From Candidatus Kapaibacterium sp. (GTDB lineage Bacteria > Bacteroidota > Ignavibacteria > Kapaibacteriales > HRBIN21): DNA of 64,000 nucleotides. Where the stretch lies: positions 62,001 to 126,000 of the forward strand of contig CALKEU010000004.1 of the NCBI GenBank assembly GCA_938084565.1, in the 5' to 3' direction. The position numbers were made by a program, and so were the translations under genes. Positions 1 to 64,000 of the stretch are shown piece after piece (within the stretch, counting starts at the first letter, position 1; each line of letters opens with the position of its first letter). The notes below the pieces were generated by a model. That model worked only from the letters and a program-made list of their open reading frames with translations, did not search any database and had not been told where the DNA came from.

Positions 1-74
1 CGGCACACGCGTGGTCTGCAGTTAGTTCACTCGTGGGGCATTGCGGCGGAAGCCCGCTGGAGCCCCTGATTTCC
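1..74. other. Short edge stretch without a recognisable gene
   Basis: Between the window edge and the RdgB-CMD stop I see no codable homologous segment, tRNA or strong hairpin; only a 4-bp GCGG/CCGC stem. Confidence 0.4.
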
Positions 75-1319
75 TCATCCCCAGCGCTGTACTTCTTGCC
101 ACTCCACTTGAAGGCGCTCCCAAAGCTGCTGGTTACAATAGGGGCGCAGCTCTGCAAGGAGCTCCGTGCAGCGCTCCGGTGGGATACCGAGGCGCAGCAA
201 CGCACGGAGATGAGACCGTAGCTGCCGCCACCAACCCCCGACAGCCAGTGCTGCCACCGCTGCACACTCCCGCTCCAGCAACGAAAGTCCTGATCGAGCA
301 AGCACGCGCCCGTAGGCAACCTCCAGAACCAGCGCTTCCAGCAGTGGGGACGCCTGTCGTAGCCGTTCACGCACACGCATACTCTGCTCCCCATAGAGCC
401 GCTCAAAGAGCTCGAGCCCTCCCTGTCCGTTATCAGCTGCATCCACCTCCGGAGCCTCCCATGGCAAGCCAAGCCGCTGGCAGACTGACTGCGCGCATCG
501 CAGCGCCTCAATAGCAGCCGGGAACCCGGCAAAGAGCAGCAGCTGTAGCAACGTCTCTGCAACGACCCGCACGGGCACACCCGAGCGCAGAGCCCCCACG
601 AGGAGCTCCTCCAGCTGCTCGGTCTGTTCGGCCCGACTGGCAACGGCGCTGAGCCGCATAAGCCACGGTATCCAGGGCGGCAGAGCAATCTCCCCGGGAG
701 GCGGCTCCGCCGCCTCCTCTTCGTCCAAATGGCGCAAGAACTCCAGCAGAGCTACCGTGGCGTGGAATCGGTGGCTGAGCCGATCTTTCTCCCACGGCTC
801 CATCTCTCCGAAGGTCCGCTCGTGCCCGTCGGGTACGAAGATGGGGTCATACCCAAAGCCACGCTGCCCCCGCTCCTCCAAGGCAATCGTACCTTCCACA
901 ACCCCCTCGACACACACCGTGCGGAACCAATCTCGGTAGCAGAGCACGCATCGAAAGCGTGCTCGTCGGCGCTCCGGCGGCACCCCGGAGAGGCGCTCCA
1001 AGAGGGCCCGCCGGTTGTCGGCATCGGAGCCGGCAAACCGTGCCGATCGCACTCCAGGCTCTCCCCCTAAGGCGTCGACCTCCAAGCCGGAATCATCGGC
1101 CACAACGGGCCGATAGAGCTGCTCGAAGAGCGCCGTCGCCTTCAGGTACGCATTCTCCTCCAACGTCTGACCGCTCTCCTCTACCCCCTCCCATGGGCTT
1201 CCGAGCACCTCCTCTGGGGCCAGAAATTCTAGCTCGCCCGGAGCAATCATTGCTGCAATACTGCGCAATTCCGCAAGCTTGTGCCGATTGTTGGTCGCTA
1301 CGACGAGACGCCAGCCCAT
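75..1319 (-). CDS. RdgB/HAM1-type XTP/dITP diphosphatase fused to a carboxymuconolactone-decarboxylase-like domain
   Basis: The N-terminal ~200 residues are a complete non-canonical purine NTP pyrophosphatase of the RdgB/HAM1 family, which hydrolyses dITP/XTP to monophosphates. It shows the ATNNRHK start, VADDSGLEVDALGG, RFAG, the GYDPIF signature and a terminal SHR. Bacterial RdgB normally stops near 200 residues; here the frame runs on to about 414. Residues ~210-414 look like an AhpD/PcaC fold: two alpha-helical halves, the second with LLERECAAVAALAVGG, then RSHLRALLRLGIPPE. The CxxC of AhpD-type peroxidase members is absent, so a PcaC-like or structural role is more likely. The ATG at 1319 is chosen over a GTG at 1328 because it sits directly before the RdgB start. 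It overlaps the upstream aminotransferase by 22 bases and is last in a three-gene minus-strand operon. RdgB assignment is firm, the second domain fairly so. Confidence 0.88.
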   Translation of the reverse strand: MGWRLVVATNNRHKLAELRSIAAMIAPGELEFLAPEEVLGSPWEGVEESGQTLEENAYLKATALFEQLYRPVVADDSGLEVDALGGEPGVRSARFAGSDADNRRALLERLSGVPPERRRARFRCVLCYRDWFRTVCVEGVVEGTIALEERGQRGFGYDPIFVPDGHERTFGEMEPWEKDRLSHRFHATVALLEFLRHLDEEEAAEPPPGEIALPPWIPWLMRLSAVASRAEQTEQLEELLVGALRSGVPVRVVAETLLQLLLFAGFPAAIEALRCAQSVCQRLGLPWEAPEVDAADNGQGGLELFERLYGEQSMRVRERLRQASPLLEALVLEVAYGRVLARSGLSLLERECAAVAALAVGGWWRQLRSHLRALLRLGIPPERCTELLAELRPYCNQQLWERLQVEWQEVQRWG

Positions 1320-2446
1320 GTTGCCCACGGCTGTAACTCTACCATCGCCTGTTGCAGAACCTCTTGGACAGATGCACCTGCTGCGGGCACAAGGCTCCCA
1401 AGGGCGGCAATCAGTGTCACGATGTCAGTCCCCCCGATGGCTCCCATATGCCCGATACGCATGACGCGTCCGGCCAGCGGCCCCTGTCCATCGGCTACCC
1501 AGATAGCAAAGCGCTCCCGCAGAAGGTGCGGCAGCTGCCGATACTCCTGCGGCAACTCTACCACAGTGACCGCATGGGAACCCGCCTGACCGAAGAGCGA
1601 GAAGCCAAAAGCCTCCAGAGCCCTCCGTACCGTTCGGGCATATTGCCGATGCCGCTCCCAATGTGGGGCAAAGCCAGCGGCAAAGTAGCGCTCCAACACA
1701 TACGCCAACGCCCGCACCAGCGATACGGCCGGCGTCCATGCCGTCTGCCCCTCCTGCCACCGCTCGTAGGCAACCTGGAGATCGAAATACCGCGTCGCCG
1801 GCGTGTGACGCTGGACGAATTCCCACGCACGCGGACTCAAGCCGACACAGGCCAACCCCGGGGGCAACATGAGAGCCTTCTGCGAAGCCGTCACCACAGC
1901 ATCCAATCCCCACGCCTCCATCGGGCACGGGTGCACCCCGATAGCAGTGACGGCATCGATGCAGATGAACGCCTCCGATACCTCCCGTATGGCTGCCGCA
2001 CAGCGCTCCACGTCAGTCAGTGCCCCTGTAGAGGTCTCGCTGTAGACCAACCATACCGCTTGCACAGGTGCATGCCGCCGTAGAACCTCTTGCAGCTGCT
2101 CTGCCGATACTGCCTCTCCCCAGGGGACCTCTACCCGCACGACCTCCGTGCCTGCGCGCTCGGCAATCTGAGCGCAGTGCTCCCCAAAACGACCGCCCGT
2201 GGCCACCACAACCCGACTCCCCGGCGGGCAGAGATTGCGCACCACTGCCTCAATACCACCTGTGCCCGAACAGGTCAAGACCACCACCGGCCCCGAGGTC
2301 TCCCACAACTGCTGCAGCCGCCGATGCACAGGCTCCAGAATCTGCCGGAAAAGCTCCGACCGATGCGGAACGACTTGCTCGGAGAGAACTCGCAAGACAT
2401 CATCTGGAACGGGGACGGGCCCCGGCGTGAAGAGCCGCGGTCGCAT
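1298..2446 (-). CDS. Class V PLP-dependent aminotransferase (alanine/serine-glyoxylate type)
   Basis: This encodes 382 residues of the class V (AgxT/SerC-like) aminotransferase fold, the group holding serine-glyoxylate, serine-pyruvate and alanine-glyoxylate aminotransferases. It begins RLFTPGPVPVPDDVL, the characteristic opening of this family, has the early substrate/PLP motif CSGTGGIEAVV, and the PLP Schiff-base lysine lies in VVTASQKALMLPPGL. The start at 2446 is set by that conserved opening; the frame is open upstream but that part reads through the overlapping methyltransferase and has no family resemblance. Its first 47 bases overlap the end of the SpoU methyltransferase and its end overlaps the RdgB fusion, so the three are probably cotranscribed. 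The substrate cannot be fixed from sequence. Confidence 0.9.
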   Translation of the reverse strand: MRPRLFTPGPVPVPDDVLRVLSEQVVPHRSELFRQILEPVHRRLQQLWETSGPVVVLTCSGTGGIEAVVRNLCPPGSRVVVATGGRFGEHCAQIAERAGTEVVRVEVPWGEAVSAEQLQEVLRRHAPVQAVWLVYSETSTGALTDVERCAAAIREVSEAFICIDAVTAIGVHPCPMEAWGLDAVVTASQKALMLPPGLACVGLSPRAWEFVQRHTPATRYFDLQVAYERWQEGQTAWTPAVSLVRALAYVLERYFAAGFAPHWERHRQYARTVRRALEAFGFSLFGQAGSHAVTVVELPQEYRQLPHLLRERFAIWVADGQGPLAGRVMRIGHMGAIGGTDIVTLIAALGSLVPAAGASVQEVLQQAMVELQPWATWAGVSS

Positions 2447-3215
2447 GGGAACGCCAGAAGTGGTACAACACAATTGCTGTCGCAATCGCAACGTTGAGCG
2501 ACTCCATCTCCCCGCTGCCTGGCACGTGGAAGAGGACGCGACAGCGGCGACGCACCATCTCTGACAAGCCGTGCGCTTCATTCCCGACAGCAATCACGGC
2601 GCGCCTTGGCAAGCGGACACGCTCTAATGGTATCCCTGTCCCTGCCTGCGCTCCCAACAGCACATAGCCGTGCCGCTCGAGCTCTTGCAAGGCCTCATCA
2701 GGCGTGTCGGCCCGATGGAGCGCTACATGGAAGAGGGCCCCCGCACTGGCTCGGACAACTTTCGGATTGTACACGTCTACCCCGCCCGGCAGGACAAGGA
2801 TCCCACGCCAGCCAAACCAGAGCGCCGTCCGTATCAGCGTGCCGACATTACCCGGGTCGGCCACCGCATCCAGAAGGAGCATCCGCTCCTCCCAGGCTGG
2901 CTCTTCAATCGGGTAGCTGACTACTGCCAGAATATCCTGCGGCGTCTCTGCATGAGCCAGACGCGCAAACTGCCGCTCTGTGGCCCTGTAGATGGGTGTC
3001 CCGCTCCGGGCAAACTCCCGCGCCAATTGCCATGCCTCCGCGCTAGCATCTTCCCGCAGCACTACGAACAGAGCCCGATACGCTCGGCTCCGCAGCAACT
3101 CCCGGCACACTCGGAGCCCCTCTGCGAGAAACTCCCCGTGCCGATCGCGCTCCTGCCGCTCGTGGAGCCGACGGATGTGCTTGGACAGCTTTTCCCCGAG
3201 AGCAACTGTCTGCAT
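2400..3215 (-). CDS. TrmH/SpoU-family RNA 2'-O-methyltransferase
   Basis: A 271-residue SPOUT-class methyltransferase of the TrmH/RlmB group, which methylates ribose 2'-hydroxyls in rRNA or tRNA using SAM. The N-terminal ~90 residues form the substrate-binding SpoU_sub_bind-like part (FLAEGLRVCRELL). The three catalytic motifs of the knotted domain are in order: NVGTLIRTALWFG (motif 1), VIAVGNEAHGLS (motif 2) and SLNVAIATAIVLY (motif 3). The ATG at 3215 gives the usual MQTV...KHIRRLHERQERDRHGEF opening. It lies 21 bases below a minus-strand TAATTTTG box. First gene of the operon that continues into the aminotransferase and the RdgB fusion. Target nucleotide unknown. Confidence 0.92.
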   Translation of the reverse strand: MQTVALGEKLSKHIRRLHERQERDRHGEFLAEGLRVCRELLRSRAYRALFVVLREDASAEAWQLAREFARSGTPIYRATERQFARLAHAETPQDILAVVSYPIEEPAWEERMLLLDAVADPGNVGTLIRTALWFGWRGILVLPGGVDVYNPKVVRASAGALFHVALHRADTPDEALQELERHGYVLLGAQAGTGIPLERVRLPRRAVIAVGNEAHGLSEMVRRRCRVLFHVPGSGEMESLNVAIATAIVLYHFWRSHATAALHAGARPRSR

Positions 3216-3236
3216 TGCCCTGTGCTCGAACAACTG

Positions 3237-3244
3237 CAAAATTA
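3237..3244 (-). promoter_or_regulatory. Putative -7 promoter box TAATTTTG for the SpoU methyltransferase operon
   Basis: CAAAATTA on the plus strand reads TAATTTTG on the minus strand, an exact match to the Bacteroidota -7 consensus TAnnTTTG, 21 bases before the start codon at 3215. I do not see the usual -33 TTG at the expected spacing. Confidence 0.6.
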
Positions 3245-3288
3245 CGGGGCGCTGCAGCCCAGCTTTAGGAGCACTACCGCAAAACGAG

Positions 3289-3296
3289 TAATTTTG
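3289..3296 (+). promoter_or_regulatory. Putative -7 promoter box TAATTTTG for the exported FG-GAP protein
   Basis: An exact TAATTTTG octamer lies 32 bases before the GTG start at 3329 and diverges from the minus-strand copy at 3237-3244, making a compact bidirectional promoter region. The -33 element is not evident. Confidence 0.6.
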
Positions 3297-3328
3297 CCTC
3301 GAGTACGGACACGAGCCCTTCTGGACCT

Positions 3329-6172
3329 GTGAATTGGCGCCTCTGCATAGGGCTTCCTCTCCTGCTGGGGATGTGTCTGACAGATAGCTCTGCCCAGGGA
3401 TGGCTGCCGAGCCCATTGCAGTGGCTCTATCCTCGCTCGATCCCGGAAGCAACGCTCGTGCAACCAACTCCGTCGGCTCCTCAGAACGTGGATTCCTTCC
3501 GCCTCAAATGGAGTGAACCGGCTCTGGCGGGGGAGGGCGCCATCCTGGTCGGCAGTGTCCTCCGGCCGGAAAAGCTCCTCCCAGAGCTCCCGTGGGCCTC
3601 CAACGACATTGTAGCCGTCCGCGGCGATACGCTCTATGTCCTCAGCGGAGCTGGCTGGATCCGCCAGCGTTTCCCCCTGCCACCTTTCCTCTGGGATGTG
3701 AGCGCTCTGCTCGATACGCTTGCTCCGGTTCCGCGTCCTTACAGCTCCTCCCCAGCTGTCATCGCACTGCAGAGTGTCGAACACCGCCGTCCCGACAGCC
3801 TGGTCAGCACCTATTTAGTAGCCGCCTTCGGCGACTCGCTACGCCTCCTACGCCGCCTGGTGGTAGACATGCGTCCCTATGCTCCGAATCTGGCTGCAGC
3901 CGTCCTCCCGTTTGCTGCGCGTGCCACCCCGGCCAATACCCTCATCTACGCCCTCGTGCAGACCCAGACCGTTCAGGCAGACACTTCCCCCCTCCCATAC
4001 TTTCGCGGGTTGACACAATTTGCCTCCGACTCCCTCTTGCCGGCCTTCCCGATTGCTAATCTGCCAGATATGCCATCGGCCCGAACGCTCTACGCTCCTG
4101 CTCTCGGCCTGACGCAGCCCTCTCTGACCGTCCTGCCCGGGGGAATTGTGCGGCTGCTGCTGCCCATGCATCCAGAGCCAAACTCTCCAACTGTTATCGT
4201 CAATCGCCTCGGCCACCGTACTCGAGCTGACTCAGCATACCTGGTCGGTCTCGACCTCCACGGTAATCTTCCCGCTACGGGGCTTGCCCCTGTCACTGTA
4301 CCGCTGGATTCTGCGGCACGATATCCCACGGTTGTCCCTTTGTGGCTACGTCTCCAGCCCGATCCTGCCCAGTCCGAACGGCCCTTCATCCTCATTGCAG
4401 AGAGCTACGAAGGACCGAGCGCCTCTGGGACTGCCCGACTCCACCTCTACGATGCCACGGGCCTCCCTCTGGCGAGCCCTCTGCTTGCCAATTCCCCAGC
4501 CTTCTCCGGCTCGCTCAACCATGGCTGGAGCATTGCCGTCGGGAACTTCGATGGGCCCCCTTCCAATACCGTCCTCCCCTTTTACCCGAACAACCCAGGT
4601 ATGGAAGTAGCAGCGTCTCCGAACACCCCTTCCCGTGCCGTTGCGGGCTCACGGCTCTTCATTCTCCGTTATCGCACCGACTACGCTGTGCCCAAACCCC
4701 AACCCCCGAACGCCGTCCTCTTCCCCTTTGACACTATTGTTTCTGCGCCCTGCAGTGGCTGGATTGCTGCTGCGGCTGATCTCGACGGCGATGGTCGCGA
4801 TGAAGTCCTCCTCGTCGACCGAGGGACGCTCCAGATCTGGCGCCTCCGCAACTATGCCGATCCCCGCTTCTCGCTGGGAGCTCCTTTCGACACTGTGTGG
4901 TCGGTTACCTTTCCCGGTGAACGTATCACCGGTGTTGTCGTGGCCGACGTTGACGGCGATGGGCGGGCCGATCTGCTCGTCCGCACTACCCACGCCCTTC
5001 ACTGCCTTGGAACCCCCCTCCTCCCCGCATTGCACGTTGTGAGCCCACGGCTCGATTCTGCCGTCTGCGTTGCCGATACGATCATCCTCCGGTGGGTAAA
5101 TCGCATCCGCGGCTACTCCCCCGTGCGCATCCTCTTTCAACCTTACAGAGATGGCTCCCCCCGAGGGCCTGCACGCATACTGGTGGCAGCACATCCAAAC
5201 GAGACCGATACCGTCTCCCTCCGGCTCCCCGCCCGTCTCCTCCTGCCCGATACCGTAGGGCGGCTCCTGATAGAAAGCCTCACAACCCCGACAGCCACAG
5301 ACTCAAGCCCTCTGCTCTCACTCCGCTTCCCCTCTCTGAGCCTGACCACCCCTATGCCCGGAGATAGTATGACGGTCGGAACCAGCGTCCTCCTGAGCGG
5401 GGTCTGCCCGTGTACGGATACACTCGTGGTGATGTCCGTTGACACGACTCTCTCACTTCTGCCCGATTCTACTGGAGCCTTCGCCGTTTGGGTACGCGTG
5501 CCATGTCCGCCGGGAGCCCCTTGCACGACCCCTCTCCCTCCGTGGGCCCTGCGCTTTACGTGCCGCGCCGACACATTTGCCACCACATACACGATGCACT
5601 TCCCTCGACGTCCCGCCGTAGCACCAGCTACGGTATATCTGTTCCCTGAGAGCATCTGCCCGGAGGTGCTCGCTGTTGTCTCTGCTGCTCAGTGTCCAGC
5701 CCCGACGCTGGCGTATTCCACCGATGGGGGCGTTTCGTTTACTGAACTGCCTAGCCCTGGAATTGGCCCTTCTGTGCGGTGGGTACTCCCCCCCGTAGGC
5801 ACTGACACCGTATGGCTGCGGCTCTGCTGCTCTGGCTGCCTGCGGATGGACACCGTCCTCACACTCCGCTCCCCGCTTACACTGCAGCTTCTGGCCCCCA
5901 ATCCCCTGGAGCTCCCTCACCATCAGCTGCAGATTCGATACAGCTTCACTACCGCAGGCTCTGCACGCCTCCGCATCGTCGATGCTGCCGACAATCTCAT
6001 CCGAGAGCTCGTTCCTTGGCGTCCGCATAGCCCCCAGACGACGTACTGCGAGACGTGGGACGGAACCGCCTCCACTGGAACCCCGGTCCCGACGGGGAGC
6101 TACTACGTGGTCATCGAACACCAGAGCTCTCGGTGGATCTTCCCCGTCTTCGTCTTATGGAAAGGGCCGTAG
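3329..6172 (+). CDS. Large exported protein with FG-GAP/VCBS-like repeats and FlgD-like C-terminal domain
   Basis: A 947-residue protein starting with GTG. Residues 1-23 form a signal peptide (hydrophobic IGLPLLLGMCL, then SSAQG). Most of the chain is Pro/Ser/Thr/Leu-rich and I do not recognise it. Around residues 480 and 537 two calcium-loop motifs, DLDGDGRDEV and DVDGDGRADL, resemble FG-GAP/VCBS beta-propeller repeats of cell-surface proteins. The last ~80 residues resemble the FlgD immunoglobulin-like fold: TWDGTASTGTPVPTGSYYV is its hallmark, a domain often found at the end of secreted FCB proteins. Many paired cysteines in the C-terminal third suggest disulfides outside the cytoplasm. 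A surface or secreted location is well supported; the function is unknown. Confidence 0.8.
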   Translation: MNWRLCIGLPLLLGMCLTDSSAQGWLPSPLQWLYPRSIPEATLVQPTPSAPQNVDSFRLKWSEPALAGEGAILVGSVLRPEKLLPELPWASNDIVAVRGDTLYVLSGAGWIRQRFPLPPFLWDVSALLDTLAPVPRPYSSSPAVIALQSVEHRRPDSLVSTYLVAAFGDSLRLLRRLVVDMRPYAPNLAAAVLPFAARATPANTLIYALVQTQTVQADTSPLPYFRGLTQFASDSLLPAFPIANLPDMPSARTLYAPALGLTQPSLTVLPGGIVRLLLPMHPEPNSPTVIVNRLGHRTRADSAYLVGLDLHGNLPATGLAPVTVPLDSAARYPTVVPLWLRLQPDPAQSERPFILIAESYEGPSASGTARLHLYDATGLPLASPLLANSPAFSGSLNHGWSIAVGNFDGPPSNTVLPFYPNNPGMEVAASPNTPSRAVAGSRLFILRYRTDYAVPKPQPPNAVLFPFDTIVSAPCSGWIAAAADLDGDGRDEVLLVDRGTLQIWRLRNYADPRFSLGAPFDTVWSVTFPGERITGVVVADVDGDGRADLLVRTTHALHCLGTPLLPALHVVSPRLDSAVCVADTIILRWVNRIRGYSPVRILFQPYRDGSPRGPARILVAAHPNETDTVSLRLPARLLLPDTVGRLLIESLTTPTATDSSPLLSLRFPSLSLTTPMPGDSMTVGTSVLLSGVCPCTDTLVVMSVDTTLSLLPDSTGAFAVWVRVPCPPGAPCTTPLPPWALRFTCRADTFATTYTMHFPRRPAVAPATVYLFPESICPEVLAVVSAAQCPAPTLAYSTDGGVSFTELPSPGIGPSVRWVLPPVGTDTVWLRLCCSGCLRMDTVLTLRSPLTLQLLAPNPLELPHHQLQIRYSFTTAGSARLRIVDAADNLIRELVPWRPHSPQTTYCETWDGTASTGTPVPTGSYYVVIEHQSSRWIFPVFVLWKGP

Positions 6173-6191
6173 AACAGCTCTCTGGCCTCCC

Positions 6192-6896
6192 ATGCGCATC
6201 CTCCTCATCGAAGACGAACGGAAGCTGGCTGCCTTCCTCAAGAGAGCGTTGGAGGAGGAGTCATACACCGTCGATGTAGCCTACGATGGAGAGATGGGGC
6301 TTATCATGAGTCGGCAGCACATCTACGATGCCATCATCCTCGACATCATGCTACCGAAGCTAGATGGCTTTGCCCTCTTGAGCCGCCTCCGGACCCAGGG
6401 CGACACTACCCCGATCATTGTTCTGACCGCTCGCGGCGCCCCCGAAGAGCGAGTCATGGGGCTCGATCTTGGAGCAGACGACTACCTCCCAAAGCCCTTC
6501 CACTTGGAAGAGCTCTTAGCACGTTTGCGCTCTGTGCTGCGCCGTTCCTCCCCGGAGAAAGCCACTCGGCTCCAGTGCGGCGATCTCATCCTCGACACGC
6601 GCTCCCGCACAGCCTATCGGGGGGACCGCGAAATCCCTCTGACCCCACGCGAGTATGCCCTGCTGGAATATCTCATGCGACACAAGAATCAGACGCTCAG
6701 CCGGAGCCTCATCCTCTACCACGTCTGGGCCAACATGGACATCGACTCGAACATTGTGGACGTCTACATCAAACGGCTCCGGGAAAAGCTCGAAACCCCG
6801 AATGCTCCCCAGCTCATCCAGACAGTGCGAGGCAGTGGCTACCGCCTCCGTGAGCCGCACTGGCATGAACCTGCCGAAGGTACGGAGGATGCATAG
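6192..6896 (+). CDS. OmpR/PhoB-family response regulator (orphan)
   Basis: A 234-residue two-domain response regulator. The receiver domain (1-~120) has the acidic pair in IEDE, the phosphoacceptor Asp51 in ILDIMLPKLDG, the Thr in VLTARG and the Lys in YLPKPF. The C-terminal winged helix shows LTPREYALLEYLM, then VDVYIKRLREKL and RGSGYRL, typical of OmpR/PhoB DNA-binding domains. The ATG at 6192 is dictated by the MRILLIEDE opening and lies 19 bases after the preceding gene. No histidine kinase is adjacent or anywhere in the window, so its partner is encoded elsewhere. Confidence 0.93.
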   Translation: MRILLIEDERKLAAFLKRALEEESYTVDVAYDGEMGLIMSRQHIYDAIILDIMLPKLDGFALLSRLRTQGDTTPIIVLTARGAPEERVMGLDLGADDYLPKPFHLEELLARLRSVLRRSSPEKATRLQCGDLILDTRSRTAYRGDREIPLTPREYALLEYLMRHKNQTLSRSLILYHVWANMDIDSNIVDVYIKRLREKLETPNAPQLIQTVRGSGYRLREPHWHEPAEGTEDA

Positions 6897-6992
6897 CCGA
6901 GACATCTGCCCTGTTGCGATCCCTCGAGTGCGCAGCCTCCTTGGGCGTACCATGTATGGTTTAGGCTGTGTTCTACCACGCCGTAGGCGAGC

Positions 6993-7664
6993 ATGGATGG
7001 AATCGGCTGGATTCTGGCCGTGTTAACTGCCTATCTCCTCGGCAGCTTTCCGACGGCATACCTAGTCGGACGGCTCATTGGCGGGATTGATATCCGCAAG
7101 CACGGTAGCGGAAATGTTGGGAGTACGAACACCGCTCGCCTCCTAGGGTGGCGATGGGGCCTTGTGGTCCAGAGCATCGATATCCTCAAAGGGGTGATTG
7201 CTGCTGGGGTCGTTCCTGTCCTGTTCACTGCAGGCCAGGGTACAGACGGTAGCCAGCTCGGCATGTTGGCAGGCGTTGCGGCTGTTGCAGGACACTGCTG
7301 GCCTGTATGGATGGGCTTCCGAGGCGGGAAGGGTGTCAATACGGCTGCTGGGGTACTCCTCGTGATGGCACCCCAGGAGCTCCTCATCGGGCTTGGGGGA
7401 TTTCTGATCGCCCTGTTCAGCTCAGGGTATGTATCCCTTGGCTCGCTTGTGGCTGCTTGCCTTGTGCCTGTAGCGGTTACTCTCCGCCTGGGATGGCCAG
7501 CGGCGGCCGGTTCGCTGCTCTTCTGGGGAACTGTGGGCATTGCGCTCATCGTGATCCTACGCCACCGTGGGAATCTCCAACGCCTGCTGGCAGGGACTGA
7601 ACATCGATTTGCTGCTCTCTGGCTCCTGGGCCGATTGAAGCAGACCCACTCGGGGACACCCTAA
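6993..7664 (+). CDS. plsY: Acyl-phosphate:glycerol-3-phosphate acyltransferase PlsY
   Basis: PlsY is an inner-membrane enzyme that moves the acyl group of acyl-phosphate to glycerol-3-phosphate, giving lysophosphatidate, the first step of phospholipid synthesis. The 223 residues contain the family signatures: an N-terminal membrane helix ending LGSFPTAYLVG, the loop IRKHGSGNVGSTNTARLLG, the central GHCWPVWMGFRGGKGVNTAAG and the later RHRGNLQRLLAGTEH. Length is within the family range. The stop overlaps the start of gpsA (TAATG), which supplies glycerol-3-phosphate, so the two steps are translationally coupled. Confidence 0.96.
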   Translation: MDGIGWILAVLTAYLLGSFPTAYLVGRLIGGIDIRKHGSGNVGSTNTARLLGWRWGLVVQSIDILKGVIAAGVVPVLFTAGQGTDGSQLGMLAGVAAVAGHCWPVWMGFRGGKGVNTAAGVLLVMAPQELLIGLGGFLIALFSSGYVSLGSLVAACLVPVAVTLRLGWPAAAGSLLFWGTVGIALIVILRHRGNLQRLLAGTEHRFAALWLLGRLKQTHSGTP

Positions 7665-8677
7665 TGCGCATAGCCATCCTGGGCGCAGGAAGTTGGGGAA
7701 CCGCTCTGGCAGTCCTCCTTGCCCGGCGGGGACATAGGGTAACGCTGTGGACGCGCTCGGCAGATCTTGCTGCCTCCATCACCCGTGAGCATCGCAATCC
7801 GAAGTTTCTGCCCCAGATCTGCCTACCGGAGCAGATCGACGCCACCACCGATTGCACACTGACGGAAGCTGCAGAGCTTACCATCGTGGCCATCCCCGTA
7901 CAACACATCCGAGAGGTGCTCCGTACGTTCGCCTTTCGCTTCCCAACCCCTGTTCTCAACGTCGCCAAAGGGATTGAGCAGGGCACACTCCTGCGCGTGT
8001 CCGAGCTGTTACGGGAATGCGCCGCAGTTGAGCCAGACCAATACGCTGTCCTCAGCGGACCAAGTCATGCCGAGGAAGTTGTCCGTGGGCTGCCCACAGC
8101 CGTAGTTGTGGCCTCCACAGCAGCCCACTTAGCCCAATGGATACAGCGCGCCTTTGCAACACAGAGGTTCCGCGTGTATACCTCGCACGACGTAGTTGGC
8201 GTCGAGCTCGGCGGGGCGTTGAAGAACATCATTGCCATTGCTGCCGGCATTGTCGATGGTCTTGGGCTAGGACACAATGCAAAAGCCGCCCTCCTGACGC
8301 GAGGCCTGGCCGAAATTCAACGCCTCGGCCTAGCCCTTGGAGCAGAAGTTCAGACCTTTGCCGGGCTTTCCGGACTGGGCGACCTTGTGGTCACGTGTAC
8401 AAGTCCGTATAGCCGAAACCGCTCAGTCGGTGAACGGCTCGCACGAGGTGAGGCGCTGGAGGCTATTTTGGCCACAACCCCGATGGTAGCCGAAGGAGTT
8501 CCCACGACACGCTCGGCGTATGCCCTCAGCCAGCGGCTCGGCGTCGATATGCCCATAACGGCCCAGATGTATGCCGTACTCTTCGAAGGTCGCCCACCAT
8601 GGCATGCCGTCGAAGAGCTTCTCCTCCGCGATGTCAAAGCCGAGTATTGGTGGAACTTCACCTCAATGCTCCCATGA
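7664..8677 (+). CDS. gpsA: NAD(P)-dependent glycerol-3-phosphate dehydrogenase GpsA
   Basis: GpsA reduces dihydroxyacetone phosphate to sn-glycerol-3-phosphate for phospholipid synthesis in the cytoplasm. The 337 residues show the N-terminal Rossmann loop ILGAGSWGTALAVLLARRG, VLNVAKGIE, SGPSHAEEV, and the C-terminal catalytic region with ELGGALKNIIAIAAGI, GHNAKAALLTRGLAE and GLGDLVVTC followed by SRNR. It overlaps plsY by one base and the next gene by four (ATGA), placing it inside the plsY-gpsA-HDOD-lgt operon. Confidence 0.97.
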   Translation: MRIAILGAGSWGTALAVLLARRGHRVTLWTRSADLAASITREHRNPKFLPQICLPEQIDATTDCTLTEAAELTIVAIPVQHIREVLRTFAFRFPTPVLNVAKGIEQGTLLRVSELLRECAAVEPDQYAVLSGPSHAEEVVRGLPTAVVVASTAAHLAQWIQRAFATQRFRVYTSHDVVGVELGGALKNIIAIAAGIVDGLGLGHNAKAALLTRGLAEIQRLGLALGAEVQTFAGLSGLGDLVVTCTSPYSRNRSVGERLARGEALEAILATTPMVAEGVPTTRSAYALSQRLGVDMPITAQMYAVLFEGRPPWHAVEELLLRDVKAEYWWNFTSMLP

Positions 8678-9558
8678 CCCAGCCATCCACCTTCCTGGAG
8701 ACGGTGCAGAACACCGAATGGCTCATGGCACCACCGCGAGTTGTCACCCGCTTGATGGAGCTCCTGCAGAGCGATCGGGCACACTGGCAGGAGATAGCGC
8801 AGACCATTGAGACGGAACCGGCCATTGCGTCGCGCATCCTCAAGTTGGTCAACTCCCCCTTCTACGGGCTCCAGGTGCCCATCAGCTCGATTCCGCAAGC
8901 GCTGGTCTTTCTGGGCTCTGTTGCGGTAACCTCAATTGCTGCGGCCGTTGGGATCTTCTCCCGCATGATGATCAAAAGCCAGCCAGAAGCTGCCGAACAG
9001 CTCCAACGCTTCTGGTGGCACTCAGCGTGTACCGCCTTTGTGGCCAAGGCCCTCGCACGGCAGCTCGATCCGTCTTTGGCCGACCAAATCTTTACGGCTG
9101 CCCTACTGCACGACATTGGTAAACTGCTCATGATCCAGCTGGCACTGCCGCAGTACAGAGAGCTCGAACAACTCCTCCTCCTGGGCGAACCAGAATCGAG
9201 GGCCGAACGCACTATCTTCGGCACAACCCATGAAGAAGCAGGAGACCTCTTGGCCCAACGGTGGCATTTCCCCGATCCCATCCGCACGGTCATCTCCTAC
9301 CACTCTACACCACAGGAGACCCCGCGCTTCCATACGCACGTTTGCGTCGTCCGGATTGCTGATCTGCTCTGCGAACTCTGGGGAGCCAGCCTCGGCGAAG
9401 GGGTCCACCGCTTGCTGTTGACCGAGCAACCGGCATGGCGCATTCTGACAGAGAAATTCCCCCACCTCTCAGGCATTGACGTGGCAACCTTCACACTCAA
9501 CATGGAACAGCACTTCCACGATGCGGCAGCATTGTTACAGACATTGGTGAGCCAGTGA
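8674..9558 (+). CDS. HDOD domain protein (signal-output type)
   Basis: A 294-residue HDOD-domain protein. HDOD domains are HD-superfamily relatives, usually without catalysis, found in regulatory proteins. The family hallmarks are present: LPPRVV-like opening (MAPPRVVTRLMELL), IETEPAIASRILKLVNSPFYGL and IPQALVFLGSVAVTSIA. Unusually for a degenerate family it keeps a plausible HD pair in AALLHDIGKLLM. The ATG at 8674 overlaps the gpsA stop (ATGA), and the stop overlaps lgt, so it is cotranslated with lipid-biosynthesis genes. Its role is unknown. Confidence 0.88.
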   Translation: MTQPSTFLETVQNTEWLMAPPRVVTRLMELLQSDRAHWQEIAQTIETEPAIASRILKLVNSPFYGLQVPISSIPQALVFLGSVAVTSIAAAVGIFSRMMIKSQPEAAEQLQRFWWHSACTAFVAKALARQLDPSLADQIFTAALLHDIGKLLMIQLALPQYRELEQLLLLGEPESRAERTIFGTTHEEAGDLLAQRWHFPDPIRTVISYHSTPQETPRFHTHVCVVRIADLLCELWGASLGEGVHRLLLTEQPAWRILTEKFPHLSGIDVATFTLNMEQHFHDAAALLQTLVSQ

Positions 9559-10397
9559 TGCACCCAGTGCTCATCCAAATCGGGCCCATCACCATTTACA
9601 GCTTTGGGGCAATGGTGGCGCTAGCCTTCCTGGTAGCCTACTGGCTTTCGGTAGCAGAATTCCGGCGCCGTGGGATACCCAAACCCAAAGATGTTGCTTC
9701 CACACTCCTGATGCTGGCCTTTATTGGCGGACTTGCAGGGGCCAAGCTCTTCCATCTCCTCGAGCACCCCGAGGAGTTTATGGACAACCCCGTGGGAGCC
9801 GTCATAAGCCCGGCAGGGCTTACCTTTCACGGGGGATTCCTCGTTGCGACAGCGCTGTTCTTAGTCTATCTGCGGCGCCGTCGGCTACCCGTTTGGCGGA
9901 TTGCCGACGCTATAGCTCCGGCTCTCATCCTAGCCTACGGTATTGGGCGCATTGGTTGCCACCTGGCCGGGGATGGGGATTACGGCATCCCCACTGACCT
10001 GCCCTGGGCAGTAACCTACCCGCAGGGGACGGTCCCCACGCTGGCACGTCTCAATCCCGAGCTCCGACGTCGCTACGAAGAGCTCTTCCCCGGCCGTCCG
10101 GTACCGGAGGATATTCCCGTTCACCCGACCCCGATCTACGAATTCCTGGCCTCCGTTGCAATCTTTGCCCTCCTGTGGCGGCTACGCACACGGCTGCAGC
10201 CCGAAGGGCGCCTCTTTGCTCTCTACCTCGTGCTGGCAGGTACGGAGCGCTTCCTCGTCGAATTCATCCGCCTCAATCCGCTCTACTGGGGGCTGAGCCA
10301 AGCACAGTGGGTATCACTGCTGGCCATCGGGCTCGGCCTCTTCGTCTGGTGGCGCCTGCGGCCTAGTAGACCCGTTCGACAGGCCGGTAGCGCGTGA
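9558..10397 (+). CDS. lgt: Prolipoprotein diacylglyceryl transferase Lgt
   Basis: Lgt is an inner-membrane enzyme that transfers diacylglyceryl from phosphatidylglycerol to the lipobox cysteine of prolipoproteins. The 279 residues carry seven predicted membrane segments, the HGGFLV motif and the signature GRIGCHLAGDGDYG, followed by HPTPIYEF. ATG 9558 overlaps the HDOD stop (TGATG); a GTG three bases earlier is possible. The last 35 bases overlap the end of sdhA on the opposite strand. The window contains likely substrates (lipoproteins at 37731 and 57996). Confidence 0.96.
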   Translation: MHPVLIQIGPITIYSFGAMVALAFLVAYWLSVAEFRRRGIPKPKDVASTLLMLAFIGGLAGAKLFHLLEHPEEFMDNPVGAVISPAGLTFHGGFLVATALFLVYLRRRRLPVWRIADAIAPALILAYGIGRIGCHLAGDGDYGIPTDLPWAVTYPQGTVPTLARLNPELRRRYEELFPGRPVPEDIPVHPTPIYEFLASVAIFALLWRLRTRLQPEGRLFALYLVLAGTERFLVEFIRLNPLYWGLSQAQWVSLLAIGLGLFVWWRLRPSRPVRQAGSA

Positions 10398-12132
10398 TGC
10401 GCACCGGCTTGTAGAAGATGCGTGGGGCTGCTCCCGAATCCCGCACAATGAGTGTGTGCTTGAGCCAGTTCTCATCATCCCGGTTGGGGTAATCCTCTCG
10501 AGCGTGCGCTCCGCGGGTTTCCGTACGGTTGAGTGCACTGTAGGTGATTGCCTCCGCAACGTCGAGGAGATTTTCCAGCTCGAGTGCCTCGACAAGCTCC
10601 GTATTGAAAGTGCTACCGGTATCCTGGAGACGGATCCGAGCGTAGCGTTCACGCAGATCCGCCAGGAGGCTCACCATTTGCTGCATGTCATGCCCAGTAC
10701 GGAAGACCCCGACGTACTCCATCATCCCCTTCTGGAGCTCCTTGCGCACGAGAGCGAGGCGCTCGTGGCCGTGGCCTGAGCGGAGCCGTTCGATGCGAGT
10801 GCGAGAAAACTCTATCACATCAGCGGGCAACTCCTCCCAGGTAGCTCCAGAGCCGAGGTATTCCACAATCGACTTCCCCGCCCGACGCCCAAAGACAATG
10901 AGGTCAAGCAAGGAATTCGTCCCAAGCCGATTGGCACCGTGGACGGAGACGCAGGCCACCTCGCCAGCAGCCCACATCCCCCGTATCGGCGTATTGTGCT
11001 CATCGATGACAACGCGCCCATCCACATCCGTCGGAATCCCTCCCATAGCATAGTGGACGGTCGGCTGGATGGGAATCCACTCCCGCCGGGGGTTCACGCC
11101 CAGGTACATTTGCGCAAAGCCGGTAATCTCTGGCAGCTTCTCACGCAGGACGCTCTCGGGCAGATGGGTCAGATCCAGCCCAACGTAGACAGTGCCATCC
11201 CGTGCCTCGATGCCGCGCCCTTCGCGAATCTCTGTGATGATGGCGCGACTGACCAAATCGCGCGGGGCTAGATCCTTCACCGTCGGCGCATAGCGTTCCA
11301 TGAACGGTTCCCCGTGCTTGTTGCGCAGAATACCCCCCTCGCCACGAGCAGCTTCAGAGATGAGTACCCCCAGCTTCCAGAGCCCTGTCGGGTGGAACTG
11401 GACAAATTCCATATCCTCCAGCGGAATTCCGCGCCGGTAGACAATTGCCATACCATCACCGGTACCCGCATGGGCGTTCGAGGTCACTTGGTAGACACGC
11501 CCGTAGCCTCCGGTGGCAAAGAGCACGGCTTTGGCATGGAAGACATGGAGGTCTCCCGAGCGAATATCGAGGGCCACAACTCCGCGACAGGAACCGTTGT
11601 GCACGATGACATCGGTTACGAAGAACTCCGAAAAGAAGCGCACGCCGTTTTTGAGGGCATTTTCGTAGAGCGTATGGAGCATCGCATGGCCGGTGCGATC
11701 GGCCGAATGGCAAGCACGCCGTACCGGGATGCGTTTGGAATGCGGATCAGCAGGATTCTCCGGCCTGGTATGCCCACCGAAGCGGCGTTGGGCAATCCTC
11801 CCATCGGAACGCCGGGAGAAGGGCATGCCCATGTGTTCGAGCTCAATGATAGCCCGGATAGCATCCTGACACATCAGCTCAATGGCATCCTGATCGCCGA
11901 GGAAATCCGACCCCTTGACGGTGTCGTAAGCGTGCCACTCCCACGAATCTTCCTCTTCGTTGCCGAGCGCCGCAGAGACACCCCCCTGTGCGGCCCCAGT
12001 ATGGGACCGCAAGGGATGCACCTTGCTCAGCACTGCACACGTATACGGCGGTTTAATCTCCACGGCTGCTCGCAATCCAGCCCCTCCAGAGCCAACGATA
12101 ACAACATCGACCGTGTGCACGCGCACCTCCAT
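10363..12132 (-). CDS. sdhA: Succinate dehydrogenase/fumarate reductase flavoprotein subunit
   Basis: A 589-residue SdhA/FrdA subunit that oxidises succinate to fumarate with covalently bound FAD. Visible are the dinucleotide loop VIVGSGGAGLRAAVE, the flavinylation site His44 in RSHTGAAQGG, the FGGHTR element, VQFHPTGL, GARGEGG-like EAARGEGGIL and HGANRLGTNSLLDLIVFGRRAG. The C-terminus (LKHTL...YRPV) is complete. It lies downstream of sdhC and sdhD, but no sdhB (iron-sulfur) gene follows; the convergent lgt gene comes next. Confidence 0.97.
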   Translation of the reverse strand: MEVRVHTVDVVIVGSGGAGLRAAVEIKPPYTCAVLSKVHPLRSHTGAAQGGVSAALGNEEEDSWEWHAYDTVKGSDFLGDQDAIELMCQDAIRAIIELEHMGMPFSRRSDGRIAQRRFGGHTRPENPADPHSKRIPVRRACHSADRTGHAMLHTLYENALKNGVRFFSEFFVTDVIVHNGSCRGVVALDIRSGDLHVFHAKAVLFATGGYGRVYQVTSNAHAGTGDGMAIVYRRGIPLEDMEFVQFHPTGLWKLGVLISEAARGEGGILRNKHGEPFMERYAPTVKDLAPRDLVSRAIITEIREGRGIEARDGTVYVGLDLTHLPESVLREKLPEITGFAQMYLGVNPRREWIPIQPTVHYAMGGIPTDVDGRVVIDEHNTPIRGMWAAGEVACVSVHGANRLGTNSLLDLIVFGRRAGKSIVEYLGSGATWEELPADVIEFSRTRIERLRSGHGHERLALVRKELQKGMMEYVGVFRTGHDMQQMVSLLADLRERYARIRLQDTGSTFNTELVEALELENLLDVAEAITYSALNRTETRGAHAREDYPNRDDENWLKHTLIVRDSGAAPRIFYKPVRITRYRPVERVY

Positions 12133-12157
12133 GCTGCCTTATCCCTCGTCTAACATA

Positions 12158-12523
12158 TCAGCGCATGTGCTTCCACGTATGCACGCTCACAACTGTGTCA
12201 AAGCCCAGATAGACAAAGTAGACCGCCGCTCCTGCCACAATACCCACCGCGCCCCATAGGAGCCATCGCGGTATTTTGTAATCGCGCAAGATGTTGTAGA
12301 ACCCCTGTACGCCGTGGTAGAACCCCAGCACGAGGAAGCCGAGATACCAGAACTGGAACATCGGATTTGTCAGCCGCTGCACCGACGACTGGAAGCTATG
12401 CCCTGCGGCCTCTGTCCAGTGCACCGTCAAATAGTGACCGAGGGTAAATACCACCAGCAGCACACCCGAAATACGTTGCCAGTACCAGGCATAAGTCGAC
12501 CACTTCGATCGAGCATTCGACAT
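12158..12523 (-). CDS. sdhD: Succinate dehydrogenase membrane anchor subunit SdhD
   Basis: A 121-residue membrane protein with three predicted helices. WYWQRISGVLLVVFTLGHYL and FYHGVQGFYNILRDYK match the SdhC/SdhD pattern in which histidines serve as heme b ligands and a helix ends HxxxGxxxxxxD. It resembles the neighbouring sdhC, as expected for paired anchors. Gaps of 19 bases to sdhC and 25 to sdhA support one operon. Which of the two small subunits should be called C or D is conventional. Confidence 0.85.
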   Translation of the reverse strand: MSNARSKWSTYAWYWQRISGVLLVVFTLGHYLTVHWTEAAGHSFQSSVQRLTNPMFQFWYLGFLVLGFYHGVQGFYNILRDYKIPRWLLWGAVGIVAGAAVYFVYLGFDTVVSVHTWKHMR

Positions 12524-12542
12524 CGCCCTACCCCTTCCGCCG

Positions 12543-12950
12543 TTAGACAGCGAACGGATCTAGGAAGATGAGGATTCCCATGAGCACCATCGCTGCAATC
12601 CCTACCCCGTAGATGAGCCGTAACAGCATCTTGTGCCGATGCGCACCACGAGCGGTGAAGTCGACTACAACAATCCGCACCCCATTCAACGCATGGAAGA
12701 GCACCACAGCAAAGAGAAGCCATTCAGCAAACTTGAAGAGCGGCGTCGTAAAGAGAGTCATCTCTGCCTGAAAAGCCGCTTCCCCCTTCACCAGACTCCG
12801 TAGTGCCCAGACATGAACAAAGAGGTACCCCAGCAGTGCGATGCCCGTGATACGGTGCAAAATCCATGCGACTGAACCGGCATGCCATCGATAGCGCCGT
12901 AGAGTTTTCCACCAGCTCTGCACTGGCTGCCGTGCCTGCTCGTATACCAT
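12543..12950 (-). CDS. sdhC: Succinate dehydrogenase cytochrome b subunit SdhC
   Basis: A 135-residue three-helix cytochrome b556-type anchor. WILHRITGIALLGYLFVHV is the SdhC signature carrying quinone-site residues, and HALNGVRIVVVDF holds the probable heme ligand. The ATG at 12950 (MVYEQARQPV) is preferred over an extension to 13004 because the family begins shortly before the RITG helix and a TAAGTTCG promoter-like box at 12984-12991 would otherwise be coding. It is the first gene of sdhC-sdhD-sdhA. Confidence 0.88.
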   Translation of the reverse strand: MVYEQARQPVQSWWKTLRRYRWHAGSVAWILHRITGIALLGYLFVHVWALRSLVKGEAAFQAEMTLFTTPLFKFAEWLLFAVVLFHALNGVRIVVVDFTARGAHRHKMLLRLIYGVGIAAMVLMGILIFLDPFAV

Positions 12951-12983
12951 CGCTTCAATCCCACTCTGTGCTCCAAGCCGCTG

Positions 12984-12991
12984 CGAACTTA
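12984..12991 (-). promoter_or_regulatory. Possible -7 box TAAGTTCG for the sdhCDA operon
   Basis: Minus-strand TAAGTTCG differs at one position from TAnnTTTG and lies 33 bases before the sdhC start. Weaker than the exact copies elsewhere in the window. Confidence 0.35.
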
Positions 12992-13058
12992 CGCGCTGCA
13001 CCATTTACGACAATAGCACCCAGCTCAGTCCCGATGGAAGTCACGCGCAGAGAGTTGT

Positions 13059-13066
13059 TATCTTTG
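13059..13066 (+). promoter_or_regulatory. Putative -7 box TATCTTTG for the TonB-dependent receptor
   Basis: TATCTTTG fits TAnnTTTG exactly and lies 38 bases before the receptor's ATG at 13105, in the divergent gap to the sdh operon. No obvious -33 TTG. Confidence 0.55.
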
Positions 13067-13104
13067 CTTCCGCAATCAGTGCCCGAAAATCTGCCAGAGT
13101 CCCA

Positions 13105-15195
13105 ATGGTTGGCTGCTTTGTGCTGCTTCTGGGCGTAAGTCTAGCAGTATCGGCCCCACCCGAGCCTGATACGAGCTTGTATGTCTTCCCGCCTGTGACT
13201 GTCCGCGCGCTGCGGAGCTCTGCTCTGACGGCGGCCGAACCTTATGCCTGGACATACCGTTCGGCTGAGACGTGGCAGCTCCACCGCAGCTACGGGGTTG
13301 AAGAGGCCCTCCAGTGGATACCCGGAGTCCTGGTCCAGGATCGGGCCGGCAATGGAGACGTTCGGATTGTCATCCGCGGCTTTGGAGCTCGAGGAGCCGG
13401 GGACCGCTCGAACAATGGGACCACCCGCGGAGTCCGCATCCTGCTGGATGGAATTCCGCTGACAGAACCCGATGGGCGTACGGCCCTGGATCTTCTCGAG
13501 CCATCAGCGCTCGGCGGTGTAGAGGTCCTGCGCTCCAACGGTACTCTACTCTGGGGCAATGCAAGTGGTGGCGTCATAGCATTCCACACCCTGCCTCCAT
13601 CCCCGACGGTGCCGTTGACAGCTTCAGCAAGTATGGGTAGCTTCGGCTTTCGACGCACCACAGTGCAGTTCGTATCGGCTTCTGGCGGGTCTCTGCTGAG
13701 TATAGCCGGAGCTTATAGCACCACGCGCGGCTGGCGTCAGAATGCCGAAGGGCATCGCTGGTGGGCAACACTGGGTTGGCGTTCCAGCCTCAACGAACAG
13801 ACGCTGCTGGAGTTTCGCAGCACGGTGACAGGGAACTTCTTTGCCATTCCGGGCCCCTTGGATTGGGAAACATTCCTCCGGACCCCGACGGCAGCCAATC
13901 CAACGTACCAGCAACAGCGAGCCCACCGTCATAACCGTATCGGGAGCCTCAGTTTTGCCATCACTTCCAGCCCTGCAGCGGGACAGCATCTGCACGTTAC
14001 CACTTTCCTCCAGCCGAAGGTGCTCACCCGCTCCGAACGCGGTACCTACCGTGAATTCTCCCGCATCCAGCTTGGAGGGAGCGTACTGTACCAGTACCAG
14101 CGGCACTTGAGCCAGAGCACAACGGCAGCGCTGACGCTCGGGAGCGATATTGCCTTCCAGGATGGCCCTGCGACCTTCTATCGTTTGACGGCCGACGGCG
14201 GGCGCGATAGCGTCATCCGCCAACACAAACGGGAGGCAGCGCTCAACGCCGGCTTCTTCGGTCGCCTGCAGTGGGATCTTGCCAGCCAGTATACTCTCTG
14301 GGCGGGGCTACGCAGTGAATGGCTCCTCTATCGGCTCATCAACGCCCTCCGTCCCACACTCTCTGATCGCATCCTCTTCCGGGCACTCCTACCGAGCGCA
14401 GGCGTGGGATACCGCCCCTCGGATCGGCACAGCTTCTACCTGCACATAAGCTCGGGATGGGAAGTACCAGCCTACAATGAGCTTGACCCACCCCCGACGG
14501 AGCTCTCTGGCGGGATCAATCCACAGCTCAAGCCCATGAAGTCTTGGACAGCAGAAATTGGGAGCCGGCACCACTTCTGGCTGCTCCGCCGCTGGGCGGC
14601 CCAGCTGGAGTTAGCACTCTACTGGATCGACAGCCGCAACGAGCTCGTCCCGTACGGTGGAGGCCGCTTTTACCAGAATGCCGCTCACAGCGAGCGGGTA
14701 GGGACCGAACTCCTTCTCAGCACGACCTGGAACCAGGACCTTACCGTACAGCTCCTGGCAACGCTGAACCGCATGCGGTACCGCTCGTATCGTGTCGATT
14801 CAACCTACCTCGGCAGCAGCGGGCAGGCGGAATTTTCGCACCATTACCTCCCCGGTATTCCTTCGGTACGACTCGGGGCTCGGGCAACCTATACATGGGG
14901 GCAGCTGCAGCTAGGCACAGAGCTCAGCTATACCGGATCGTACTATGCCGACGATGCCAACACAGTGGAAGTGCCCAGCCACACTCTCTGGCACATTCGC
15001 CTCCAGATGGCCCAACCACTACGTCTGGCAGGCCTTGCCGTTCTGCCGTGGGTGGAGGTGCGCAATGTGACAAATCGGCGCTATATTGGTTCCGTCTACA
15101 TCAACCCCGACCGCGATACCTATGGCCGGCCCTTATATGCAGAACCAGGCATGCCCCGAGCCCTCACGGTAGGCGTGCAGCTCCATGCGCCGTAA
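13105..15195 (+). CDS. TonB-dependent outer-membrane receptor
   Basis: A 696-residue outer-membrane beta-barrel receptor for TonB-energised uptake. A short signal peptide (VGCFVLLLGVSLAVSA) is followed by a plug domain at ~28-160: DVRIVIRGFGARGAG, GVRILLDGIPLTEPDG, LEPSALGGVEVLRSNGTLLWGNASGGVIAF, all standard plug motifs. The remainder alternates Tyr/Trp/Arg-rich beta-strands and ends in the usual ARNVTNRRYIG-like segment and a short C-terminal strand. It most resembles siderophore/iron-citrate (FecA-like) receptors, but the ligand cannot be read from sequence. No TonB, ExbB or ABC partner is nearby. Confidence 0.92.
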   Translation: MVGCFVLLLGVSLAVSAPPEPDTSLYVFPPVTVRALRSSALTAAEPYAWTYRSAETWQLHRSYGVEEALQWIPGVLVQDRAGNGDVRIVIRGFGARGAGDRSNNGTTRGVRILLDGIPLTEPDGRTALDLLEPSALGGVEVLRSNGTLLWGNASGGVIAFHTLPPSPTVPLTASASMGSFGFRRTTVQFVSASGGSLLSIAGAYSTTRGWRQNAEGHRWWATLGWRSSLNEQTLLEFRSTVTGNFFAIPGPLDWETFLRTPTAANPTYQQQRAHRHNRIGSLSFAITSSPAAGQHLHVTTFLQPKVLTRSERGTYREFSRIQLGGSVLYQYQRHLSQSTTAALTLGSDIAFQDGPATFYRLTADGGRDSVIRQHKREAALNAGFFGRLQWDLASQYTLWAGLRSEWLLYRLINALRPTLSDRILFRALLPSAGVGYRPSDRHSFYLHISSGWEVPAYNELDPPPTELSGGINPQLKPMKSWTAEIGSRHHFWLLRRWAAQLELALYWIDSRNELVPYGGGRFYQNAAHSERVGTELLLSTTWNQDLTVQLLATLNRMRYRSYRVDSTYLGSSGQAEFSHHYLPGIPSVRLGARATYTWGQLQLGTELSYTGSYYADDANTVEVPSHTLWHIRLQMAQPLRLAGLAVLPWVEVRNVTNRRYIGSVYINPDRDTYGRPLYAEPGMPRALTVGVQLHAP

Positions 15196-15206
15196 GCCGG
15201 GGGAGC

Positions 15207-16532
15207 TCAGGTCTGCAACCGATAGGGCACATTCTTGCGCCGAAAGAGGAAGGAAATCGGCACCCCTTCGAGGTCGATGTGTTCGCGGAGCGCCTTCTCC
15301 AGGAAGCGCTTGTAGGAATCGGGCAGCAGATCAGGGTGATTGCAGAAGAAGACAAACACCGGGGGCTCAGTCCGCACTTGGGTGACGTAGTTAATGCGGA
15401 TCTCTTTGCCGTGCACCGCCGGCGGCGGCGTACGTTCGATGATAGGCAGGAGGATTCGATTCAACTGAGCGGTCGGGATGCGCTGGCGGCGGCGTTCGTG
15501 GATGCGTTTGGCCACCTCCAAGATGGTGAACACCCGCTGCCGGGTTACAGCTGAGACAAAGAGCACGGGGACATACGGGAGCGCCGGGAGCTCCTGCCGG
15601 ACCTGCTGCAGGTACCAATCGGCTGTAGTGGCGTCCTTTTCGACCAGGTCCCACTTGTTGAAGACGAGCATAACCCCTTTACGGGCCTCCACCACGTCGG
15701 CGAGAATGTGCTTGTCATAGTCACGGAGCCCTTCGTACGCATCGACGACGACGGCAGCTACATCACAGCGTTGGATGGCCCGGATGGTGCGAACGACACT
15801 GTAGAGCTCAATGTGCTCACGGATACGGCTCCGGCGCCGGAGCCCGGCTGTATCTACGAGTAGCACTTCCTCGCCGTAGTAGCGGATGACGGTATCGACG
15901 GCATCTCGCGTTGTGCCCGGGATAGGGGTGACGAGCACCTGCGGGCGTCCTAGAAGGGCATTGACAATGCTGGATTTGCCGACGTTGGGGCGTCCGACAA
16001 TGGCGAGCTTCAGTCGCGGGTCAGCTTCGGCGCCGCTCGTCTCCGGCAAGAGAGCCACAAGGGCATCGAGCAGCTCCCCCAGCCCACGTCCGCTGGCGGC
16101 AGCCACCGGATAGGGGGTCCCAAGACCCAGAGCGTAAAACTCCGCCGCTGCAGCATCCCACTCAGCTGTATCGCACTTGTTGACCACCAGGAAGAGGGGT
16201 TTCTGCGCTGCCCGCAGGAGAGTTGCAAGCTCTACATCAATCGGTGTGATCCCCTGGCGGCCATCGACGACGAAGAGAAGGATATCGGCCTCCTCAATTG
16301 CTAACGCCGTCTGCTCCCGGACAGCACGGGCGAGCAGATCATCGCTGTCGGGCACCCAGCCGCCGGTATCGATGACGGTAAAGCGCCGTCCCGCCCATTC
16401 GGCATGAGCATAGAGGCGATCGCGCGTCACCCCCGGTGTTGCCTCCACAATCGCCCGACGCTCCCGAATGAGACGGTTGAAGAGGGTGGATTTCCCAACG
16501 TTGGGCCGTCCAACAATGGCCACCAACTTCAT
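15207..16532 (-). CDS. der: Ribosome-assembly GTPase Der (EngA)
   Basis: A 441-residue tandem GTPase needed for maturation of the 50S subunit. Two G domains are visible: the first with VGRPNVGKSTLFN at the N-terminus, TPGVTRDR, DTGGW and NKCD; the second around residue 175 with VGRPNVGKSSIVNALLG, PGTTRDAVD, DTAGLRRR and NKWDLVEK. The C-terminal ~115 residues are the KH-like domain ending FLFRRKNVPYR. The start overlaps the moxR stop by four bases (ATGA). Confidence 0.97.
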   Translation of the reverse strand: MKLVAIVGRPNVGKSTLFNRLIRERRAIVEATPGVTRDRLYAHAEWAGRRFTVIDTGGWVPDSDDLLARAVREQTALAIEEADILLFVVDGRQGITPIDVELATLLRAAQKPLFLVVNKCDTAEWDAAAAEFYALGLGTPYPVAAASGRGLGELLDALVALLPETSGAEADPRLKLAIVGRPNVGKSSIVNALLGRPQVLVTPIPGTTRDAVDTVIRYYGEEVLLVDTAGLRRRSRIREHIELYSVVRTIRAIQRCDVAAVVVDAYEGLRDYDKHILADVVEARKGVMLVFNKWDLVEKDATTADWYLQQVRQELPALPYVPVLFVSAVTRQRVFTILEVAKRIHERRRQRIPTAQLNRILLPIIERTPPPAVHGKEIRINYVTQVRTEPPVFVFFCNHPDLLPDSYKRFLEKALREHIDLEGVPISFLFRRKNVPYRLQT

Positions 16533-17521
16533 AGAGCCTCGAGGAGGTGCCCGACCAACATGACCGGTGTGACATTGTCAGCCTCAGCCGCGAAGTTGAG
16601 CACCAGACGGTGCCGCAGCACCGGCAGCGCTATGGCACGCACATCCTCTGTCGATGGCGTATAGCGACCGTAGAGGGCCGCACGTGCCTTGGCCCCCAAA
16701 ATCAAGTACTGCGACGCCCGAGGACCGGCCCCGTACCGTAAGTAGTCGCGTACCATCGATATTGCCCCATTCTGCGGGCGCGTGGCCCGCACCAGACGGA
16801 CAGCGTACTGCACGACGTGCTCGGCAACGGGGATACGGCGAACAAGGTGCTGGTACTCGACAATGTCAGCAGCACTCAGCACCGGCTCCACTTCGGGCTC
16901 AAAATCCACCGTCGTGCGCTGCACGATCTCGACCTCCTCCTCGAAGCTGGGATAGTCAATCCACAAGTTGAACATGAAGCGGTCCAGCTGCGCCTCCGGC
17001 AGCGGGTAGGTCCCTTCTTGTTCAATCGGGTTCTGAGTGGCCAGCACGAAGAAGGGCTCCTCGAGTCGATACGTCATCCCGGCTGCAGTAACACTATACT
17101 CCTGCATGGCCTCCAACAGCGCTGACTGCGTCTTTGGAGGGGTTCGGTTGATCTCATCGGCCAGCACGATGTTGGCAAAAATGGGCCCTCGGACGAAGCG
17201 GAAGCGCTTCTCCCCAGTGGCGAGATTTTCCTCCAGCACCTCCGTGCCGATGATATCGCTCGGCATAAGATCGGGGGTAAACTGGATGCGACTGAACCGA
17301 AGCGCCAACGCCCGCGCCAAGGTTCGGATGAGCAGCGTCTTGGCCAGACCTGGTACTCCGATGATGAGGCAATGTCCACGCGCAAAGAGAGCAATAAGGA
17401 GCTGTTCGACGATGGCCTGCTGTCCGACGATGATACGGCCAATCTGCTCCCGCACGCGTGCGATAGCTTCCGCAAAGCGCTCGAGCCGTTCGGTGTCGCC
17501 AACCATTTCACCCTTCAGCAT
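16529..17521 (-). CDS. MoxR-family AAA+ ATPase
   Basis: A 330-residue MoxR ATPase, a chaperone-like family often acting with VWA-domain proteins. It has the Walker A GVPGLAKTLLIRTLA, the family strings FTPDLMPSDIIGTEV and GPIFANIVLADEINRTPPKTQSALLEAMQE (Walker B region), sensor 1 LATQNPIEQEGTYPLPEAQLDRF, and a lid with SQYLILGAKARA. The start at 17521 is a choice; the frame stays open to 17584 and another ATG lies at 17506. Unlike most moxR genes it has no adjacent DUF58 or VWA partner; its neighbour is der. Confidence 0.92.
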   Translation of the reverse strand: MLKGEMVGDTERLERFAEAIARVREQIGRIIVGQQAIVEQLLIALFARGHCLIIGVPGLAKTLLIRTLARALALRFSRIQFTPDLMPSDIIGTEVLEENLATGEKRFRFVRGPIFANIVLADEINRTPPKTQSALLEAMQEYSVTAAGMTYRLEEPFFVLATQNPIEQEGTYPLPEAQLDRFMFNLWIDYPSFEEEVEIVQRTTVDFEPEVEPVLSAADIVEYQHLVRRIPVAEHVVQYAVRLVRATRPQNGAISMVRDYLRYGAGPRASQYLILGAKARAALYGRYTPSTEDVRAIALPVLRHRLVLNFAAEADNVTPVMLVGHLLEAL

Positions 17522-17606
17522 GTGGCCCTGTGCAGAGACGCTGCATTGGTCTGGAAATTGGCTCTCCCGCATCGGCTCCCTCACTGAGTCCGTGTGCGAA
17601 CTTCCC

Positions 17607-17614
17607 TAATTTTG
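17607..17614 (+). promoter_or_regulatory. Putative -7 promoter box TAATTTTG for lpdA operon
   Basis: An exact TAATTTTG octamer stands 36 bases before the lpdA start at 17651, in the short divergent gap to moxR. This also argues against an lpdA start at 17594. Confidence 0.6.
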
Positions 17615-17650
17615 CTCTCGTCGCAGGTTGCAACAGCGGGTTTCTCCTCC

Positions 17651-19054
17651 ATGAACCATCGTCGCTGTGATGTTGTCGTCATCGGTGCTGGACCGGGCGG
17701 GTATGTAGCCGCCATTCGCGCTGCACAGCTGAAGCTTCGGACAATCTGTGTCGAGCGGGACCGCCTCGGGGGAATTTGCCTCAACTGGGGGTGCATTCCA
17801 ACGAAAGCCCTCTTGCGCAGCGCCGAGCAGATGCACTTTTTGAAGCGGGCGGCTGAATTCGGCTTTGACATCGAGCAGTTCCGCTTCAACTTCCCCCGGA
17901 TTATCGAGCGCAGCCGCCAAGTAGCCGAGCGCATGTCCAACGGTATCGCCTATCTGTTCCGCAAGTATGGGGTTGAGCATGTGCGGGGTACGGCTTCTAT
18001 AGCCGATGTCGGAGTTGTGGAGGTCCGGGACCAGGCAGGGGAGCTGACAGATCGAATCGAGTGCCAGCACATCATCGTTGCAACGGGCGCACGCCCACGG
18101 ATGCTGCCCGGCATCGAGGTCGATCGAGAGCGCATCCTGACCAGCACCGAAGCCATGCTGCTGCCTCAACCACCGGAATCACTCATCATCATTGGGGCTG
18201 GGGCCATCGGGGTAGAGTTCGCTTACTTCTACAACGCGTTCGGCACAGCCGTTACCCTCATCGAGATGATGCCGCGCATAGTCCCTCATGAAGACGAGGA
18301 AATCTCCCGTGAGCTCGAACGGCACTTCAAGAAGGAGGGCATCACCATCCTGACATCCACGAAGGTCGTCTCTGCCAAACGCACAGCCGAGGGGGTAGCT
18401 GTCACCGTCGAAAAAGCCGATGGCACGCAGCAGCAGCTGACAGCAGCGATGGCTTTGAACGCCATCGGTGTCCAAGGCAACGTAGAGAACATAGGGCTGG
18501 AGCGGCTCGGGGTTAAGATTGAACGGGGATTCATTGCGGTTGATGCGTATTTCCGGACCTCTGTGCCGGGCATTTACGCTATTGGCGACGTGGCGGGCCC
18601 CCCGTGGTTAGCTCACAAAGCTTCCGCTGAAGGAATTGTCTGTGTGGAGGCTATCGCCGGTCACAACCCCGAGCCAATCAATTACGCAAACATTCCCGCC
18701 TGTACTTACTGCCAGCCGCAGATTGCAAGCATTGGGCTGACCGAACAGCAAGCTCGCCAGGAAGGGTACGAGCTCAAAATCGGCCGCTTCCCCTTCTCCG
18801 CCAGTGGCAAAGCCTGGGGAATGGGAGAGACTCGAGGTTTTGTCAAACTCATCTTCGATGCCCGCTACGGCGAACTGCTCGGAGCCCATATGATCGGCCC
18901 AGAGGTGACCGAACTCATCGCCGAGCTAGGGCTTGCACGAAGCCTGGAAGCAACAGCGCGCACCATCTTCCGTACGGTCCACGCTCATCCCACTTTGAGC
19001 GAAGCCATCATGGAAGCTGCAGCGGTAGCCTACGAGGAATCCGTCAACTACTGA
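17651..19054 (+). CDS. lpdA: Dihydrolipoamide dehydrogenase (E3)
   Basis: A 467-residue flavoprotein that reoxidises dihydrolipoamide of 2-oxoacid dehydrogenase or glycine-cleavage complexes with NAD+. It has the FAD loop VVVIGAGPGGYVAAIRAAQ, the redox disulfide Cys43/Cys48 in GGICLNWGCIPTKALL, the NAD loop IIIGAGAIGVEFAYFYNAFG, the second FAD motif GIYAIGDVAGPPWLAHKASAEG, and the C-terminal His-Glu pair in HAHPTLSEAIMEAA. The start at 17651 is supported by the upstream promoter box and by the family's N-terminus. No E1/E2 genes are near. Confidence 0.96.
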   Translation: MNHRRCDVVVIGAGPGGYVAAIRAAQLKLRTICVERDRLGGICLNWGCIPTKALLRSAEQMHFLKRAAEFGFDIEQFRFNFPRIIERSRQVAERMSNGIAYLFRKYGVEHVRGTASIADVGVVEVRDQAGELTDRIECQHIIVATGARPRMLPGIEVDRERILTSTEAMLLPQPPESLIIIGAGAIGVEFAYFYNAFGTAVTLIEMMPRIVPHEDEEISRELERHFKKEGITILTSTKVVSAKRTAEGVAVTVEKADGTQQQLTAAMALNAIGVQGNVENIGLERLGVKIERGFIAVDAYFRTSVPGIYAIGDVAGPPWLAHKASAEGIVCVEAIAGHNPEPINYANIPACTYCQPQIASIGLTEQQARQEGYELKIGRFPFSASGKAWGMGETRGFVKLIFDARYGELLGAHMIGPEVTELIAELGLARSLEATARTIFRTVHAHPTLSEAIMEAAAVAYEESVNY

Positions 19055-19076
19055 AGTCCCACAGGCAGAGAGCACC

Positions 19077-20063
19077 ATGAGGATCATTGGGATTCTCTTT
19101 GGCATGGAGCAGAGCTTCCCACCCGCTTTGGTGGAGACAATCAACAGCATGGGGGTAGAAGGGGTTGCAGCCGAATTTGTCAAAATCGGCGGCGTACGCA
19201 TGGACGAGCTGTTCCGCTACGACGTCGTGCTTGACCGCATCTCGCACGACATCCCTTTCTACCGCTCGGTCCTGAAAGTTGCTGCCCTCAACGGTGTGCG
19301 GGTGGTCAATAACCCCTTCTGGTGGAGTGCCGATGACAAGTTCTTCGGCTATGCCTTGGCAGCCAAACTGGGTATTCCTGTGCCACGAACGGTCATCTTC
19401 CCCACGAAGCAACATCCACCGCGGACGACCTCTGAATCCATGCGCAACCTCATCTACCCTCTCAACTGGGACGAACTCTTCCGCTACGTCGGTTTCCCGG
19501 CATATCTGAAACCCCACCTCGGGGGCGGATGGCGGCAGGTCTACAAGGTGCATGACCCCCAGGAGTTCTTCGCCGCCTACGACCAGACAGGCGACACCGT
19601 CATGGTCCTTCAAGAGGCCATTGACTACGACGAGTACTACCGCTGCTACGTCATCGGCACCCGCGTCCGCGTCATCCCGTATGCACCTCACCATCCGTAT
19701 CACCTGCGATATACAGCCCCCTACCGACCTACCCCTGAGCGGGAAGCACAGCTGCGGGAGCTTGCGCTGCGACTCTGTACGGCTCTCGGCTACGACATCA
19801 ATACGGTCGAGTTTGCCCTCCACAACGGCGTCCCCTATGCCATCGACTTTCTCAACCCTGCCCCTGATGCGGAGCGCTACTCGGTACAGGAGGAGAACTT
19901 CAGCTGGATTGTGCAGAATACGGCGGAATTCCTCATCGAGCTTGCTCTCCAAGGGCGGCAGGTGCCCGAGACATACCAGTGGTGGCGCTTTCTGTCCCCA
20001 CCGAGCCAGGAGAGCCCGGCGGTAAAGCAGACAACTACTCGCCGAGTACGCCGACGACGCTGA
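19077..20063 (+). CDS. ATP-grasp family protein
   Basis: A 328-residue protein with an ATP-grasp fold similar to RimK/glutathione-synthetase-like ligases, which join a carboxylate to an amine or thiol through an acyl-phosphate. The pre-ATP-grasp part (1-~95) precedes AAKLGIPVPRTVIF, then YLKPHLGGGWRQVYKV (nucleotide loop), TVMVLQEAIDYDEYYRCYVIG and the metal-binding acidic region around YDINTVEFALHNGVPYAIDFLNPAPDAE. The basic tail TTRRVRRRR is unusual. It sits 22 bases after lpdA and overlaps the methyltransferase by one base (TGATG). Substrate unknown. Confidence 0.82.
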   Translation: MRIIGILFGMEQSFPPALVETINSMGVEGVAAEFVKIGGVRMDELFRYDVVLDRISHDIPFYRSVLKVAALNGVRVVNNPFWWSADDKFFGYALAAKLGIPVPRTVIFPTKQHPPRTTSESMRNLIYPLNWDELFRYVGFPAYLKPHLGGGWRQVYKVHDPQEFFAAYDQTGDTVMVLQEAIDYDEYYRCYVIGTRVRVIPYAPHHPYHLRYTAPYRPTPEREAQLRELALRLCTALGYDINTVEFALHNGVPYAIDFLNPAPDAERYSVQEENFSWIVQNTAEFLIELALQGRQVPETYQWWRFLSPPSQESPAVKQTTTRRVRRRR

Positions 20064-20893
20064 TGGAACCGCTCGAGGAGCTCGTCCGGCAAGACTCCGA
20101 TATTGACGCAGCGAGTCAATACTACTGGGGCTACCAATTCCGCTTAGGGCGGGAAGTTCTCGTGCCCTTCCTCCAGCGGCATGGTGTCTTCGCCCCCGGG
20201 ATGGATGTAGCTGAAATCGGCTGTGCAGAGGCAGGCGTTCTGCTGGCCTTTCTGGTAGCCGGGGCTCGGACGGGGCTGGGGACCGATATTGCTGCTACCC
20301 GGCTGCTGACAGCACGCCGGATCGCCCACCGTGCAGGCCTGAAAGGAGAATTTGTCCTCCACGACATCTTGCACGATCCCATTCCCGAACAGTGGCAGCA
20401 CCGATACGATCTGGTGCTTCTGCGTGATGTGCTGGAGCATTTGGACAATCCCACAGAGGCCCTCCGCCGCATTCGCATGCTCCTGCGCCCCGGGGGCGCT
20501 GTTCTGGTAACTTTCCCACCCTATCGCTCGCCATACGGCGGCCACCAACACCTGCTGCATACCATCTGGGGCAGGCTCCCCTATATCCAGCTCCTCCCCG
20601 ACTGGCTCTTCGAACGCCTGATTGCCTCAGGACAGGAACCTGACCGCACAGAGGTTCGCCGGCTTCGACGTATCCGGCTCTCGCTACCCGATATCCCACC
20701 CATTGCACGGGCAGCCGGGTACACGATTGTTGCCGAAGAACACTACCTTCTCCGTCCCGTCTTCCGCTGGAAATACGCTCTCCCCCTTCCTCCCATCCGC
20801 ATCACGCGCTGGGCACGCCGTTTCCCTAGGCTTGCGCAGTATATCTGCATGGAAGCAGGCTACATCCTGCGATGCCACAGCGACGGGTTCTAA
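20063..20893 (+). CDS. Class I SAM-dependent methyltransferase
   Basis: A 276-residue Rossmann-fold methyltransferase. Motif I is VAEIGCAEAGVLLAFL, the acidic residue after strand 2 is in GTDIAATRLL, and YDLVLLRDVLEHLDNPTEALRRI followed by LLRPGGAVLVTFP is the DVLEH/post-III pattern of the Methyltransf_11/23 group. The C-terminal region is basic. It is cotranslated with the ATP-grasp gene (TGATG) and overlaps the glycosyltransferase by 22 bases, suggesting one biosynthetic task for the three. Target unknown. Confidence 0.86.
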   Translation: MEPLEELVRQDSDIDAASQYYWGYQFRLGREVLVPFLQRHGVFAPGMDVAEIGCAEAGVLLAFLVAGARTGLGTDIAATRLLTARRIAHRAGLKGEFVLHDILHDPIPEQWQHRYDLVLLRDVLEHLDNPTEALRRIRMLLRPGGAVLVTFPPYRSPYGGHQHLLHTIWGRLPYIQLLPDWLFERLIASGQEPDRTEVRRLRRIRLSLPDIPPIARAAGYTIVAEEHYLLRPVFRWKYALPLPPIRITRWARRFPRLAQYICMEAGYILRCHSDGF

Positions 20894-22200
20894 TCATTGC
20901 CTACTACTTCCCTCCCTCGGGGGGCCCAGGGGTACAGCGGGTGTTGAAGCACGTGAAATATCTCCCCGAATTCGGCTGGGAACCCGTTGTGCTGACCGTC
21001 CGTGAGGGCGAATTCCCCGCCCGCGATCCGAGTCTCCTGGACGAGATCCCACCGGGCACGCACGTGGAGCGCACGCGGATTCTGGAGCCCTATAGCCTCT
21101 ATCGCTTGCTGACTGGCCGACGCACGCCGATTGACATCCATGTCCTAACCACCAGCTCGCCTGCTCGCTCGTGGACTGAGCGGCTTGCCCAGTGGATTCG
21201 GGCTACCTTCTTTATTCCGGACGCCCGCATCGGCTGGCTCCTGACGGCTGTCCCAGCTGGAAAGCGCCTCATCCGATACTTCCAGGTGAGCGCCCTCTAC
21301 AGCTCCTCACCTCCCTACACGTGCTCGCTCATTGCCCGGCAACTGAAGCGCTGGAGCTCTCTCCCATGGGTAGCTGGCTTCCGCGACCCCTGGACCGGCT
21401 TTTTGACAACTCCACAGCGATGGTGGCTTCCGGCCGCCATTGACCGCCACTTGGAACGGAGCGTCTTGCAGGAGGCCGACCGCATCGAATGCGCCTGGGA
21501 AGGCATTGCCGACGATGCCATCGGTAAATACCCGGAACTGCCGCGGGAGAAGTTCATCCACATCCCTAACGGCTTCGATCCGGCCGATTATCCACCCCCG
21601 CCCACCCAGCGCAACGAGCGCTTCACCATCACCTACACTGGCTCGCTCTACGGGCGGCGCAATCCTACTGTCCTGCTCCAGGGCCTCGAGGAACTGCTCC
21701 ACCGCGGGGTACTTACCCCGGCCGAGGTCTGCTTGCGCATTGTCGGACGCTGCGGTGAAGAGGTGCTCGAAACGCTCCGGAATTCCCCCTTCGCCACCTC
21801 CGTGGAGTTCATCCCGTACGTTCCCCACCGGGAGAGCGTGCGCTACGTGGTCAGCTCCGATGTTCTCCTGCTGGTCGTCGACGAAGCCGAAGACAGCCAC
21901 GCAATTGTGCCGGGCAAAGTCTTCGAATACCTCGGGGCCGGGAAACCCATCCTCGCCATTGCCCCACACGGCAGCGCCGTCGACCGACTCCTTCAAGAAA
22001 CTGGCACTGGTGCCGTGGTCGAGCGCACCGAACCGCTTGCCTGCGCCAAGCTCCTGGAACTTCTCTACCGGAGCTGGCGCGGCGAGCTCCCCCTCCCCTT
22101 TGTCCCACGCTGGGATTACATCCGCCAGTATGAACGCCGTACTGCAGCCCAACGCCTGGCAGCACTCCTGGACGAACTTACCCTCCACCACCCAAGCTGA
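20872..22200 (+). CDS. GT4-like family glycosyltransferase
   Basis: A 442-residue GT-B-fold glycosyltransferase. The N-terminal opening VLIIAYYFPPSGGPGVQR is the standard acceptor-domain loop of GT4 enzymes acting in surface polysaccharide synthesis; IPNGFDPADY and FTITYTGSLYGRRNP mark the start of the nucleotide-sugar domain, and VPGKVFEYLGAGKPILAI holds the conserved donor-binding glutamate. Last gene of the lpdA-ATP-grasp-methyltransferase group; its 3' end overlaps the SLC13 transporter gene by 23 bases on the other strand. Donor sugar and acceptor unknown. Confidence 0.88.
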   Translation: MPQRRVLIIAYYFPPSGGPGVQRVLKHVKYLPEFGWEPVVLTVREGEFPARDPSLLDEIPPGTHVERTRILEPYSLYRLLTGRRTPIDIHVLTTSSPARSWTERLAQWIRATFFIPDARIGWLLTAVPAGKRLIRYFQVSALYSSSPPYTCSLIARQLKRWSSLPWVAGFRDPWTGFLTTPQRWWLPAAIDRHLERSVLQEADRIECAWEGIADDAIGKYPELPREKFIHIPNGFDPADYPPPPTQRNERFTITYTGSLYGRRNPTVLLQGLEELLHRGVLTPAEVCLRIVGRCGEEVLETLRNSPFATSVEFIPYVPHRESVRYVVSSDVLLLVVDEAEDSHAIVPGKVFEYLGAGKPILAIAPHGSAVDRLLQETGTGAVVERTEPLACAKLLELLYRSWRGELPLPFVPRWDYIRQYERRTAAQRLAALLDELTLHHPS

Positions 22201-23737
22201 CGAGCACCAGTGCTGTCAGCACGAGCGTCGAAATACAGTTCATCAGTACTCCCACGCGCACCATGTCTGGGAGGCGAACCAGCCCAGTGGTATATGCAAT
22301 GGCGTTCGGCGGAGTTGCCACCGGCAGCATAAAGGCACACGAACTCACCATCGCCATAGCTACGAGCGTAGCCTTCACAGGCAGCCCAACAGCGACAACC
22401 AGTGGCACTATCAGAGGCAAAAGCAGAGCAACCAGCGCAGTGTTTGACATCACCTCCGTGCCGAAATTAGCCCCAAGCAGGAGCACAAACAGCAGGACTA
22501 CAGGGGGAACCCACTCGCTGATGCCTATGAGAACCTGGGCCACCACAGCAGCAGCCTTCGTCTCCACGAGCAGTCCCGATAGCGACAATCCCCCACCGAA
22601 GAGGAGGAGCGTCCCCCACTCGATACGCTGGGCAGCTTTCCAGGACAAGAGAGCTCCCCGCTGCCGCGGAGCTGGGATGACAAACAGTGCCATGGCCCCC
22701 GCCAGAGCAATACTCCAAATGTCGAACCCCTTCAGAGCTGGTACAAGCTCGGCCAGGAACGGGGTCACCAGCCAGCCCAGGACAACCCCAGCGAAGACGA
22801 AGAGTACCCGCCACGCAGCTGGCTCAAGCGGGGGAAGATGCCGATAGTACTCGATCACGCGGTCGTACATAGTGTGCAGCGGAACCTGAGCCACTCGAGC
22901 TCGCCACAGTAACACACGCCACCCTACCACGAGTAGCCCCACACCAGCCGGCACGCCATACTGGAGCCAACCGAGGAAGCTCAGCTCGAGAGCGTGCTGC
23001 CGGAGCACTCCGACGGCGATTCCATTAGGGGCTGTCCCAACAATGGTCATCATCCCCCCGATGGAGGCTGCCCACGCAACTCCGAGCACGAGCGCCATCC
23101 CCAGGCGCTGCAGCACCGCTGCGGGGAGCTGGGTCCGCACATGCGCCAAAATGCCCACAACAACCGGCATGAGCATGGCAGCCGTTGCTGTGTTGTTCAT
23201 CCACATCGAGAGCGCCGCTGTTGCCGCCATCACGCTCAGCAGCAACCGGTGCGGCGTCTGCACAACCCAGCGACGACTCAGCAACCAGAGCGCCCACCGC
23301 TGATCCAACCCGTACTCCCGCAACGCCTCCGCCACAATGAAGGAGCCCAGGAAGAGCAGTACGATGGGATCGGCATAGCCGTGCAGGAAACTCCGGAGCG
23401 GTAGCGCCTGCACTTCCTCACCCTGGACACGCACAAGCCCCAGCAACGGTCCAACCACGGCCGGCAATAACGCCGTAACCGGCAGCGGAACCACTTCCCC
23501 CACCCACCACCAGAGCATCCACCACAGCAGCGCAAAAACCCTCTGAATGCTGACGGCAACCGGCTGCAGGTGCTCGGATGCCACCCCGAGTGCACCAACG
23601 GCTTGGTACAGAACGGGCAAAGGCGGAAGCAGCACAAGGAGACCAAACCCCACCAACCCGAGGAGCAACCCTGCCCACCACCGTAGCGTCCCCCATGGCG
23701 TCTGCTGCTGCGCTTCGTGAGCTGGTGCTTGATCCAT
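22178..23737 (-). CDS. SLC13/DASS-family anion (dicarboxylate) transporter
   Basis: A 519-residue integral membrane protein with about 12 hydrophobic segments, of the divalent-anion:Na+ symporter family that imports C4-dicarboxylates, citrate or sulfate. Family motifs: MWMNNTATAAMLMPV, the first SNT-like site in ASIGGMMTIVGTAPNGIAVG and the second in NFGTEVMSNTALVALLLPL, then LPVATPPNAIAYTTG. A CAACTTTG sequence at 23768-23775 (minus) is a weak candidate promoter box. Succinate or fumarate would fit the presence of the sdh genes, but that is inference. Confidence 0.92.
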   Translation of the reverse strand: MDQAPAHEAQQQTPWGTLRWWAGLLLGLVGFGLLVLLPPLPVLYQAVGALGVASEHLQPVAVSIQRVFALLWWMLWWWVGEVVPLPVTALLPAVVGPLLGLVRVQGEEVQALPLRSFLHGYADPIVLLFLGSFIVAEALREYGLDQRWALWLLSRRWVVQTPHRLLLSVMAATAALSMWMNNTATAAMLMPVVVGILAHVRTQLPAAVLQRLGMALVLGVAWAASIGGMMTIVGTAPNGIAVGVLRQHALELSFLGWLQYGVPAGVGLLVVGWRVLLWRARVAQVPLHTMYDRVIEYYRHLPPLEPAAWRVLFVFAGVVLGWLVTPFLAELVPALKGFDIWSIALAGAMALFVIPAPRQRGALLSWKAAQRIEWGTLLLFGGGLSLSGLLVETKAAAVVAQVLIGISEWVPPVVLLFVLLLGANFGTEVMSNTALVALLLPLIVPLVVAVGLPVKATLVAMAMVSSCAFMLPVATPPNAIAYTTGLVRLPDMVRVGVLMNCISTLVLTALVLVSLGGGG

Positions 23738-23834
23738 CGCTCCAAGCCAGCTTTTGTACTGCAGTGCAAAGTTGAGGCATTTCCCCCGAAGCTACCCCAG
23801 CTGCTTACAACACAGCGACATCTGGGACAATGTG

Positions 23835-23842
23835 TAATTTTG
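23835..23842 (+). promoter_or_regulatory. Putative -7 promoter box TAATTTTG for the T9SS hydrolase
   Basis: An exact TAATTTTG octamer 32 bases before the ATG at 23875. It lies inside the N-terminal extension of the frame that begins at 23830, arguing for the later start. Confidence 0.6.
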
Positions 23843-23874
23843 GCAAGGTCTGTCCCACATGCGGATGGCCCCCT

Positions 23875-26802
23875 ATGTGGCGGCTTTGCCTCTGCATTCC
23901 ACTTGCCCTATGGGCACAACCACTCACGAATCCTTTCGCTTTCCAGCCAGCATTGTGGGAACCGATCGAATCCACTTGGTGGACACCTCCAGGACTCCCA
24001 CCGGCTGCCGATAGCGGCTGGCTCTCCATCCGCGAAGGGGATTTCGTCGATGCCGCAGGGAACCGGCAGCGCTTCGTCGGGGCTGTGCTCTACTTTACTG
24101 CCTGCTTCCCCGACAGCCTGACAGCTATCCGCGTTGCTGCACGCCTGAAAGCTCTTGGCTTCAACGCCGTTGCCTTCCGCGGTATCGATATCTCGAACTG
24201 GAATGCTGCAAGTATCCTGCGCAGCGGGACCTCTTCGACGGCGCTGGATCCTGAACAAATGCGCCGTCTGGACTGGTTCTTCTACCAACTCAAGCGCCAC
24301 GGCATTCGCCTCTACCTTGCGCTCCACTCCCGCTGGACCCCCCGCCGCGACGACGGCGTGCCCGGCTGGGATTCCATCCCAAGCGGGGGCAAAGCTGTCC
24401 TCTACACCGATCCTCACTTCCAATGGCGCCATCGCCAGATAGTGCGCCTCCTCCTGCAACACGTCAATCCCTACACCGGACTGGCCTACAAGGACGATCC
24501 CTTCGTGAGCTGGGTCGAACTGAGCGAGGAGAACTCCCTCCTCTTCTCCTGGCAACGCAACCAATTGCACTACCCGGGTGGCATCCTCTCGCACTACCAC
24601 AGCCGCCAGTTGGACACCCTCTTTAACCTCTTCCTGCGCCGCAAGTACGGCACCGATGGAGCTCTCCGGGCTGCGTGGTCGACCCCTCCAGCCGATACGC
24701 AGAACGCCATTCCCAATGGCAGCTTCGAGGACGAGTTCAACCTCAGATGGGTCTTTTACGCCAATAGTGCCGTCGCACAGGCCATCTTCCGCATCACAGA
24801 AGCAGACCGTCGTGATGGGCGCTATGCGGGGCTCATCCGAGTTGCCCAGACCAACCGTTCACCCGGCTCGGTCTACCTCTACACGGGCACCACGACAGCG
24901 GAGGCACGCCTTTACGAGCTGCGCTTCTGGGCACGCGCTTCGTCCAACGGGCGGCGCATCCTACTGCAGATTTACAACGCTGAGTTCCCCAACCAAAATC
25001 TGGGTCTCTTCATCGACACGGTGTTCACCACAGCGTGGCAAGAGTACCGCTTCCGCTTCCGTGCCACAGACTCGGCTCCTGCTGCTCGACTCATCTTCTA
25101 TTTCGGTGTCGATACGGGGGATGTCCTGCTCGACGCAGTCCAGCTCCGCATGCTCGACGAAGTTCCCCTCCGATCCGGGGAATCCCTCGCGAGCTTCTCC
25201 GTAGCACGCTCCCTCTACAATGATTTGCTTGGCACTCCGATGCCACGAATGCGGGACAACGTTGAGTTCTACACCGAGCTGCAACGTGCCTACTACGAGG
25301 GCATGTATCGCTTCCTGCGCGACACGCTCGGCTATCGGGGCTTCATCATCGGGGGAACGCTCCTGAGCACTCTCAACGATCTCTGGAGTATGCAGCGGAT
25401 GGATGGGACGGCAGAATTAGCCGGCTGGGACTTCCGACGCAACCGTACGCAACCGCAAGGGAGCTGGGATATTGCCAATACCCCGATGCTGGGCCATCCG
25501 GCAGCAGGGAGCTTACCCGAATTAGCACATGCAGCCCTCCGGGGGAAACCGACGGTGGTCTTCTACTTCATGCCCTTCCCGTCCTCTCACATGGGAGAGA
25601 TGGCCACCCTCATCCCTGCGTATGCCGCCTACCATGGCTGGGATGCCCTCTTCTTCCACTACCTTGCCGATTCCCGTGAGAGCTACACCCTCCCCATGGT
25701 TGGGGTCAACAAGCACTACGAGCTCTGGGCCAATAGCGCTGTGACAAGTCTCCTGCCATCGGCCTCGGCTGCTTACCGAGCTGGCATGATCTCAACGGCG
25801 CAAGAGAAGCTCCCGCTCCAGCAGACCTACCGCGCCCTCCTCCACCCACAGTGGCAGCGAGGAAGCTTCTGGCTCCAGTACGGTACAGACAACCGCATCG
25901 TGCTCTTCCGGGGAGTCTTCTTCGATAGCCTCACTGCCTGGCGGCAGAGCGTGCTTCCGCATCGCACCATCCCCGAATTGAACCGATCCCCGGTCGACAT
26001 CAGCAACCTGCGCTCGGACACGGAAGAGCTCCATTGGAATGCCCAGGACACGCTGCTGATCATCCGTACGCCGCGGTACAGTGCCATAACGGGCCGGCTC
26101 ACGGGGATTCTCACCCTGGGTCCTGCCCGCTTCGAACGGCTCGATGGAGGCCCCACGGGCACGGTCAGCTGGCTTTCTCTGGATACACTTCCGCTCGAGA
26201 CAGCCCGATGGTCGCTGCTGACCCTCAGCAGCCGGGCTTGCAACGATAGCGCCCTCTGGGAGGGCACCACCTCCATATGGCAGGGGTGGGGGAAGCCGCC
26301 GGTGCTCCTGGAGGGGATGCGGTGTCGCATCTCATGGCGCAGCAATGCTGATACAGTCCGCCTCTACGGACTCGATTCCACTGGTCGGCTTGCTTTTGGG
26401 CCCTTTGAGCCTACACGATTGCCAGGAGGGTGGCTCAGTATCACGCTCGACCAAACTCACCTGCTGCAGCGAACCCCCTGGTTTGTCCTCGAGCAGAGCT
26501 GGCGCGACACCTCCACCGCCGTGGCTGAGACCTCACCGGCAGCCATGGAGGCAATCCTTCTGCCGCCCTTTCCGAACCCAGCTCGTGGTTCGGTGCAGTT
26601 GAGCTTTTGGCTCCCGCCGACAGGGGTTCAGGCTTGGCTGGAGGTGCTCAGCTCGACAGGACAACGACAACAGCTCTGGCACGGCACCGCCGATGGAACA
26701 TGGCGTTCGCTCTCCCTGCCTCCTCTGGCTAGCGGAGCATACTGGCTACGGCTCGTCTGTGGAGCCTCCGCCCAACGCTTCCCCCTGGTCATCCTCCCCT
26801 AA
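23875..26802 (+). CDS. Secreted glycoside-hydrolase-like protein with internal CBM-like module and type IX secretion tail
   Basis: A 975-residue exported protein. A short signal peptide (MWRLCLCIPLALWAQ) leads into a TIM-barrel glycosidase-like region: KALGFNAVAFRG, RHGIRLYLALHSRW and FVSWVELSEENSLLF near residue 215, where GH5/GH42-like enzymes carry the acid/base Glu. At ~279-421 a module starting IPNGSFEDEF and ending VLLDAVQLR looks like a CenC-type carbohydrate-binding domain. The barrel appears to resume after it (YEGMYRFLRDTLGYRGFIIGG). The last ~79 residues (PPFPNPARGSVQLSFWLP... LASGAYWLRLV) match the Por-secretion sorting domain of type IX substrates. The start follows a promoter box. 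Substrate unknown. Confidence 0.82.
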   Translation: MWRLCLCIPLALWAQPLTNPFAFQPALWEPIESTWWTPPGLPPAADSGWLSIREGDFVDAAGNRQRFVGAVLYFTACFPDSLTAIRVAARLKALGFNAVAFRGIDISNWNAASILRSGTSSTALDPEQMRRLDWFFYQLKRHGIRLYLALHSRWTPRRDDGVPGWDSIPSGGKAVLYTDPHFQWRHRQIVRLLLQHVNPYTGLAYKDDPFVSWVELSEENSLLFSWQRNQLHYPGGILSHYHSRQLDTLFNLFLRRKYGTDGALRAAWSTPPADTQNAIPNGSFEDEFNLRWVFYANSAVAQAIFRITEADRRDGRYAGLIRVAQTNRSPGSVYLYTGTTTAEARLYELRFWARASSNGRRILLQIYNAEFPNQNLGLFIDTVFTTAWQEYRFRFRATDSAPAARLIFYFGVDTGDVLLDAVQLRMLDEVPLRSGESLASFSVARSLYNDLLGTPMPRMRDNVEFYTELQRAYYEGMYRFLRDTLGYRGFIIGGTLLSTLNDLWSMQRMDGTAELAGWDFRRNRTQPQGSWDIANTPMLGHPAAGSLPELAHAALRGKPTVVFYFMPFPSSHMGEMATLIPAYAAYHGWDALFFHYLADSRESYTLPMVGVNKHYELWANSAVTSLLPSASAAYRAGMISTAQEKLPLQQTYRALLHPQWQRGSFWLQYGTDNRIVLFRGVFFDSLTAWRQSVLPHRTIPELNRSPVDISNLRSDTEELHWNAQDTLLIIRTPRYSAITGRLTGILTLGPARFERLDGGPTGTVSWLSLDTLPLETARWSLLTLSSRACNDSALWEGTTSIWQGWGKPPVLLEGMRCRISWRSNADTVRLYGLDSTGRLAFGPFEPTRLPGGWLSITLDQTHLLQRTPWFVLEQSWRDTSTAVAETSPAAMEAILLPPFPNPARGSVQLSFWLPPTGVQAWLEVLSSTGQRQQLWHGTADGTWRSLSLPPLASGAYWLRLVCGASAQRFPLVILP

Positions 26803-26912
26803 TTTTCCGGGAATGGCTCTGGACCTCCCACGAGCGGCCGTAGCAGCAGGCTCTCTCCTCTGGGCAGCCGGCAAGCCGCGCGCGTTGTCAAGTCCCACAA
26901 GGTCGGTGATCG

Positions 26913-27791
26913 ATGAAACAGCGCATCGGACTCTTTGCACATCCGCACAACCCCGACGCCCTCCGATGGGCTGAGTACACCGCACAACGGCTCCTTGAGC
27001 TCGGTGCCGAGGTCTGTATCCCCGTCGAGCTTGCTTTGAGACTTCCCAGCCCATTGGCTGCCCAGCTCCTGGTGGAGCCTCTCGACCGGCTCGGAACGCT
27101 GGCCGATATCATCGTCACCTTCGGTGGCGATGGTACCATGCTGACCGCAGCGCAGCATTTCCTCAGACACGGTGTCCCTCTCATGGGGGTTAACGTAGGC
27201 AAGCTCGGCTTCCTGGCAGAATTCAGCGTGAACGAACTCGACACCGCCCTCCATGCCCTCTTGCAGGGCAACTATCGCATCGTGGACCGCACGGTTTTGG
27301 AAGCCGAACACCGCCATGTGCGGTACTATGCCCTCAACGACATCGTTGTGGAAAAACATGCCTCGCCCCGCATGGTGCGCTTACGCGCCTACGTCGATGA
27401 ACACCACATCGCTGACTATCGCGCCGATGGCCTGATTGTCACAACCCCCACGGGCTCGACGGCCTACTCGCTCTCCTGCGGCGGCCCTATCATTGCTCCA
27501 AATGCCCACGTCCTATGCCTGACCCCAATCTGCCCGCACATGCTGACCCTCCGCTCACTGGTTGTCCCGGACGAGTGCCACATCCGCATAGAGGTGCTCT
27601 CCGAAGATGGCGCTATTCTCGTGCCGGACGGACAGCGGCAGGAACCGGTAGCTGCTGGCGAGAGCATTACCGTACGGCTGGCCCCATATGTGCTCAAGCT
27701 CGTCAAGCACGCCGAAGGCTCATACTTTGATCTCTTGCGCCGCAAGTTGCTCTGGGCAGCCGATGCGACAACCATCCCCTCGGAACCCTAA
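26913..27791 (+). CDS. nadK: NAD kinase
   Basis: A 292-residue NAD kinase that phosphorylates NAD+ to NADP+. It has the catalytic GGDGTML loop, GVNVGKLGFLAEF, ALNDIVVEKH, the ADGLIVTTPTGSTAYSLSCGGPI signature and a C-terminal beta-sandwich with VPDGQ. The ATG at 26913 gives the usual RIGLFAHPHNP opening. The 110-base gap before it contains TAATTTTC at 26800-26807, which is probably too far upstream to be its promoter. It is eight bases before the exonuclease fusion gene. Confidence 0.96.
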   Translation: MKQRIGLFAHPHNPDALRWAEYTAQRLLELGAEVCIPVELALRLPSPLAAQLLVEPLDRLGTLADIIVTFGGDGTMLTAAQHFLRHGVPLMGVNVGKLGFLAEFSVNELDTALHALLQGNYRIVDRTVLEAEHRHVRYYALNDIVVEKHASPRMVRLRAYVDEHHIADYRADGLIVTTPTGSTAYSLSCGGPIIAPNAHVLCLTPICPHMLTLRSLVVPDECHIRIEVLSEDGAILVPDGQRQEPVAAGESITVRLAPYVLKLVKHAEGSYFDLLRRKLLWAADATTIPSEP

Positions 27792-27798
27792 CTGATCG

Positions 27799-29517
27799 AT
27801 GGCAACACAGAGCCTCTGGGAAGCTCGCTACGTCGTCGTCGATGTAGAAACAACGGGGCACAATCCCCAACAGCACCGCATCATCGAAGTGGCCTGTCTT
27901 GTCCTGGAGGCCGGCCAGCTGACCGAGCGCCTGGTCAGCCTCGTCAATGCCCACCAGCCAGTACCTCCCAGCATTACAGCGCTGACGGGTATCACGAACG
28001 GCATGCTCAGCACTGCACCGGAGGAAGCCTCTGTATTTGCCCAGGTGGCCCGCCTGTTGAGCCCCCCAGACACCATCCTTGTGGGCCACAACGTTGCCTT
28101 TGACTGGAAATTCCTCTGTGCAACGCTCGAGCGCTTGGGATACCACGGCTTCTGGAATTTGCCTCGCCTTTGTACGTACCGGCTGGCACGGCGTCTATTA
28201 CCGCCGACCCTACGCCGTAGGGGGTTGGATGCCTTGATTGAGTACTTTGGCCTGACCGTCACTGGACGCCACCGGGCCGGACCCGACGCAGAAGCCACCG
28301 CAGCGATCTTGCAACACCTCTTGGAATGTGCCGCCAGCAGTGGGATCAGCTCCCCGGCAGAGCTCCTCCACGTGCAATACGCACCCCGTCTCCATACCCT
28401 CTCCCGACCACGACGGATACAAGTACAGCTGGAGCAGCTCCCCTCAAGCCCGGGCATTTATCGTTTCTACGACCGCCGGGGGCGACTCCTCTACGTGGGC
28501 AAGGCGCAGGATTTACGCCAGCGCGTGCGCTCCCACTTCGACGCCGATGGGGCCTTCGCCCATCATCCCGTCTGGACAATCCGATGGGAAGAGACCCCGA
28601 CGGAACTCTCTGCCCTGCTGCGAGAAATTGAGATCATCTGGCAGGAACAGCCCTTGCTCAATGTGGTCGGCAAGCGGCTAGACACCTACAGCTTCGTGCG
28701 CCTTACCTACTCTGAGAGCTTCCCCCGGCTCGTTGTGACCGAGCAGCTCCCGCAGCAGAGCGAGGATATCTGGTTAGGACCATTGCCGAATCGGAAACTT
28801 GCCGAACAGCTGGCCGAATTCCTCCAGCGATGGTACCGGCTCCGCCCGTGCACATCCAAACTCCGGAAAGCCCCCCACGAGCAGAGCTGCCTCTATGCCC
28901 ACCTCGGCACCTGCACAGCCCCATGTGATGGAACTACATCCCCCGAGGCCTATCGGCAGCAGGTCGAGCAGCTCCTCTCTGATGCCACGTACCACCCCTG
29001 CCGGTGGTACGATGCACTCTCCGTGGCACTCGAGCAGCACATTCGAGCATGGGAGTTTGAGCGTGCAGCCCACCTACGTCCTCTCTGGCGCTTCCTCCAG
29101 CGGTGGGCACAGAACGGCCTCCCGCTAGCCTTCCAGCGGTGTAGCTTCGCTCTGGCCATTCCGCTAGAAACCGGAAAGGGTGCAGAGGTTATCTGCTTCC
29201 AGGCCGGGGTTTTTCGCGGCATGAGCACTCTCGAGAGCCTACACCACCTCGATCGAGTCCGAGAGCTCCTCAGGCATTGGGAGGAAGATCCCCGACCCTC
29301 ATGGCTGGACGTTGCCTGGCTGGACTTACTCTCGCGGTGGGTGGCCCAGCACCGTTCAGGCCTCTTACTGCAGCGCCTCCCGTCAGCTCCAGGCCCAGAA
29401 CTGAGCTTCCAGTTTGAGGCATTCTGTGAACAACTCGCCCACGCATTGCCTCCCCGGGAGCCGGGTGGCTCGGTCTATGCAGAAGCCCCGCCTTTTGTGA
29501 GCAACTCGAAATCGTGA
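27799..29517 (+). CDS. DnaQ-like 3'-5' exonuclease fused to a GIY-YIG (UvrC/Cho-type) nuclease
   Basis: A 572-residue two-nuclease protein. Residues 9-~175 are a DEDDh exonuclease of the Pol III epsilon type: VVVDVETTGHNPQQHRIIEVAC (Exo I), LVGHNVAFDWKFL (Exo II) and HRAGPDAEATAAIL (Exo III). After a linker, ~210-300 is a GIY-YIG domain with SSPGIYRFYDRRGRLLYVGKAQDLRQRV, the UvrC N-terminal motif. Downstream the protein resembles Cho/UvrC up to a cysteine cluster (CLYAHLGTCTAPC). The RNase H-like half of UvrC is missing. This fusion is known in actinobacteria as a DEDD-exonuclease protein. Its 3' end overlaps the EVE nuclease gene by 43 bases. Confidence 0.93.
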   Translation: MATQSLWEARYVVVDVETTGHNPQQHRIIEVACLVLEAGQLTERLVSLVNAHQPVPPSITALTGITNGMLSTAPEEASVFAQVARLLSPPDTILVGHNVAFDWKFLCATLERLGYHGFWNLPRLCTYRLARRLLPPTLRRRGLDALIEYFGLTVTGRHRAGPDAEATAAILQHLLECAASSGISSPAELLHVQYAPRLHTLSRPRRIQVQLEQLPSSPGIYRFYDRRGRLLYVGKAQDLRQRVRSHFDADGAFAHHPVWTIRWEETPTELSALLREIEIIWQEQPLLNVVGKRLDTYSFVRLTYSESFPRLVVTEQLPQQSEDIWLGPLPNRKLAEQLAEFLQRWYRLRPCTSKLRKAPHEQSCLYAHLGTCTAPCDGTTSPEAYRQQVEQLLSDATYHPCRWYDALSVALEQHIRAWEFERAAHLRPLWRFLQRWAQNGLPLAFQRCSFALAIPLETGKGAEVICFQAGVFRGMSTLESLHHLDRVRELLRHWEEDPRPSWLDVAWLDLLSRWVAQHRSGLLLQRLPSAPGPELSFQFEAFCEQLAHALPPREPGGSVYAEAPPFVSNSKS

Positions 29518-30608
29518 GCGCTGAGCTGTCGCGTAGTCTGGACGAACCATCCCCATCCGCTCCTGAGATCCCGTCCAGCAAAGACCTCAAGCCGCGAGCG
29601 TAGCTCCTCATCGAGTACCCGAGGCTTGTCAACGTAGAGGCGAACGTTAGCAAGCCGGATAATCCACGGATAGTCCTTTAGCTCCAGCTCCTCCTGGAGC
29701 TGAGAGTCCATCGCCGGGCCAGAGGCAATTTCGGCATCAGCCACTACGCCTTTCATCGTCACGTAGAAGCAGATGCGGTCTCCCGGCTTCATGCGCTTGT
29801 GCCCCGGTTGCCGCTCGCTGAAGGCGTAGAGGTGTCTCTCCTCTACGAGTCTCCGGACAACTTCCTCGGACTTCACCGGAGCGAGCCAGTACGCAATGTC
29901 AGAGGCTGACCGGAGATTCTCGCTCCTGCTTTCTGTCTGCTCCAGAGGCTGCGCAGCAAAGCCCTGTGCTGCGATGTCGGCCATGAGGTCGACGATAGGG
30001 TCAATTCGCGGAGCCGAGGGTCGCAAAACGGCTAAAACCTGATCGTGGCTGAGGTTGTATTGGGTTTTGAGCTCCACCAGCTTGAGGAGGGCCTCGACCG
30101 AGATCACTCGAAGCTTTTGCGTCCGCCCTTCAGCGACAATGGCGTTTTCCAACTGCCGGACTTCCGGATCTGGACGTCCAACCACATAGAGCCCCATGGC
30201 ATGCTCCCAGTCAGGGATGAGCCGGTGGGAGATGAGCTCGTCGATGTACCCAATGAGGACGGGCGTTCGGATGGGGTAGGTCTCACTGGTTTTGACCTCG
30301 ATGACGAAATGGAATCCTGTGGGGGAGCGCCAGAGGCCATCGAAACCGATTTGCCCCCGAGCCCCTTGGTAGCGTCCGAATGTGACCTCGAAGCCGAGGA
30401 ACGTGCCGGCGTGGTTAACCAGATCTTGGAGAGCACGGCTGTAGTTCCCACCCGCATGGGAAATGCACTCCTGCACGTAGTCCCGAAGCTGAGCAACAGT
30501 GGTCACGTGTTCCCTGAGGAACTGGCGGAAGCGGTCTCGTGCAGTCTCCTGGCCAGGGGTATCGTCCAGCTTCCCCACCAGCATGAGAATTTGGGTCATG
30601 GTGAGCAT
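29475..30608 (-). CDS. PD-(D/E)XK endonuclease-like protein with C-terminal EVE domain
   Basis: About 377 residues. The N-terminal half looks like a restriction-endonuclease fold: GQIGFDGLWRSPTGFHFVIEVKTSE gives the D...ExK pattern (Asp90, Glu104, Lys106). Residues ~236-365 match an EVE (PUA/YTH-like) domain: SDIAYWLAPVK opening, HLYAFSERQPGHKRMKPGDRICFYV and VVADAEIASGP. EVE domains are known or predicted readers of modified DNA bases and occur in modification-dependent restriction enzymes, so cleavage of modified DNA is the natural inference. ATG 30608 or 30599 are equally possible. It follows the AddA-like helicase by 61 bases in the same direction. Confidence 0.82.
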   Translation of the reverse strand: MLTMTQILMLVGKLDDTPGQETARDRFRQFLREHVTTVAQLRDYVQECISHAGGNYSRALQDLVNHAGTFLGFEVTFGRYQGARGQIGFDGLWRSPTGFHFVIEVKTSETYPIRTPVLIGYIDELISHRLIPDWEHAMGLYVVGRPDPEVRQLENAIVAEGRTQKLRVISVEALLKLVELKTQYNLSHDQVLAVLRPSAPRIDPIVDLMADIAAQGFAAQPLEQTESRSENLRSASDIAYWLAPVKSEEVVRRLVEERHLYAFSERQPGHKRMKPGDRICFYVTMKGVVADAEIASGPAMDSQLQEELELKDYPWIIRLANVRLYVDKPRVLDEELRSRLEVFAGRDLRSGWGWFVQTTRQLSAHDFELLTKGGASA

Positions 30609-30669
30609 GTCGAGCACCGGTTTGGTGGGACATTCTCTCCACGGGCCTGGACTTTCCCGGCCGTGCGAT

Positions 30670-33600
30670 TCACCCTGAATCAGTACCGAGCAGGAAGAGC
30701 CGGGTAGCCACGCTGTGTAGTTCGGGCTCAAGGGCGAGCACCTCGGCGCGGTCCCAGCAGGCGCTCCATGTCCACTGCTCATCCTCAACGGCCGGTTGAG
30801 CAGCTTCTACGAAGAGCAGGCGGACCCGGATCCGGGGCTGTGCTGGGAAACGGCGGAGAACGAGATAGGCGTAAACCTGGAGCTGAGGCTCGTACCACTG
30901 TGCGAGCCTGAGGCAATCCTGCTGCGTCTGCACAGCGCCCATTTTCCAGTCCCAGATTTCCCAGCCCTCCTGGGTCGGCAGGAGCACATCGAGCGTGCCT
31001 GTCAGGAAGTTGTCTCCCAGTGGTACCGTCAGCGAGTACTCCCGTAGAGCACGGCGGAAGGCCGTCCAAGAGCGCTGCAAGAGCGGTGTCGTGAGGACAG
31101 CATATGCTCGCTGGCAGAGCCACTCTTCGGCAACGACAGCGTTAGCGTAGGGTCTCTGGAGGAGCAAAGCGCGTGTCAGCGCAGCAAGTGGCTCGGGCAA
31201 CGGGGTACCGTCCTCGGCTGTCCACAGCTGCACATGGGCAAGCACCTGGTGGAGTATATGTCCGAGCACGAGTGGTTCAGGGAGCTCACGCTCGCTGTCG
31301 CTTGGCACAATAGCCCCTCGGAGGAGTTCCTCCGGTGTTGCCGGGAAACCGAGCAACAGGCGTCGGAGGAATGCTTCCGGGGAATGGCGGAAGAGAGTGT
31401 AGTGCGTAGCCGAGAGGCGCTCCTGACTCCAGCGCACCGGCACTGGAGCCGTGAGAACAATGGGCGGCACCCGTAGCCGCGGAGGCTCCAAGGATGACGA
31501 CTCCTTCGGGACCTGCCGCACCAGCGGAATCTGGAAGCGCACAAGGCGGCTGTAGCGCTGTCCATCGGCGGCGCACTCAATTTCGGTCGAAAGCTCTATG
31601 GACGGGCTCCCGGAGAGCTGCTCCGGTCCTATTCCCAGAGCTTCCAAGACAAAGCCGAGGAGTCCGCGCACAGCCGCCAACCGCTGGTCTTTCAAGCGTC
31701 GGAGCGTCCCGGAAAGCACAAGATGATCCCGAGCTCGCGTCAGCCCGACATAGAGCACCCGCTGCTCTTCGGCCAGCTGTCGATCGCGTGCCCTCTGCTG
31801 AGCAAGTACATAGCTCGGCGTTGGTACACGAATCCAAACTCCGCCATTGCCGTCCCACCGTTGTGCAGCAGCCACGAGGCCAAGGTGCTCATCGACCAAG
31901 AGGGGATCGTCGAAAGAGCTCCTGTCTCTGGTCTCCGTTGTGCGGTAGAGCACCACGATGGGGAACTCAAGACCTTTGGCCGCGTGGATGGTCAGCACAT
32001 TGACTGCATCCAAGCCGCTCGGCAAGACAGCCTCCGGCTCGGGAACCTCCTCTTCAATACGTGCTCCGAGCTCCTCGACGAAATCAGCCAGGGTACGGAG
32101 CCCCTGACTCTGGAACTGGCGAGCAAAGTCGAGCAACTTCTGCAGGTTGGCCTGTATCTGGGCCCAACGAGGCTGATGGCGCATGCGCAGCAGCCACTGT
32201 GTTCGCTCCCCGAGGGTGCGCACAAGCTCTGCCACCGAAGCTCGAGCAGCCAGAAGCTGCAGCAGGCGCAGAGTCTGCACCGCATGCTGTACGGAGGGCT
32301 CTGCCTCAGGGGCTTCCGCCCTCCGGCAGGCTTTCTGCCATAGGCTCTCCCCTTCCGTCAGCGCAATAGCCAGCAACTGTTCATCCCCGAGAGCAAAGAG
32401 AGGCGAGCGCAGCGCAACAGCCAAAGCGAGATCGTCCCGCTCGTTGAGCAGAAAACGCAGCAGGAAGTATACATCCTGTACCTCCGGCGCCTGGAAGAAT
32501 CCCGTACCGGCGTGCACCACATATGGGATCCCATACCGCTGCAGGACGAGGGTGAGGGGTGGAATGGCATTCCGATAGCGCGTCAGAATCGCTATGTCGC
32601 TGTAGCGGGCTGGCCGCTGGAGCTCGCGCATGCCATCCCAGTATCCGACCATCAACGGCTGCTCCCGGCCAACCCAGCGCAGGATGGAACGCGCTACGAG
32701 CTCTTCCTCACTCATCCCCGATTTCCCCTCACTCTCTTGCGCTAGGAGAAAGCAAACGCTTCCGGTCGCCTCTGGCCGCCCACAGACGAGAGGCTCATAG
32801 GACACCTGCTCCGGCATTTGCTCAAAGAGAGGCTGCGTCACCCGATTGACGAAGGCAACAAGCTCAGGCGCCAGCCGGAAGGAGACCGGCAGATGAATAT
32901 CCCCGCTGTTGCGCGGCTGCGGTTCCAGGGCTGGACGTAATCCCCGTTCGACCGCCCAGCCATTACAGCGCACAAGCTCCCGCCGAGCTTGCTCAAAGAC
33001 GCTGACGGCCGCCCCTCGGAATCCGTAAATGCTCTGCTTGGGATCCCCCACGACGAACACCTGCGGGCCTGCCCAACCTGTGCCTTCCCCCAAATCCATC
33101 AAGCGTTGGACGAGAGCGTACTGCACCAGGTTGGTGTCCTGGAACTCATCCACCAGCAGATAGCGGATCTCCCGGCGCAGCCGCTCCACGACGGCAGGCT
33201 GTTCCAGCAGGCGAAGCGCTCTGATCTGCAAATCGGCAAAATCCAGCACGTTCCGAGATTGCTTCTCCTGCTCCAAGCGCTCCAGAATGGCCTCAAGCAG
33301 CCGGGTCAGTACATCCATCTGCTGGAGCATCGTGCCTTCGTCGCCGCGCTCCTGCCATGCCCGGCCCAGGCGATCGAGGAGCTGAACCTCTGCCTGCCAG
33401 CTCTGGAGCGCAGCGGAGGACAGCCACGAGAGCGGCCTCCCGTCTCGACCAAAGGCCTCGCAACGCAGCTGCTGCCACAGCTTCAATACCTCTTCCATGC
33501 CCTTTTCCGTCACAACAGGGAGCAAGCTCTGCAGACAGCGACAGAGGCTGCTGACCTTCCCCCACTTCTGCAACTGCTGCTCGGTCAGCTCCACGACAGA

Positions 33601-34254
33601 CTCCCCCCACTGCCGGAGCTGTTCGAGGAATCTGCCGAGGCGTTCGCTGAACAGAGAGAAGAATTGCCGTTGTGCCTCTGCCATCCGCTCCTGCCACGGC
33701 CGATGGAGTACCGGCTGCAGAAAGATGAGGCGTTCAATGTGGCCCAGAGCACTCACCAGCAAGCGCACCGTGCCCCGCTGCCCATACTGGCGTACCAATG
33801 CCCACACATCGGGGTCATCGAGCAGCTCTTCCAGAACCTGGAGGGTCACCTCCTGCCGGAGGCGCTCAGCTTCGGCTTCCGTCAATTCGGAAAAATCCGG
33901 CAGAACATCTGCTTCGATGGGAAAGCGGCGCAGGAGTTGGGCACAGAAGCTGTGGATGGTCGAAATCGGCGCCTCTGTGAGGCGCTCCCGCAGCGGCTTA
34001 AGGTAGCTGAGCTCCCGTGCTGTGGTGGCCGCAGCAATGCGGCGCTCCAGCTCGGCTGCAATCCGAGCGTACATCTCGGCCGCCGCTTTCCGCGTAAAGG
34101 TGATAGCTACAATCTCGTGCGGCATCGCTCCTGAGAGCAGGAGCCGCATATAGCGCTCAACCAGTACGGCCGTCTTCCCCGAGCCAGCACTGGCAGTTAC
34201 TACCGCGTGGCGATCGATCTCAAGCGCCCACAGCTGTTCTGGCGTCCAGTCCAT
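30670..34254 (-). CDS. UvrD/AddA-like helicase-nuclease
   Basis: A 1194-residue superfamily 1A helicase with a C-terminal nuclease, the layout of AddA. Walker A is TASAGSGKTAVLVERYM at ~21-28; ITFTRKAAAEMYARI is motif Ia; YLLVDEFQDTNLVQYALVQRL motif II; VVGDPKQSIYGFRGA motif III; LTIHAAKGLEFPIVVLY motif V; VLYVGLTRARDHLVL motif VI. Near the end, GTLDVLLPTQEGWEIWDWKMG supplies the PD-(D/E)XK catalytic Asp and Asp-x-Lys. AddA works with AddB in double-strand-break processing; no addB is in the window. Its start overlaps the nadC stop by one base, so it is cotranscribed with nadC and probably with the EVE nuclease. Confidence 0.92.
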   Translation of the reverse strand: MDWTPEQLWALEIDRHAVVTASAGSGKTAVLVERYMRLLLSGAMPHEIVAITFTRKAAAEMYARIAAELERRIAAATTARELSYLKPLRERLTEAPISTIHSFCAQLLRRFPIEADVLPDFSELTEAEAERLRQEVTLQVLEELLDDPDVWALVRQYGQRGTVRLLVSALGHIERLIFLQPVLHRPWQERMAEAQRQFFSLFSERLGRFLEQLRQWGESVVELTEQQLQKWGKVSSLCRCLQSLLPVVTEKGMEEVLKLWQQLRCEAFGRDGRPLSWLSSAALQSWQAEVQLLDRLGRAWQERGDEGTMLQQMDVLTRLLEAILERLEQEKQSRNVLDFADLQIRALRLLEQPAVVERLRREIRYLLVDEFQDTNLVQYALVQRLMDLGEGTGWAGPQVFVVGDPKQSIYGFRGAAVSVFEQARRELVRCNGWAVERGLRPALEPQPRNSGDIHLPVSFRLAPELVAFVNRVTQPLFEQMPEQVSYEPLVCGRPEATGSVCFLLAQESEGKSGMSEEELVARSILRWVGREQPLMVGYWDGMRELQRPARYSDIAILTRYRNAIPPLTLVLQRYGIPYVVHAGTGFFQAPEVQDVYFLLRFLLNERDDLALAVALRSPLFALGDEQLLAIALTEGESLWQKACRRAEAPEAEPSVQHAVQTLRLLQLLAARASVAELVRTLGERTQWLLRMRHQPRWAQIQANLQKLLDFARQFQSQGLRTLADFVEELGARIEEEVPEPEAVLPSGLDAVNVLTIHAAKGLEFPIVVLYRTTETRDRSSFDDPLLVDEHLGLVAAAQRWDGNGGVWIRVPTPSYVLAQQRARDRQLAEEQRVLYVGLTRARDHLVLSGTLRRLKDQRLAAVRGLLGFVLEALGIGPEQLSGSPSIELSTEIECAADGQRYSRLVRFQIPLVRQVPKESSSLEPPRLRVPPIVLTAPVPVRWSQERLSATHYTLFRHSPEAFLRRLLLGFPATPEELLRGAIVPSDSERELPEPLVLGHILHQVLAHVQLWTAEDGTPLPEPLAALTRALLLQRPYANAVVAEEWLCQRAYAVLTTPLLQRSWTAFRRALREYSLTVPLGDNFLTGTLDVLLPTQEGWEIWDWKMGAVQTQQDCLRLAQWYEPQLQVYAYLVLRRFPAQPRIRVRLLFVEAAQPAVEDEQWTWSACWDRAEVLALEPELHSVATRLFLLGTDSG

Positions 34255-35120
34255 TAGAGCACCCGCGGGATGAGGAGCTCCAATGACAAATCCATAGCCG
34301 GCGCCGAGTGCGTCAGCTGCCCAACGGAGATAAACTGCACGCCTGTTTCAGCATACTGACGCACGTTCTCCAGACGAATATTGCCCGACGCCTCCGTCTC
34401 GAGCCGCCCCGCCACAAGCTCCACAGACTTGCGCACCTGCTCAGGCGTGAAATTGTCCAGCAGGACTCGATGGATGCCTTCACACTCAAGCGCCTCCAGC
34501 AGTTGTGCCAGAGAGTGCACCTCAACCTCTATCGGGGTATCCCCGAGCTCCCGGCGGCACCGTTGCACAGCTGCCCGAAGGCTACCGGCAGCAGCGATGT
34601 GATTGTCCTTGATGAGCGCCATGTCGTAGAGCCCCATGCGGTGGTTGACCGCTCCGCCGACTGCCGTGGCGTACTTATCGAGCCGGCGCCATCCCGGAAT
34701 GGTCTTACGGGTATCCGTAATGGTAACCCCTGTGCCCTGGACCGCCTCCACGAAGCGTCGCGTCAGTGTTGCCACCCCGCACATGCGCTGGAGGAAATTC
34801 AATGCCGTCCGCTCCGCCGTTATAATAGCCGGGGCTGGCCCTACGACCTCTGCCACAACTGTACCGGCCTCAACCCATGCCCCCTCTGCCACCAGGGGCT
34901 GCAGTACCGCTTCCGGATGCACCTGCCGGAATACCAGCGCTGCCACCGGTAGCCCACAGATGACCCCAGCCGATTTCGCCAGGATACGCCCATGCCCGAG
35001 TGGGCTTTCCCCACCGAAGAGGGCCTCCGTGGTAATGTCGCCGCTGCCAATGTCTTCCTGGAGGGCAATCTGAACAAGGCGTACAATGCTAGCATCGTGC
35101 AGCAACTCGGCAGTACCCAT
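34254..35120 (-). CDS. nadC: Nicotinate-nucleotide pyrophosphorylase (carboxylating)
   Basis: A 288-residue quinolinate phosphoribosyltransferase, which converts quinolinate and PRPP to nicotinate mononucleotide, the last specific step of de novo NAD synthesis. It shows EDIGSGDITTEALF near the N-terminus, TALNFLQRMCGVAT, TRKTIPGWRRLDKYATAVGGAVNHRMGLYDMALIKDNH (the central signature), EVEVHSLAQ and VLLDNFTPEQVRK. The ATG at 35120 gives the right length and follows a TATTTTCG promoter-like box. nadA and nadB are not nearby; nadK is at 26913. Confidence 0.96.
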   Translation of the reverse strand: MGTAELLHDASIVRLVQIALQEDIGSGDITTEALFGGESPLGHGRILAKSAGVICGLPVAALVFRQVHPEAVLQPLVAEGAWVEAGTVVAEVVGPAPAIITAERTALNFLQRMCGVATLTRRFVEAVQGTGVTITDTRKTIPGWRRLDKYATAVGGAVNHRMGLYDMALIKDNHIAAAGSLRAAVQRCRRELGDTPIEVEVHSLAQLLEALECEGIHRVLLDNFTPEQVRKSVELVAGRLETEASGNIRLENVRQYAETGVQFISVGQLTHSAPAMDLSLELLIPRVL

Positions 35121-35147
35121 GTCTACCGGACAGCTCAACCCGACACA

Positions 35148-35155
35148 CGAAAATA
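35148..35155 (-). promoter_or_regulatory. Possible -7 box TATTTTCG for the nadC operon
   Basis: Minus-strand TATTTTCG differs from TAnnTTTG by one base and lies 27 bases before the nadC ATG. Confidence 0.4.
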
Positions 35156-35215
35156 GCGCCAATTTCCGCAGCTGCCTGCCGTCTATGGACTTAGTTGCAC
35201 AGGCACACTACATCG

Positions 35216-36388
35216 ATGGCCGGAGTTGAGTTTGCTCTCACCCAAGAGCAGGAAGCCATCCAGCGTATGGTACGGGAGTTTGCCGAAGCCGAGATTCGCC
35301 CCGTAGCATCCTACTACGACGAGCGGCAGGAATTCCCCCATGCCCTCTTTGCCAAGCTAGGCGAGCTAGGGTTGCTCGGCATCCTCGTTCCCCCCGACTA
35401 CGGCGGAGCAGGTCTCGGGTATCTGGAATTTGCCCTCATTGTCGAAGAGTTGGCACGGATATGCCCGGCTGTTGCCCTCAGCGTTGCAGCTCACAATGGG
35501 CTCTGTACAAACCACATCCTCCGCTTCGGCTCCGAGGAGCTCAAGCAACGCTACCTTCCCGACCTAGCAACCGGGAGAGCACTTGGGGCATGGGCTCTGA
35601 CGGAGCCAGAGGCTGGCTCTGATGCTGCCAGCCTGCGGACAACGGCTCGCCGCAAGGGGGACTTTTACATCCTCAACGGCACCAAGAGCTTTACCACCCA
35701 CGGTGGTGTGGGCTCTATTGCTGTCGTCATGGCTATGACGAATCCCAGTCACGGCAAGCATGGCATTTCTGCCTTCGTCGTGGAGAAAGGCATGGAAGGC
35801 TTTATCGCTGGCAAGCGGGAGAACAAGCTCGGCATGCGTGCCAGCGATACGACAACCCTCATACTGGAGAACGTTTGCGTGCCTGCTACCAACCTGATTG
35901 GAGCCGAAGGCGATGGCTACCGACAGGCGCTGGAGATTCTCGACGGCGGACGCATCAGCATTGCTGCCCTCGGAGTCGGCCTAGCTCAGGGCGCCTTCGA
36001 AGCAGCCCTCCGCTATGCCACCGAACGCCGACAGTTCGGAGCCCCGTTGGTCGAATTCCAAGCCATCCAAATGAAGCTCGCACGGCTTTCTATGGAGATT
36101 GAGGCAGCACGGCTGCTGACCTACCGCGCAGCGTGGCGCCGACAGCGCGGCGCCTCAGCCCGATTGGAAGCCGCACAGGCGAAACTCTTCGCCAGCGAGC
36201 TCGCTGTACGCGCAGCCGAGGAAGCCATCCAGATCTTCGGCGGCTACGGCTACATCAGAGACTACCCCGTGGAGAAGCTTTACCGGGACGCCAAACTCCT
36301 GACCATCGGGGAAGGAACAAGCGAGATCCAGCGCATCGTCATCGCCCGACAGTTGCTCCACCTGTACACACTCGACGGCCTCACGTAG
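35216..36388 (+). CDS. Acyl-CoA dehydrogenase
   Basis: A 390-residue flavoenzyme that introduces the alpha,beta double bond into acyl-CoA and passes electrons to ETF. Signatures include [19 protein letters not shown] (FAD/substrate site), [32 protein letters not shown], and the C-terminal [34 protein letters not shown]. The final glutamate of IGEGTSEIQ corresponds to the helix that positions FAD; the catalytic Glu of short/medium-chain enzymes maps to the YRDAK segment, where Asp stands. ATG 35216 is preferred to an upstream TTG at 35195. Likely short/branched-chain specific; exact substrate not readable. Confidence 0.94.
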
Positions 36389-36408
36389 AACCACCTGCAT
36401 CCCAGTCC

Positions 36409-37554
36409 ATGCGCTCACTCCAAGAGCTTGTGGCCCGTATCGACCACCTCCAGATGCTGACCATTCTACTGCGCTTCCACAAGCAGATCGAGACAGCCTA
36501 CATAGCGGCTGACCGCATACCACCGGGGGCACTTCCCAGACGCCCGCGGCGGATCCTTGTGCTCGGCATGGGAGGATCGGCCATAACGGGGGATATCCTC
36601 CGCACGTACGCCGCCTTTACCCCTGGGGCAGACCACGTCGACATTCGCGTCCATCGCGGCTACCATCTACCCCCAGCACTCGTCGATCGCCAGACGCTGG
36701 TCATTGCCAGTAGCTACTCTGGCAATACGGAAGAGACGCTCACAACCTTCGAGCTTGCACGGCAGCGAACCCCTCACGTTGCCTGCCTGACCAGTGGGGG
36801 GCGCCTGGCCGAACGTGCCCGTGAGCTCGGCCTCCCCCTCATCCCCATCCCCGCTGGCTTCCCACCCCGAGGAGCGCTCGGCTTTTCCTTCTTCGCCCTC
36901 CTCTTGGTCCTCCTACGCCTGGATACCTTCCGAAAAGCAGCCCGACAGCAGACCGAACGGGCCATTGAAGCTACGTACCAGCGCTTGAAAGAGCTCAGCG
37001 ACCTCTACGGCATGCCGGATGAGCAGGACAATCCCACAGCACGTCTGGCCGTGCAGCTGCAAGCTCGCCTGCCTATTATCTATGCCTCCGAACGGCTGGA
37101 AGCCGTCGGCCTGCGTTGGCGCCAGCAGATTCAGGAAAATGCCAAACACGTGGCTTTTGGCGGCGTCGTGCCCGAGATGAATCACAACGAGCTCAACAGC
37201 TACTTCTTCCCCGCCGGCTTCCCACCGTATACAGCATGGCTCATCTGGCTCCACGATCCCGAGGATCACCCTCGCGTCCGATTCCGCATCGAGCACGCCT
37301 ATCGCCTCCTTGTCCCCCACGTGCCCCTGGAGTCCAACACTTTCCTGACGACCGCAGAGCCCTACTTTCTGACACGCCTGTTCTCGCTGATATACTTCGG
37401 GGACTGGGTCAGCTACTGGCTAGCGCTCCTCCACCGTATGGAGCCTATGGAAACCCAGATCATTGAGGACCTCAAGCGAGCCCTGAACGCTTATCCCTAC
37501 ACCCCGCATTCCCCTGCTTTCTCTTCCCCCCGCAGGGCGGGCGATGGGATTTGA
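36409..37554 (+). CDS. Bifunctional phosphoglucose/phosphomannose isomerase (SIS domain)
   Basis: A 381-residue sugar isomerase with two SIS domains that interconverts glucose-6-P or mannose-6-P with fructose-6-P, the PGI/PMI family known from Crenarchaeota and some bacteria. It has LVLGMGGSAITGDILRTY, IASSYSGNTEETL, LTSGGRLAERA, PAGFPPRGALG and the catalytic PEMNHNELNSY. The ATG at 36409 lies 20 bases after the acyl-CoA dehydrogenase gene. The C-terminal codons run into the tRNA-His gene on the opposite strand, and the TGA stop at 37552-37554 falls within that tRNA's T arm. Confidence 0.93.
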   Translation: MRSLQELVARIDHLQMLTILLRFHKQIETAYIAADRIPPGALPRRPRRILVLGMGGSAITGDILRTYAAFTPGADHVDIRVHRGYHLPPALVDRQTLVIASSYSGNTEETLTTFELARQRTPHVACLTSGGRLAERARELGLPLIPIPAGFPPRGALGFSFFALLLVLLRLDTFRKAARQQTERAIEATYQRLKELSDLYGMPDEQDNPTARLAVQLQARLPIIYASERLEAVGLRWRQQIQENAKHVAFGGVVPEMNHNELNSYFFPAGFPPYTAWLIWLHDPEDHPRVRFRIEHAYRLLVPHVPLESNTFLTTAEPYFLTRLFSLIYFGDWVSYWLALLHRMEPMETQIIEDLKRALNAYPYTPHSPAFSSPRRAGDGI

Positions 37555-37611
37555 ACCCACGACCCCCAGGGCCACAACCTGGTGCTCTCACCGGGCTGAG
37601 CTACGCCCGCC
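37536..37611 (-). tRNA. tRNA-His (GTG)
   Basis: A 76-base cloverleaf on the minus strand. The acceptor stem GCGGGCG/CGCCCGC pairs fully, with the extra G at -1 (37611) opposite C73 (37536), the identity mark of tRNA-His. The D arm contains TAGCTCAG, the anticodon loop TTGTGGC gives GTG, and the T arm reads GTGGG-TTCAAAT-CCCAT. The 3' CCA is not encoded. A TAATTTTG box lies 12 bases upstream. Confidence 0.96.
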
Positions 37612-37623
37612 ATAGATCGGATG

Positions 37624-37631
37624 CAAAATTA
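37624..37631 (-). promoter_or_regulatory. Putative -7 promoter box TAATTTTG for tRNA-His
   Basis: Minus-strand TAATTTTG 12 bases upstream of the tRNA 5' end, so transcription would begin only a few bases before the mature tRNA. Confidence 0.65.
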
Positions 37632-37730
37632 GGGAAAATCTTAGCCGACCCCCGGCTGTAACGGCCCCTTCCCTTCAGGGGTTATTAACGCGAAGGCTGC
37701 TGTCTGTACAACCTTGCGGAGAACCTCCCC

Positions 37731-38906
37731 ATGCCATGCTGGCGTCCCTTCTTGCTCATTGCTGCTGGCGCTCTCGTGGTGAGCTCCTGCGTCAAGCACC
37801 CAACGGAACCGAAGGAACCCCCAACGAGGGCTGATTCGTGTTGTAACAGCGTCATGCTCATTATCCCCTACGACTCCGCCTCTGGAGCACCTGTGGTCGG
37901 GGCCTCCGTACGCCTGCAGAAATCTGATAGGACATGGACAGCCGTGACAGATTCCTGGGGTGCCCTCTTCCGAGATCTCTGCCCAGGTACGTACAGTGTG
38001 CGCATTGCCTCCGAGCACTGCTCTGTTCGTGAACTCTCGGTCCCGGTAGAGTGCAATAGCGCCCTCACCCTGCGTGTCCCCCTGCGGTGCGAGCGCGACA
38101 GCGACTGCTGCCGCGGCATCCTCTCCTTCAGCATCCTCGACAGCCTCAGCCTGCAGCCGCTCCCACAGGCGACAGTCCGCCTCTGGCGCCACGGCACCCT
38201 TATTGCACAGCAGCAGGCGCAGCAGGGCATCGCTGTCTTCGACAACCTCTGTGCCGGGGAGTATATGGCAGACATTGTGGCCGAGGGCTACCAGCCGAAA
38301 GAACTCCCCGTACGAGTAGAGTGCCGAGGGCATGTCGGCATACATATCCTCCTCAGCCCCCGCCACCACGAGTGTTGCGAGGGTGAATTAGTAATTCTCG
38401 TCCGCGATTCCTCGCTCCGGGCCCCTATTGCCGGTGCCCGTGTACGCCTCTGGCGAGAGGGCAGGCTAGTAGCAGAGTTGATAGCAGATCTTGAGGGCAG
38501 GGTTGAGTTCAAACACCTCTGCCGGGGGCTCTACGGCATCAGTGTCCACGCCGAAGGCTATACTCCGAAAGAGTTCACTCTGGAGGTAGGCTGCAATGAA
38601 AAGCTGCGGGAACACGCATGGCTTTCGCCTCGGAAAGATCAGTGCTGCCAGGGCTCTCTGACAGCCATCGTCCTGGATGCGCAGACACGCAATCCAATCA
38701 AATCCGCAACGGTCCGCCTCTGGGTCGGAAGCCAGCTGCTGGCTACGGAAAGCACCAACGAGCACGGGGAAGCTAGATTTGAGCGGCTCTGCAACCGTCG
38801 GTACGGGCTCAGCGTCCATCACCCGGACTACCAGCCTTTCGAGCAAAGCGTTGAACTGGAGTGCAATGAGCGGGTTGTCCTCTACATTGCACTCCAACGG
38901 CGCTGA
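37731..38906 (+). CDS. Lipoprotein with four tandem ~90-residue cysteine-bearing carboxypeptidase-regulatory-like repeats
   Basis: A 391-residue lipoprotein: signal peptide with LVVSSC, lipobox Cys20. The rest is four tandem beta-sandwich-like repeats resembling CarboxypepD_reg domains (GA.VRLW... G...F..LC.G.Y...V...GY.PKEL.V). Each repeat has a CC pair (37-38, 126-127, 215-216, 305-306), an LC (84, 174, 264, 354) and an EC or GC (108, 198, 288, 378); the period is 89-90 residues. That pattern implies conserved disulfides in each domain. No enzyme motif is seen; a surface adhesive or binding role would be a guess. It lies between tRNA-His and an exported rhodanese. Confidence 0.85.
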   Translation: MPCWRPFLLIAAGALVVSSCVKHPTEPKEPPTRADSCCNSVMLIIPYDSASGAPVVGASVRLQKSDRTWTAVTDSWGALFRDLCPGTYSVRIASEHCSVRELSVPVECNSALTLRVPLRCERDSDCCRGILSFSILDSLSLQPLPQATVRLWRHGTLIAQQQAQQGIAVFDNLCAGEYMADIVAEGYQPKELPVRVECRGHVGIHILLSPRHHECCEGELVILVRDSSLRAPIAGARVRLWREGRLVAELIADLEGRVEFKHLCRGLYGISVHAEGYTPKEFTLEVGCNEKLREHAWLSPRKDQCCQGSLTAIVLDAQTRNPIKSATVRLWVGSQLLATESTNEHGEARFERLCNRRYGLSVHHPDYQPFEQSVELECNERVVLYIALQRR

Positions 38907-38994
38907 CGTTCCAGAAGCGATACAATCTGTGCGCTGAGTGAGTGCCTCTGTTCGTCTCTGCCCCTGGCGAAAGTTTACCCAGGGAGATGCATCC

Positions 38995-39378
38995 ATGCGC
39001 GTCATTCTCATCGGCACTGTGCTGTTCGGTACTGCCTGCGCACAACAGCTCCCAACGCTGTCGCCGAAGGAGGTTGCACAACGGCTACAGGATACCTCCG
39101 TCCTGCTTCTGGACGTCCGCACCCCTGACGAGTACACTACGGGGCATCTTCCGGGTGGACGTCTCTTCCCACTGCACGAGCTCGAGAGACGTCTCGGGGA
39201 GCTCGAAGCTTACCGGCACAAGACGCTCATTGTCTACTGTCGGAGCGGGAATCGCAGTGCCCGGGCAACCACCCTCCTCCAACGCCATGGCTTCCGGGCG
39301 TACAACATGAGCGGTGGCATCCTCGAATGGCAGCGGCAGGGGTTACCCGTCGTTACCCTTGAGCGGCCTCAACGGTAG
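38995..39378 (+). CDS. Exported single-domain rhodanese-like protein
   Basis: A 127-residue protein with an N-terminal export signal (MRVILIGTVLFGTACAQQ; cleavage after ACA, or a lipobox with imperfect fit) followed by one rhodanese domain: LLLDVRTPDEYTTGHLPGGRLFPLHEL and the active-site loop VYCRSGNRSARATTLLQRHGF with the persulfide-forming cysteine, ending NMSGGILEWQRQGLPV. Rhodaneses carry sulfane sulfur on that cysteine; a periplasmic copy could act in thiosulfate or disulfide chemistry. The start at 38995 places the signal sequence first. A 6-bp hairpin (38962-38984) lies 10 bases before it. Confidence 0.9.
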   Translation: MRVILIGTVLFGTACAQQLPTLSPKEVAQRLQDTSVLLLDVRTPDEYTTGHLPGGRLFPLHELERRLGELEAYRHKTLIVYCRSGNRSARATTLLQRHGFRAYNMSGGILEWQRQGLPVVTLERPQR

Positions 39379-39390
39379 GCTCTCCTGTGC

Positions 39391-40992
39391 ATGGTGTGGA
39401 GGAGCCCGCTTGTTTTCGGCTTCATCGTTCTGTCTGCCGGTGCGCAGTGGACCGTTCTCTTGCCCGATGGGCGCTCGGCTCATTTACCTCTGCAAGCCAT
39501 CGGCGGTTACTGGGCAACGGGACTTGCTCACTGCGCTCAGCTCTGGGCAGGCCAGGCACAGTTAAAGCATGCGGGCACAGAGCTGCATACCCCTGACGGC
39601 ATCATACGGGCAGCCCCGCTGAGCTTCTTTCTGGCCTGGGAAACCTCTCAAGGGTGTTCCGTGATGCAGCTGCCCGTGCCCGTGCAATCTGATGGCCGAC
39701 AGCTCTTTGTCCCTCTGCAGGGTCTTGGCCAAGCGCTTGCAGCTCTGCTAGGGGCTCAGGCGGAGTGGCTCGATTCAACGACGATGCGGCTCCGCCGCAG
39801 GGCAGCGCAGCCTTCTCCGGCAGGCACTCCGCTCTTGCTGCACCCCAGGCCGTTGCAAATTCCACCGGATACAGCGTCGCCTCGTCCCCCACGGCTGCCA
39901 TATCATGGCTCTCCACGGACAGCCCCTCTTTTGGCTGCCCTCGGTAGCAGTTTCGCTACGGCACCGGTTGAAATTACCCACGTGGAGGCCCATCGGACGG
40001 ACAGCGCTATCGTGCTCCGCTTCCGTGCCAATGGAACCATCGAGCGCTACCAACGCCCCGAGTGGGACGGCCGGCAGCTCATCGTGCGCATCCCCGATGT
40101 GCTGCATACAGCCTCCGTGGCACTGGACCTCCCGGAGCTCGAAGGATGGGAAGTCCAACGCATCCGAGAGATCACTGTGTACCGCTTCCGCTTCCGCTCG
40201 CCCATCCGCTCCTGCCAATGGGAGCGCAATGGCCCTCGAGAGCTGCGGTTCTCCATCCTCTTGGCCGAACCGGCTCTGAGCACACGATGGGAGCTCGATG
40301 TCATTGTCATCGACCCCGGACATGGGGGCCATGACCATGGTGCCATAAGCCTCAACGGGCACGCCGAAAAGGACATCACCCTCCGCATTGCCCTCAAACT
40401 CCGCCAGATTCTGGAACGCACCCTGCCCGGGGTTCGCGTCGTGCTGACTCGGCAGGACGACACCTTCGTGCCGCTGTACCGCAGGGGACAGCTGGCCAAC
40501 GAGCACCGAGGGAAGCTCTTCCTCAGCCTCCACTGCAATGCTGCCCCTACCAAACCCCACCCCGCCCGAGGGATTGAAACCTACGTCCTGCGCCCCGGGC
40601 GGAGCCCAGAAGCCATCCAGGTAGCCGAACGGGAAAATGCGGTCATCCGTCTGGAAGCAGACCCCTCGCGCTACGAAGGACTGCTCGACGAACAACGCAT
40701 CCTGGCCACCTTAGCGCAGAGTGCATTTATGCGCCTCAGTGACCGGCTGGCCGCCCTTGTCCAGCGCGAGCTTGTCGCCACCACGGGGTTACCCGACCGT
40801 GGCATTGGACAGGCAGGCTTCTATGTGCTCATGGGCGCTTCAATGCCGGCAGTATTAGTCGAGCTGGGCTTCCTCTCCAACCCCGAGGATGAGCGCTTCC
40901 TTACCTCCTCGGCAGGACAGTGGCGCATCGCACGCGCTCTGGCCCGCGCAATCAGCCAGTACGCCGCCGAGTATGCCTCCCTTTTGCGATAA
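39391..40992 (+). CDS. N-acetylmuramoyl-L-alanine amidase (Amidase_3)
   Basis: A 533-residue exported cell-wall amidase that cuts the lactyl-amide bond between MurNAc and the stem peptide. A signal peptide (WRSPLVFGFIVLSAGAQW) is followed by a stalk-like domain (~50-140) resembling Cu-amine-oxidase N-terminal/AMIN-type modules. The catalytic domain starts near residue 305: VIDPGHGGHDHG (Zn His), GHAEKDITLRIALKL (Zn Glu), LSLHCNA (Zn His) and LVELGFLSNPED (catalytic Glu). It is 12 bases after the rhodanese gene and ends one base before the convergent uvrA. Confidence 0.94.
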   Translation: MVWRSPLVFGFIVLSAGAQWTVLLPDGRSAHLPLQAIGGYWATGLAHCAQLWAGQAQLKHAGTELHTPDGIIRAAPLSFFLAWETSQGCSVMQLPVPVQSDGRQLFVPLQGLGQALAALLGAQAEWLDSTTMRLRRRAAQPSPAGTPLLLHPRPLQIPPDTASPRPPRLPYHGSPRTAPLLAALGSSFATAPVEITHVEAHRTDSAIVLRFRANGTIERYQRPEWDGRQLIVRIPDVLHTASVALDLPELEGWEVQRIREITVYRFRFRSPIRSCQWERNGPRELRFSILLAEPALSTRWELDVIVIDPGHGGHDHGAISLNGHAEKDITLRIALKLRQILERTLPGVRVVLTRQDDTFVPLYRRGQLANEHRGKLFLSLHCNAAPTKPHPARGIETYVLRPGRSPEAIQVAERENAVIRLEADPSRYEGLLDEQRILATLAQSAFMRLSDRLAALVQRELVATTGLPDRGIGQAGFYVLMGASMPAVLVELGFLSNPEDERFLTSSAGQWRIARALARAISQYAAEYASLLR

Positions 40993-40993
40993 T

Positions 40994-43879
40994 TCAGACG
41001 GCCTCTCGTTGTGCCTCAAGGACTGCCCGAAGGAACTGGCCCGTATAACTTCCCTCACAGCTGGCAATGTCCTCAGGCGTCCCTTCCGCTACCACGTAGC
41101 CACCGGCATCCCCGCCCTCAGGCCCAAGGTCGATGATCCAGTCGGCGCACTTGATGACCTCCAGATTGTGCTCGATCACAATGACCGTATTGCCCTGCTC
41201 GACCAGCCGCCCGAGTAGCTGCAAGAGCAACCGGATATCCTCGAAGTGCAAGCCCGTGGTGGGTTCGTCCAAAATGTAGAGAGTCCGGCTACCCCCTTTG
41301 GCCAGCTCGCGCGCCAGGCGAATCCGCTGGGCCTCACCCCCGGAGAGGGTAGGCGCCTGCTGACCAAGCCGCATGTAGCCCAAGCCGACTTCCGCCAAGA
41401 TGCGCAATTTCCGAGCAATGGGCGGGATATCGGCAAAGAAGGCGAGCGCTTCCTCAACCGTCATCTCGAGCACATCAGCAATGGTGGCGCCCCGATATCG
41501 GACGGCAAGGGTTTCTGCATTGTACCGCTTACCCTGACACGCATCGCAGCGGACGTAGACATCGGGCAGGAAAGCCATCTCGATCCGGCGTACCCCAGCC
41601 CCTTCACATTCCTCGCACCGCCCACCGCGAACATTGAAGGAGAAGCGCCCCGGACGGTAGCCTCGGGCTCGAGCCTCCGGCAAAAGGGCAAAGAAGGCCC
41701 GAATGTGATCGAACACCCCTGTATAGGTCGCCGGATTCGAACGCGGAGTGCGCCCAATGGGGCTCTGATCAACCGCCACAACTCCTCGGAGATGCTCCAG
41801 ACCATGGAGAGCTCGGTACGGCAGCGGTATGCGCGGACTTCGATAAAAGTGGCGCATGAGCGCCGGGTAGAGCGTCTCCATGATGAGGCTCGATTTTCCC
41901 GAGCCCGAGACCCCCGTCACACAGATGAATGTCCCCAGCGGAAAATGCACCGTGACGTCTTTCAGATTGTTCCCCCTGGCACCCTCCAGCGTCAAGACCG
42001 CCTGGCTACCGCGACGGCGATAGGGCGGTAGTGGGATTGCGCGCTCACCACAAAGGTACTGCGCCGTCAGCGACTGCTGTCGCAGCTGTGCTGAAAGCTT
42101 GGTGATCTGCTGCGGAGGGAGCGCTAGGACAATCTCGCCCCCGTGTATGCCAGCCCCCGGGCCAATATCGACGAGGAAATCGGCTGCCTCCATCATGTCG
42201 CGGTCGTGCTCTACGACAATGATCGTATTGCCCATGTCGCGCAGCTGCCGTAGGGCGGCAATGAGCCGGTGGTTGTCCCGCGGGTGGAGCCCAATGCTGG
42301 GCTCATCCAAGACATAGAGCACCCCGACCAGCTGCGAGCCCAGCTGTGCCGCCAGGCGAACACGTTGGGCTTCACCCCCTGAGAGAGTATGCGCTGGGCG
42401 GCTCAACTGTAAGTATCCCAGACCAACCTGTTGCAGGAACTGCAGGCGTCGCAGGAGCTCCGGCAGAATAGTACTGGCAATGCGGCGAGCACGCTCGGAG
42501 AGCCGCTCGGGAAGTTGCTCCAGCCACTCCGTTACCTCCTCAATGGAGAGCGCCGTCAGCTCCGCGATGTTCTTCCCGCCAACTCTGACAGCCAACATTT
42601 CCGGCTTGAGGCGTCCACCCCCACAGGCAGGGCATGGAGTTGGCGTCATGAACTGCTCGAGCCACTCGCGCAGCTGTGCCTCCCCGTGCTCGTAGGAATG
42701 GCGCAGGAGCGGTATCAAGCCGGGAAAGTGACTATTGACCGCCCCCCAGGCCGTTGCCACCGGTACTGGTTGGCTGCTGCCCCAGAGGAGCTCCCGCTGG
42801 ACCGATTCGGGAAGCTCCTCCCATGGCGTTTCAGCCTCAATACCCCGCTGCCGCAGGAGCGCTTCCAGCTGCTTCCAGAGTAGTGCCCATGCACGCTGAC
42901 GCGGGATAACCAGCGCCCCTGCAGTAACCGGACGCTGCGGGTCGGCAATGAGTTGCTGTGGCACAAAATCCCAAATTGTACCGAGTCCATTGCACTGCGG
43001 ACACGCACCGTAGGGCGAATTGAAAGAGAAGCTGTTGGGCGACAGCTCCTCATAGGCCCGCCCACAGTGCGGACAGACGCGTTGCGTGCTCACCAGCCAT
43101 GGACGCCATCGGCCCTCCTCCTCAATCAGGATGAGGGCTGACTGCTGCCCCAACTGCAGTGCACGCTCGACCGCCTCGACGATCCGTTCGTGCATCCCCG
43201 GATCGGCTACACAGCGGTCGACCACTACCTCGATGTCGTGCACCCGATAGCGGCTCACCTGCAGACCTGGCTGAAGCTCAGAGATTTCGCCATCAACCCG
43301 CACGTAGAGGAAACCCTGCCGACGGAGCTGCTCGAAGAGCTCGCGGTAATGCCCCTTGCGCCCTCGCACGAGAGGAGCCAGAATCTGCAATCGCCGCCCA
43401 CGCGGCAAGGCCAACAGCTGCGCAACAATGTGGTCGACTGTCTGCGCCTGCACCGGAACTGCGCACCTCACACAGAACTGCTCCCCAATGCGAGCGTAGA
43501 GGAGTCGGAGATAGTCGTACACCTGCGTCATGGTTCCAACGGTCGACCGCGGTGAATGCCCCGCTGTCTTCTGTTCAATGGCAATAGCTGGGGCGAGCCC
43601 TTCGATGAGGTCAACATCCGGCTTGGGCATGAGCTGCAGAAATTGCCGTGCATAGGCCGAGAGGCACTCCACGTAGCGGCGTTGTCCTTCAGCATAGAGC
43701 GTCTCAAAAGCCAGCGAGGATTTGCCAGAGCCGGAAACCCCCGTGATGACAATCAAGGCCCCGTGCGGCAATTCTAACGAGATATTGCGCAGGTTGTGTT
43801 GCCGGGCCCCGACGATGCGGATCTTCGTCGGCTGGCTCAGCTCCCCGGTACCATCCCGGCAGAGAGTGCTCTGCTCCAT
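40994..43879 (-). CDS. uvrA: Excinuclease ABC subunit A
   Basis: A 961-residue UvrA, the damage-sensing ATPase of nucleotide excision repair. Two ABC modules are seen: VITGVSGSGKSSLAFETLYAEGQRRYVE with LSGGEAQRVRLAAQLG, and VTGVSGSGKSSLIMETLYPAL with LSGGEAQRIRLARELA. Zinc fingers are present as CPHCGRAYEEL...CPQCNGLG and GGRCEECEGAGVRR...VRCDACQGKRY. ATG 43879 is preferred to a GTG at 43894. Its promoter-like box at 43924-43931 sits back to back with that of nnr. Confidence 0.97.
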   Translation of the reverse strand: MEQSTLCRDGTGELSQPTKIRIVGARQHNLRNISLELPHGALIVITGVSGSGKSSLAFETLYAEGQRRYVECLSAYARQFLQLMPKPDVDLIEGLAPAIAIEQKTAGHSPRSTVGTMTQVYDYLRLLYARIGEQFCVRCAVPVQAQTVDHIVAQLLALPRGRRLQILAPLVRGRKGHYRELFEQLRRQGFLYVRVDGEISELQPGLQVSRYRVHDIEVVVDRCVADPGMHERIVEAVERALQLGQQSALILIEEEGRWRPWLVSTQRVCPHCGRAYEELSPNSFSFNSPYGACPQCNGLGTIWDFVPQQLIADPQRPVTAGALVIPRQRAWALLWKQLEALLRQRGIEAETPWEELPESVQRELLWGSSQPVPVATAWGAVNSHFPGLIPLLRHSYEHGEAQLREWLEQFMTPTPCPACGGGRLKPEMLAVRVGGKNIAELTALSIEEVTEWLEQLPERLSERARRIASTILPELLRRLQFLQQVGLGYLQLSRPAHTLSGGEAQRVRLAAQLGSQLVGVLYVLDEPSIGLHPRDNHRLIAALRQLRDMGNTIIVVEHDRDMMEAADFLVDIGPGAGIHGGEIVLALPPQQITKLSAQLRQQSLTAQYLCGERAIPLPPYRRRGSQAVLTLEGARGNNLKDVTVHFPLGTFICVTGVSGSGKSSLIMETLYPALMRHFYRSPRIPLPYRALHGLEHLRGVVAVDQSPIGRTPRSNPATYTGVFDHIRAFFALLPEARARGYRPGRFSFNVRGGRCEECEGAGVRRIEMAFLPDVYVRCDACQGKRYNAETLAVRYRGATIADVLEMTVEEALAFFADIPPIARKLRILAEVGLGYMRLGQQAPTLSGGEAQRIRLARELAKGGSRTLYILDEPTTGLHFEDIRLLLQLLGRLVEQGNTVIVIEHNLEVIKCADWIIDLGPEGGDAGGYVVAEGTPEDIASCEGSYTGQFLRAVLEAQREAV

Positions 43880-43923
43880 AGCCGAGAGCGCCACAGCTTG
43901 CTCTGCCCACGCTTAGAGAGAAG

Positions 43924-43931
43924 CAAAGATA
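43924..43931 (-). promoter_or_regulatory. Putative -7 box TATCTTTG for uvrA
   Basis: Minus-strand TATCTTTG matches TAnnTTTG and lies 44 bases before the ATG at 43879 (29 before the alternative GTG). It is 12 bases from the divergent TAATTTTG for nnr. Confidence 0.55.
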
Positions 43932-43943
43932 GGAGGCCCGCTG

Positions 43944-43951
43944 TAATTTTG
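43944..43951 (+). promoter_or_regulatory. Putative -7 promoter box TAATTTTG for the nnr-greA operon
   Basis: An exact TAATTTTG octamer only 18 bases before the nnr ATG at 43970, implying a leader of roughly ten bases and no room for a standard Shine-Dalgarno. Confidence 0.62.
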
Positions 43952-43969
43952 TGGGCTTGCGCAAGCGCC

Positions 43970-45484
43970 ATGCGTCCAATTCTGACACCCGAGCAGATGC
44001 GCCGTGTCGATGCCGCTGCCGTCGAGCGGGGGATCCCCTCGCTCGTGCTGATGGAGAATGCTGCACGCTCGGCAGCCGAGATCCTCGAGCGATGGCTCGA
44101 GCCTCAGCGCCCACCCGTTGCCCTGATCGTTTGCGGCAGCGGAAATAACGGGGGCGACGGATTTGCCCTTGCGCGCCACCTCGTCTGTCGGGGCTGGTCC
44201 GTCAGGGTGTGGTGGACAGGACAGCGCCAGCACATGTCCGCCGAAACGCAGACGAACCTGACTGCCTTGGAAAGCTTAGGCCTCCAGCCCCTCCATATTC
44301 CGGCTGGGCATCTCCCACCACCTCCGCCCTCGGTTGATGTAGTGATCGACGCATTGCTCGGCATTGGAGCACGTCCCCCTTTGCGGGAAGACATTCGCAC
44401 TCTTGTCCGTGTCCTCCGCTCCCTTCCGGCCCGACGCGTTGCCCTCGATGTCCCAACCGGCCTCAATGCCGAAACTGGAGAGGCCGATCCAGAAGCCTTT
44501 GCTGCCGAGCTGACTATCACGATGTGGGCTCTCAAGACCGGCCTCCTTCTCAACGATGGGTGGCGTTTGTGCGGACGCATCGAGGTTGCCTCGCTCGGTG
44601 TCCCTGAGGCATGGGCAGCCGAATTTGCTCACATTGCGGCCCTGGAGTGGGCCGACCTACAGCAGCGCTTCCCCCCTCGATGGCGAATCAGCACGAAGTT
44701 CGACTACGGACGGGTTGGCATCATTGCCGGCTCAGCCATGATGGCTGGGGCAGCAGCCTTGGCCGCAAATGCGGCCATTCGAAGCGGTGCAGGGCTTGTT
44801 TACCTCTATACGGCCGGGCGTATCCACAGCGCCGTGCTGCCCGAAGTCATTGCACGCCAGCTGCCCTCCACGCCCGAAGGCTGGCTGGATGGTGCAGCAC
44901 TGCCGCTGCTGCAAGAACTACTCGAGCGGGTCGATGCGCTCGTCATCGGGCCTGGGCTCGGCGTCCCAGCACTCCCCGTGATAGAGCAGCTCTTGCCCTC
45001 TATCCCCTCCACGCTCCCTGTGGTGCTTGACGCTGACGCTCTGCGCCTCATCAGTCCCGAACGTCGGGTGCCTGCCACGTGGGTGCTCACGCCACACGTG
45101 GGCGAATTTGCCCGCATGACGGGTGAGGAACGCTCCCACGTGAGCCGCCAGGCCGCATGGCTAGCGCAGCGGTGGGCCCGCCACTGGGGAGGGGTCCTCC
45201 TGCTCAAGCACGTGCCGACTATCATCACCGATGGCCAGCGGGCTTACTGGAATCTCGGTGGGAATCCGGGCATGGCTACCGCTGGTGCCGGCGATGTACT
45301 CAGCGGTATCCTTGGTGCTCTGCTCGCTCGCGGGATTCCCCCGTTGGAAGCCGCCGCGATGGCAGCTTTCCTCCACAGCGCAGCCGGGGATTGGTGCCTC
45401 CGCTCCGCCTCGGCCGAAAGCGTGACGGCATCAGCTCTGCTCTCAGCCCTCCCCTCGGTATTCCCACAGACAGTAGCCCCATGA
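43970..45484 (+). CDS. nnr: Bifunctional NAD(P)H-hydrate epimerase/dehydratase
   Basis: A 504-residue metabolite-repair enzyme that epimerises and dehydrates damaged NAD(P)H hydrates. The N-terminal YjeF_N half shows IPSLVLMENAARSAAEI, VCGSGNNGGDGFALARHL and VALDVPTGLNAETG. The C-terminal ADP/ATP-dependent dehydratase half shows GRVGIIAGSAMMAGAAALAA, LTPHVGEFARMTG and GNPGMATAGAGDVLSGILGALLARG. The start at 43970 is fixed by the promoter box and the RPILTPEQMRRVD opening. It overlaps vanZ by four bases (ATGA). Confidence 0.95.
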   Translation: MRPILTPEQMRRVDAAAVERGIPSLVLMENAARSAAEILERWLEPQRPPVALIVCGSGNNGGDGFALARHLVCRGWSVRVWWTGQRQHMSAETQTNLTALESLGLQPLHIPAGHLPPPPPSVDVVIDALLGIGARPPLREDIRTLVRVLRSLPARRVALDVPTGLNAETGEADPEAFAAELTITMWALKTGLLLNDGWRLCGRIEVASLGVPEAWAAEFAHIAALEWADLQQRFPPRWRISTKFDYGRVGIIAGSAMMAGAAALAANAAIRSGAGLVYLYTAGRIHSAVLPEVIARQLPSTPEGWLDGAALPLLQELLERVDALVIGPGLGVPALPVIEQLLPSIPSTLPVVLDADALRLISPERRVPATWVLTPHVGEFARMTGEERSHVSRQAAWLAQRWARHWGGVLLLKHVPTIITDGQRAYWNLGGNPGMATAGAGDVLSGILGALLARGIPPLEAAAMAAFLHSAAGDWCLRSASAESVTASALLSALPSVFPQTVAP

Positions 45485-45864
45485 AACGCCTCCTGGCCTC
45501 GCTTCCTGCGGCTATCTACGCCGGCACGATCGGCTACCTTTCTCATCTGCCCTCCCTTGCTTCCCTGGCTCACCTCCCGTGGAGCGACAGGCTCGGCCAC
45601 GCTCTGCTCTACACCGGCTTCGGCATCACCCTTGCGCTAGCCCTGACAGCTCACTTACCCAATCGACCATTCCGAACGGTTGCTCTCTGGACCTTCCTGC
45701 TCGGAGCCCTGTACGCCGCCAGTGATGAGCTCCACCAATTGTTCGTCCCCTACCGCGTAGCCGACCTAGCTGACTGGATAGCCGATGTGCTCGGTGTGCT
45801 CCTGAGCGTATTAGTCAGCCGTGCGCTCTTCCCACGATGGCAGCGGTGGTTTCAGATGGTCTAG
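45481..45864 (+). CDS. VanZ-like membrane protein
   Basis: A 127-residue membrane protein with four hydrophobic segments and the VanZ-family features: an N-terminal TIGYLSHLP, DRLGHALLYTGFG, and SDELHQLFVPYRVADLADWIADVLGVLLS, where the DE.HQ and D..D positions are conserved. VanZ was named from teicoplanin resistance, but most members have no established function. It overlaps nnr (ATGA) and tgt (28 bases). Confidence 0.85.
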   Translation: MKRLLASLPAAIYAGTIGYLSHLPSLASLAHLPWSDRLGHALLYTGFGITLALALTAHLPNRPFRTVALWTFLLGALYAASDELHQLFVPYRVADLADWIADVLGVLLSVLVSRALFPRWQRWFQMV

Positions 45865-47021
45865 GCTTCACCCTCCTGCAGAGGGATCCCGAAACGCACG
45901 CCCGCCTGGGGCTCCTGCGGACCGCCCATGGCACCATTGAGACCCCTGCTTTTATGCCTGTGGGGACGCAGGGCACGATTAAGGCCCTGGACCACCGCCG
46001 AGCCCGTGAACTCGGCGTCCAAGTCCTGCTCTGCAACGCCTATCACCTCTACCTGCGTCCCGGCATAAGGGTCATTGAGCACTTCGGAGGACTCCACCGC
46101 TTCATCGGATGGGAGAAACCCATCCTGACCGACAGTGGAGGCTACCAAATCTTCTCCCTCCAGCAGCTCCGCCGTGTCTATGACGATGGCGTCGAGTTCC
46201 GTTCCCACATTGATGGCTCCCTGCATGTCTTCACCCCCGAAGGCCTCATCGAGATCCAGCGTACGCTCGGCTCAGACATCATGATGGTGCTCGATGAATG
46301 CCCTCCCTATCCCGCCGAGCGCGCAGTGCTGGAGAGTGCTGTCCAGCGCACCTTGCACTGGGCTATCCGCTCCCTGAAGGCACTGCGCCAGACGGAGCCC
46401 CGCTACGGGTATGGACAACTCCTCTTCGGTATTGGACAGGGGGGCATCGATGTCGAACTCCGCCGGCGCTGCCTGCAGGAACTCTGCCAATGGGATTTCG
46501 ATGGCTTCGCCATCGGCGGCCTCTCGGTCGGGGAACCAACCGAGGCCATGTACGAGATGGTGGCTCTCTCAACATCTCTGCTGCCGGCAGACCGCCAACG
46601 CTACCTCATGGGTGTTGGTACCCCGGAGAACATCCTGACGGCCATCGAGCTCGGGGTGGATCTCTTCGACTGCGTCCTGCCAACACGCAATGCCCGCAAT
46701 GGGCAGCTCTTCACCACGCGCGGGGTCATCAACATCCGCAATGCCCGCTGGCGCTTCTCCGACGAAGTGCTCGATCCCGGACTCGACCACCCAGTGAGCC
46801 AGACTGTGACCCTGGGATACCTTCGCCATTTGTTCATGGCCAGGGAAATAACGGCCCTCCTGCTTGCCACAGAACAGAACCTGGCTTTCTACCACTGGCT
46901 GTTGCAGACAGCGCGTCAGAAAATACGGGAAGGAAGCTTTCGTCACTGGAAACGCTCTCTGCTGGAAACTTTCCAGCACACGAAGGTTGAAGCAACATCG
47001 GAGATCCCCCCATGCCCATGA
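45837..47021 (+). CDS. tgt: Queuine/preQ1 tRNA-ribosyltransferase (Tgt) lacking the zinc site
   Basis: A 394-residue tRNA-guanine transglycosylase, which swaps G34 of tRNA Asp, Asn, His and Tyr for preQ1. Catalytic elements are intact: ILTDSGGYQIFSL (Asp99, general base), MVLDECPPY (Asp153, base recognition), GFAIGGLSVGEP and LFDCVLPTRNARNG (Asp278, nucleophile). The zinc site is gone: where bacterial enzymes read DPECDCYTC, the aligned ungapped stretch is DPGLDHPVS (residues 313-321), and the histidine of EHN is Gln (EQN, 346-348). So all three Cys and the His ligand are replaced while flanking YLRHLF is kept. It lies directly before yajC, a classic tgt-yajC arrangement. Confidence 0.93.
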   Translation: MAAVVSDGLGFTLLQRDPETHARLGLLRTAHGTIETPAFMPVGTQGTIKALDHRRARELGVQVLLCNAYHLYLRPGIRVIEHFGGLHRFIGWEKPILTDSGGYQIFSLQQLRRVYDDGVEFRSHIDGSLHVFTPEGLIEIQRTLGSDIMMVLDECPPYPAERAVLESAVQRTLHWAIRSLKALRQTEPRYGYGQLLFGIGQGGIDVELRRRCLQELCQWDFDGFAIGGLSVGEPTEAMYEMVALSTSLLPADRQRYLMGVGTPENILTAIELGVDLFDCVLPTRNARNGQLFTTRGVINIRNARWRFSDEVLDPGLDHPVSQTVTLGYLRHLFMAREITALLLATEQNLAFYHWLLQTARQKIREGSFRHWKRSLLETFQHTKVEATSEIPPCP

Positions 47022-47320
47022 CATACGCTGCTGCCGCCCCACAGGGCGGAGATCCTACTGCCGGCCTCCTCAGCACGCTGATCTTCTTCGGCGCCATCAT
47101 GCTGATCTTCTACGTCATGATTATCCGCCCGCAGGTGAAGCGGCAGAAAGAGCACCAGAAGATGCTCAGCGAACTCAAAAAAGGCGATCGCATCATCACA
47201 ACCGCAGGTATCCACGGCACGATCACCGAGATTGAAGACAGCGTCGTTGTGGTGCAAATTGCCGATAACACACGGATTCGGTTGGAAAAGTCTGCCATCG
47301 CAACGGTGCTGAAGAAGTAA
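47012..47320 (+). CDS. yajC: Sec translocon accessory subunit YajC
   Basis: A 102-residue single-span inner-membrane protein that associates with SecDF. The hydrophobic helix [31 protein letters not shown], ending in the RPQ.KR motif, and the cytoplasmic [17 protein letters not shown] are diagnostic. It overlaps the tgt end by ten bases; a second ATG at 47018 is possible. The secDF genes are not in the window. Confidence 0.95.
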
Positions 47321-47325
47321 GAGCT

Positions 47326-48606
47326 ATGCAGCCGGAAGCCAGCTTCAATACTATCGAGGAAGCACTCCAGGATCTGGCCTCAGGGCGAATGGTCATCGTC
47401 GTCGATGACGAAGACCGGGAAAACGAGGGGGACCTGGTCTGCGCTGCACAGTTTTGCACGCCCGATGTGATCAATTTCATGGCCGCGAAGGCTCGCGGAC
47501 TGATTTGCGTAGCAATCACAGAGCAGCGCGCTCGCGAGCTTCAGCTCGATATCATGGTCCGCACAAACACAGCACTCCATGGCACGCGCTTTACCGTCTC
47601 GGTCGACTACATCCACGGTACAACAACTGGTATTTCGGCCTTTGACCGCGCAGCCACTGTCCGCGCCTTGGCCGATCCGGAGGCACGCCCGGAGGATTTT
47701 GCCCGTCCTGGCCATGTCTTCCCCCTCATTGCGGTGGAGGAAGGTGTGCTGCGGCGCGCCGGTCATACGGAGGCAGCCGTCGACCTCATGCGCCTGGCAC
47801 AGCTCAAACCTGCCGCCGTCCTCTGCGAAATCCTTACCGAAGACGGCTCTATGGCCAGACTGCCACAGCTACAGGAATTTGCTCGCCAGCACGGTCTCAA
47901 GCTCATCAGCGTTCGCGATCTGATTGCCTATCGCTTGCGCACCGATACGCTTGTCCGGCCTGTCGCTGAGGCAACTTTGCCAACTATTGTGGGAACCTTC
48001 CGCATCATCGTCTACCAAAACCTCGTGGATCGCCAAGAGCATGTTGCTCTCATCAAGGGCAGCTGGAGCAGCGACGATCCCGTGCTCGTCCGCGTCCACT
48101 CCCAGTGTCTGACAGGGGATCTCTTCGGCTCGCTGCGCTGCGACTGCGGCCCACAATTGCATGCTGCGCTACGCATCATCGAACGCGAGGGAACAGGCGT
48201 CCTGCTCTACATGCAGCAAGAAGGCCGCGGCATAGGACTGGCAAACAAAATCCGCGCCTACGCTCTGCAGGAACAGGGCTTCGATACGGTAGAGGCCAAC
48301 CATCAATTAGGCTTCAAAGCCGACTTGCGCGACTACGGGATCGGCGCTCAAATTCTCCGGCACCTGGGCATTCGCAAAATGCGCCTGCTGACGAATAACC
48401 CGCGTAAGATTGTCGGCCTGGAGGCCTATGGGCTCTCTATCGTCGAGCGCGTCCCCATTGAAATCGAGCCCAATGACTGGAACTGGAGCTACCTCCTGGC
48501 CAAACAGCACAAGCTCGGGCACTGGCTCGCTATTGGACATCCCCCTCAGAGGCAGAGCTGTCATGTCGGACTACCGACGCAGCAGACAGCAGACGGCCAT
48601 GGCTGA
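47326..48606 (+). CDS. ribBA: Bifunctional 3,4-dihydroxy-2-butanone 4-phosphate synthase/GTP cyclohydrolase II
   Basis: A 426-residue riboflavin-pathway enzyme. Residues 1-~205 are RibB, making dihydroxybutanone phosphate from ribulose-5-[24 protein letters not shown] and [11 protein letters not shown]. The rest is RibA, opening [27 protein letters not shown] holds the zinc cysteines, followed by [19 protein letters not shown] and [13 protein letters not shown]. Both active sites look complete. Five bases after yajC and overlapping greA by eight. Confidence 0.96.
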
Positions 48607-49084
48607 GATCATCTACCTGACGCGCCAGCGTTTCGAAGAGCTTCAAGCCGAGCTGCGGCAGCTTCGCAGCCACGGGCGGCGTGAGATCGCCCAGAAGATC
48701 GCCGATGCGCGCTCCCACGGCGATTTGTCCGAAAACGCCGACTACGACGCCGCCCTCCAGGCCCAAGAAATGCTCGAAATGCGCATTGCTCGCCTCGAAC
48801 AGATCCTGGCACGAGCTCGCATCATCGACCCTAAAGAGCTCCCCAACGACGGCAGAGTGTACATCCTCAGCACTGTGCAGCTTCGCAACTGCAAGACCGG
48901 AACCCTCGTGGAGTACACACTCGTCAGCCCTGAGGAGGCTGACTTCACCCGGAATCTGCTCTCTGTCACCTCTCCTCTGGGGAAAGCGCTGCTCGGTAAA
49001 CAAACCGGGGACCGGATCCGCATCCGTGTCCCTGCCGGCGACATGGAGTACGAAATCGTGGACGTTCGACGCCCCGACTGTTAA
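48599..49084 (+). CDS. greA: Transcription elongation factor GreA
   Basis: A 161-residue secondary-channel factor that stimulates transcript cleavage by backtracked RNA polymerase. The N-terminal coiled coil carries the acidic tip [16 protein letters not shown], with the family opening [18 protein letters not shown]; the C-terminal FKBP-like domain includes [30 protein letters not shown] 48599 overlaps the ribBA stop; an in-frame ATG at 48563 would add 12 residues and is less typical. Last gene of the nnr operon. Confidence 0.95.
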
Positions 49085-49140
49085 ACCTTCTGCGGGCAAT
49101 CACCCTCTAGAGACACGTCCCACAGTGCCGCAGCGCTTCC

Positions 49141-49776
49141 ATGGCACGGCCGACAGCGCTGAGCTTGGCAAGTGACGAAGAGCTCCTCGAACGCTTCCGC
49201 AATGGGGACCGTGAGCTGGCAGCAGCACAGCTGGTCCGACGCTACCAGCGTTTCGTCTACAGCATCGCCTACCGCTATCTGGGGCGCCACGAAGATGCCC
49301 AAGACGCCGCCCAGGAAGTGTTCCTGAAAGCTCTCTCGAATCTCCACCGCTTTCAGCAGCGCAGCAGCATCCGAACGTGGCTTTACCGGATCACTACTCG
49401 GGTTGCCCTCAGCATGCTGCGCCAGCGCAAGCACGCCCGCTGGCTCCCTTGGCATGATGCCTTCCCCGATGGGGACGAACCCGCTGGGAGCTTGCCGACG
49501 CCCGACCTGGTCCACGAACGAGATGAGTTCGAAAGCTACTTCCACCGCCTCCTGAGGAGCCTGCCAGAGAAGCAGCGGGAGACGTTCGTGTTGCGCTACA
49601 TTGAAGGGCTCTCCTACGAGGAGATCTCCCGCATGCTCGGCACTAGTGTCGGAGGCCTGAAAGCAAATTACTTCCTAGCCGTGCGCAAGATTGCACAAGC
49701 CCTCCTCAGCGGACCCTACGCCGATCTCTTCCGCTCGGCCCTCCAGAAAGACAGCCATGAGACGAGAGCAGATTGA
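49141..49776 (+). CDS. ECF-subfamily RNA polymerase sigma factor
   Basis: A 211-residue extracytoplasmic-function sigma factor. Region 2 is LVRRYQRFVYSIAYRYLGRHEDAQDAAQEVFLKALSNLHRF then SIRTWLYRITTRVALSMLRQRK; region 4 is LPEKQRETFVLRYIEGLSYEEISRMLGTSVGGLKANYFLAVRKI. It overlaps the anti-sigma gene by 20 bases, the usual coupling. The 56-base gap after greA shows no TAnnTTTG box. Confidence 0.94.
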   Translation: MARPTALSLASDEELLERFRNGDRELAAAQLVRRYQRFVYSIAYRYLGRHEDAQDAAQEVFLKALSNLHRFQQRSSIRTWLYRITTRVALSMLRQRKHARWLPWHDAFPDGDEPAGSLPTPDLVHERDEFESYFHRLLRSLPEKQRETFVLRYIEGLSYEEISRMLGTSVGGLKANYFLAVRKIAQALLSGPYADLFRSALQKDSHETRAD

Positions 49777-50323
49777 ACAATTGCTGCCCGATTACTGCTT
49801 CGGGCACTTAACACCAGAAGAGGCCGCAGCCGTCGAGCAAGCCCTGCGGCACTATCCCGATCTCTATGCTGAGGCCGAACAGCTGCGAGCTGTCTTCAAC
49901 CGTCTCGAGGCTATGGACTACCTGCGGGAGGTAGAACGTCGCTCGAGCACCCTTTCCTGCCTGGTCCTCCAGCGGTGGGAAGAGCGGAAGCGCTCCCTCC
50001 ATCGGCGGCTGTGGAGGCCAGTGCTGACCATACTGCTCCCTGCCCTAGGGCTTGCCTTCATAGCACTGTGGTGGAGCTGGCAGCACCCCTTCGCTTCCCC
50101 ATCTCCTGACCAGCTGCCCCCCCTTACTGCTGAGTCCACAGAGCCGTTCCCCTACACTGACGGGCTTGTAACGTTTGCTTACTGGAGCTCCGGGCTTCCG
50201 CCACTGGAACAGTTTACACCTGTGGCTGCTACACTGACAGCCCACGATGTTGAGGAGCTCACCGCCCTTCTGAGCAGTATCACGGCTGAACCGCTGCCTG
50301 CATATGCCCGCACAGCTCCTTAG
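49757..50323 (+). CDS. Single-span anti-sigma factor
   Basis: A 188-residue protein with a cytoplasmic N-terminus, one transmembrane helix (~86-108, LTILLPALGLAFIALWWSW) and an extracytoplasmic C-terminus. The N-terminus IEQLLPDYCFGHLTPEEAAAVEQAL fits the anti-sigma pattern (Y..G.L...E....E..L), but the HxxxCxxC zinc motif is absent. Position between an ECF sigma and a Spy-like periplasmic protein, with 20-base overlaps on both sides, makes the assignment convincing though the sequence is otherwise divergent. Confidence 0.78.
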   Translation: MRREQIEQLLPDYCFGHLTPEEAAAVEQALRHYPDLYAEAEQLRAVFNRLEAMDYLREVERRSSTLSCLVLQRWEERKRSLHRRLWRPVLTILLPALGLAFIALWWSWQHPFASPSPDQLPPLTAESTEPFPYTDGLVTFAYWSSGLPPLEQFTPVAATLTAHDVEELTALLSSITAEPLPAYARTAP

Positions 50324-50816
50324 AGGAGTGCTGATCCTCATCTGGACTACCGCTCTGACGATGGCACAGAACCCCCTACCGCAGGATACAGGGGCGGTAC
50401 AGCCGACACAGACATGGCGCCACGCTCGAGAACGCCTGCAGCAATGGAAAACTCTACGCCTCCTGCAGGAACTCGGCCTCGATGAAACACGCGGCACCCA
50501 TGTGCTGCTCCGCTACATGGCCTACAATCGCCGTATCGACAGCCTCCTCCAGCAGCTCGACAACACTGCACAGCAGCTCGCCACCTCCCTCCAACACCCA
50601 ACCCCCTCCCCGGAAGAGCTCCAACGCTGGTCTCAGGAGCTGCTCCGACAGCAACAAGAGCTCTTCCGCACTCTCCACCAACGCGCCGAAGCTCTCCGCC
50701 CACTGCTGACCGAAGAACAATTTGCGCGCTACATCCTCTTCGAATACCGCTTCCCGCAGCAAGTCGAGCAGGCCCTCCTCCAACGCTGGCATAAGCGGCA
50801 GCGTCAGAAACCTTAA
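50304..50816 (+). CDS. Periplasmic Spy/CpxP-like protein (LTxxQ)
   Basis: A 170-residue exported, helical, Gln/Leu/Arg-rich protein. A signal peptide (LLRGVLILIWTTALTMAQ) is followed by long amphipathic helices with LLTEEQFARYILFEYRF, an LTxxQ motif of the Spy/CpxP/CnrX family of periplasmic stress chaperones and sensors. Overlap with the anti-sigma gene suggests it belongs to the same envelope-stress circuit, either as sensor or chaperone. Confidence 0.75.
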   Translation: MPAQLLRGVLILIWTTALTMAQNPLPQDTGAVQPTQTWRHARERLQQWKTLRLLQELGLDETRGTHVLLRYMAYNRRIDSLLQQLDNTAQQLATSLQHPTPSPEELQRWSQELLRQQQELFRTLHQRAEALRPLLTEEQFARYILFEYRFPQQVEQALLQRWHKRQRQKP

Positions 50817-50820
50817 CGAC

Positions 50821-50834
50821 ACCGTGGTCACGGT
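50821..50834 (+). terminator. Weak hairpin after the stress cassette
   Basis: ACCGTGGTCACGGT can fold with a 5-bp stem and 4-base loop just after the stop at 50816. No T-run follows, so it is at best a weak terminator. Confidence 0.25.
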
Positions 50835-50870
50835 AGCGCCTGCTCGGCAGCCTCTGTGAGGGATCTGCCG

Positions 50871-50878
50871 TAATTTTG
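50871..50878 (+). promoter_or_regulatory. Putative -7 promoter box TAATTTTG for tRNA-Glu
   Basis: An exact TAATTTTG octamer 10 bases upstream of the tRNA-Glu 5' end; the same spacing as at tRNA-His. It may also serve the epimerase gene downstream. Confidence 0.65.
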
Positions 50879-50888
50879 CATGTCCATT

Positions 50889-50960
50889 GCCCCCATCGAC
50901 TAAGGGTTAGGTCACCACTCTTTCAAGGTGGCGGTACGGGTTCGAATCCCGTTGGGGGCA
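50889..50960 (+). tRNA. tRNA-Glu (TTC)
   Basis: A 72-base cloverleaf: acceptor GCCCCCA/TGGGGGC, D arm GACTAAGGGTTAGGTC, anticodon stem-loop CCACT-CTTTCAA-GGTGG with anticodon TTC, T arm ACGGG-TTCGAAT-CCCGT and discriminator A. The CCA end is not encoded (CCT follows). Confidence 0.96.
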
Positions 50961-50992
50961 CCTGCAGTAGGCGGGGGCAGGCAGACCTGAGC

Positions 50993-51967
50993 ATGGCAAC
51001 GTTTCTGGTTACGGGATGCGCAGGCTTCATCGGTTGGAGGACTTCTCAGAAACTCCTGCAAGCGGGGGCAACCGTCATCGGTGTTGATAATCTCAACGAT
51101 GCCTACGATCCACGGCTGAAGGTGTGGCGCCTCCGCCAGCTAGAGTTGTTCCCAGCCTTCCACTTCGTGCGGGCCGATATCACTGATAAGGGGGATCTCG
51201 AATCGTTGATGCGCCGCTTCCGCCCGGAGGCAGTACTCAACCTAGCTGCTCGCGCCGGCGTGCGGCAGAGCCTCCACGACCCATGGAGCTACTATGCCAC
51301 AAATGTCATCGGCACGCTCAACCTCCTCGAACTCTGCCGGCAGCTAGGGGTACGGAAGTTCGTTCTGGCTTCCACCTCGAGTGTCTACGGTGCCTCACGT
51401 CCCCCATTCCGAGAGGAGGATGCCTCTGACCGCCCTCTCTCCCCTTACGCAGCTTCCAAGCGGGCCGCCGAGTTGTTGTGCGCCACGTACCACTCCCTCT
51501 ACGGGCTCGACATCACCGTCTTGCGCTACTTCACCGTCTATGGCCCCGCCGGGAGGCCAGACATGAGCCTATTTCTCTTCACCGAACGCCTGCTACGGGA
51601 TGAGCCCCTGGAGATCTACGGCGATGGGAGCCAAGAACGCGATTTTACCTACGTGGATGACATCGCCGAGGGGACCATCCGTGCCCTCCGTCCGGTCGGC
51701 TACGCCGTGATCAACCTGGGCAATAGCCAGCGCATCCGCCTCCTGGAGGCTATAGCTCTCCTTGAGCAACTCCTCCAACGGCGTGCGCGCCTCCTCTTTC
51801 GCGAGGCCCATCCCGCCGATGTACCAGCCACAGAAGCAGATATCCACCGAGCCTGGGAACTCCTGGAATGGCGCCCCCAAACCCCGTTTGACGAGGGAAT
51901 GCGCCATATGGTAGCCTGGCACCTCCAGCACCGCCACGAGCTCGAGGCACTCTGTCCCCCACAGTGA
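50993..51967 (+). CDS. NAD-dependent sugar-nucleotide epimerase (SDR; UDP-glucuronate 4-epimerase-like)
   Basis: A 324-residue extended SDR. The NAD loop is FLVTGCAGFIGWRTSQKLL, the active site is S-S-S...Y-x3-K in ASTSSVYGAS and SPYAASKRAAELL, and VLRYFTVYGPAGRPDMSLFLFTERL plus RDFTYVDDIAEG match UDP-glucuronate/UDP-glucose 4-epimerases. Exact substrate cannot be fixed. The ATG at 50993 is 32 bases past the tRNA-Glu 3' end with no promoter of its own visible; the GT-C gene follows. Confidence 0.9.
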   Translation: MATFLVTGCAGFIGWRTSQKLLQAGATVIGVDNLNDAYDPRLKVWRLRQLELFPAFHFVRADITDKGDLESLMRRFRPEAVLNLAARAGVRQSLHDPWSYYATNVIGTLNLLELCRQLGVRKFVLASTSSVYGASRPPFREEDASDRPLSPYAASKRAAELLCATYHSLYGLDITVLRYFTVYGPAGRPDMSLFLFTERLLRDEPLEIYGDGSQERDFTYVDDIAEGTIRALRPVGYAVINLGNSQRIRLLEAIALLEQLLQRRARLLFREAHPADVPATEADIHRAWELLEWRPQTPFDEGMRHMVAWHLQHRHELEALCPPQ

Positions 51968-51975
51968 GTGTCTCC

Positions 51976-53667
51976 ATGTCCCGCATTGGCATAGGGCTGT
52001 TGCTTGCTGCGGCTCTAGGCTATGCCACCATCACCCTGGCCAGCGCTCCGTGGTGGACGGTCGATGACGCATACATTCTCTTCCGCTATGCCCAGCACTG
52101 GGTCGAAACGGGCGTCCCGACGTGGAATCCCGGGGAACCACCCGTTGAGGGCTATACAGGGACCCTCTACCTTGCATGCCTTGCCGCAGCTTATGCCTTA
52201 GGGCTCCCACTCGAACCGACGGCTAAGGCAATTGGTGTGCTCTCGTATGCTCTCACTGGCCTCCTGACATGGCTCCTCCTGAAACAGCTCGGGGTAGGCC
52301 CCTTCGTGCGGGCATGGTGTGAACTCTTCTACTTCTCCGCTGCTTCCCTCTTTCCACACGCCCTCAGTGGGCTTGAGACGATGCTCTTCACCGCCCTCCT
52401 GACTGCCTCAATATGGCTATCGCTGCTCACAGTAGGCGGAGCAGCAACACACGGAGTTCGCGCGGCTACTCACGGTATCCTTGCAGCCCTCGCTCTGACC
52501 CGCCCCGAGGGGATGTTGTTCGCCCTCTGCCTGCTCTTTGCCCTCTACCTGGCACCATTCAGTGCAACCGGCGGCACAGAGGGGGCTCCTACGGCAGGAT
52601 GGAGGCAGAGAGGAGCTCACGGACTGGCCCAGCTGAAAAAGTCCTTCGGGTACCTTGTACTCCTCTTTCTCCTGCCTATCGCAGGGGTGACCCTATGGCG
52701 ATGGAGCCTCTATGGGGAACTCGTGCCGAACACGTACTTTGCCAAACAGGCTCCCGGCTTTGGGATAGCGGCGCTGGTGTCCTTCCTCAACTTCGCGCTC
52801 TGCTACTGGGCAGCTCCTGCAGCCCTGCTGCTTGTGTTCGGTCTACCGGAATGGGAGCACTGGACGGCTGCGCTCCAAAGCCATTACCGTCGATTCATGC
52901 CGGTGTTACTGGCATTCTGTGTGGCGCTGGCCGTGATGGTGGCAGAGTACTCGCACTCTACGTTGCAGATGAACTATGCTCACCGCTTCTGGATCGCGCT
53001 GTATCCGCTGGGACTCAGTCTGGCTGCTGCCGGAGTTGAGCATGGCCTCCGGGTACTGCAGGCTACGCGGACGCAGCGTCCGCTGCGCTTCCGCCGGATA
53101 CAGCAGCTGGGACTGTGGATAGCCTTCCTTCAGCTCGCTGTTCACCTTGGCCTGTGGCGGTGGGAGGAGCGCAAGTTCCTCCGCGATTATCAGCAACTGC
53201 TGCGGGAAGAGCATGCTGTGGCGGCGGAGCTCCTAAGCAGTATACTCCCCCGCACGGCATGGATCGTCGTCTATCCCGACGCAGGGCTCATCCCTTACCG
53301 CACGGGGCTGCCTACCATCGATGGGGGACGCCTCAACGACCGCTTCCTCGCACGGCACCACTGGAGCGGGAAGCCACAGGATAGCAGCATTGTCAGCTAC
53401 TTCTTCGCCCGCACTCCAGCCGCCTTTGTCTTCAAGAGTCGTCGAGATGATCGAGTACTGCTCAATCCGGAAGCTATGGCGCTGAGCGCCGATCCCCGTT
53501 TCCAACCGTACAAACTCGTTGCTACACTGCGAACCACGGCGCGGCGCTTTGCCGAAAGCTACTTTCTCCTGCTCTACGTGCACGAGCGTGTGCTCGACAG
53601 CACTGCTACGCTTGCAATTCCTGCGGTAGCCAGGGTTGCACAACCTGCCAGAGCCGAGCCGCCGTAA
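51976..53667 (+). CDS. Polytopic GT-C-type glycosyltransferase
   Basis: A 563-residue integral membrane protein with about ten hydrophobic segments. Near the N-terminus WWTVDDAYILFRYAQH carries the Asp-Asp pair (Asp30-Asp31) expected in the first periplasmic loop of GT-C enzymes, which use lipid-linked sugar donors; WNPGEPPVEGYTGTLYLA is typical of this group (arabinosyl/mannosyl-transferase-like). The C-terminal ~150 residues are an extracytoplasmic soluble domain. A GTG at 51964 overlapping the epimerase stop is an alternative start. Its last 62 bases overlap miaA. Confidence 0.83.
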   Translation: MSRIGIGLLLAAALGYATITLASAPWWTVDDAYILFRYAQHWVETGVPTWNPGEPPVEGYTGTLYLACLAAAYALGLPLEPTAKAIGVLSYALTGLLTWLLLKQLGVGPFVRAWCELFYFSAASLFPHALSGLETMLFTALLTASIWLSLLTVGGAATHGVRAATHGILAALALTRPEGMLFALCLLFALYLAPFSATGGTEGAPTAGWRQRGAHGLAQLKKSFGYLVLLFLLPIAGVTLWRWSLYGELVPNTYFAKQAPGFGIAALVSFLNFALCYWAAPAALLLVFGLPEWEHWTAALQSHYRRFMPVLLAFCVALAVMVAEYSHSTLQMNYAHRFWIALYPLGLSLAAAGVEHGLRVLQATRTQRPLRFRRIQQLGLWIAFLQLAVHLGLWRWEERKFLRDYQQLLREEHAVAAELLSSILPRTAWIVVYPDAGLIPYRTGLPTIDGGRLNDRFLARHHWSGKPQDSSIVSYFFARTPAAFVFKSRRDDRVLLNPEAMALSADPRFQPYKLVATLRTTARRFAESYFLLLYVHERVLDSTATLAIPAVARVAQPARAEPP

Positions 53668-54574
53668 GTTCAGGATCGGCTTCCGCAGGAATCCAGCGGA
53701 TATGCCTATAGCGGCGGAACCACATCAGCTGCCGTTTAGCGTACTGGCGCGTTCGCCGCTGCATCTGCGCCAACGCCTCGGCTGCCGATAGCCGGCCTTG
53801 CAAGTAGGCCACACATTCACTGTAGCCGTGTGTTGTCAATCCCGGACAATCGGGCCGGTAGCCCATTGCCAACACTTGCTCGGTTTCCTCAATGATTCCA
53901 TGCTGCCACATCCATACAGCGCGCTGGTTGATCCGGTCATACAACTGGGCACGTTCCCAATGAAGCCCGACCCAGAGCGTGATGAAGGGACGCGGCTGCG
54001 GCGCATACAGTCGCTGAGCCTCCGACAGAGGAAGACCCGTGGCGTAGTAGAATTCCAAGGCTCGCAGGAGGCGCCGCGGGTTACGATCGGGATACCGTGC
54101 TGCTGCCTCCGGATCGACCCGACAGAGCTCTTCGTAGAGACGGTTGCGTCCCTCGAATTCCAGGCGCTGTTGGAGCCACTGCCGTATGAGCGGCAGCTGA
54201 GGAATGGGTGGGGCCTCAAAGAGACCGTAGCAGAGCGCATGGATGTAGAGACCTGCCCCCCCGACCACACACGGCAGTTTCCCCCGCTGCCAAATCTGTG
54301 GAATCAGCGCCAGTGCGTCGGCCGCAAACTCCCCCGCACTGTAGGTCTGATCGGGATCACGAATGTCAATCCCATGGTGTGGAACCTGTGCCCGCTCCTC
54401 GGGCGTCGGCTTGGCTGTGCCAACATCGAGGTAGCGATAAATCTGCCGGGAATCGGCCGAGATGACCTCCAGCGGCACCCTAGTGGCCAACCGAAGGATG
54501 GTGGCTGTCTTGCCTGATGCCGTAGCACCTACGAGGACGAGGACGTGGGGCGTATGTCCGGTGTCTCGCTCCAC
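53606..54574 (-). CDS. miaA: tRNA dimethylallyltransferase MiaA
   Basis: A 322-residue enzyme that prenylates A37 of tRNAs reading UNN codons. It has the P-loop VGATASGKT, ISADSRQIYRYLDVGTAKPT, HHGIDIRDPDQTYSAGEFA, VVGGAGLYIHALCYG and RRTRQYAKRQLMWFR. GTG at 54574 is the only start giving the family N-terminus. It overlaps pcm by 46 bases and, at its end, the convergent GT-C gene by 62. Confidence 0.96.
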   Translation of the reverse strand: MERDTGHTPHVLVLVGATASGKTATILRLATRVPLEVISADSRQIYRYLDVGTAKPTPEERAQVPHHGIDIRDPDQTYSAGEFAADALALIPQIWQRGKLPCVVGGAGLYIHALCYGLFEAPPIPQLPLIRQWLQQRLEFEGRNRLYEELCRVDPEAAARYPDRNPRRLLRALEFYYATGLPLSEAQRLYAPQPRPFITLWVGLHWERAQLYDRINQRAVWMWQHGIIEETEQVLAMGYRPDCPGLTTHGYSECVAYLQGRLSAAEALAQMQRRTRQYAKRQLMWFRRYRHIRWIPAEADPELTAARLWQVVQPWLPQELQA

Positions 54575-55221
54575 CCCTCCTTGCCGATCAAGGGCACAAA
54601 GCGGAACTCACCGAACTCTTCGTAGTCGTACTCGTGTTCTGACAGGCGGCGTAGGCGGACCAAGACTTGCGCTTGCGGCCCTCCGACGGGGATGACCAAG
54701 CGTCCCCCCAGGGCTAGCTGCTCGCGCAAAGGCTTCGGAATGTGAGGGGCTGCCGCCGTCACGATAATAGCCTCGTACGGCGCATGCTCCTGCCATCCCA
54801 GGCTCCCATCCCCAAACCGAGTCTGAATTGCAAGCCCTAGGCGGGCAAAGAGCTGACGGGCTCTCTGGTAGAGCTCCCATTGGCGCTCCACCGTGTAGAC
54901 TCGCCCCCCCATGAGTGCCAAGAGTGCAGCCTGATAGCCGCTGCCCGTACCAATCTCTAACACCTTCTGGCCCGGCTCCAGTTCGAGCAGCGAAGTCATG
55001 AAGGCCACCGTGTACGGCTGCGAAATTGTCTGATTGTATCCCAGCGGCAGCGCGACATCCTCATAGGCCCGATGGATGAAGGCAGGATGGACGAAGAGCT
55101 CACGCGGCAGCCGCTCCATGGCTGCCAGTACCCGCTCATCGCGAATACCGCGCTGGCGCAGATGCTCCACCAATGCGTGACGTAGCTCGGCATAAGGATC
55201 GAAGCGCACTTGTGAGCTCAT
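54529..55221 (-). CDS. pcm: Protein-L-isoaspartate O-methyltransferase
   Basis: A 230-residue protein-repair methyltransferase that methylates L-isoaspartyl residues of damaged proteins using SAM. Signatures are ERLPRELFVHP, YEDVALPLGYNQTISQPYTVAFM, LEIGTGSGYQAALLALMGG (SAM loop) and VTAAAPHIPKPLREQLALGGRLVIPVG. Isoaspartate repair matters more at high temperature. Overlaps cdaA by four bases (ATGA) and miaA by 46. Confidence 0.96.
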   Translation of the reverse strand: MSSQVRFDPYAELRHALVEHLRQRGIRDERVLAAMERLPRELFVHPAFIHRAYEDVALPLGYNQTISQPYTVAFMTSLLELEPGQKVLEIGTGSGYQAALLALMGGRVYTVERQWELYQRARQLFARLGLAIQTRFGDGSLGWQEHAPYEAIIVTAAAPHIPKPLREQLALGGRLVIPVGGPQAQVLVRLRRLSEHEYDYEEFGEFRFVPLIGKEGWSETPDIRPTSSSS

Positions 55222-56021
55222 CTGAAGGCAGCTTCTCCCGCATACTCCGATTCTGTCACTTCCAGCAGCTGGCTCAGCCGCTCCCGCAAACGGTCCGGGC
55301 TCAAATCGGGCTCTAACACCCCACCGTGTGCAAGAGCAATATGGCCGGTCTCCTCCGAGACCACCACAACGAGAGCATCAACTTGCTCACTCAAACCAAG
55401 AGCAGCCCGATGGCGCGTGCCAATTGGATGCCCTGCCACATGTGTCGTCGCACTCAGAGGCAAAATACACCGGGCTGCCACAAGCACCTGCCCCTCAATG
55501 ACGACAGCTCCGTCGTGCAAAGGAGAGCGCGGGTTGAAAATCGACAGCAACAACTCCTTCGACACCACCGCCTGCAGCGGAACCCCGGTCTCGACGACCA
55601 ACCGAGTGCTCTGAGAGCCGGCAAACACAATGAGGGCTCCGATGTGTTTTTCAGCCATCTCTGCTACAGCCTCGATGACCTCCTCCACCACGGGCAGCAC
55701 CGGGGAGCGCACCAAGAGGCGGAATAGTCGCAAGCGGCGCACCTGGACAAGTGCCCGACGCAACTCCGGCTGAAACAAGACAACAAAGGCCACCAGCCAT
55801 ATCCCCGACAGCGTCCGCACAACCCAGCTCATCGCTGCTAACTCGCTGAACTCCACAAGGGAGCCTAGCACAATGAGGACCACAAAGCCCAGTAGAACAG
55901 GTAGCGCCAGAGTCCCCCGGAGCAGGCGATATACCCCGTAGAAGAGCGCCGTTAGCAGAGCGATGTCGAGCAGATCGGTCGCCGTGAAACGGAAGAACCC
56001 AATGCGGAACAGCTCAATCAT
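55218..56021 (-). CDS. cdaA: Diadenylate cyclase CdaA
   Basis: A 267-residue membrane-bound cyclase making the second messenger c-di-AMP from two ATP. Three N-terminal membrane helices (~10-90) precede the DAC domain with NPRSPLHDGAVVIEG (DGA motif) and GTRHRAALGLSEQVDALVVVVSEETG (RHR motif), the catalytic pair of the family. No cdaR or glmM neighbour, unlike Firmicutes. Cotranslated with phoH and pcm through ATGA overlaps. Confidence 0.95.
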   Translation of the reverse strand: MIELFRIGFFRFTATDLLDIALLTALFYGVYRLLRGTLALPVLLGFVVLIVLGSLVEFSELAAMSWVVRTLSGIWLVAFVVLFQPELRRALVQVRRLRLFRLLVRSPVLPVVEEVIEAVAEMAEKHIGALIVFAGSQSTRLVVETGVPLQAVVSKELLLSIFNPRSPLHDGAVVIEGQVLVAARCILPLSATTHVAGHPIGTRHRAALGLSEQVDALVVVVSEETGHIALAHGGVLEPDLSPDRLRERLSQLLEVTESEYAGEAAFR

Positions 56022-57019
56022 TGCCCATTGGTCGGGGCTGGGGTCTCCGGCGGGGTTCCATGCCGCCGCTGACTCCGCTCGTAGGCCTCGATGATATCAG
56101 CCACCAAGCGATGGCGTAAGACATCGGTGCGGTCGAAGTAGACAAAGGCAATCCCCGGTACGTTGCGGAGCACCGTCTGTACATCCACAAGCCCTGAGGC
56201 TGTCGGATCGCTGAGATCAATCTGCGTCACATCACCCGTGACAACCGCCTTCGTACTGCGCCCTAGCCGTGTCAGGAACATCTTCATCTGCCCAATGGTG
56301 GCATTCTGTGCCTCATCCAGGATGAGGAAGGCGTTGTTGAGGGTACGCCCACGCATGTAGGCCAGCGGGATAACCTCGATAATGCGGCGTTCCATGAGAC
56401 TCCGGAGCTTCTCCGCGCCGAGCATCTCCAGTAGGGCATCTGTCAGGGGCCGAAGGTAGGGGTCCACCTTCTCTTGCAGATCCCCGGGCAGGAAGCCCAG
56501 CGACTCCCCCGCCTCCACAGCAGGGCGGGAGAGAATAAGACGGGCTACCTCGTTACGGCGCAACATTGCCAGCGCCATAGCAACGGCCAGATACGTCTTG
56601 CCCGTACCTGCCGGCCCGATAGCGAAAACGACATCGTGAGTCTGAACGCTGCGCCAATACTCCTGCTGGTGCGGCGTACGTGCCCGAATAGGCCCCTGAC
56701 GCCCAACGAAGATAATCTCCTCCTCGGCCATACGCGCGGGGGATTTCTCCAGAGTCAGCACGTCAAGCACTGTGGCGACATCTTCGGGCAAGAGCCGTTC
56801 ATTGCGACGCAGCAAGTACACAAGCTCCTGGAAGAGCGCCTCCAGGGTCTGCACTTCGTTAAGGTCTCCCCGCAGGATGAGCGTATTGCCGCGGACAATG
56901 ACCGTCCCCCCGAGGCGCTGCTCGATGAGGCGCAGATGCATGTCATTGGCTCCCACCAGGGCGAGCGGATCGACGTCTTCCAGGACAATGCGCCGCTCGA
57001 GGATATCGGTTGGGGCCAT
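56018..57019 (-). CDS. phoH: PhoH-family ATPase
   Basis: A 333-residue PhoH-like P-loop ATPase related to SF1 helicase cores, linked to RNA metabolism. It shows the N-terminal VGANDMHLRLIEQRLGG, IGPAGTGKTYLAVAMALA (Walker A), FLPGDLQEKVDPYLRPLTDAL, FLILDEAQNATIGQMKMFLTRLG (Walker B) and VVTGDVTQIDL. ATG 57019 has GGAG 11 bases upstream; ATG 57040 would add seven residues. First gene of phoH-cdaA-pcm-miaA. Confidence 0.93.
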   Translation of the reverse strand: MAPTDILERRIVLEDVDPLALVGANDMHLRLIEQRLGGTVIVRGNTLILRGDLNEVQTLEALFQELVYLLRRNERLLPEDVATVLDVLTLEKSPARMAEEEIIFVGRQGPIRARTPHQQEYWRSVQTHDVVFAIGPAGTGKTYLAVAMALAMLRRNEVARLILSRPAVEAGESLGFLPGDLQEKVDPYLRPLTDALLEMLGAEKLRSLMERRIIEVIPLAYMRGRTLNNAFLILDEAQNATIGQMKMFLTRLGRSTKAVVTGDVTQIDLSDPTASGLVDVQTVLRNVPGIAFVYFDRTDVLRHRLVADIIEAYERSQRRHGTPPETPAPTNGQ

Positions 57020-57068
57020 AGAAGAGCTCCGTCGTGCCATACGACTCGTCAGGCTTCTCCTACGGTGT

Positions 57069-57137
57069 AAAAACGAACAAGCCTGCGCACACGTGCGCCC
57101 CCTCCCCAGGGCTCGGGGAGGAGGCTGAGGGCAGGCT
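57069..57137 (-). terminator. Intrinsic terminator after the LysM protein gene
   Basis: On the minus strand a 7-bp inverted repeat (AGCCTGC at 57137-57131 and GCAGGCT at 57086-57080) encloses a second CTCCCC/GGGGAG hairpin and is followed by TTGTTCGTTTTT. It lies between the LysM gene stop (57147) and phoH. Confidence 0.6.
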
Positions 57138-57146
57138 CCCTTGCTC

Positions 57147-57962
57147 CTACTCCCCACCACGCTTCGGTTGTGCCTCCTGTGTCGAAGGCGCTGCCTGCTG
57201 CAGCTGCTCGGCTGCCCGACGCTGCTGCTCTAGTTTCTTCCGGTAATAAGCCCGTTCGGCTCTCAGCTCCTCCAGAGTCTTCTCTCCCGGCGGCGGCACG
57301 TGCAGGACTTGGCCCGGGTAGATGAGGTCCGGATTCCGAATCTGATCCGTGTTGGCCTGCCAAATCTTCACCCACTGGAAGGGATTGCCGTAAATGTGGG
57401 GTTTGGCAGAGATGTTCCAGAGACAGTCGCGGTCCCGCTCCCAGGTGCCAACGGTATATGTCTTGACTTTCGGTTCTCGATAGAGGCCGCGGATTTCACG
57501 AGCAAGCTCCACAATGCGGTTGTAGAACTCCGGCAGGAGAGCCAACTTCTCCTTTCGCAGGGCATTCAAATCAGCCTCGAGAGCAGCAATTTCGGAACGG
57601 CGCTCAGCAAGCACATCATCGGACAATCCCCGATACTGGCGAACTCGCCCTTCGATGAAGCCAAGGCGCTGACGGAACCGCTCCACCTCGGCTTCCGTTA
57701 CCCCCAGCAGTGCATAGATATCGTCATTGCAGCGGCGGATGGCCTGCACGAGATCAGCTAACTGCTTCTCAAGTTGCCGCACCTCTGCTTCAACTGCTTG
57801 GGACTCTGCCTGCAGTTTGGCGACTTTCCCTTCCCATTCCCGAATGCGGAGCTCGGCCTCCGCTTTCGTGAGCTGTTCGTCTGGCTTGGTCGGATCGACA
57901 TACTGCTGTGCTGCAACAGAGAACAGCGCACCGGCAATGGCTCCGAGCAGGAGATGACGCAT
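57147..57962 (-). CDS. Exported coiled-coil protein with C-terminal LysM domain
   Basis: A 271-residue exported protein. Signal peptide at 1-~18 (LLLGAIAGALFSVAA), then a long Glu/Lys/Arg-rich coiled coil at ~28-160, then a LysM domain at ~167-223 (VKTYTVGTWERDRDCLWNISAKPHIYGNPFQW... NPDLIYPGQVLHVP), followed by a charged helical tail. LysM binds peptidoglycan, so it probably spans the periplasm attached to the wall. It lies 33 bases after the coiled-coil lipoprotein gene and ends in a terminator. Confidence 0.86.
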   Translation of the reverse strand: MRHLLLGAIAGALFSVAAQQYVDPTKPDEQLTKAEAELRIREWEGKVAKLQAESQAVEAEVRQLEKQLADLVQAIRRCNDDIYALLGVTEAEVERFRQRLGFIEGRVRQYRGLSDDVLAERRSEIAALEADLNALRKEKLALLPEFYNRIVELAREIRGLYREPKVKTYTVGTWERDRDCLWNISAKPHIYGNPFQWVKIWQANTDQIRNPDLIYPGQVLHVPPPGEKTLEELRAERAYYRKKLEQQRRAAEQLQQAAPSTQEAQPKRGGE

Positions 57963-57995
57963 GGTAGATTCCCTCCCTGGGCACTGTGGGACAGA

Positions 57996-58334
57996 TTATC
58001 GCTTCTTCTGAGTTCGCACCTCAACCCCGGCTGCTGCGGTATCGCTGGGGGAGTAATCAGGCCATACCTGCGGCCAGCTTGCCAGCTTTTCCTGGACAAA
58101 GCGTTTCTTATCATCACACTGCCGGAGCTCGCTCTGCCGAGAGCCTACTTCACGCTGCAGCCGACCCTTTTCGGCTTCCTTGCGCTGGATATCCTGCGTG
58201 AGTTGGCGCTCCTGCGCCCGTAAGTCCCGGAGGCGTTGTAGCTGCTCTTCCGTGATCTTGGGTGTACACCCGGCAACGAAGAGCAGCCCCACGAGCGCCA
58301 CTCCTCCGATCCCCGCACCCCACGTCAGTTTCAT
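57996..58334 (-). CDS. Small coiled-coil lipoprotein
   Basis: A 112-residue lipoprotein: signal peptide with GLLFVAGC, lipobox Cys23, followed by a Gln/Glu/Arg-rich coiled coil (~28-80) and a short Pro/Asp tail. No enzymatic motif. The start at 58334 gives a standard lipoprotein signal and lies 36 bases below a TAAATTTG box. It pairs with the LysM coiled-coil protein, and both could form one envelope structure; function unknown. Confidence 0.75.
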   Translation of the reverse strand: MKLTWGAGIGGVALVGLLFVAGCTPKITEEQLQRLRDLRAQERQLTQDIQRKEAEKGRLQREVGSRQSELRQCDDKKRFVQEKLASWPQVWPDYSPSDTAAAGVEVRTQKKR

Positions 58335-58359
58335 CGCACCACCTCTGACTTGTACAACC

Positions 58360-59118
58360 TCAGGACGGCTCAAATTTAGGGGAAAATGTCCCAACCATCT
58401 TCGCTCTGCCGTGCTGCGCCCAACGCTCGGCAGCAGCGTAGGTTTCCGGCGTGTCTACGTCCTGCCAAAAGTAATCGCCGAGCTCTTCTGCCCACAGTAT
58501 GCCACGCTGTGCGAGTACACGCACCCCATCTGTCAGCGCGGCATCACCGTGCTGGGCAGCGATCTGCTCAAGCGCATCCAGAAGGTCCATCGTAGCCACG
58601 AAAATTCCCGTATCGATAGCATTGAAGCGCTGCAGAGCTTTCCCGATCTCGAGGACCCGACCGTCACGGACCTGTACTTTGGTGGCATCCTCAAGATCCA
58701 CAATTCGCTCCAGTCGCGAATCGACCAGCAGCAGTGCCCCTTGTGTCGGAGCTGGGCGAGTGCGCATCCGCTCCAAAGCAGCCGCCTCCACGACATGGTC
58801 GGCCATCAAGAGGAGGAAGACCCTCTCAAGAGAGGCGCTTGCAGCAAGGAGGGAGAGCCCATTTTGACGCTCGAAAGCTGGATTGTAGGCGAAGCGGCAC
58901 CGCAGAGGACCCGTGTAGTGCGTCTGCACGAACTCCCGGATCTGCTCGGCACAATATCCGAGCACAAGCACCGCTTCCTCACAGCCAGCCCTCTCGGCAC
59001 CGTGCAGCGCCCAGAAGAGCAGTGGACAGCCACCTACGGGGACCAACGGCTTGGGAAGGCCAAGTGAAGGACTCAGCCGAGAGCCTAAGCCTGCAGCCAG
59101 AATCACAGCCTGTCTCAT
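58360..59118 (-). CDS. CTP:L-myo-inositol-1-phosphate cytidylyltransferase (IPCT-like)
   Basis: A 252-residue nucleotidyltransferase. The GT-A opening is AVILAAGLGSRLSPSLGLPKPLVPVGG. Beyond the generic fold it shares segments with archaeal IPCT: NGLSLLAA (86-93), the metal-binding MADHV (105-109), VDLEDATKVQVRDGRV (140-155), FNAIDTGIF (165-173) and the second metal site WQDVDT (218-223). IPCT makes CDP-inositol from CTP and inositol-1-phosphate for di-myo-inositol phosphate synthesis. It is five bases after the inositol-phosphate synthase gene, which strengthens the call. Archaeal IPCT is often fused to its CDP-alcohol transferase; here they are separate. Confidence 0.85.
   Translation of the reverse strand: MRQAVILAAGLGSRLSPSLGLPKPLVPVGGCPLLFWALHGAERAGCEEAVLVLGYCAEQIREFVQTHYTGPLRCRFAYNPAFERQNGLSLLAASASLERVFLLLMADHVVEAAALERMRTRPAPTQGALLLVDSRLERIVDLEDATKVQVRDGRVLEIGKALQRFNAIDTGIFVATMDLLDALEQIAAQHGDAALTDGVRVLAQRGILWAEELGDYFWQDVDTPETYAAAERWAQHGRAKMVGTFSPKFEPS
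58371..58378 (-). promoter_or_regulatory. Putative -7 box TAAATTTG for the lipoprotein-LysM pair
   Basis: Minus-strand TAAATTTG fits TAnnTTTG and lies 36 bases before the lipoprotein ATG at 58334. It falls within the last codons of the IPCT gene. Confidence 0.5.
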
Positions 59119-59123
59119 TGATG

Positions 59124-60422
59124 CTACCGCTCAGAATATCCCTCAAGTGGCGAGGCCAAGGGCAAGTGAGCTAAGAGGCGCAGCGCGCGCTGTAGCTGCT
59201 CATACTGCACAAAGAGATCGTGCTCTACTGGCTCTCCCCGCCGGACGTGCGGGCTCTTAAAGTAAAAGCCAAGCCAGGACTGTACCCCTGACCAGCCGGC
59301 TCGATGGGCCAAATCGAGAAAGAGCGCCACATCGAGCACAATTGGAGCAGCCAGAATGGAATCGCGACACTGGAAATTGACCTTGATGTGCATGGGATAC
59401 CCCATCCAGCCGACGATGTCAATCGTATCCCAGCTCTCCTTGGCATCACCGCGAGGCGGATAGTAGTGAATCCGCACCTTGTGGTAAAGGTCGCCGTAGA
59501 GGCGAGGGTAGCGATCGGCTGGCAGCAGGTCCTCCAGCACCCCGCGTTTGGTTGCCTCCTTAGCCCGAAAGCTGCCCTCATCCTCCAACACCCAACCGTC
59601 TCGGTTCCCCAAGATGTTGACGGAAAACCATCCCTGAACTCCCAAGAGACGGCGCCGAAGCGCTGGGGCGATAACCGTCTTCAGGAATGTCTGTCCCGTC
59701 TTGAAGTCCTTGCCCGCAACTGGCACGCCCACCATATCGGCCAACTCCTCCAGTGCGGGGATATCCGCTGAGAGGTTGGGCGCTCCATTAGCGTATGGTA
59801 CCCCCATGCGGAGAGCTGCATAGGCGTAAATCTGCGAAGGAGTAATGGCAGGATCATTCGCCTCCAGTGCTGCCTCGAAGGCCTTGAGAGAGGAATGGCA
59901 CGGCGCGGGATCAACGTGCACCTCTGTCGAGGCGCACCAGACCATCACAGCCCGCGTGGCTCCGGTTGTTGCAAGAGCTTGTTCGATATCCCGACAGAGT
60001 GCCTCGGCCAAATGCCGCTTGGTGGGAGCATGCTTGACATGGGGGCCGTGGAGCCGCCGGACATACTGCGGATCGAACACGGCCGGCATCGGATGAATTG
60101 TGCGCAGAAAGTCCGCCACTGCCGCTAAGTCGGCCTCCGTCAGGACCCCAGCTTGCCGTGCTGCCTCGTAGGCGTCTTCGGGGAAGATATCCCATGCGGC
60201 GAAGACGAGATCTTCAAGCGGTGCCAGAGGAAGCGCCTCCGCAATTGCCCGCCCCTCCCCCTCTATCTCCCCCAGTTGGGAAAGTGAGCCGAACGGATAG
60301 GCAAGCTTGCGCCGTATAGCCTCTACCCCAGCCAGGAACGTCGTCGTTACTGCGCCTAATCCAGGCAGTAGAATGAGCAAGCGCCCAACATGCGGGAGTA
60401 CGTGCTCCCCACCAGGTACCAT
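59124..60422 (-). CDS. myo-Inositol-1-phosphate synthase
   Basis: A 432-residue enzyme converting glucose-6-phosphate to inositol-1-phosphate with NAD+. Family elements: LLILLPGLGAVTTTFLAGVEAIR (NAD loop), FPFGSL-like YPFGSLSQLG, LEDLVFAAWDIFPEDAYEAA, VMVWCASTEV, VPVAGKDFKTGQTFLKT with the catalytic lysines, SVNILGNRDG and the C-terminal KVNFQCRDSILAAPIVLDVALF. The start at 60422 matches the family N-terminus; the open frame upstream to 60788 is antisense-free but overlaps the CDP-alcohol transferase and has no homology. Spacing of eight and five bases to its neighbours marks a tight operon. Confidence 0.93.
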   Translation of the reverse strand: MVPGGEHVLPHVGRLLILLPGLGAVTTTFLAGVEAIRRKLAYPFGSLSQLGEIEGEGRAIAEALPLAPLEDLVFAAWDIFPEDAYEAARQAGVLTEADLAAVADFLRTIHPMPAVFDPQYVRRLHGPHVKHAPTKRHLAEALCRDIEQALATTGATRAVMVWCASTEVHVDPAPCHSSLKAFEAALEANDPAITPSQIYAYAALRMGVPYANGAPNLSADIPALEELADMVGVPVAGKDFKTGQTFLKTVIAPALRRRLLGVQGWFSVNILGNRDGWVLEDEGSFRAKEATKRGVLEDLLPADRYPRLYGDLYHKVRIHYYPPRGDAKESWDTIDIVGWMGYPMHIKVNFQCRDSILAAPIVLDVALFLDLAHRAGWSGVQSWLGFYFKSPHVRRGEPVEHDLFVQYEQLQRALRLLAHLPLASPLEGYSER

Positions 60423-60430
60423 TGACTCCC

Positions 60431-61312
60431 TCACCTTGGCTGACCATACCGAAGAGACCACACCACAGCCGACAGCTGCCGTTGCCGCCGGTACGTCCAG
60501 ACACCTAGGAGCACCATGAGCCCATTGAGCCCGATGAGCTCCCACCAGAAAAAGGCGGCTGGCATGCCAGCACAACAGAGCACAAAGAGCGCCGCCGTGC
60601 GGTAATTCGAGCTCAAGACCGACCAAGCGTAGACAACCGGACGGAGGAGCAGGCGGTAGAGGCGCCGTACGTACCACACCATACCGTCCCTCAAGAGGAC
60701 AAAGAGGTAGCGCTCGCCGCTGAGCTGCTTTTGCACGGCCCAGTACACACGGTAGAGCCCCCGCAGTACTGCGGGCACCTGTTCCCACGCTGGTGTCAGG
60801 ACCGGCTTACCCAGGACAATGCCTTCATAGAGCTGGCGTTGTCTCTCATAGGCACTCGCTTGCACGAAGTGACTCAATCCTGCCCCCGCTGCCAGCAGGA
60901 AGGCCCACGGCCCCATCTGTGGCACCAGCGAGGCCGCCAATGCGGTGTAGAGGGCTACGAATGTGCCATGATCACAGAGCCCATCGAAGAGCTTACCGAG
61001 TTCGGAAGCTCTCCCGGTCAAACGTGCAAGTTGCCCATCAGCCCCATCGAGAATATGCCACAGCAGCATGCAGAGCAATCCAACCATGCACGTCCAGCCC
61101 TCCCGTCCAAAACCGTACGCTATAGCGGCCCCTATGCCACACCCCAACCCCATTAGCGAGACATGGTTGGGATGGATCCCCCAGCGCGCAAACCACTGAG
61201 TCAGTATCCAACTGAGCGGGTGAATAAAGTAGCGATTGATCGGCTCCTCAATTTCGGCAGAACGCCATGCCCGCCAGCGTGCTGCCAGTGCCGGAGCCTC
61301 TGCTGTACCCAT
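60431..61312 (-). CDS. CDP-alcohol phosphotransferase (DIPP-synthase or inositol-lipid-synthase type)
   Basis: A 293-residue membrane enzyme with the CDP-alcohol phosphotransferase signature DG-x2-G...AR-x8-G-x3-D-x3-D, here Asp89-Gly-Ala-Asp92 through Asp110 and Asp114, and the preceding HPNHVSLMGLGCGIGAAIAYG helix. About six membrane segments are predicted. Such enzymes displace CMP from a CDP-alcohol. Next to inositol-phosphate synthase and IPCT the likely reaction is CDP-inositol plus inositol-1-phosphate to di-myo-inositol phosphate phosphate, but CDP-diacylglycerol plus inositol phosphate remains possible. First gene of the inositol operon. Confidence 0.86.
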   Translation of the reverse strand: MGTAEAPALAARWRAWRSAEIEEPINRYFIHPLSWILTQWFARWGIHPNHVSLMGLGCGIGAAIAYGFGREGWTCMVGLLCMLLWHILDGADGQLARLTGRASELGKLFDGLCDHGTFVALYTALAASLVPQMGPWAFLLAAGAGLSHFVQASAYERQRQLYEGIVLGKPVLTPAWEQVPAVLRGLYRVYWAVQKQLSGERYLFVLLRDGMVWYVRRLYRLLLRPVVYAWSVLSSNYRTAALFVLCCAGMPAAFFWWELIGLNGLMVLLGVWTYRRQRQLSAVVWSLRYGQPR

Positions 61313-61405
61313 TCCCCTCCCCGTTTACCTTGCGCTTGTACGGCCTACACGCTTCCAGCCGAGACTTGCTCACGCGTACGGCTCGACCACCTCACAACGG
61401 CCCTG

Positions 61406-61413
61406 CAAAATTA
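61406..61413 (-). promoter_or_regulatory. Putative -7 promoter box TAATTTTG for the inositol-phosphate operon
   Basis: Minus-strand TAATTTTG 93 bases before the CDP-alcohol transferase start, an unusually long leader for this window. Confidence 0.5.
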
Positions 61414-61448
61414 CACGACTCGTGCGCCCCAGAGTCAGCAACCAGCGC

Positions 61449-61456
61449 TATATTTA
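61449..61456 (+). promoter_or_regulatory. Possible -7 box TATATTTA for the acyl-CoA ligase
   Basis: TATATTTA differs from TAnnTTTG only in the last base and lies 27 bases before the ATG at 61484 in an AT-richer patch. Confidence 0.4.
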
Positions 61457-61483
61457 TTCGGTTACACCGTGCACGAAAAGCGC

Positions 61484-63307
61484 ATGGGAACATTTCGCAC
61501 CATCCCTGAGCTTTTCCTCTCGGCGGTTTCCCGCTTCCGCGGTACAAAAGCAGCTTTCCTTGTGAAGCGGCAAGGGTTTTACCAACCGGTCCGATACGAG
61601 GAAGTTGCGCAGGCTGTCTTCCGCTGTGCCGCAGGCTTGCTGAAGCTCGGGATTGGGCCACGGAGTCGCGTAGGCATCCTTTCGGAAAACCGCCTCGAAT
61701 GGATCATTGCCGATCTGGCCATCGCTGGTATTGGAGCCGTCAGCGTCCCAGTCTTCCCAACCTTGGCGGCTGAGCAGGTGGAGTACATCCTCGATCACAG
61801 TGGCGCCGAAGCAGTCTTTGTCTCTAACCGCTTCCAATGGCTCAAATTGCGCGGTGTGCTCCACCGGATCCGGCAACTTCGGCATGTGATTGTCTTCAGC
61901 GATGACGTCGAAGCAGAGGAGCCCGTGCTCTCATGGCAGGAGCTCCTGCGCTCCACCGATGAGGGGGAGCAGCTGCAGCAAGAATACGAAGCTGCTGCCC
62001 AGGCAGTAACCCCGGACAGCCTCCTGACAATCCTCTACACCAGCGGGACAACGGGGGTCCCAAAGGGAGTCATGCTCACCCACGGCAACGTCGTTGCCAA
62101 TATCCAAGCGGCCCTGCGCGCTGTCCCAATCGATGCCACAGACGTGCTGCTTTCCTACCTTCCACTGAGCCATTCTTACGAGCGCACGACGGGCTACTAC
62201 AGTGCTATGGCTGGCGGGGCAACGATTGCTTTTGCTGAGTCAATTGAAACCGTGGGGCACAATATCACCGAAGTCCGGCCAACCGTTATGACGAGCGTTC
62301 CGCGCTTGTTCGAGCGTGCCCGTGCCCGTATAATGGCTGCGATTGCGAAAGAGCCCCCCACACGACAGCGCATCATCGGCTGGGCACTTGAGCTGGGGCG
62401 TCGAGCCTGGAAGAGGCGCCAGGTAGGCCCCCTTCCCCCTGCGCTCTCCCTGCAGTGGAAGCTAGCCGACCGAATTGTCCTGAGCAAGATCCGTCAGCGC
62501 TTTGGCGGACGTCTGCGTTTTTTCATCTCCGGTGGGGCTGCGCTCCCTGTACCGGTTGGAGAGTTCTTCTTCGCCCTCGGCATCCCCATTCTCGAGGGCT
62601 ATGGACTCACGGAAGCTGCCCCCGTTCTGACGGTCAATCGGTTAGACGACATTGAGCTCGGCACCGTGGGGAAACCCCTCGACAATGTTGAGCTCCGGCT
62701 TGCCCAAGACGGGGAGATTCTGGCCCGCGGCCCCAATATCATGCTTGGCTACTGGAGGGATCCCGATGCTACTGCCGAAGCCATCGACTCAGAGGGTTGG
62801 CTCCACACCGGCGACATTGGGGCCTGGAGCCCACGCGGCAACCTCATCATCACCGATCGGAAAAAGCACATCTTCATCACCAGCGGAGGCAAGAATGTAG
62901 CTCCTCAGCCCATTGAGCAGCTCCTCTGCCAGAGTCCCTTCATTGAGCAGTGCCTCCTCCTCGGCGATGGGCGGCCCTTCTGCGCGGCAATGATTGTTCC
63001 GGATTTCGACACTCTGACAGCGTGGGCACAGCAACGAGGCCTTTCAGAGACCGAGCCCGAGGCGCTGGTCCGTCATCCGGCTGTCGGCGAACTCATTTGG
63101 CAGGAGATCGAACGCCTCCAGCGTCCCCTGGCCCGCTACGAGCGCGTCCGGCGCTTCGTCCTACTGCCCAAGCCTTTCACCATCGAGGAGGGAGAACTGA
63201 CCCCTACGCTGAAGATTCGCCGTGCTGCCGTCGAGCACAAATACGCTGATCTCATTGAGGCGCTCTACACCTCCCCTGCTGCAACTCCGTGGTTCTCTCC
63301 CCCGTAA
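61484..63307 (+). CDS. Long-chain acyl-CoA synthetase (AMP-binding)
   Basis: A 607-residue adenylate-forming ligase of the long-chain FadD/ACSL group that activates fatty acids to acyl-CoA. It has the P-loop LTILYTSGTTGVPKGVMLTHGNV, LSYLPLSHSYERTTGYY, FISGGAALPVPVGEFFFALG, LEGYGLTEAAPVLTVN, WLHTGDIGAWSPRGNLIITDRKKH and the C-terminal lysine region GELTPTLKIRR. The ATG at 61484 fits the family start (TIPELFLSAVSRF). Its product could feed the acyl-CoA dehydrogenase at 35216 and membrane lipid synthesis. Its 3' end overlaps the flavin reductase gene by 43 bases. Confidence 0.95.
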   Translation: MGTFRTIPELFLSAVSRFRGTKAAFLVKRQGFYQPVRYEEVAQAVFRCAAGLLKLGIGPRSRVGILSENRLEWIIADLAIAGIGAVSVPVFPTLAAEQVEYILDHSGAEAVFVSNRFQWLKLRGVLHRIRQLRHVIVFSDDVEAEEPVLSWQELLRSTDEGEQLQQEYEAAAQAVTPDSLLTILYTSGTTGVPKGVMLTHGNVVANIQAALRAVPIDATDVLLSYLPLSHSYERTTGYYSAMAGGATIAFAESIETVGHNITEVRPTVMTSVPRLFERARARIMAAIAKEPPTRQRIIGWALELGRRAWKRRQVGPLPPALSLQWKLADRIVLSKIRQRFGGRLRFFISGGAALPVPVGEFFFALGIPILEGYGLTEAAPVLTVNRLDDIELGTVGKPLDNVELRLAQDGEILARGPNIMLGYWRDPDATAEAIDSEGWLHTGDIGAWSPRGNLIITDRKKHIFITSGGKNVAPQPIEQLLCQSPFIEQCLLLGDGRPFCAAMIVPDFDTLTAWAQQRGLSETEPEALVRHPAVGELIWQEIERLQRPLARYERVRRFVLLPKPFTIEEGELTPTLKIRRAAVEHKYADLIEALYTSPAATPWFSPP

Positions 63308-64000
63308 CGTTCCTCCAGCAGGAGGGTCTGCCATGCCTCTGCCACTTGGCGACGGCGGAGAAAGGCCTGAGCGATGCGGTGGAGCAGAAGGCGCCGCCGT
63401 CCATCCCTGGGCGGCGAGGCCTGGAAGAAGGCACAGAGTGCACGCAGCGGCTCCCCGATAGCAAGCTCGACTTCTACATCGTCGGCCCGCATTCCCTCCG
63501 GAAAGCTCGGGAAAGTCGGATCCGGCTCAGGTATTTCCGTCACGCTGGCCAGGAGCGCCAGATCTTGCCCTGTCAGAATTGGGCTTTCCCGAATCGAAGC
63601 CGGCAACGCATCAACCCCGATACCACAGCCCTGAGGCCTTGGCAACTCAAAGAGTGCGCTGCCAAACGCCCGGCAGTACCAATCCCTCCCCAAGCGGCCC
63701 ACCAATTGCATACGATGTGGATCGATGCGCCCATCCACCAGGACAGACTCTGCAACGTGAAAGAGCACCACCTCCAGTAGCACAAGGTTCCCATTGCCCC
63801 CGCGGTCGCGAGCAAGCGGAATGTGCTCCAGGAGGACACACTCCATGATGAAAGGCGACTCAGCCACCCCAGGCGGGCGCACCCGCTGGCTCGGGCGCTT
63901 GGTCAGCCCTGCTTTGGCAAACTCATCGATTCCATAGTCGTACTCGGCCGAGGCCATGTTGACCTGCTCGGCAATCCGAGCTGTCACCACACTGATTGTA
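63265..64000 (-). CDS. Flavin reductase-like FMN-binding protein, N-terminus cut by window edge
   Basis: The visible ~244 residues are the C-terminal part of a DIM6/NTAB-type flavin reductase (FMN-binding split barrel). AEQVNMASAEYDYGIDEFAKAGLTKRPSQRVRPPGVAESPFIMEC is the characteristic middle region, and DPHRMQLVGRLGRDWYCRAF the end of the barrel. The frame is open to the last base of the window, so the start lies beyond 64000. The C-terminal ~90 residues (after position ~155) are not part of the usual domain and may be a lineage-specific extension. Electron acceptor unknown. Confidence 0.85.
   Translation of the reverse strand, partial: TISVVTARIAEQVNMASAEYDYGIDEFAKAGLTKRPSQRVRPPGVAESPFIMECVLLEHIPLARDRGGNGNLVLLEVVLFHVAESVLVDGRIDPHRMQLVGRLGRDWYCRAFGSALFELPRPQGCGIGVDALPASIRESPILTGQDLALLASVTEIPEPDPTFPSFPEGMRADDVEVELAIGEPLRALCAFFQASPPRDGRRRLLLHRIAQAFLRRRQVAEAWQTLLLEERYGGENHGVAAGEV

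Follow-up and report, generated by a model that had tools for sequence, protein, structure and literature searches.

Bacterial tRNA-guanine(34) transglycosylases (Tgt) such as those of Zymomonas mobilis and Escherichia coli bind structural zinc through three cysteines and a histidine, and in the solved structures examined the zinc-containing subtype of the enzyme is marked by a CxCxxC motif followed by a downstream histidine. The zinc domain has been named as one of two hallmarks of Tgt (PMC6165067), and zinc is stated to be required by the enzyme (PMC9508795), a dependence that is based on classical E. coli ligand mutants cited in the latter paper. Some other zinc proteins have counterparts that lack the ligands, termed C- paralogues, which take part in Zur-regulated zinc sparing; these include forms of ribosomal protein L31 and QueD2 (PMC9508795). 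No zinc-free Tgt was found in a literature search, which missed most subscription papers, or in a search of PDB sequences, where the readable loops (Z. mobilis, T. maritima and 10fa/10fb) carry the cysteine motif. Curated protein databases may already list the zinc site of Tgt as optional.

The window analysed here, a stretch of 64,000 nucleotides from a Candidatus Kapaibacterium sp. genome, encodes a Tgt that departs from this description (Table 1). The protein matches TIGR00430 (Q_tRNA_tgt) at 436.7 bits, the curated equivalog cut-off being 306.75, and PF01702 at 464.4 bits against a cut-off of 26.3, and shares with the Z. mobilis and E. coli enzymes 45-46% identity, the same fold, the catalytic aspartates and a preQ1-type pocket. 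An earlier, sequence-only reading held that the catalytic residues Asp99, Asp153 and Asp278 are intact while every zinc ligand has been replaced, and both observations stand. The catalytic and preQ1-pocket residues D99, D153, C155, Q201, G228, V231 and D278 are all present, C155 and V231 corresponding to Cys158 and Val233 of Z. mobilis. By contrast, the CxCxxC motif and its downstream histidine are absent: alignment with Z. mobilis Tgt, ungapped over the former zinc loop as it is with relatives, places L316, H318, S321 and Q347 where the zinc ligands C, C, C and H would stand.

Table 1. Features of the tgt locus and of a putative tRNA substrate, numbered from the first nucleotide of the window
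Feature	Position	Strand	Basis
tRNA-His (GTG anticodon), G34 substrate type of Tgt	37535..37610	-	ARAGORN
VanZ-family gene, upstream, overlaps tgt start	45481..45864	+	NF037970, 54.6 bits
tgt, tRNA-guanine(34) transglycosylase without canonical zinc ligands, 394 aa	45837..47021	+	TIGR00430, PF01702; sole genome copy
Asp99, general acid/base (Asp102 of Z. mobilis)	46131..46133	+	Invariant in 219/219
Asp153, base recognition (Asp156 of Z. mobilis)	46293..46295	+	Invariant in 219/219
Asp278, nucleophile (Asp280 of Z. mobilis)	46668..46670	+	Invariant in 219/219
Former zinc loop, residues 313-321, DPGLDHPVS; L316, H318 and S321 at the three Cys positions	46773..46799	+	Ungapped alignments
Gln347 codon (CAG), fourth zinc-ligand (His) position	46875..46877	+	Alignment; DNA read
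yajC, overlaps tgt 3' end	47012..47320	+	TIGR00739, 104.4 bits
ribBA, downstream; GTP cyclohydrolase II with Cys zinc motif retained	47326..48606	+	Motif read, profile match

The adjacency of tgt and yajC, from which the sequence-only reading had deduced an operon, is present, and is kept in relatives both with and without the zinc motif; the upstream VanZ-family gene is likewise kept in many relatives. A family search of the whole genome (1.87 Mb, 100% complete) recovered a single TGT-family gene, so that the second, canonical copy named by the sequence-only reading as evidence that would count against it was not found there, nor was a zinc-binding tgt of the kind expected of Zur-type sparing. 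The protein resembles the C- paralogues in being a zinc protein that would work minus its ligands, but whereas those are second copies switched on at low zinc, it is the only copy and is fixed class-wide.

An absence of ligands in one contig might simply be an artefact of sequencing or assembly between positions 46770 and 46880. This has a negligible probability, and was ruled out because all three cysteines are also missing from five other species of the genus, each assembled separately; the same loss is found in every examined member of the order Kapabacteria. A single loss specific to the genus was also rejected as a candidate, the missing cysteines extending across the order and into other classes of Bacteroidota.

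The extent of the loss, which the sequence-only reading had proposed to establish by alignment with related genomes, was assessed among 219 aligned Tgt proteins from Bacteroidota, Calditrichota, KSB1 and allies. CxCxxC is missing from 155 of them, among which are the only or principal Tgts of entire classes, namely Kapabacteria, Chlorobia (in which one cysteine remains), Rhodothermia, Balneolia and Bacteroidia/Flavobacteriia; named taxa include the mesophilic gut genera represented by Bacteroides finegoldii, Parabacteroides distasonis and Prevotella. The motif and histidine are held by Ignavibacteria, Calditrichota, KSB1 and Kryptonia-like loci (64/219). Ignavibacterial Tgts (for instance L060) are phylum-level kin of the window protein, being of the same length, 50-57% identical to it and in the same tgt-yajC context, yet differ from it in retaining DxxCxCxxC and the histidine. 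Judged from these sequences, the loss of the cysteines is not special to the window genome and follows lineage. This loss is old, as it is fixed in a whole order and common to most classes of Bacteroidota. The 64 motif holders include a divergent second Tgt-like gene, L223, from a genome of the same class (G231), which lies beside a normal Tgt, is 31-33% identical, has an intact CDCHTC and histidine, and falls just below the TIGR00430 cut-off (306.0 against 306.75 bits). Tgt was undetected in two Bacteroidota genomes that are nearly complete and belong to the same genus (G196 and G241, family f42).

The loss of the four ligands had been read as concerted, a view that does not survive the comparison. 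Cysteines are missing order-wide, while EHN is kept in four of the five sister species, glutamine occurring only in the window genome and one other species; a single event removing all four ligands was accordingly rejected. More broadly, the histidine is present in all 64 Tgts with CxCxxC, and the 155 without the motif are divided between histidine (80) and glutamine (75). The change from histidine to glutamine is independent of the loss of the cysteines, and, given the histidine retained in four sister species and in 80 of 155 motif-free proteins, Gln347 arose later, by drift at a site released once the cysteines had gone. No ligand is left in 63 of the 155, only the histidine in 59, and the third cysteine with the histidine in 18, the rest having one other remnant; intermediates with two of the three cysteines were not found among the 219. 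Parsimony on a Tgt gene tree built without the loop columns (140 proteins) gave five changes of zinc state, as did an outgroup-rooted Tgt tree; inner branches are weak, and a single zinc-containing group was not rejected by the AU test (p 0.60).

Only one loss, that in Hyphomicrobiales, is clearly separate from the loss or losses in Bacteroidota. Tgts of Methylobacterium, Sinorhizobium and Shinella (L249, L250, L252, L254) have, like the window protein, no zinc site, three of the four ligands being gone, whereas all four are kept in the alphaproteobacteria Paracoccus, Sphingomonas and Magnetococcus. The replacements differ from those in the window protein: the loop is S-x-C-x-x-T/A, such that the second cysteine is kept, the first has become serine and the third threonine or alanine, and asparagine or serine takes the place of the histidine. 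In Sinorhizobium meliloti, tgt is genetically required for preQ1 use (PMC3568095); the genetics were carried out in strain 1021, and the loop was read in strain Ak57, where tgt (L258) lies directly behind queA, like SMc01207-SMc01206 of strain 1021 (PMC3568095). Taking the two strains together, a living cell depends on a Tgt that lacks the canonical zinc site in order to use preQ1. For the window protein this is evidence from analogy rather than direct proof; the S. meliloti enzyme keeps one cysteine and belongs to another lineage.

Loss of ligands that E. coli mutagenesis marks as important, in work cited in PMC9508795, might mean that the gene is in decay or has acquired another role, its product no longer exchanging G34. 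Several observations make this very improbable. The window tgt is under strong purifying selection: within the genus, whole-gene dN is about 0.12-0.21 against a dS above 1, the ratios being approximate as dS is near saturation, and the loop region is about as constrained as the whole gene. The catalytic and preQ1-pocket residues are invariant, the equivalog score is above its cut-off and the gene is single-copy. The genome also has genes of the queuosine pathway, searches having recovered QueA, adjacent QueF and QueD, and QueG; QueD scores slightly below the NCBIfam cut-off (82.0 against 89.25 bits), and FolE is present, also slightly below curated cut-offs. QueH was not found in the genome, as expected given the presence of QueG. 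The earlier preference for adaptation over decay is thus upheld, and sequence evidence points to a protein that probably still exchanges G34 for preQ1. Two members of the QueA family, about 345 aa and about 400 aa long, the longer with an extra insertion, occur in nearly all Kapabacteria genomes searched; in the window genome both (L231 and L232, at G000:C2:94577-95608 (+) and G000:C2:145418-146620 (-)) exceed the QueA cut-off.

The positions vacated by the cysteines show a preference for particular residues. At the first (316), most motif-free Tgts have Leu, Phe, Ile, Val or Trp, the residue being hydrophobic in 127 of 155 and, within most motif-free clades, in every member or almost every one: it is Leu, Ile, Val or Trp in Kapabacteria, Leu in Rhodothermia (14/14), and Phe in Chlorobia (7/7), Balneolia (9/9) and the motif-free members of family f15 with their close kin (5/5). 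Some Bacteroidia have Gly or Ser here, and across the alignment a hydrophobic residue at this position is a strong tendency rather than a rule. At the third (321), Ser is found in 87 of the 155. An AlphaFold2 model of the window protein is confident (pLDDT 89.6, pTM 0.89), with the former zinc loop at pLDDT 95-98 whether all homologues or only motif-free ones are in the alignment, although AlphaFold2 models no metals and would also be confident for zinc Tgts. The model has the TIM-barrel fold of Tgt (Foldseek match 1efz, E 1.5e-45), and superposes on Z. mobilis Tgt at 1.4-1.8 A over about 370 residues. These features suggest that the loop is stabilised without metal, through packing of the hydrophobic residue.

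Zinc or another metal might instead still be bound in or close to the old site by other residues, such as Asp313, His318 or the invariant His331. H318 does occupy the position of the second cysteine, D313 and H331 are conserved, and some clades, such as Chlorobia and Balneolia, retain one cysteine and the histidine. However, even among species of the genus residue 318 varies (H, Y, S, H, H, F), the conservation of D313 and H331 is matched in zinc Tgts that have the normal ligands, and a hydrophobic residue at the first cysteine position is unlike a metal site, making this arrangement unlikely. We infer instead, with a probability of roughly 0.8, that the window protein is an active member of a lineage-wide group of zinc-free Tgts in which hydrophobic packing has replaced the zinc site. 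It would be the ordinary working Tgt of its genome, swapping G34 for preQ1 in tRNAs with GUN anticodons as the entry step of queuosine synthesis. The structural zinc site would have been taken apart and the unchanged fold maintained by packing, the first cysteine position usually taking a bulky hydrophobic residue (Leu316 here) and the third usually serine, with the freed histidine position drifting between His and Gln; a further, independent loss of the site would have taken place in Hyphomicrobiales. On this reading the protein would be a zinc-free form, apparently new, of an enzyme already known, and the window genome is not alone in having it.

As to what drove the loss, the sequence-only reading had suggested scarcity of zinc or heat. 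Zinc limitation can favour the loss of cysteines, and the only L31 of the genome is of the cysteine-free form. Nevertheless, the loss covers most of Bacteroidota, the mesophilic gut genera included, the Cys/His zinc motifs of UvrA, RibA, FolE and QueD are intact in the same genome, and the zinc-dependent paralogue that goes with Zur-type sparing is missing; adaptation to either stress is consequently an improbable cause. The gene for this L31 lies at L240:1501-1695 (C11:28106-28300). A more general proposition, to which we give slightly less than even odds, is that the structural zinc of Tgt is dispensable, with separate losses in Hyphomicrobiales and Bacteroidota, in the latter perhaps several times, and that in Bacteroidota the loss takes a stereotyped course, a bulky hydrophobic residue replacing the first cysteine and assuming the stabilising role of the metal.

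If whole classes make queuosine with a zinc-free Tgt, the statement that the enzyme requires zinc needs correcting, and the predicted failure of queuosine synthesis at the level of Tgt under zinc limitation would not hold for Bacteroidota or rhizobia. Both zinc states are found within family f15, where L150 has the zinc ligands (DPECSCYAC) and L131 lacks them (DEGFDSYTN); this possible recent loss would offer a natural experiment in the loss of a structural metal site.
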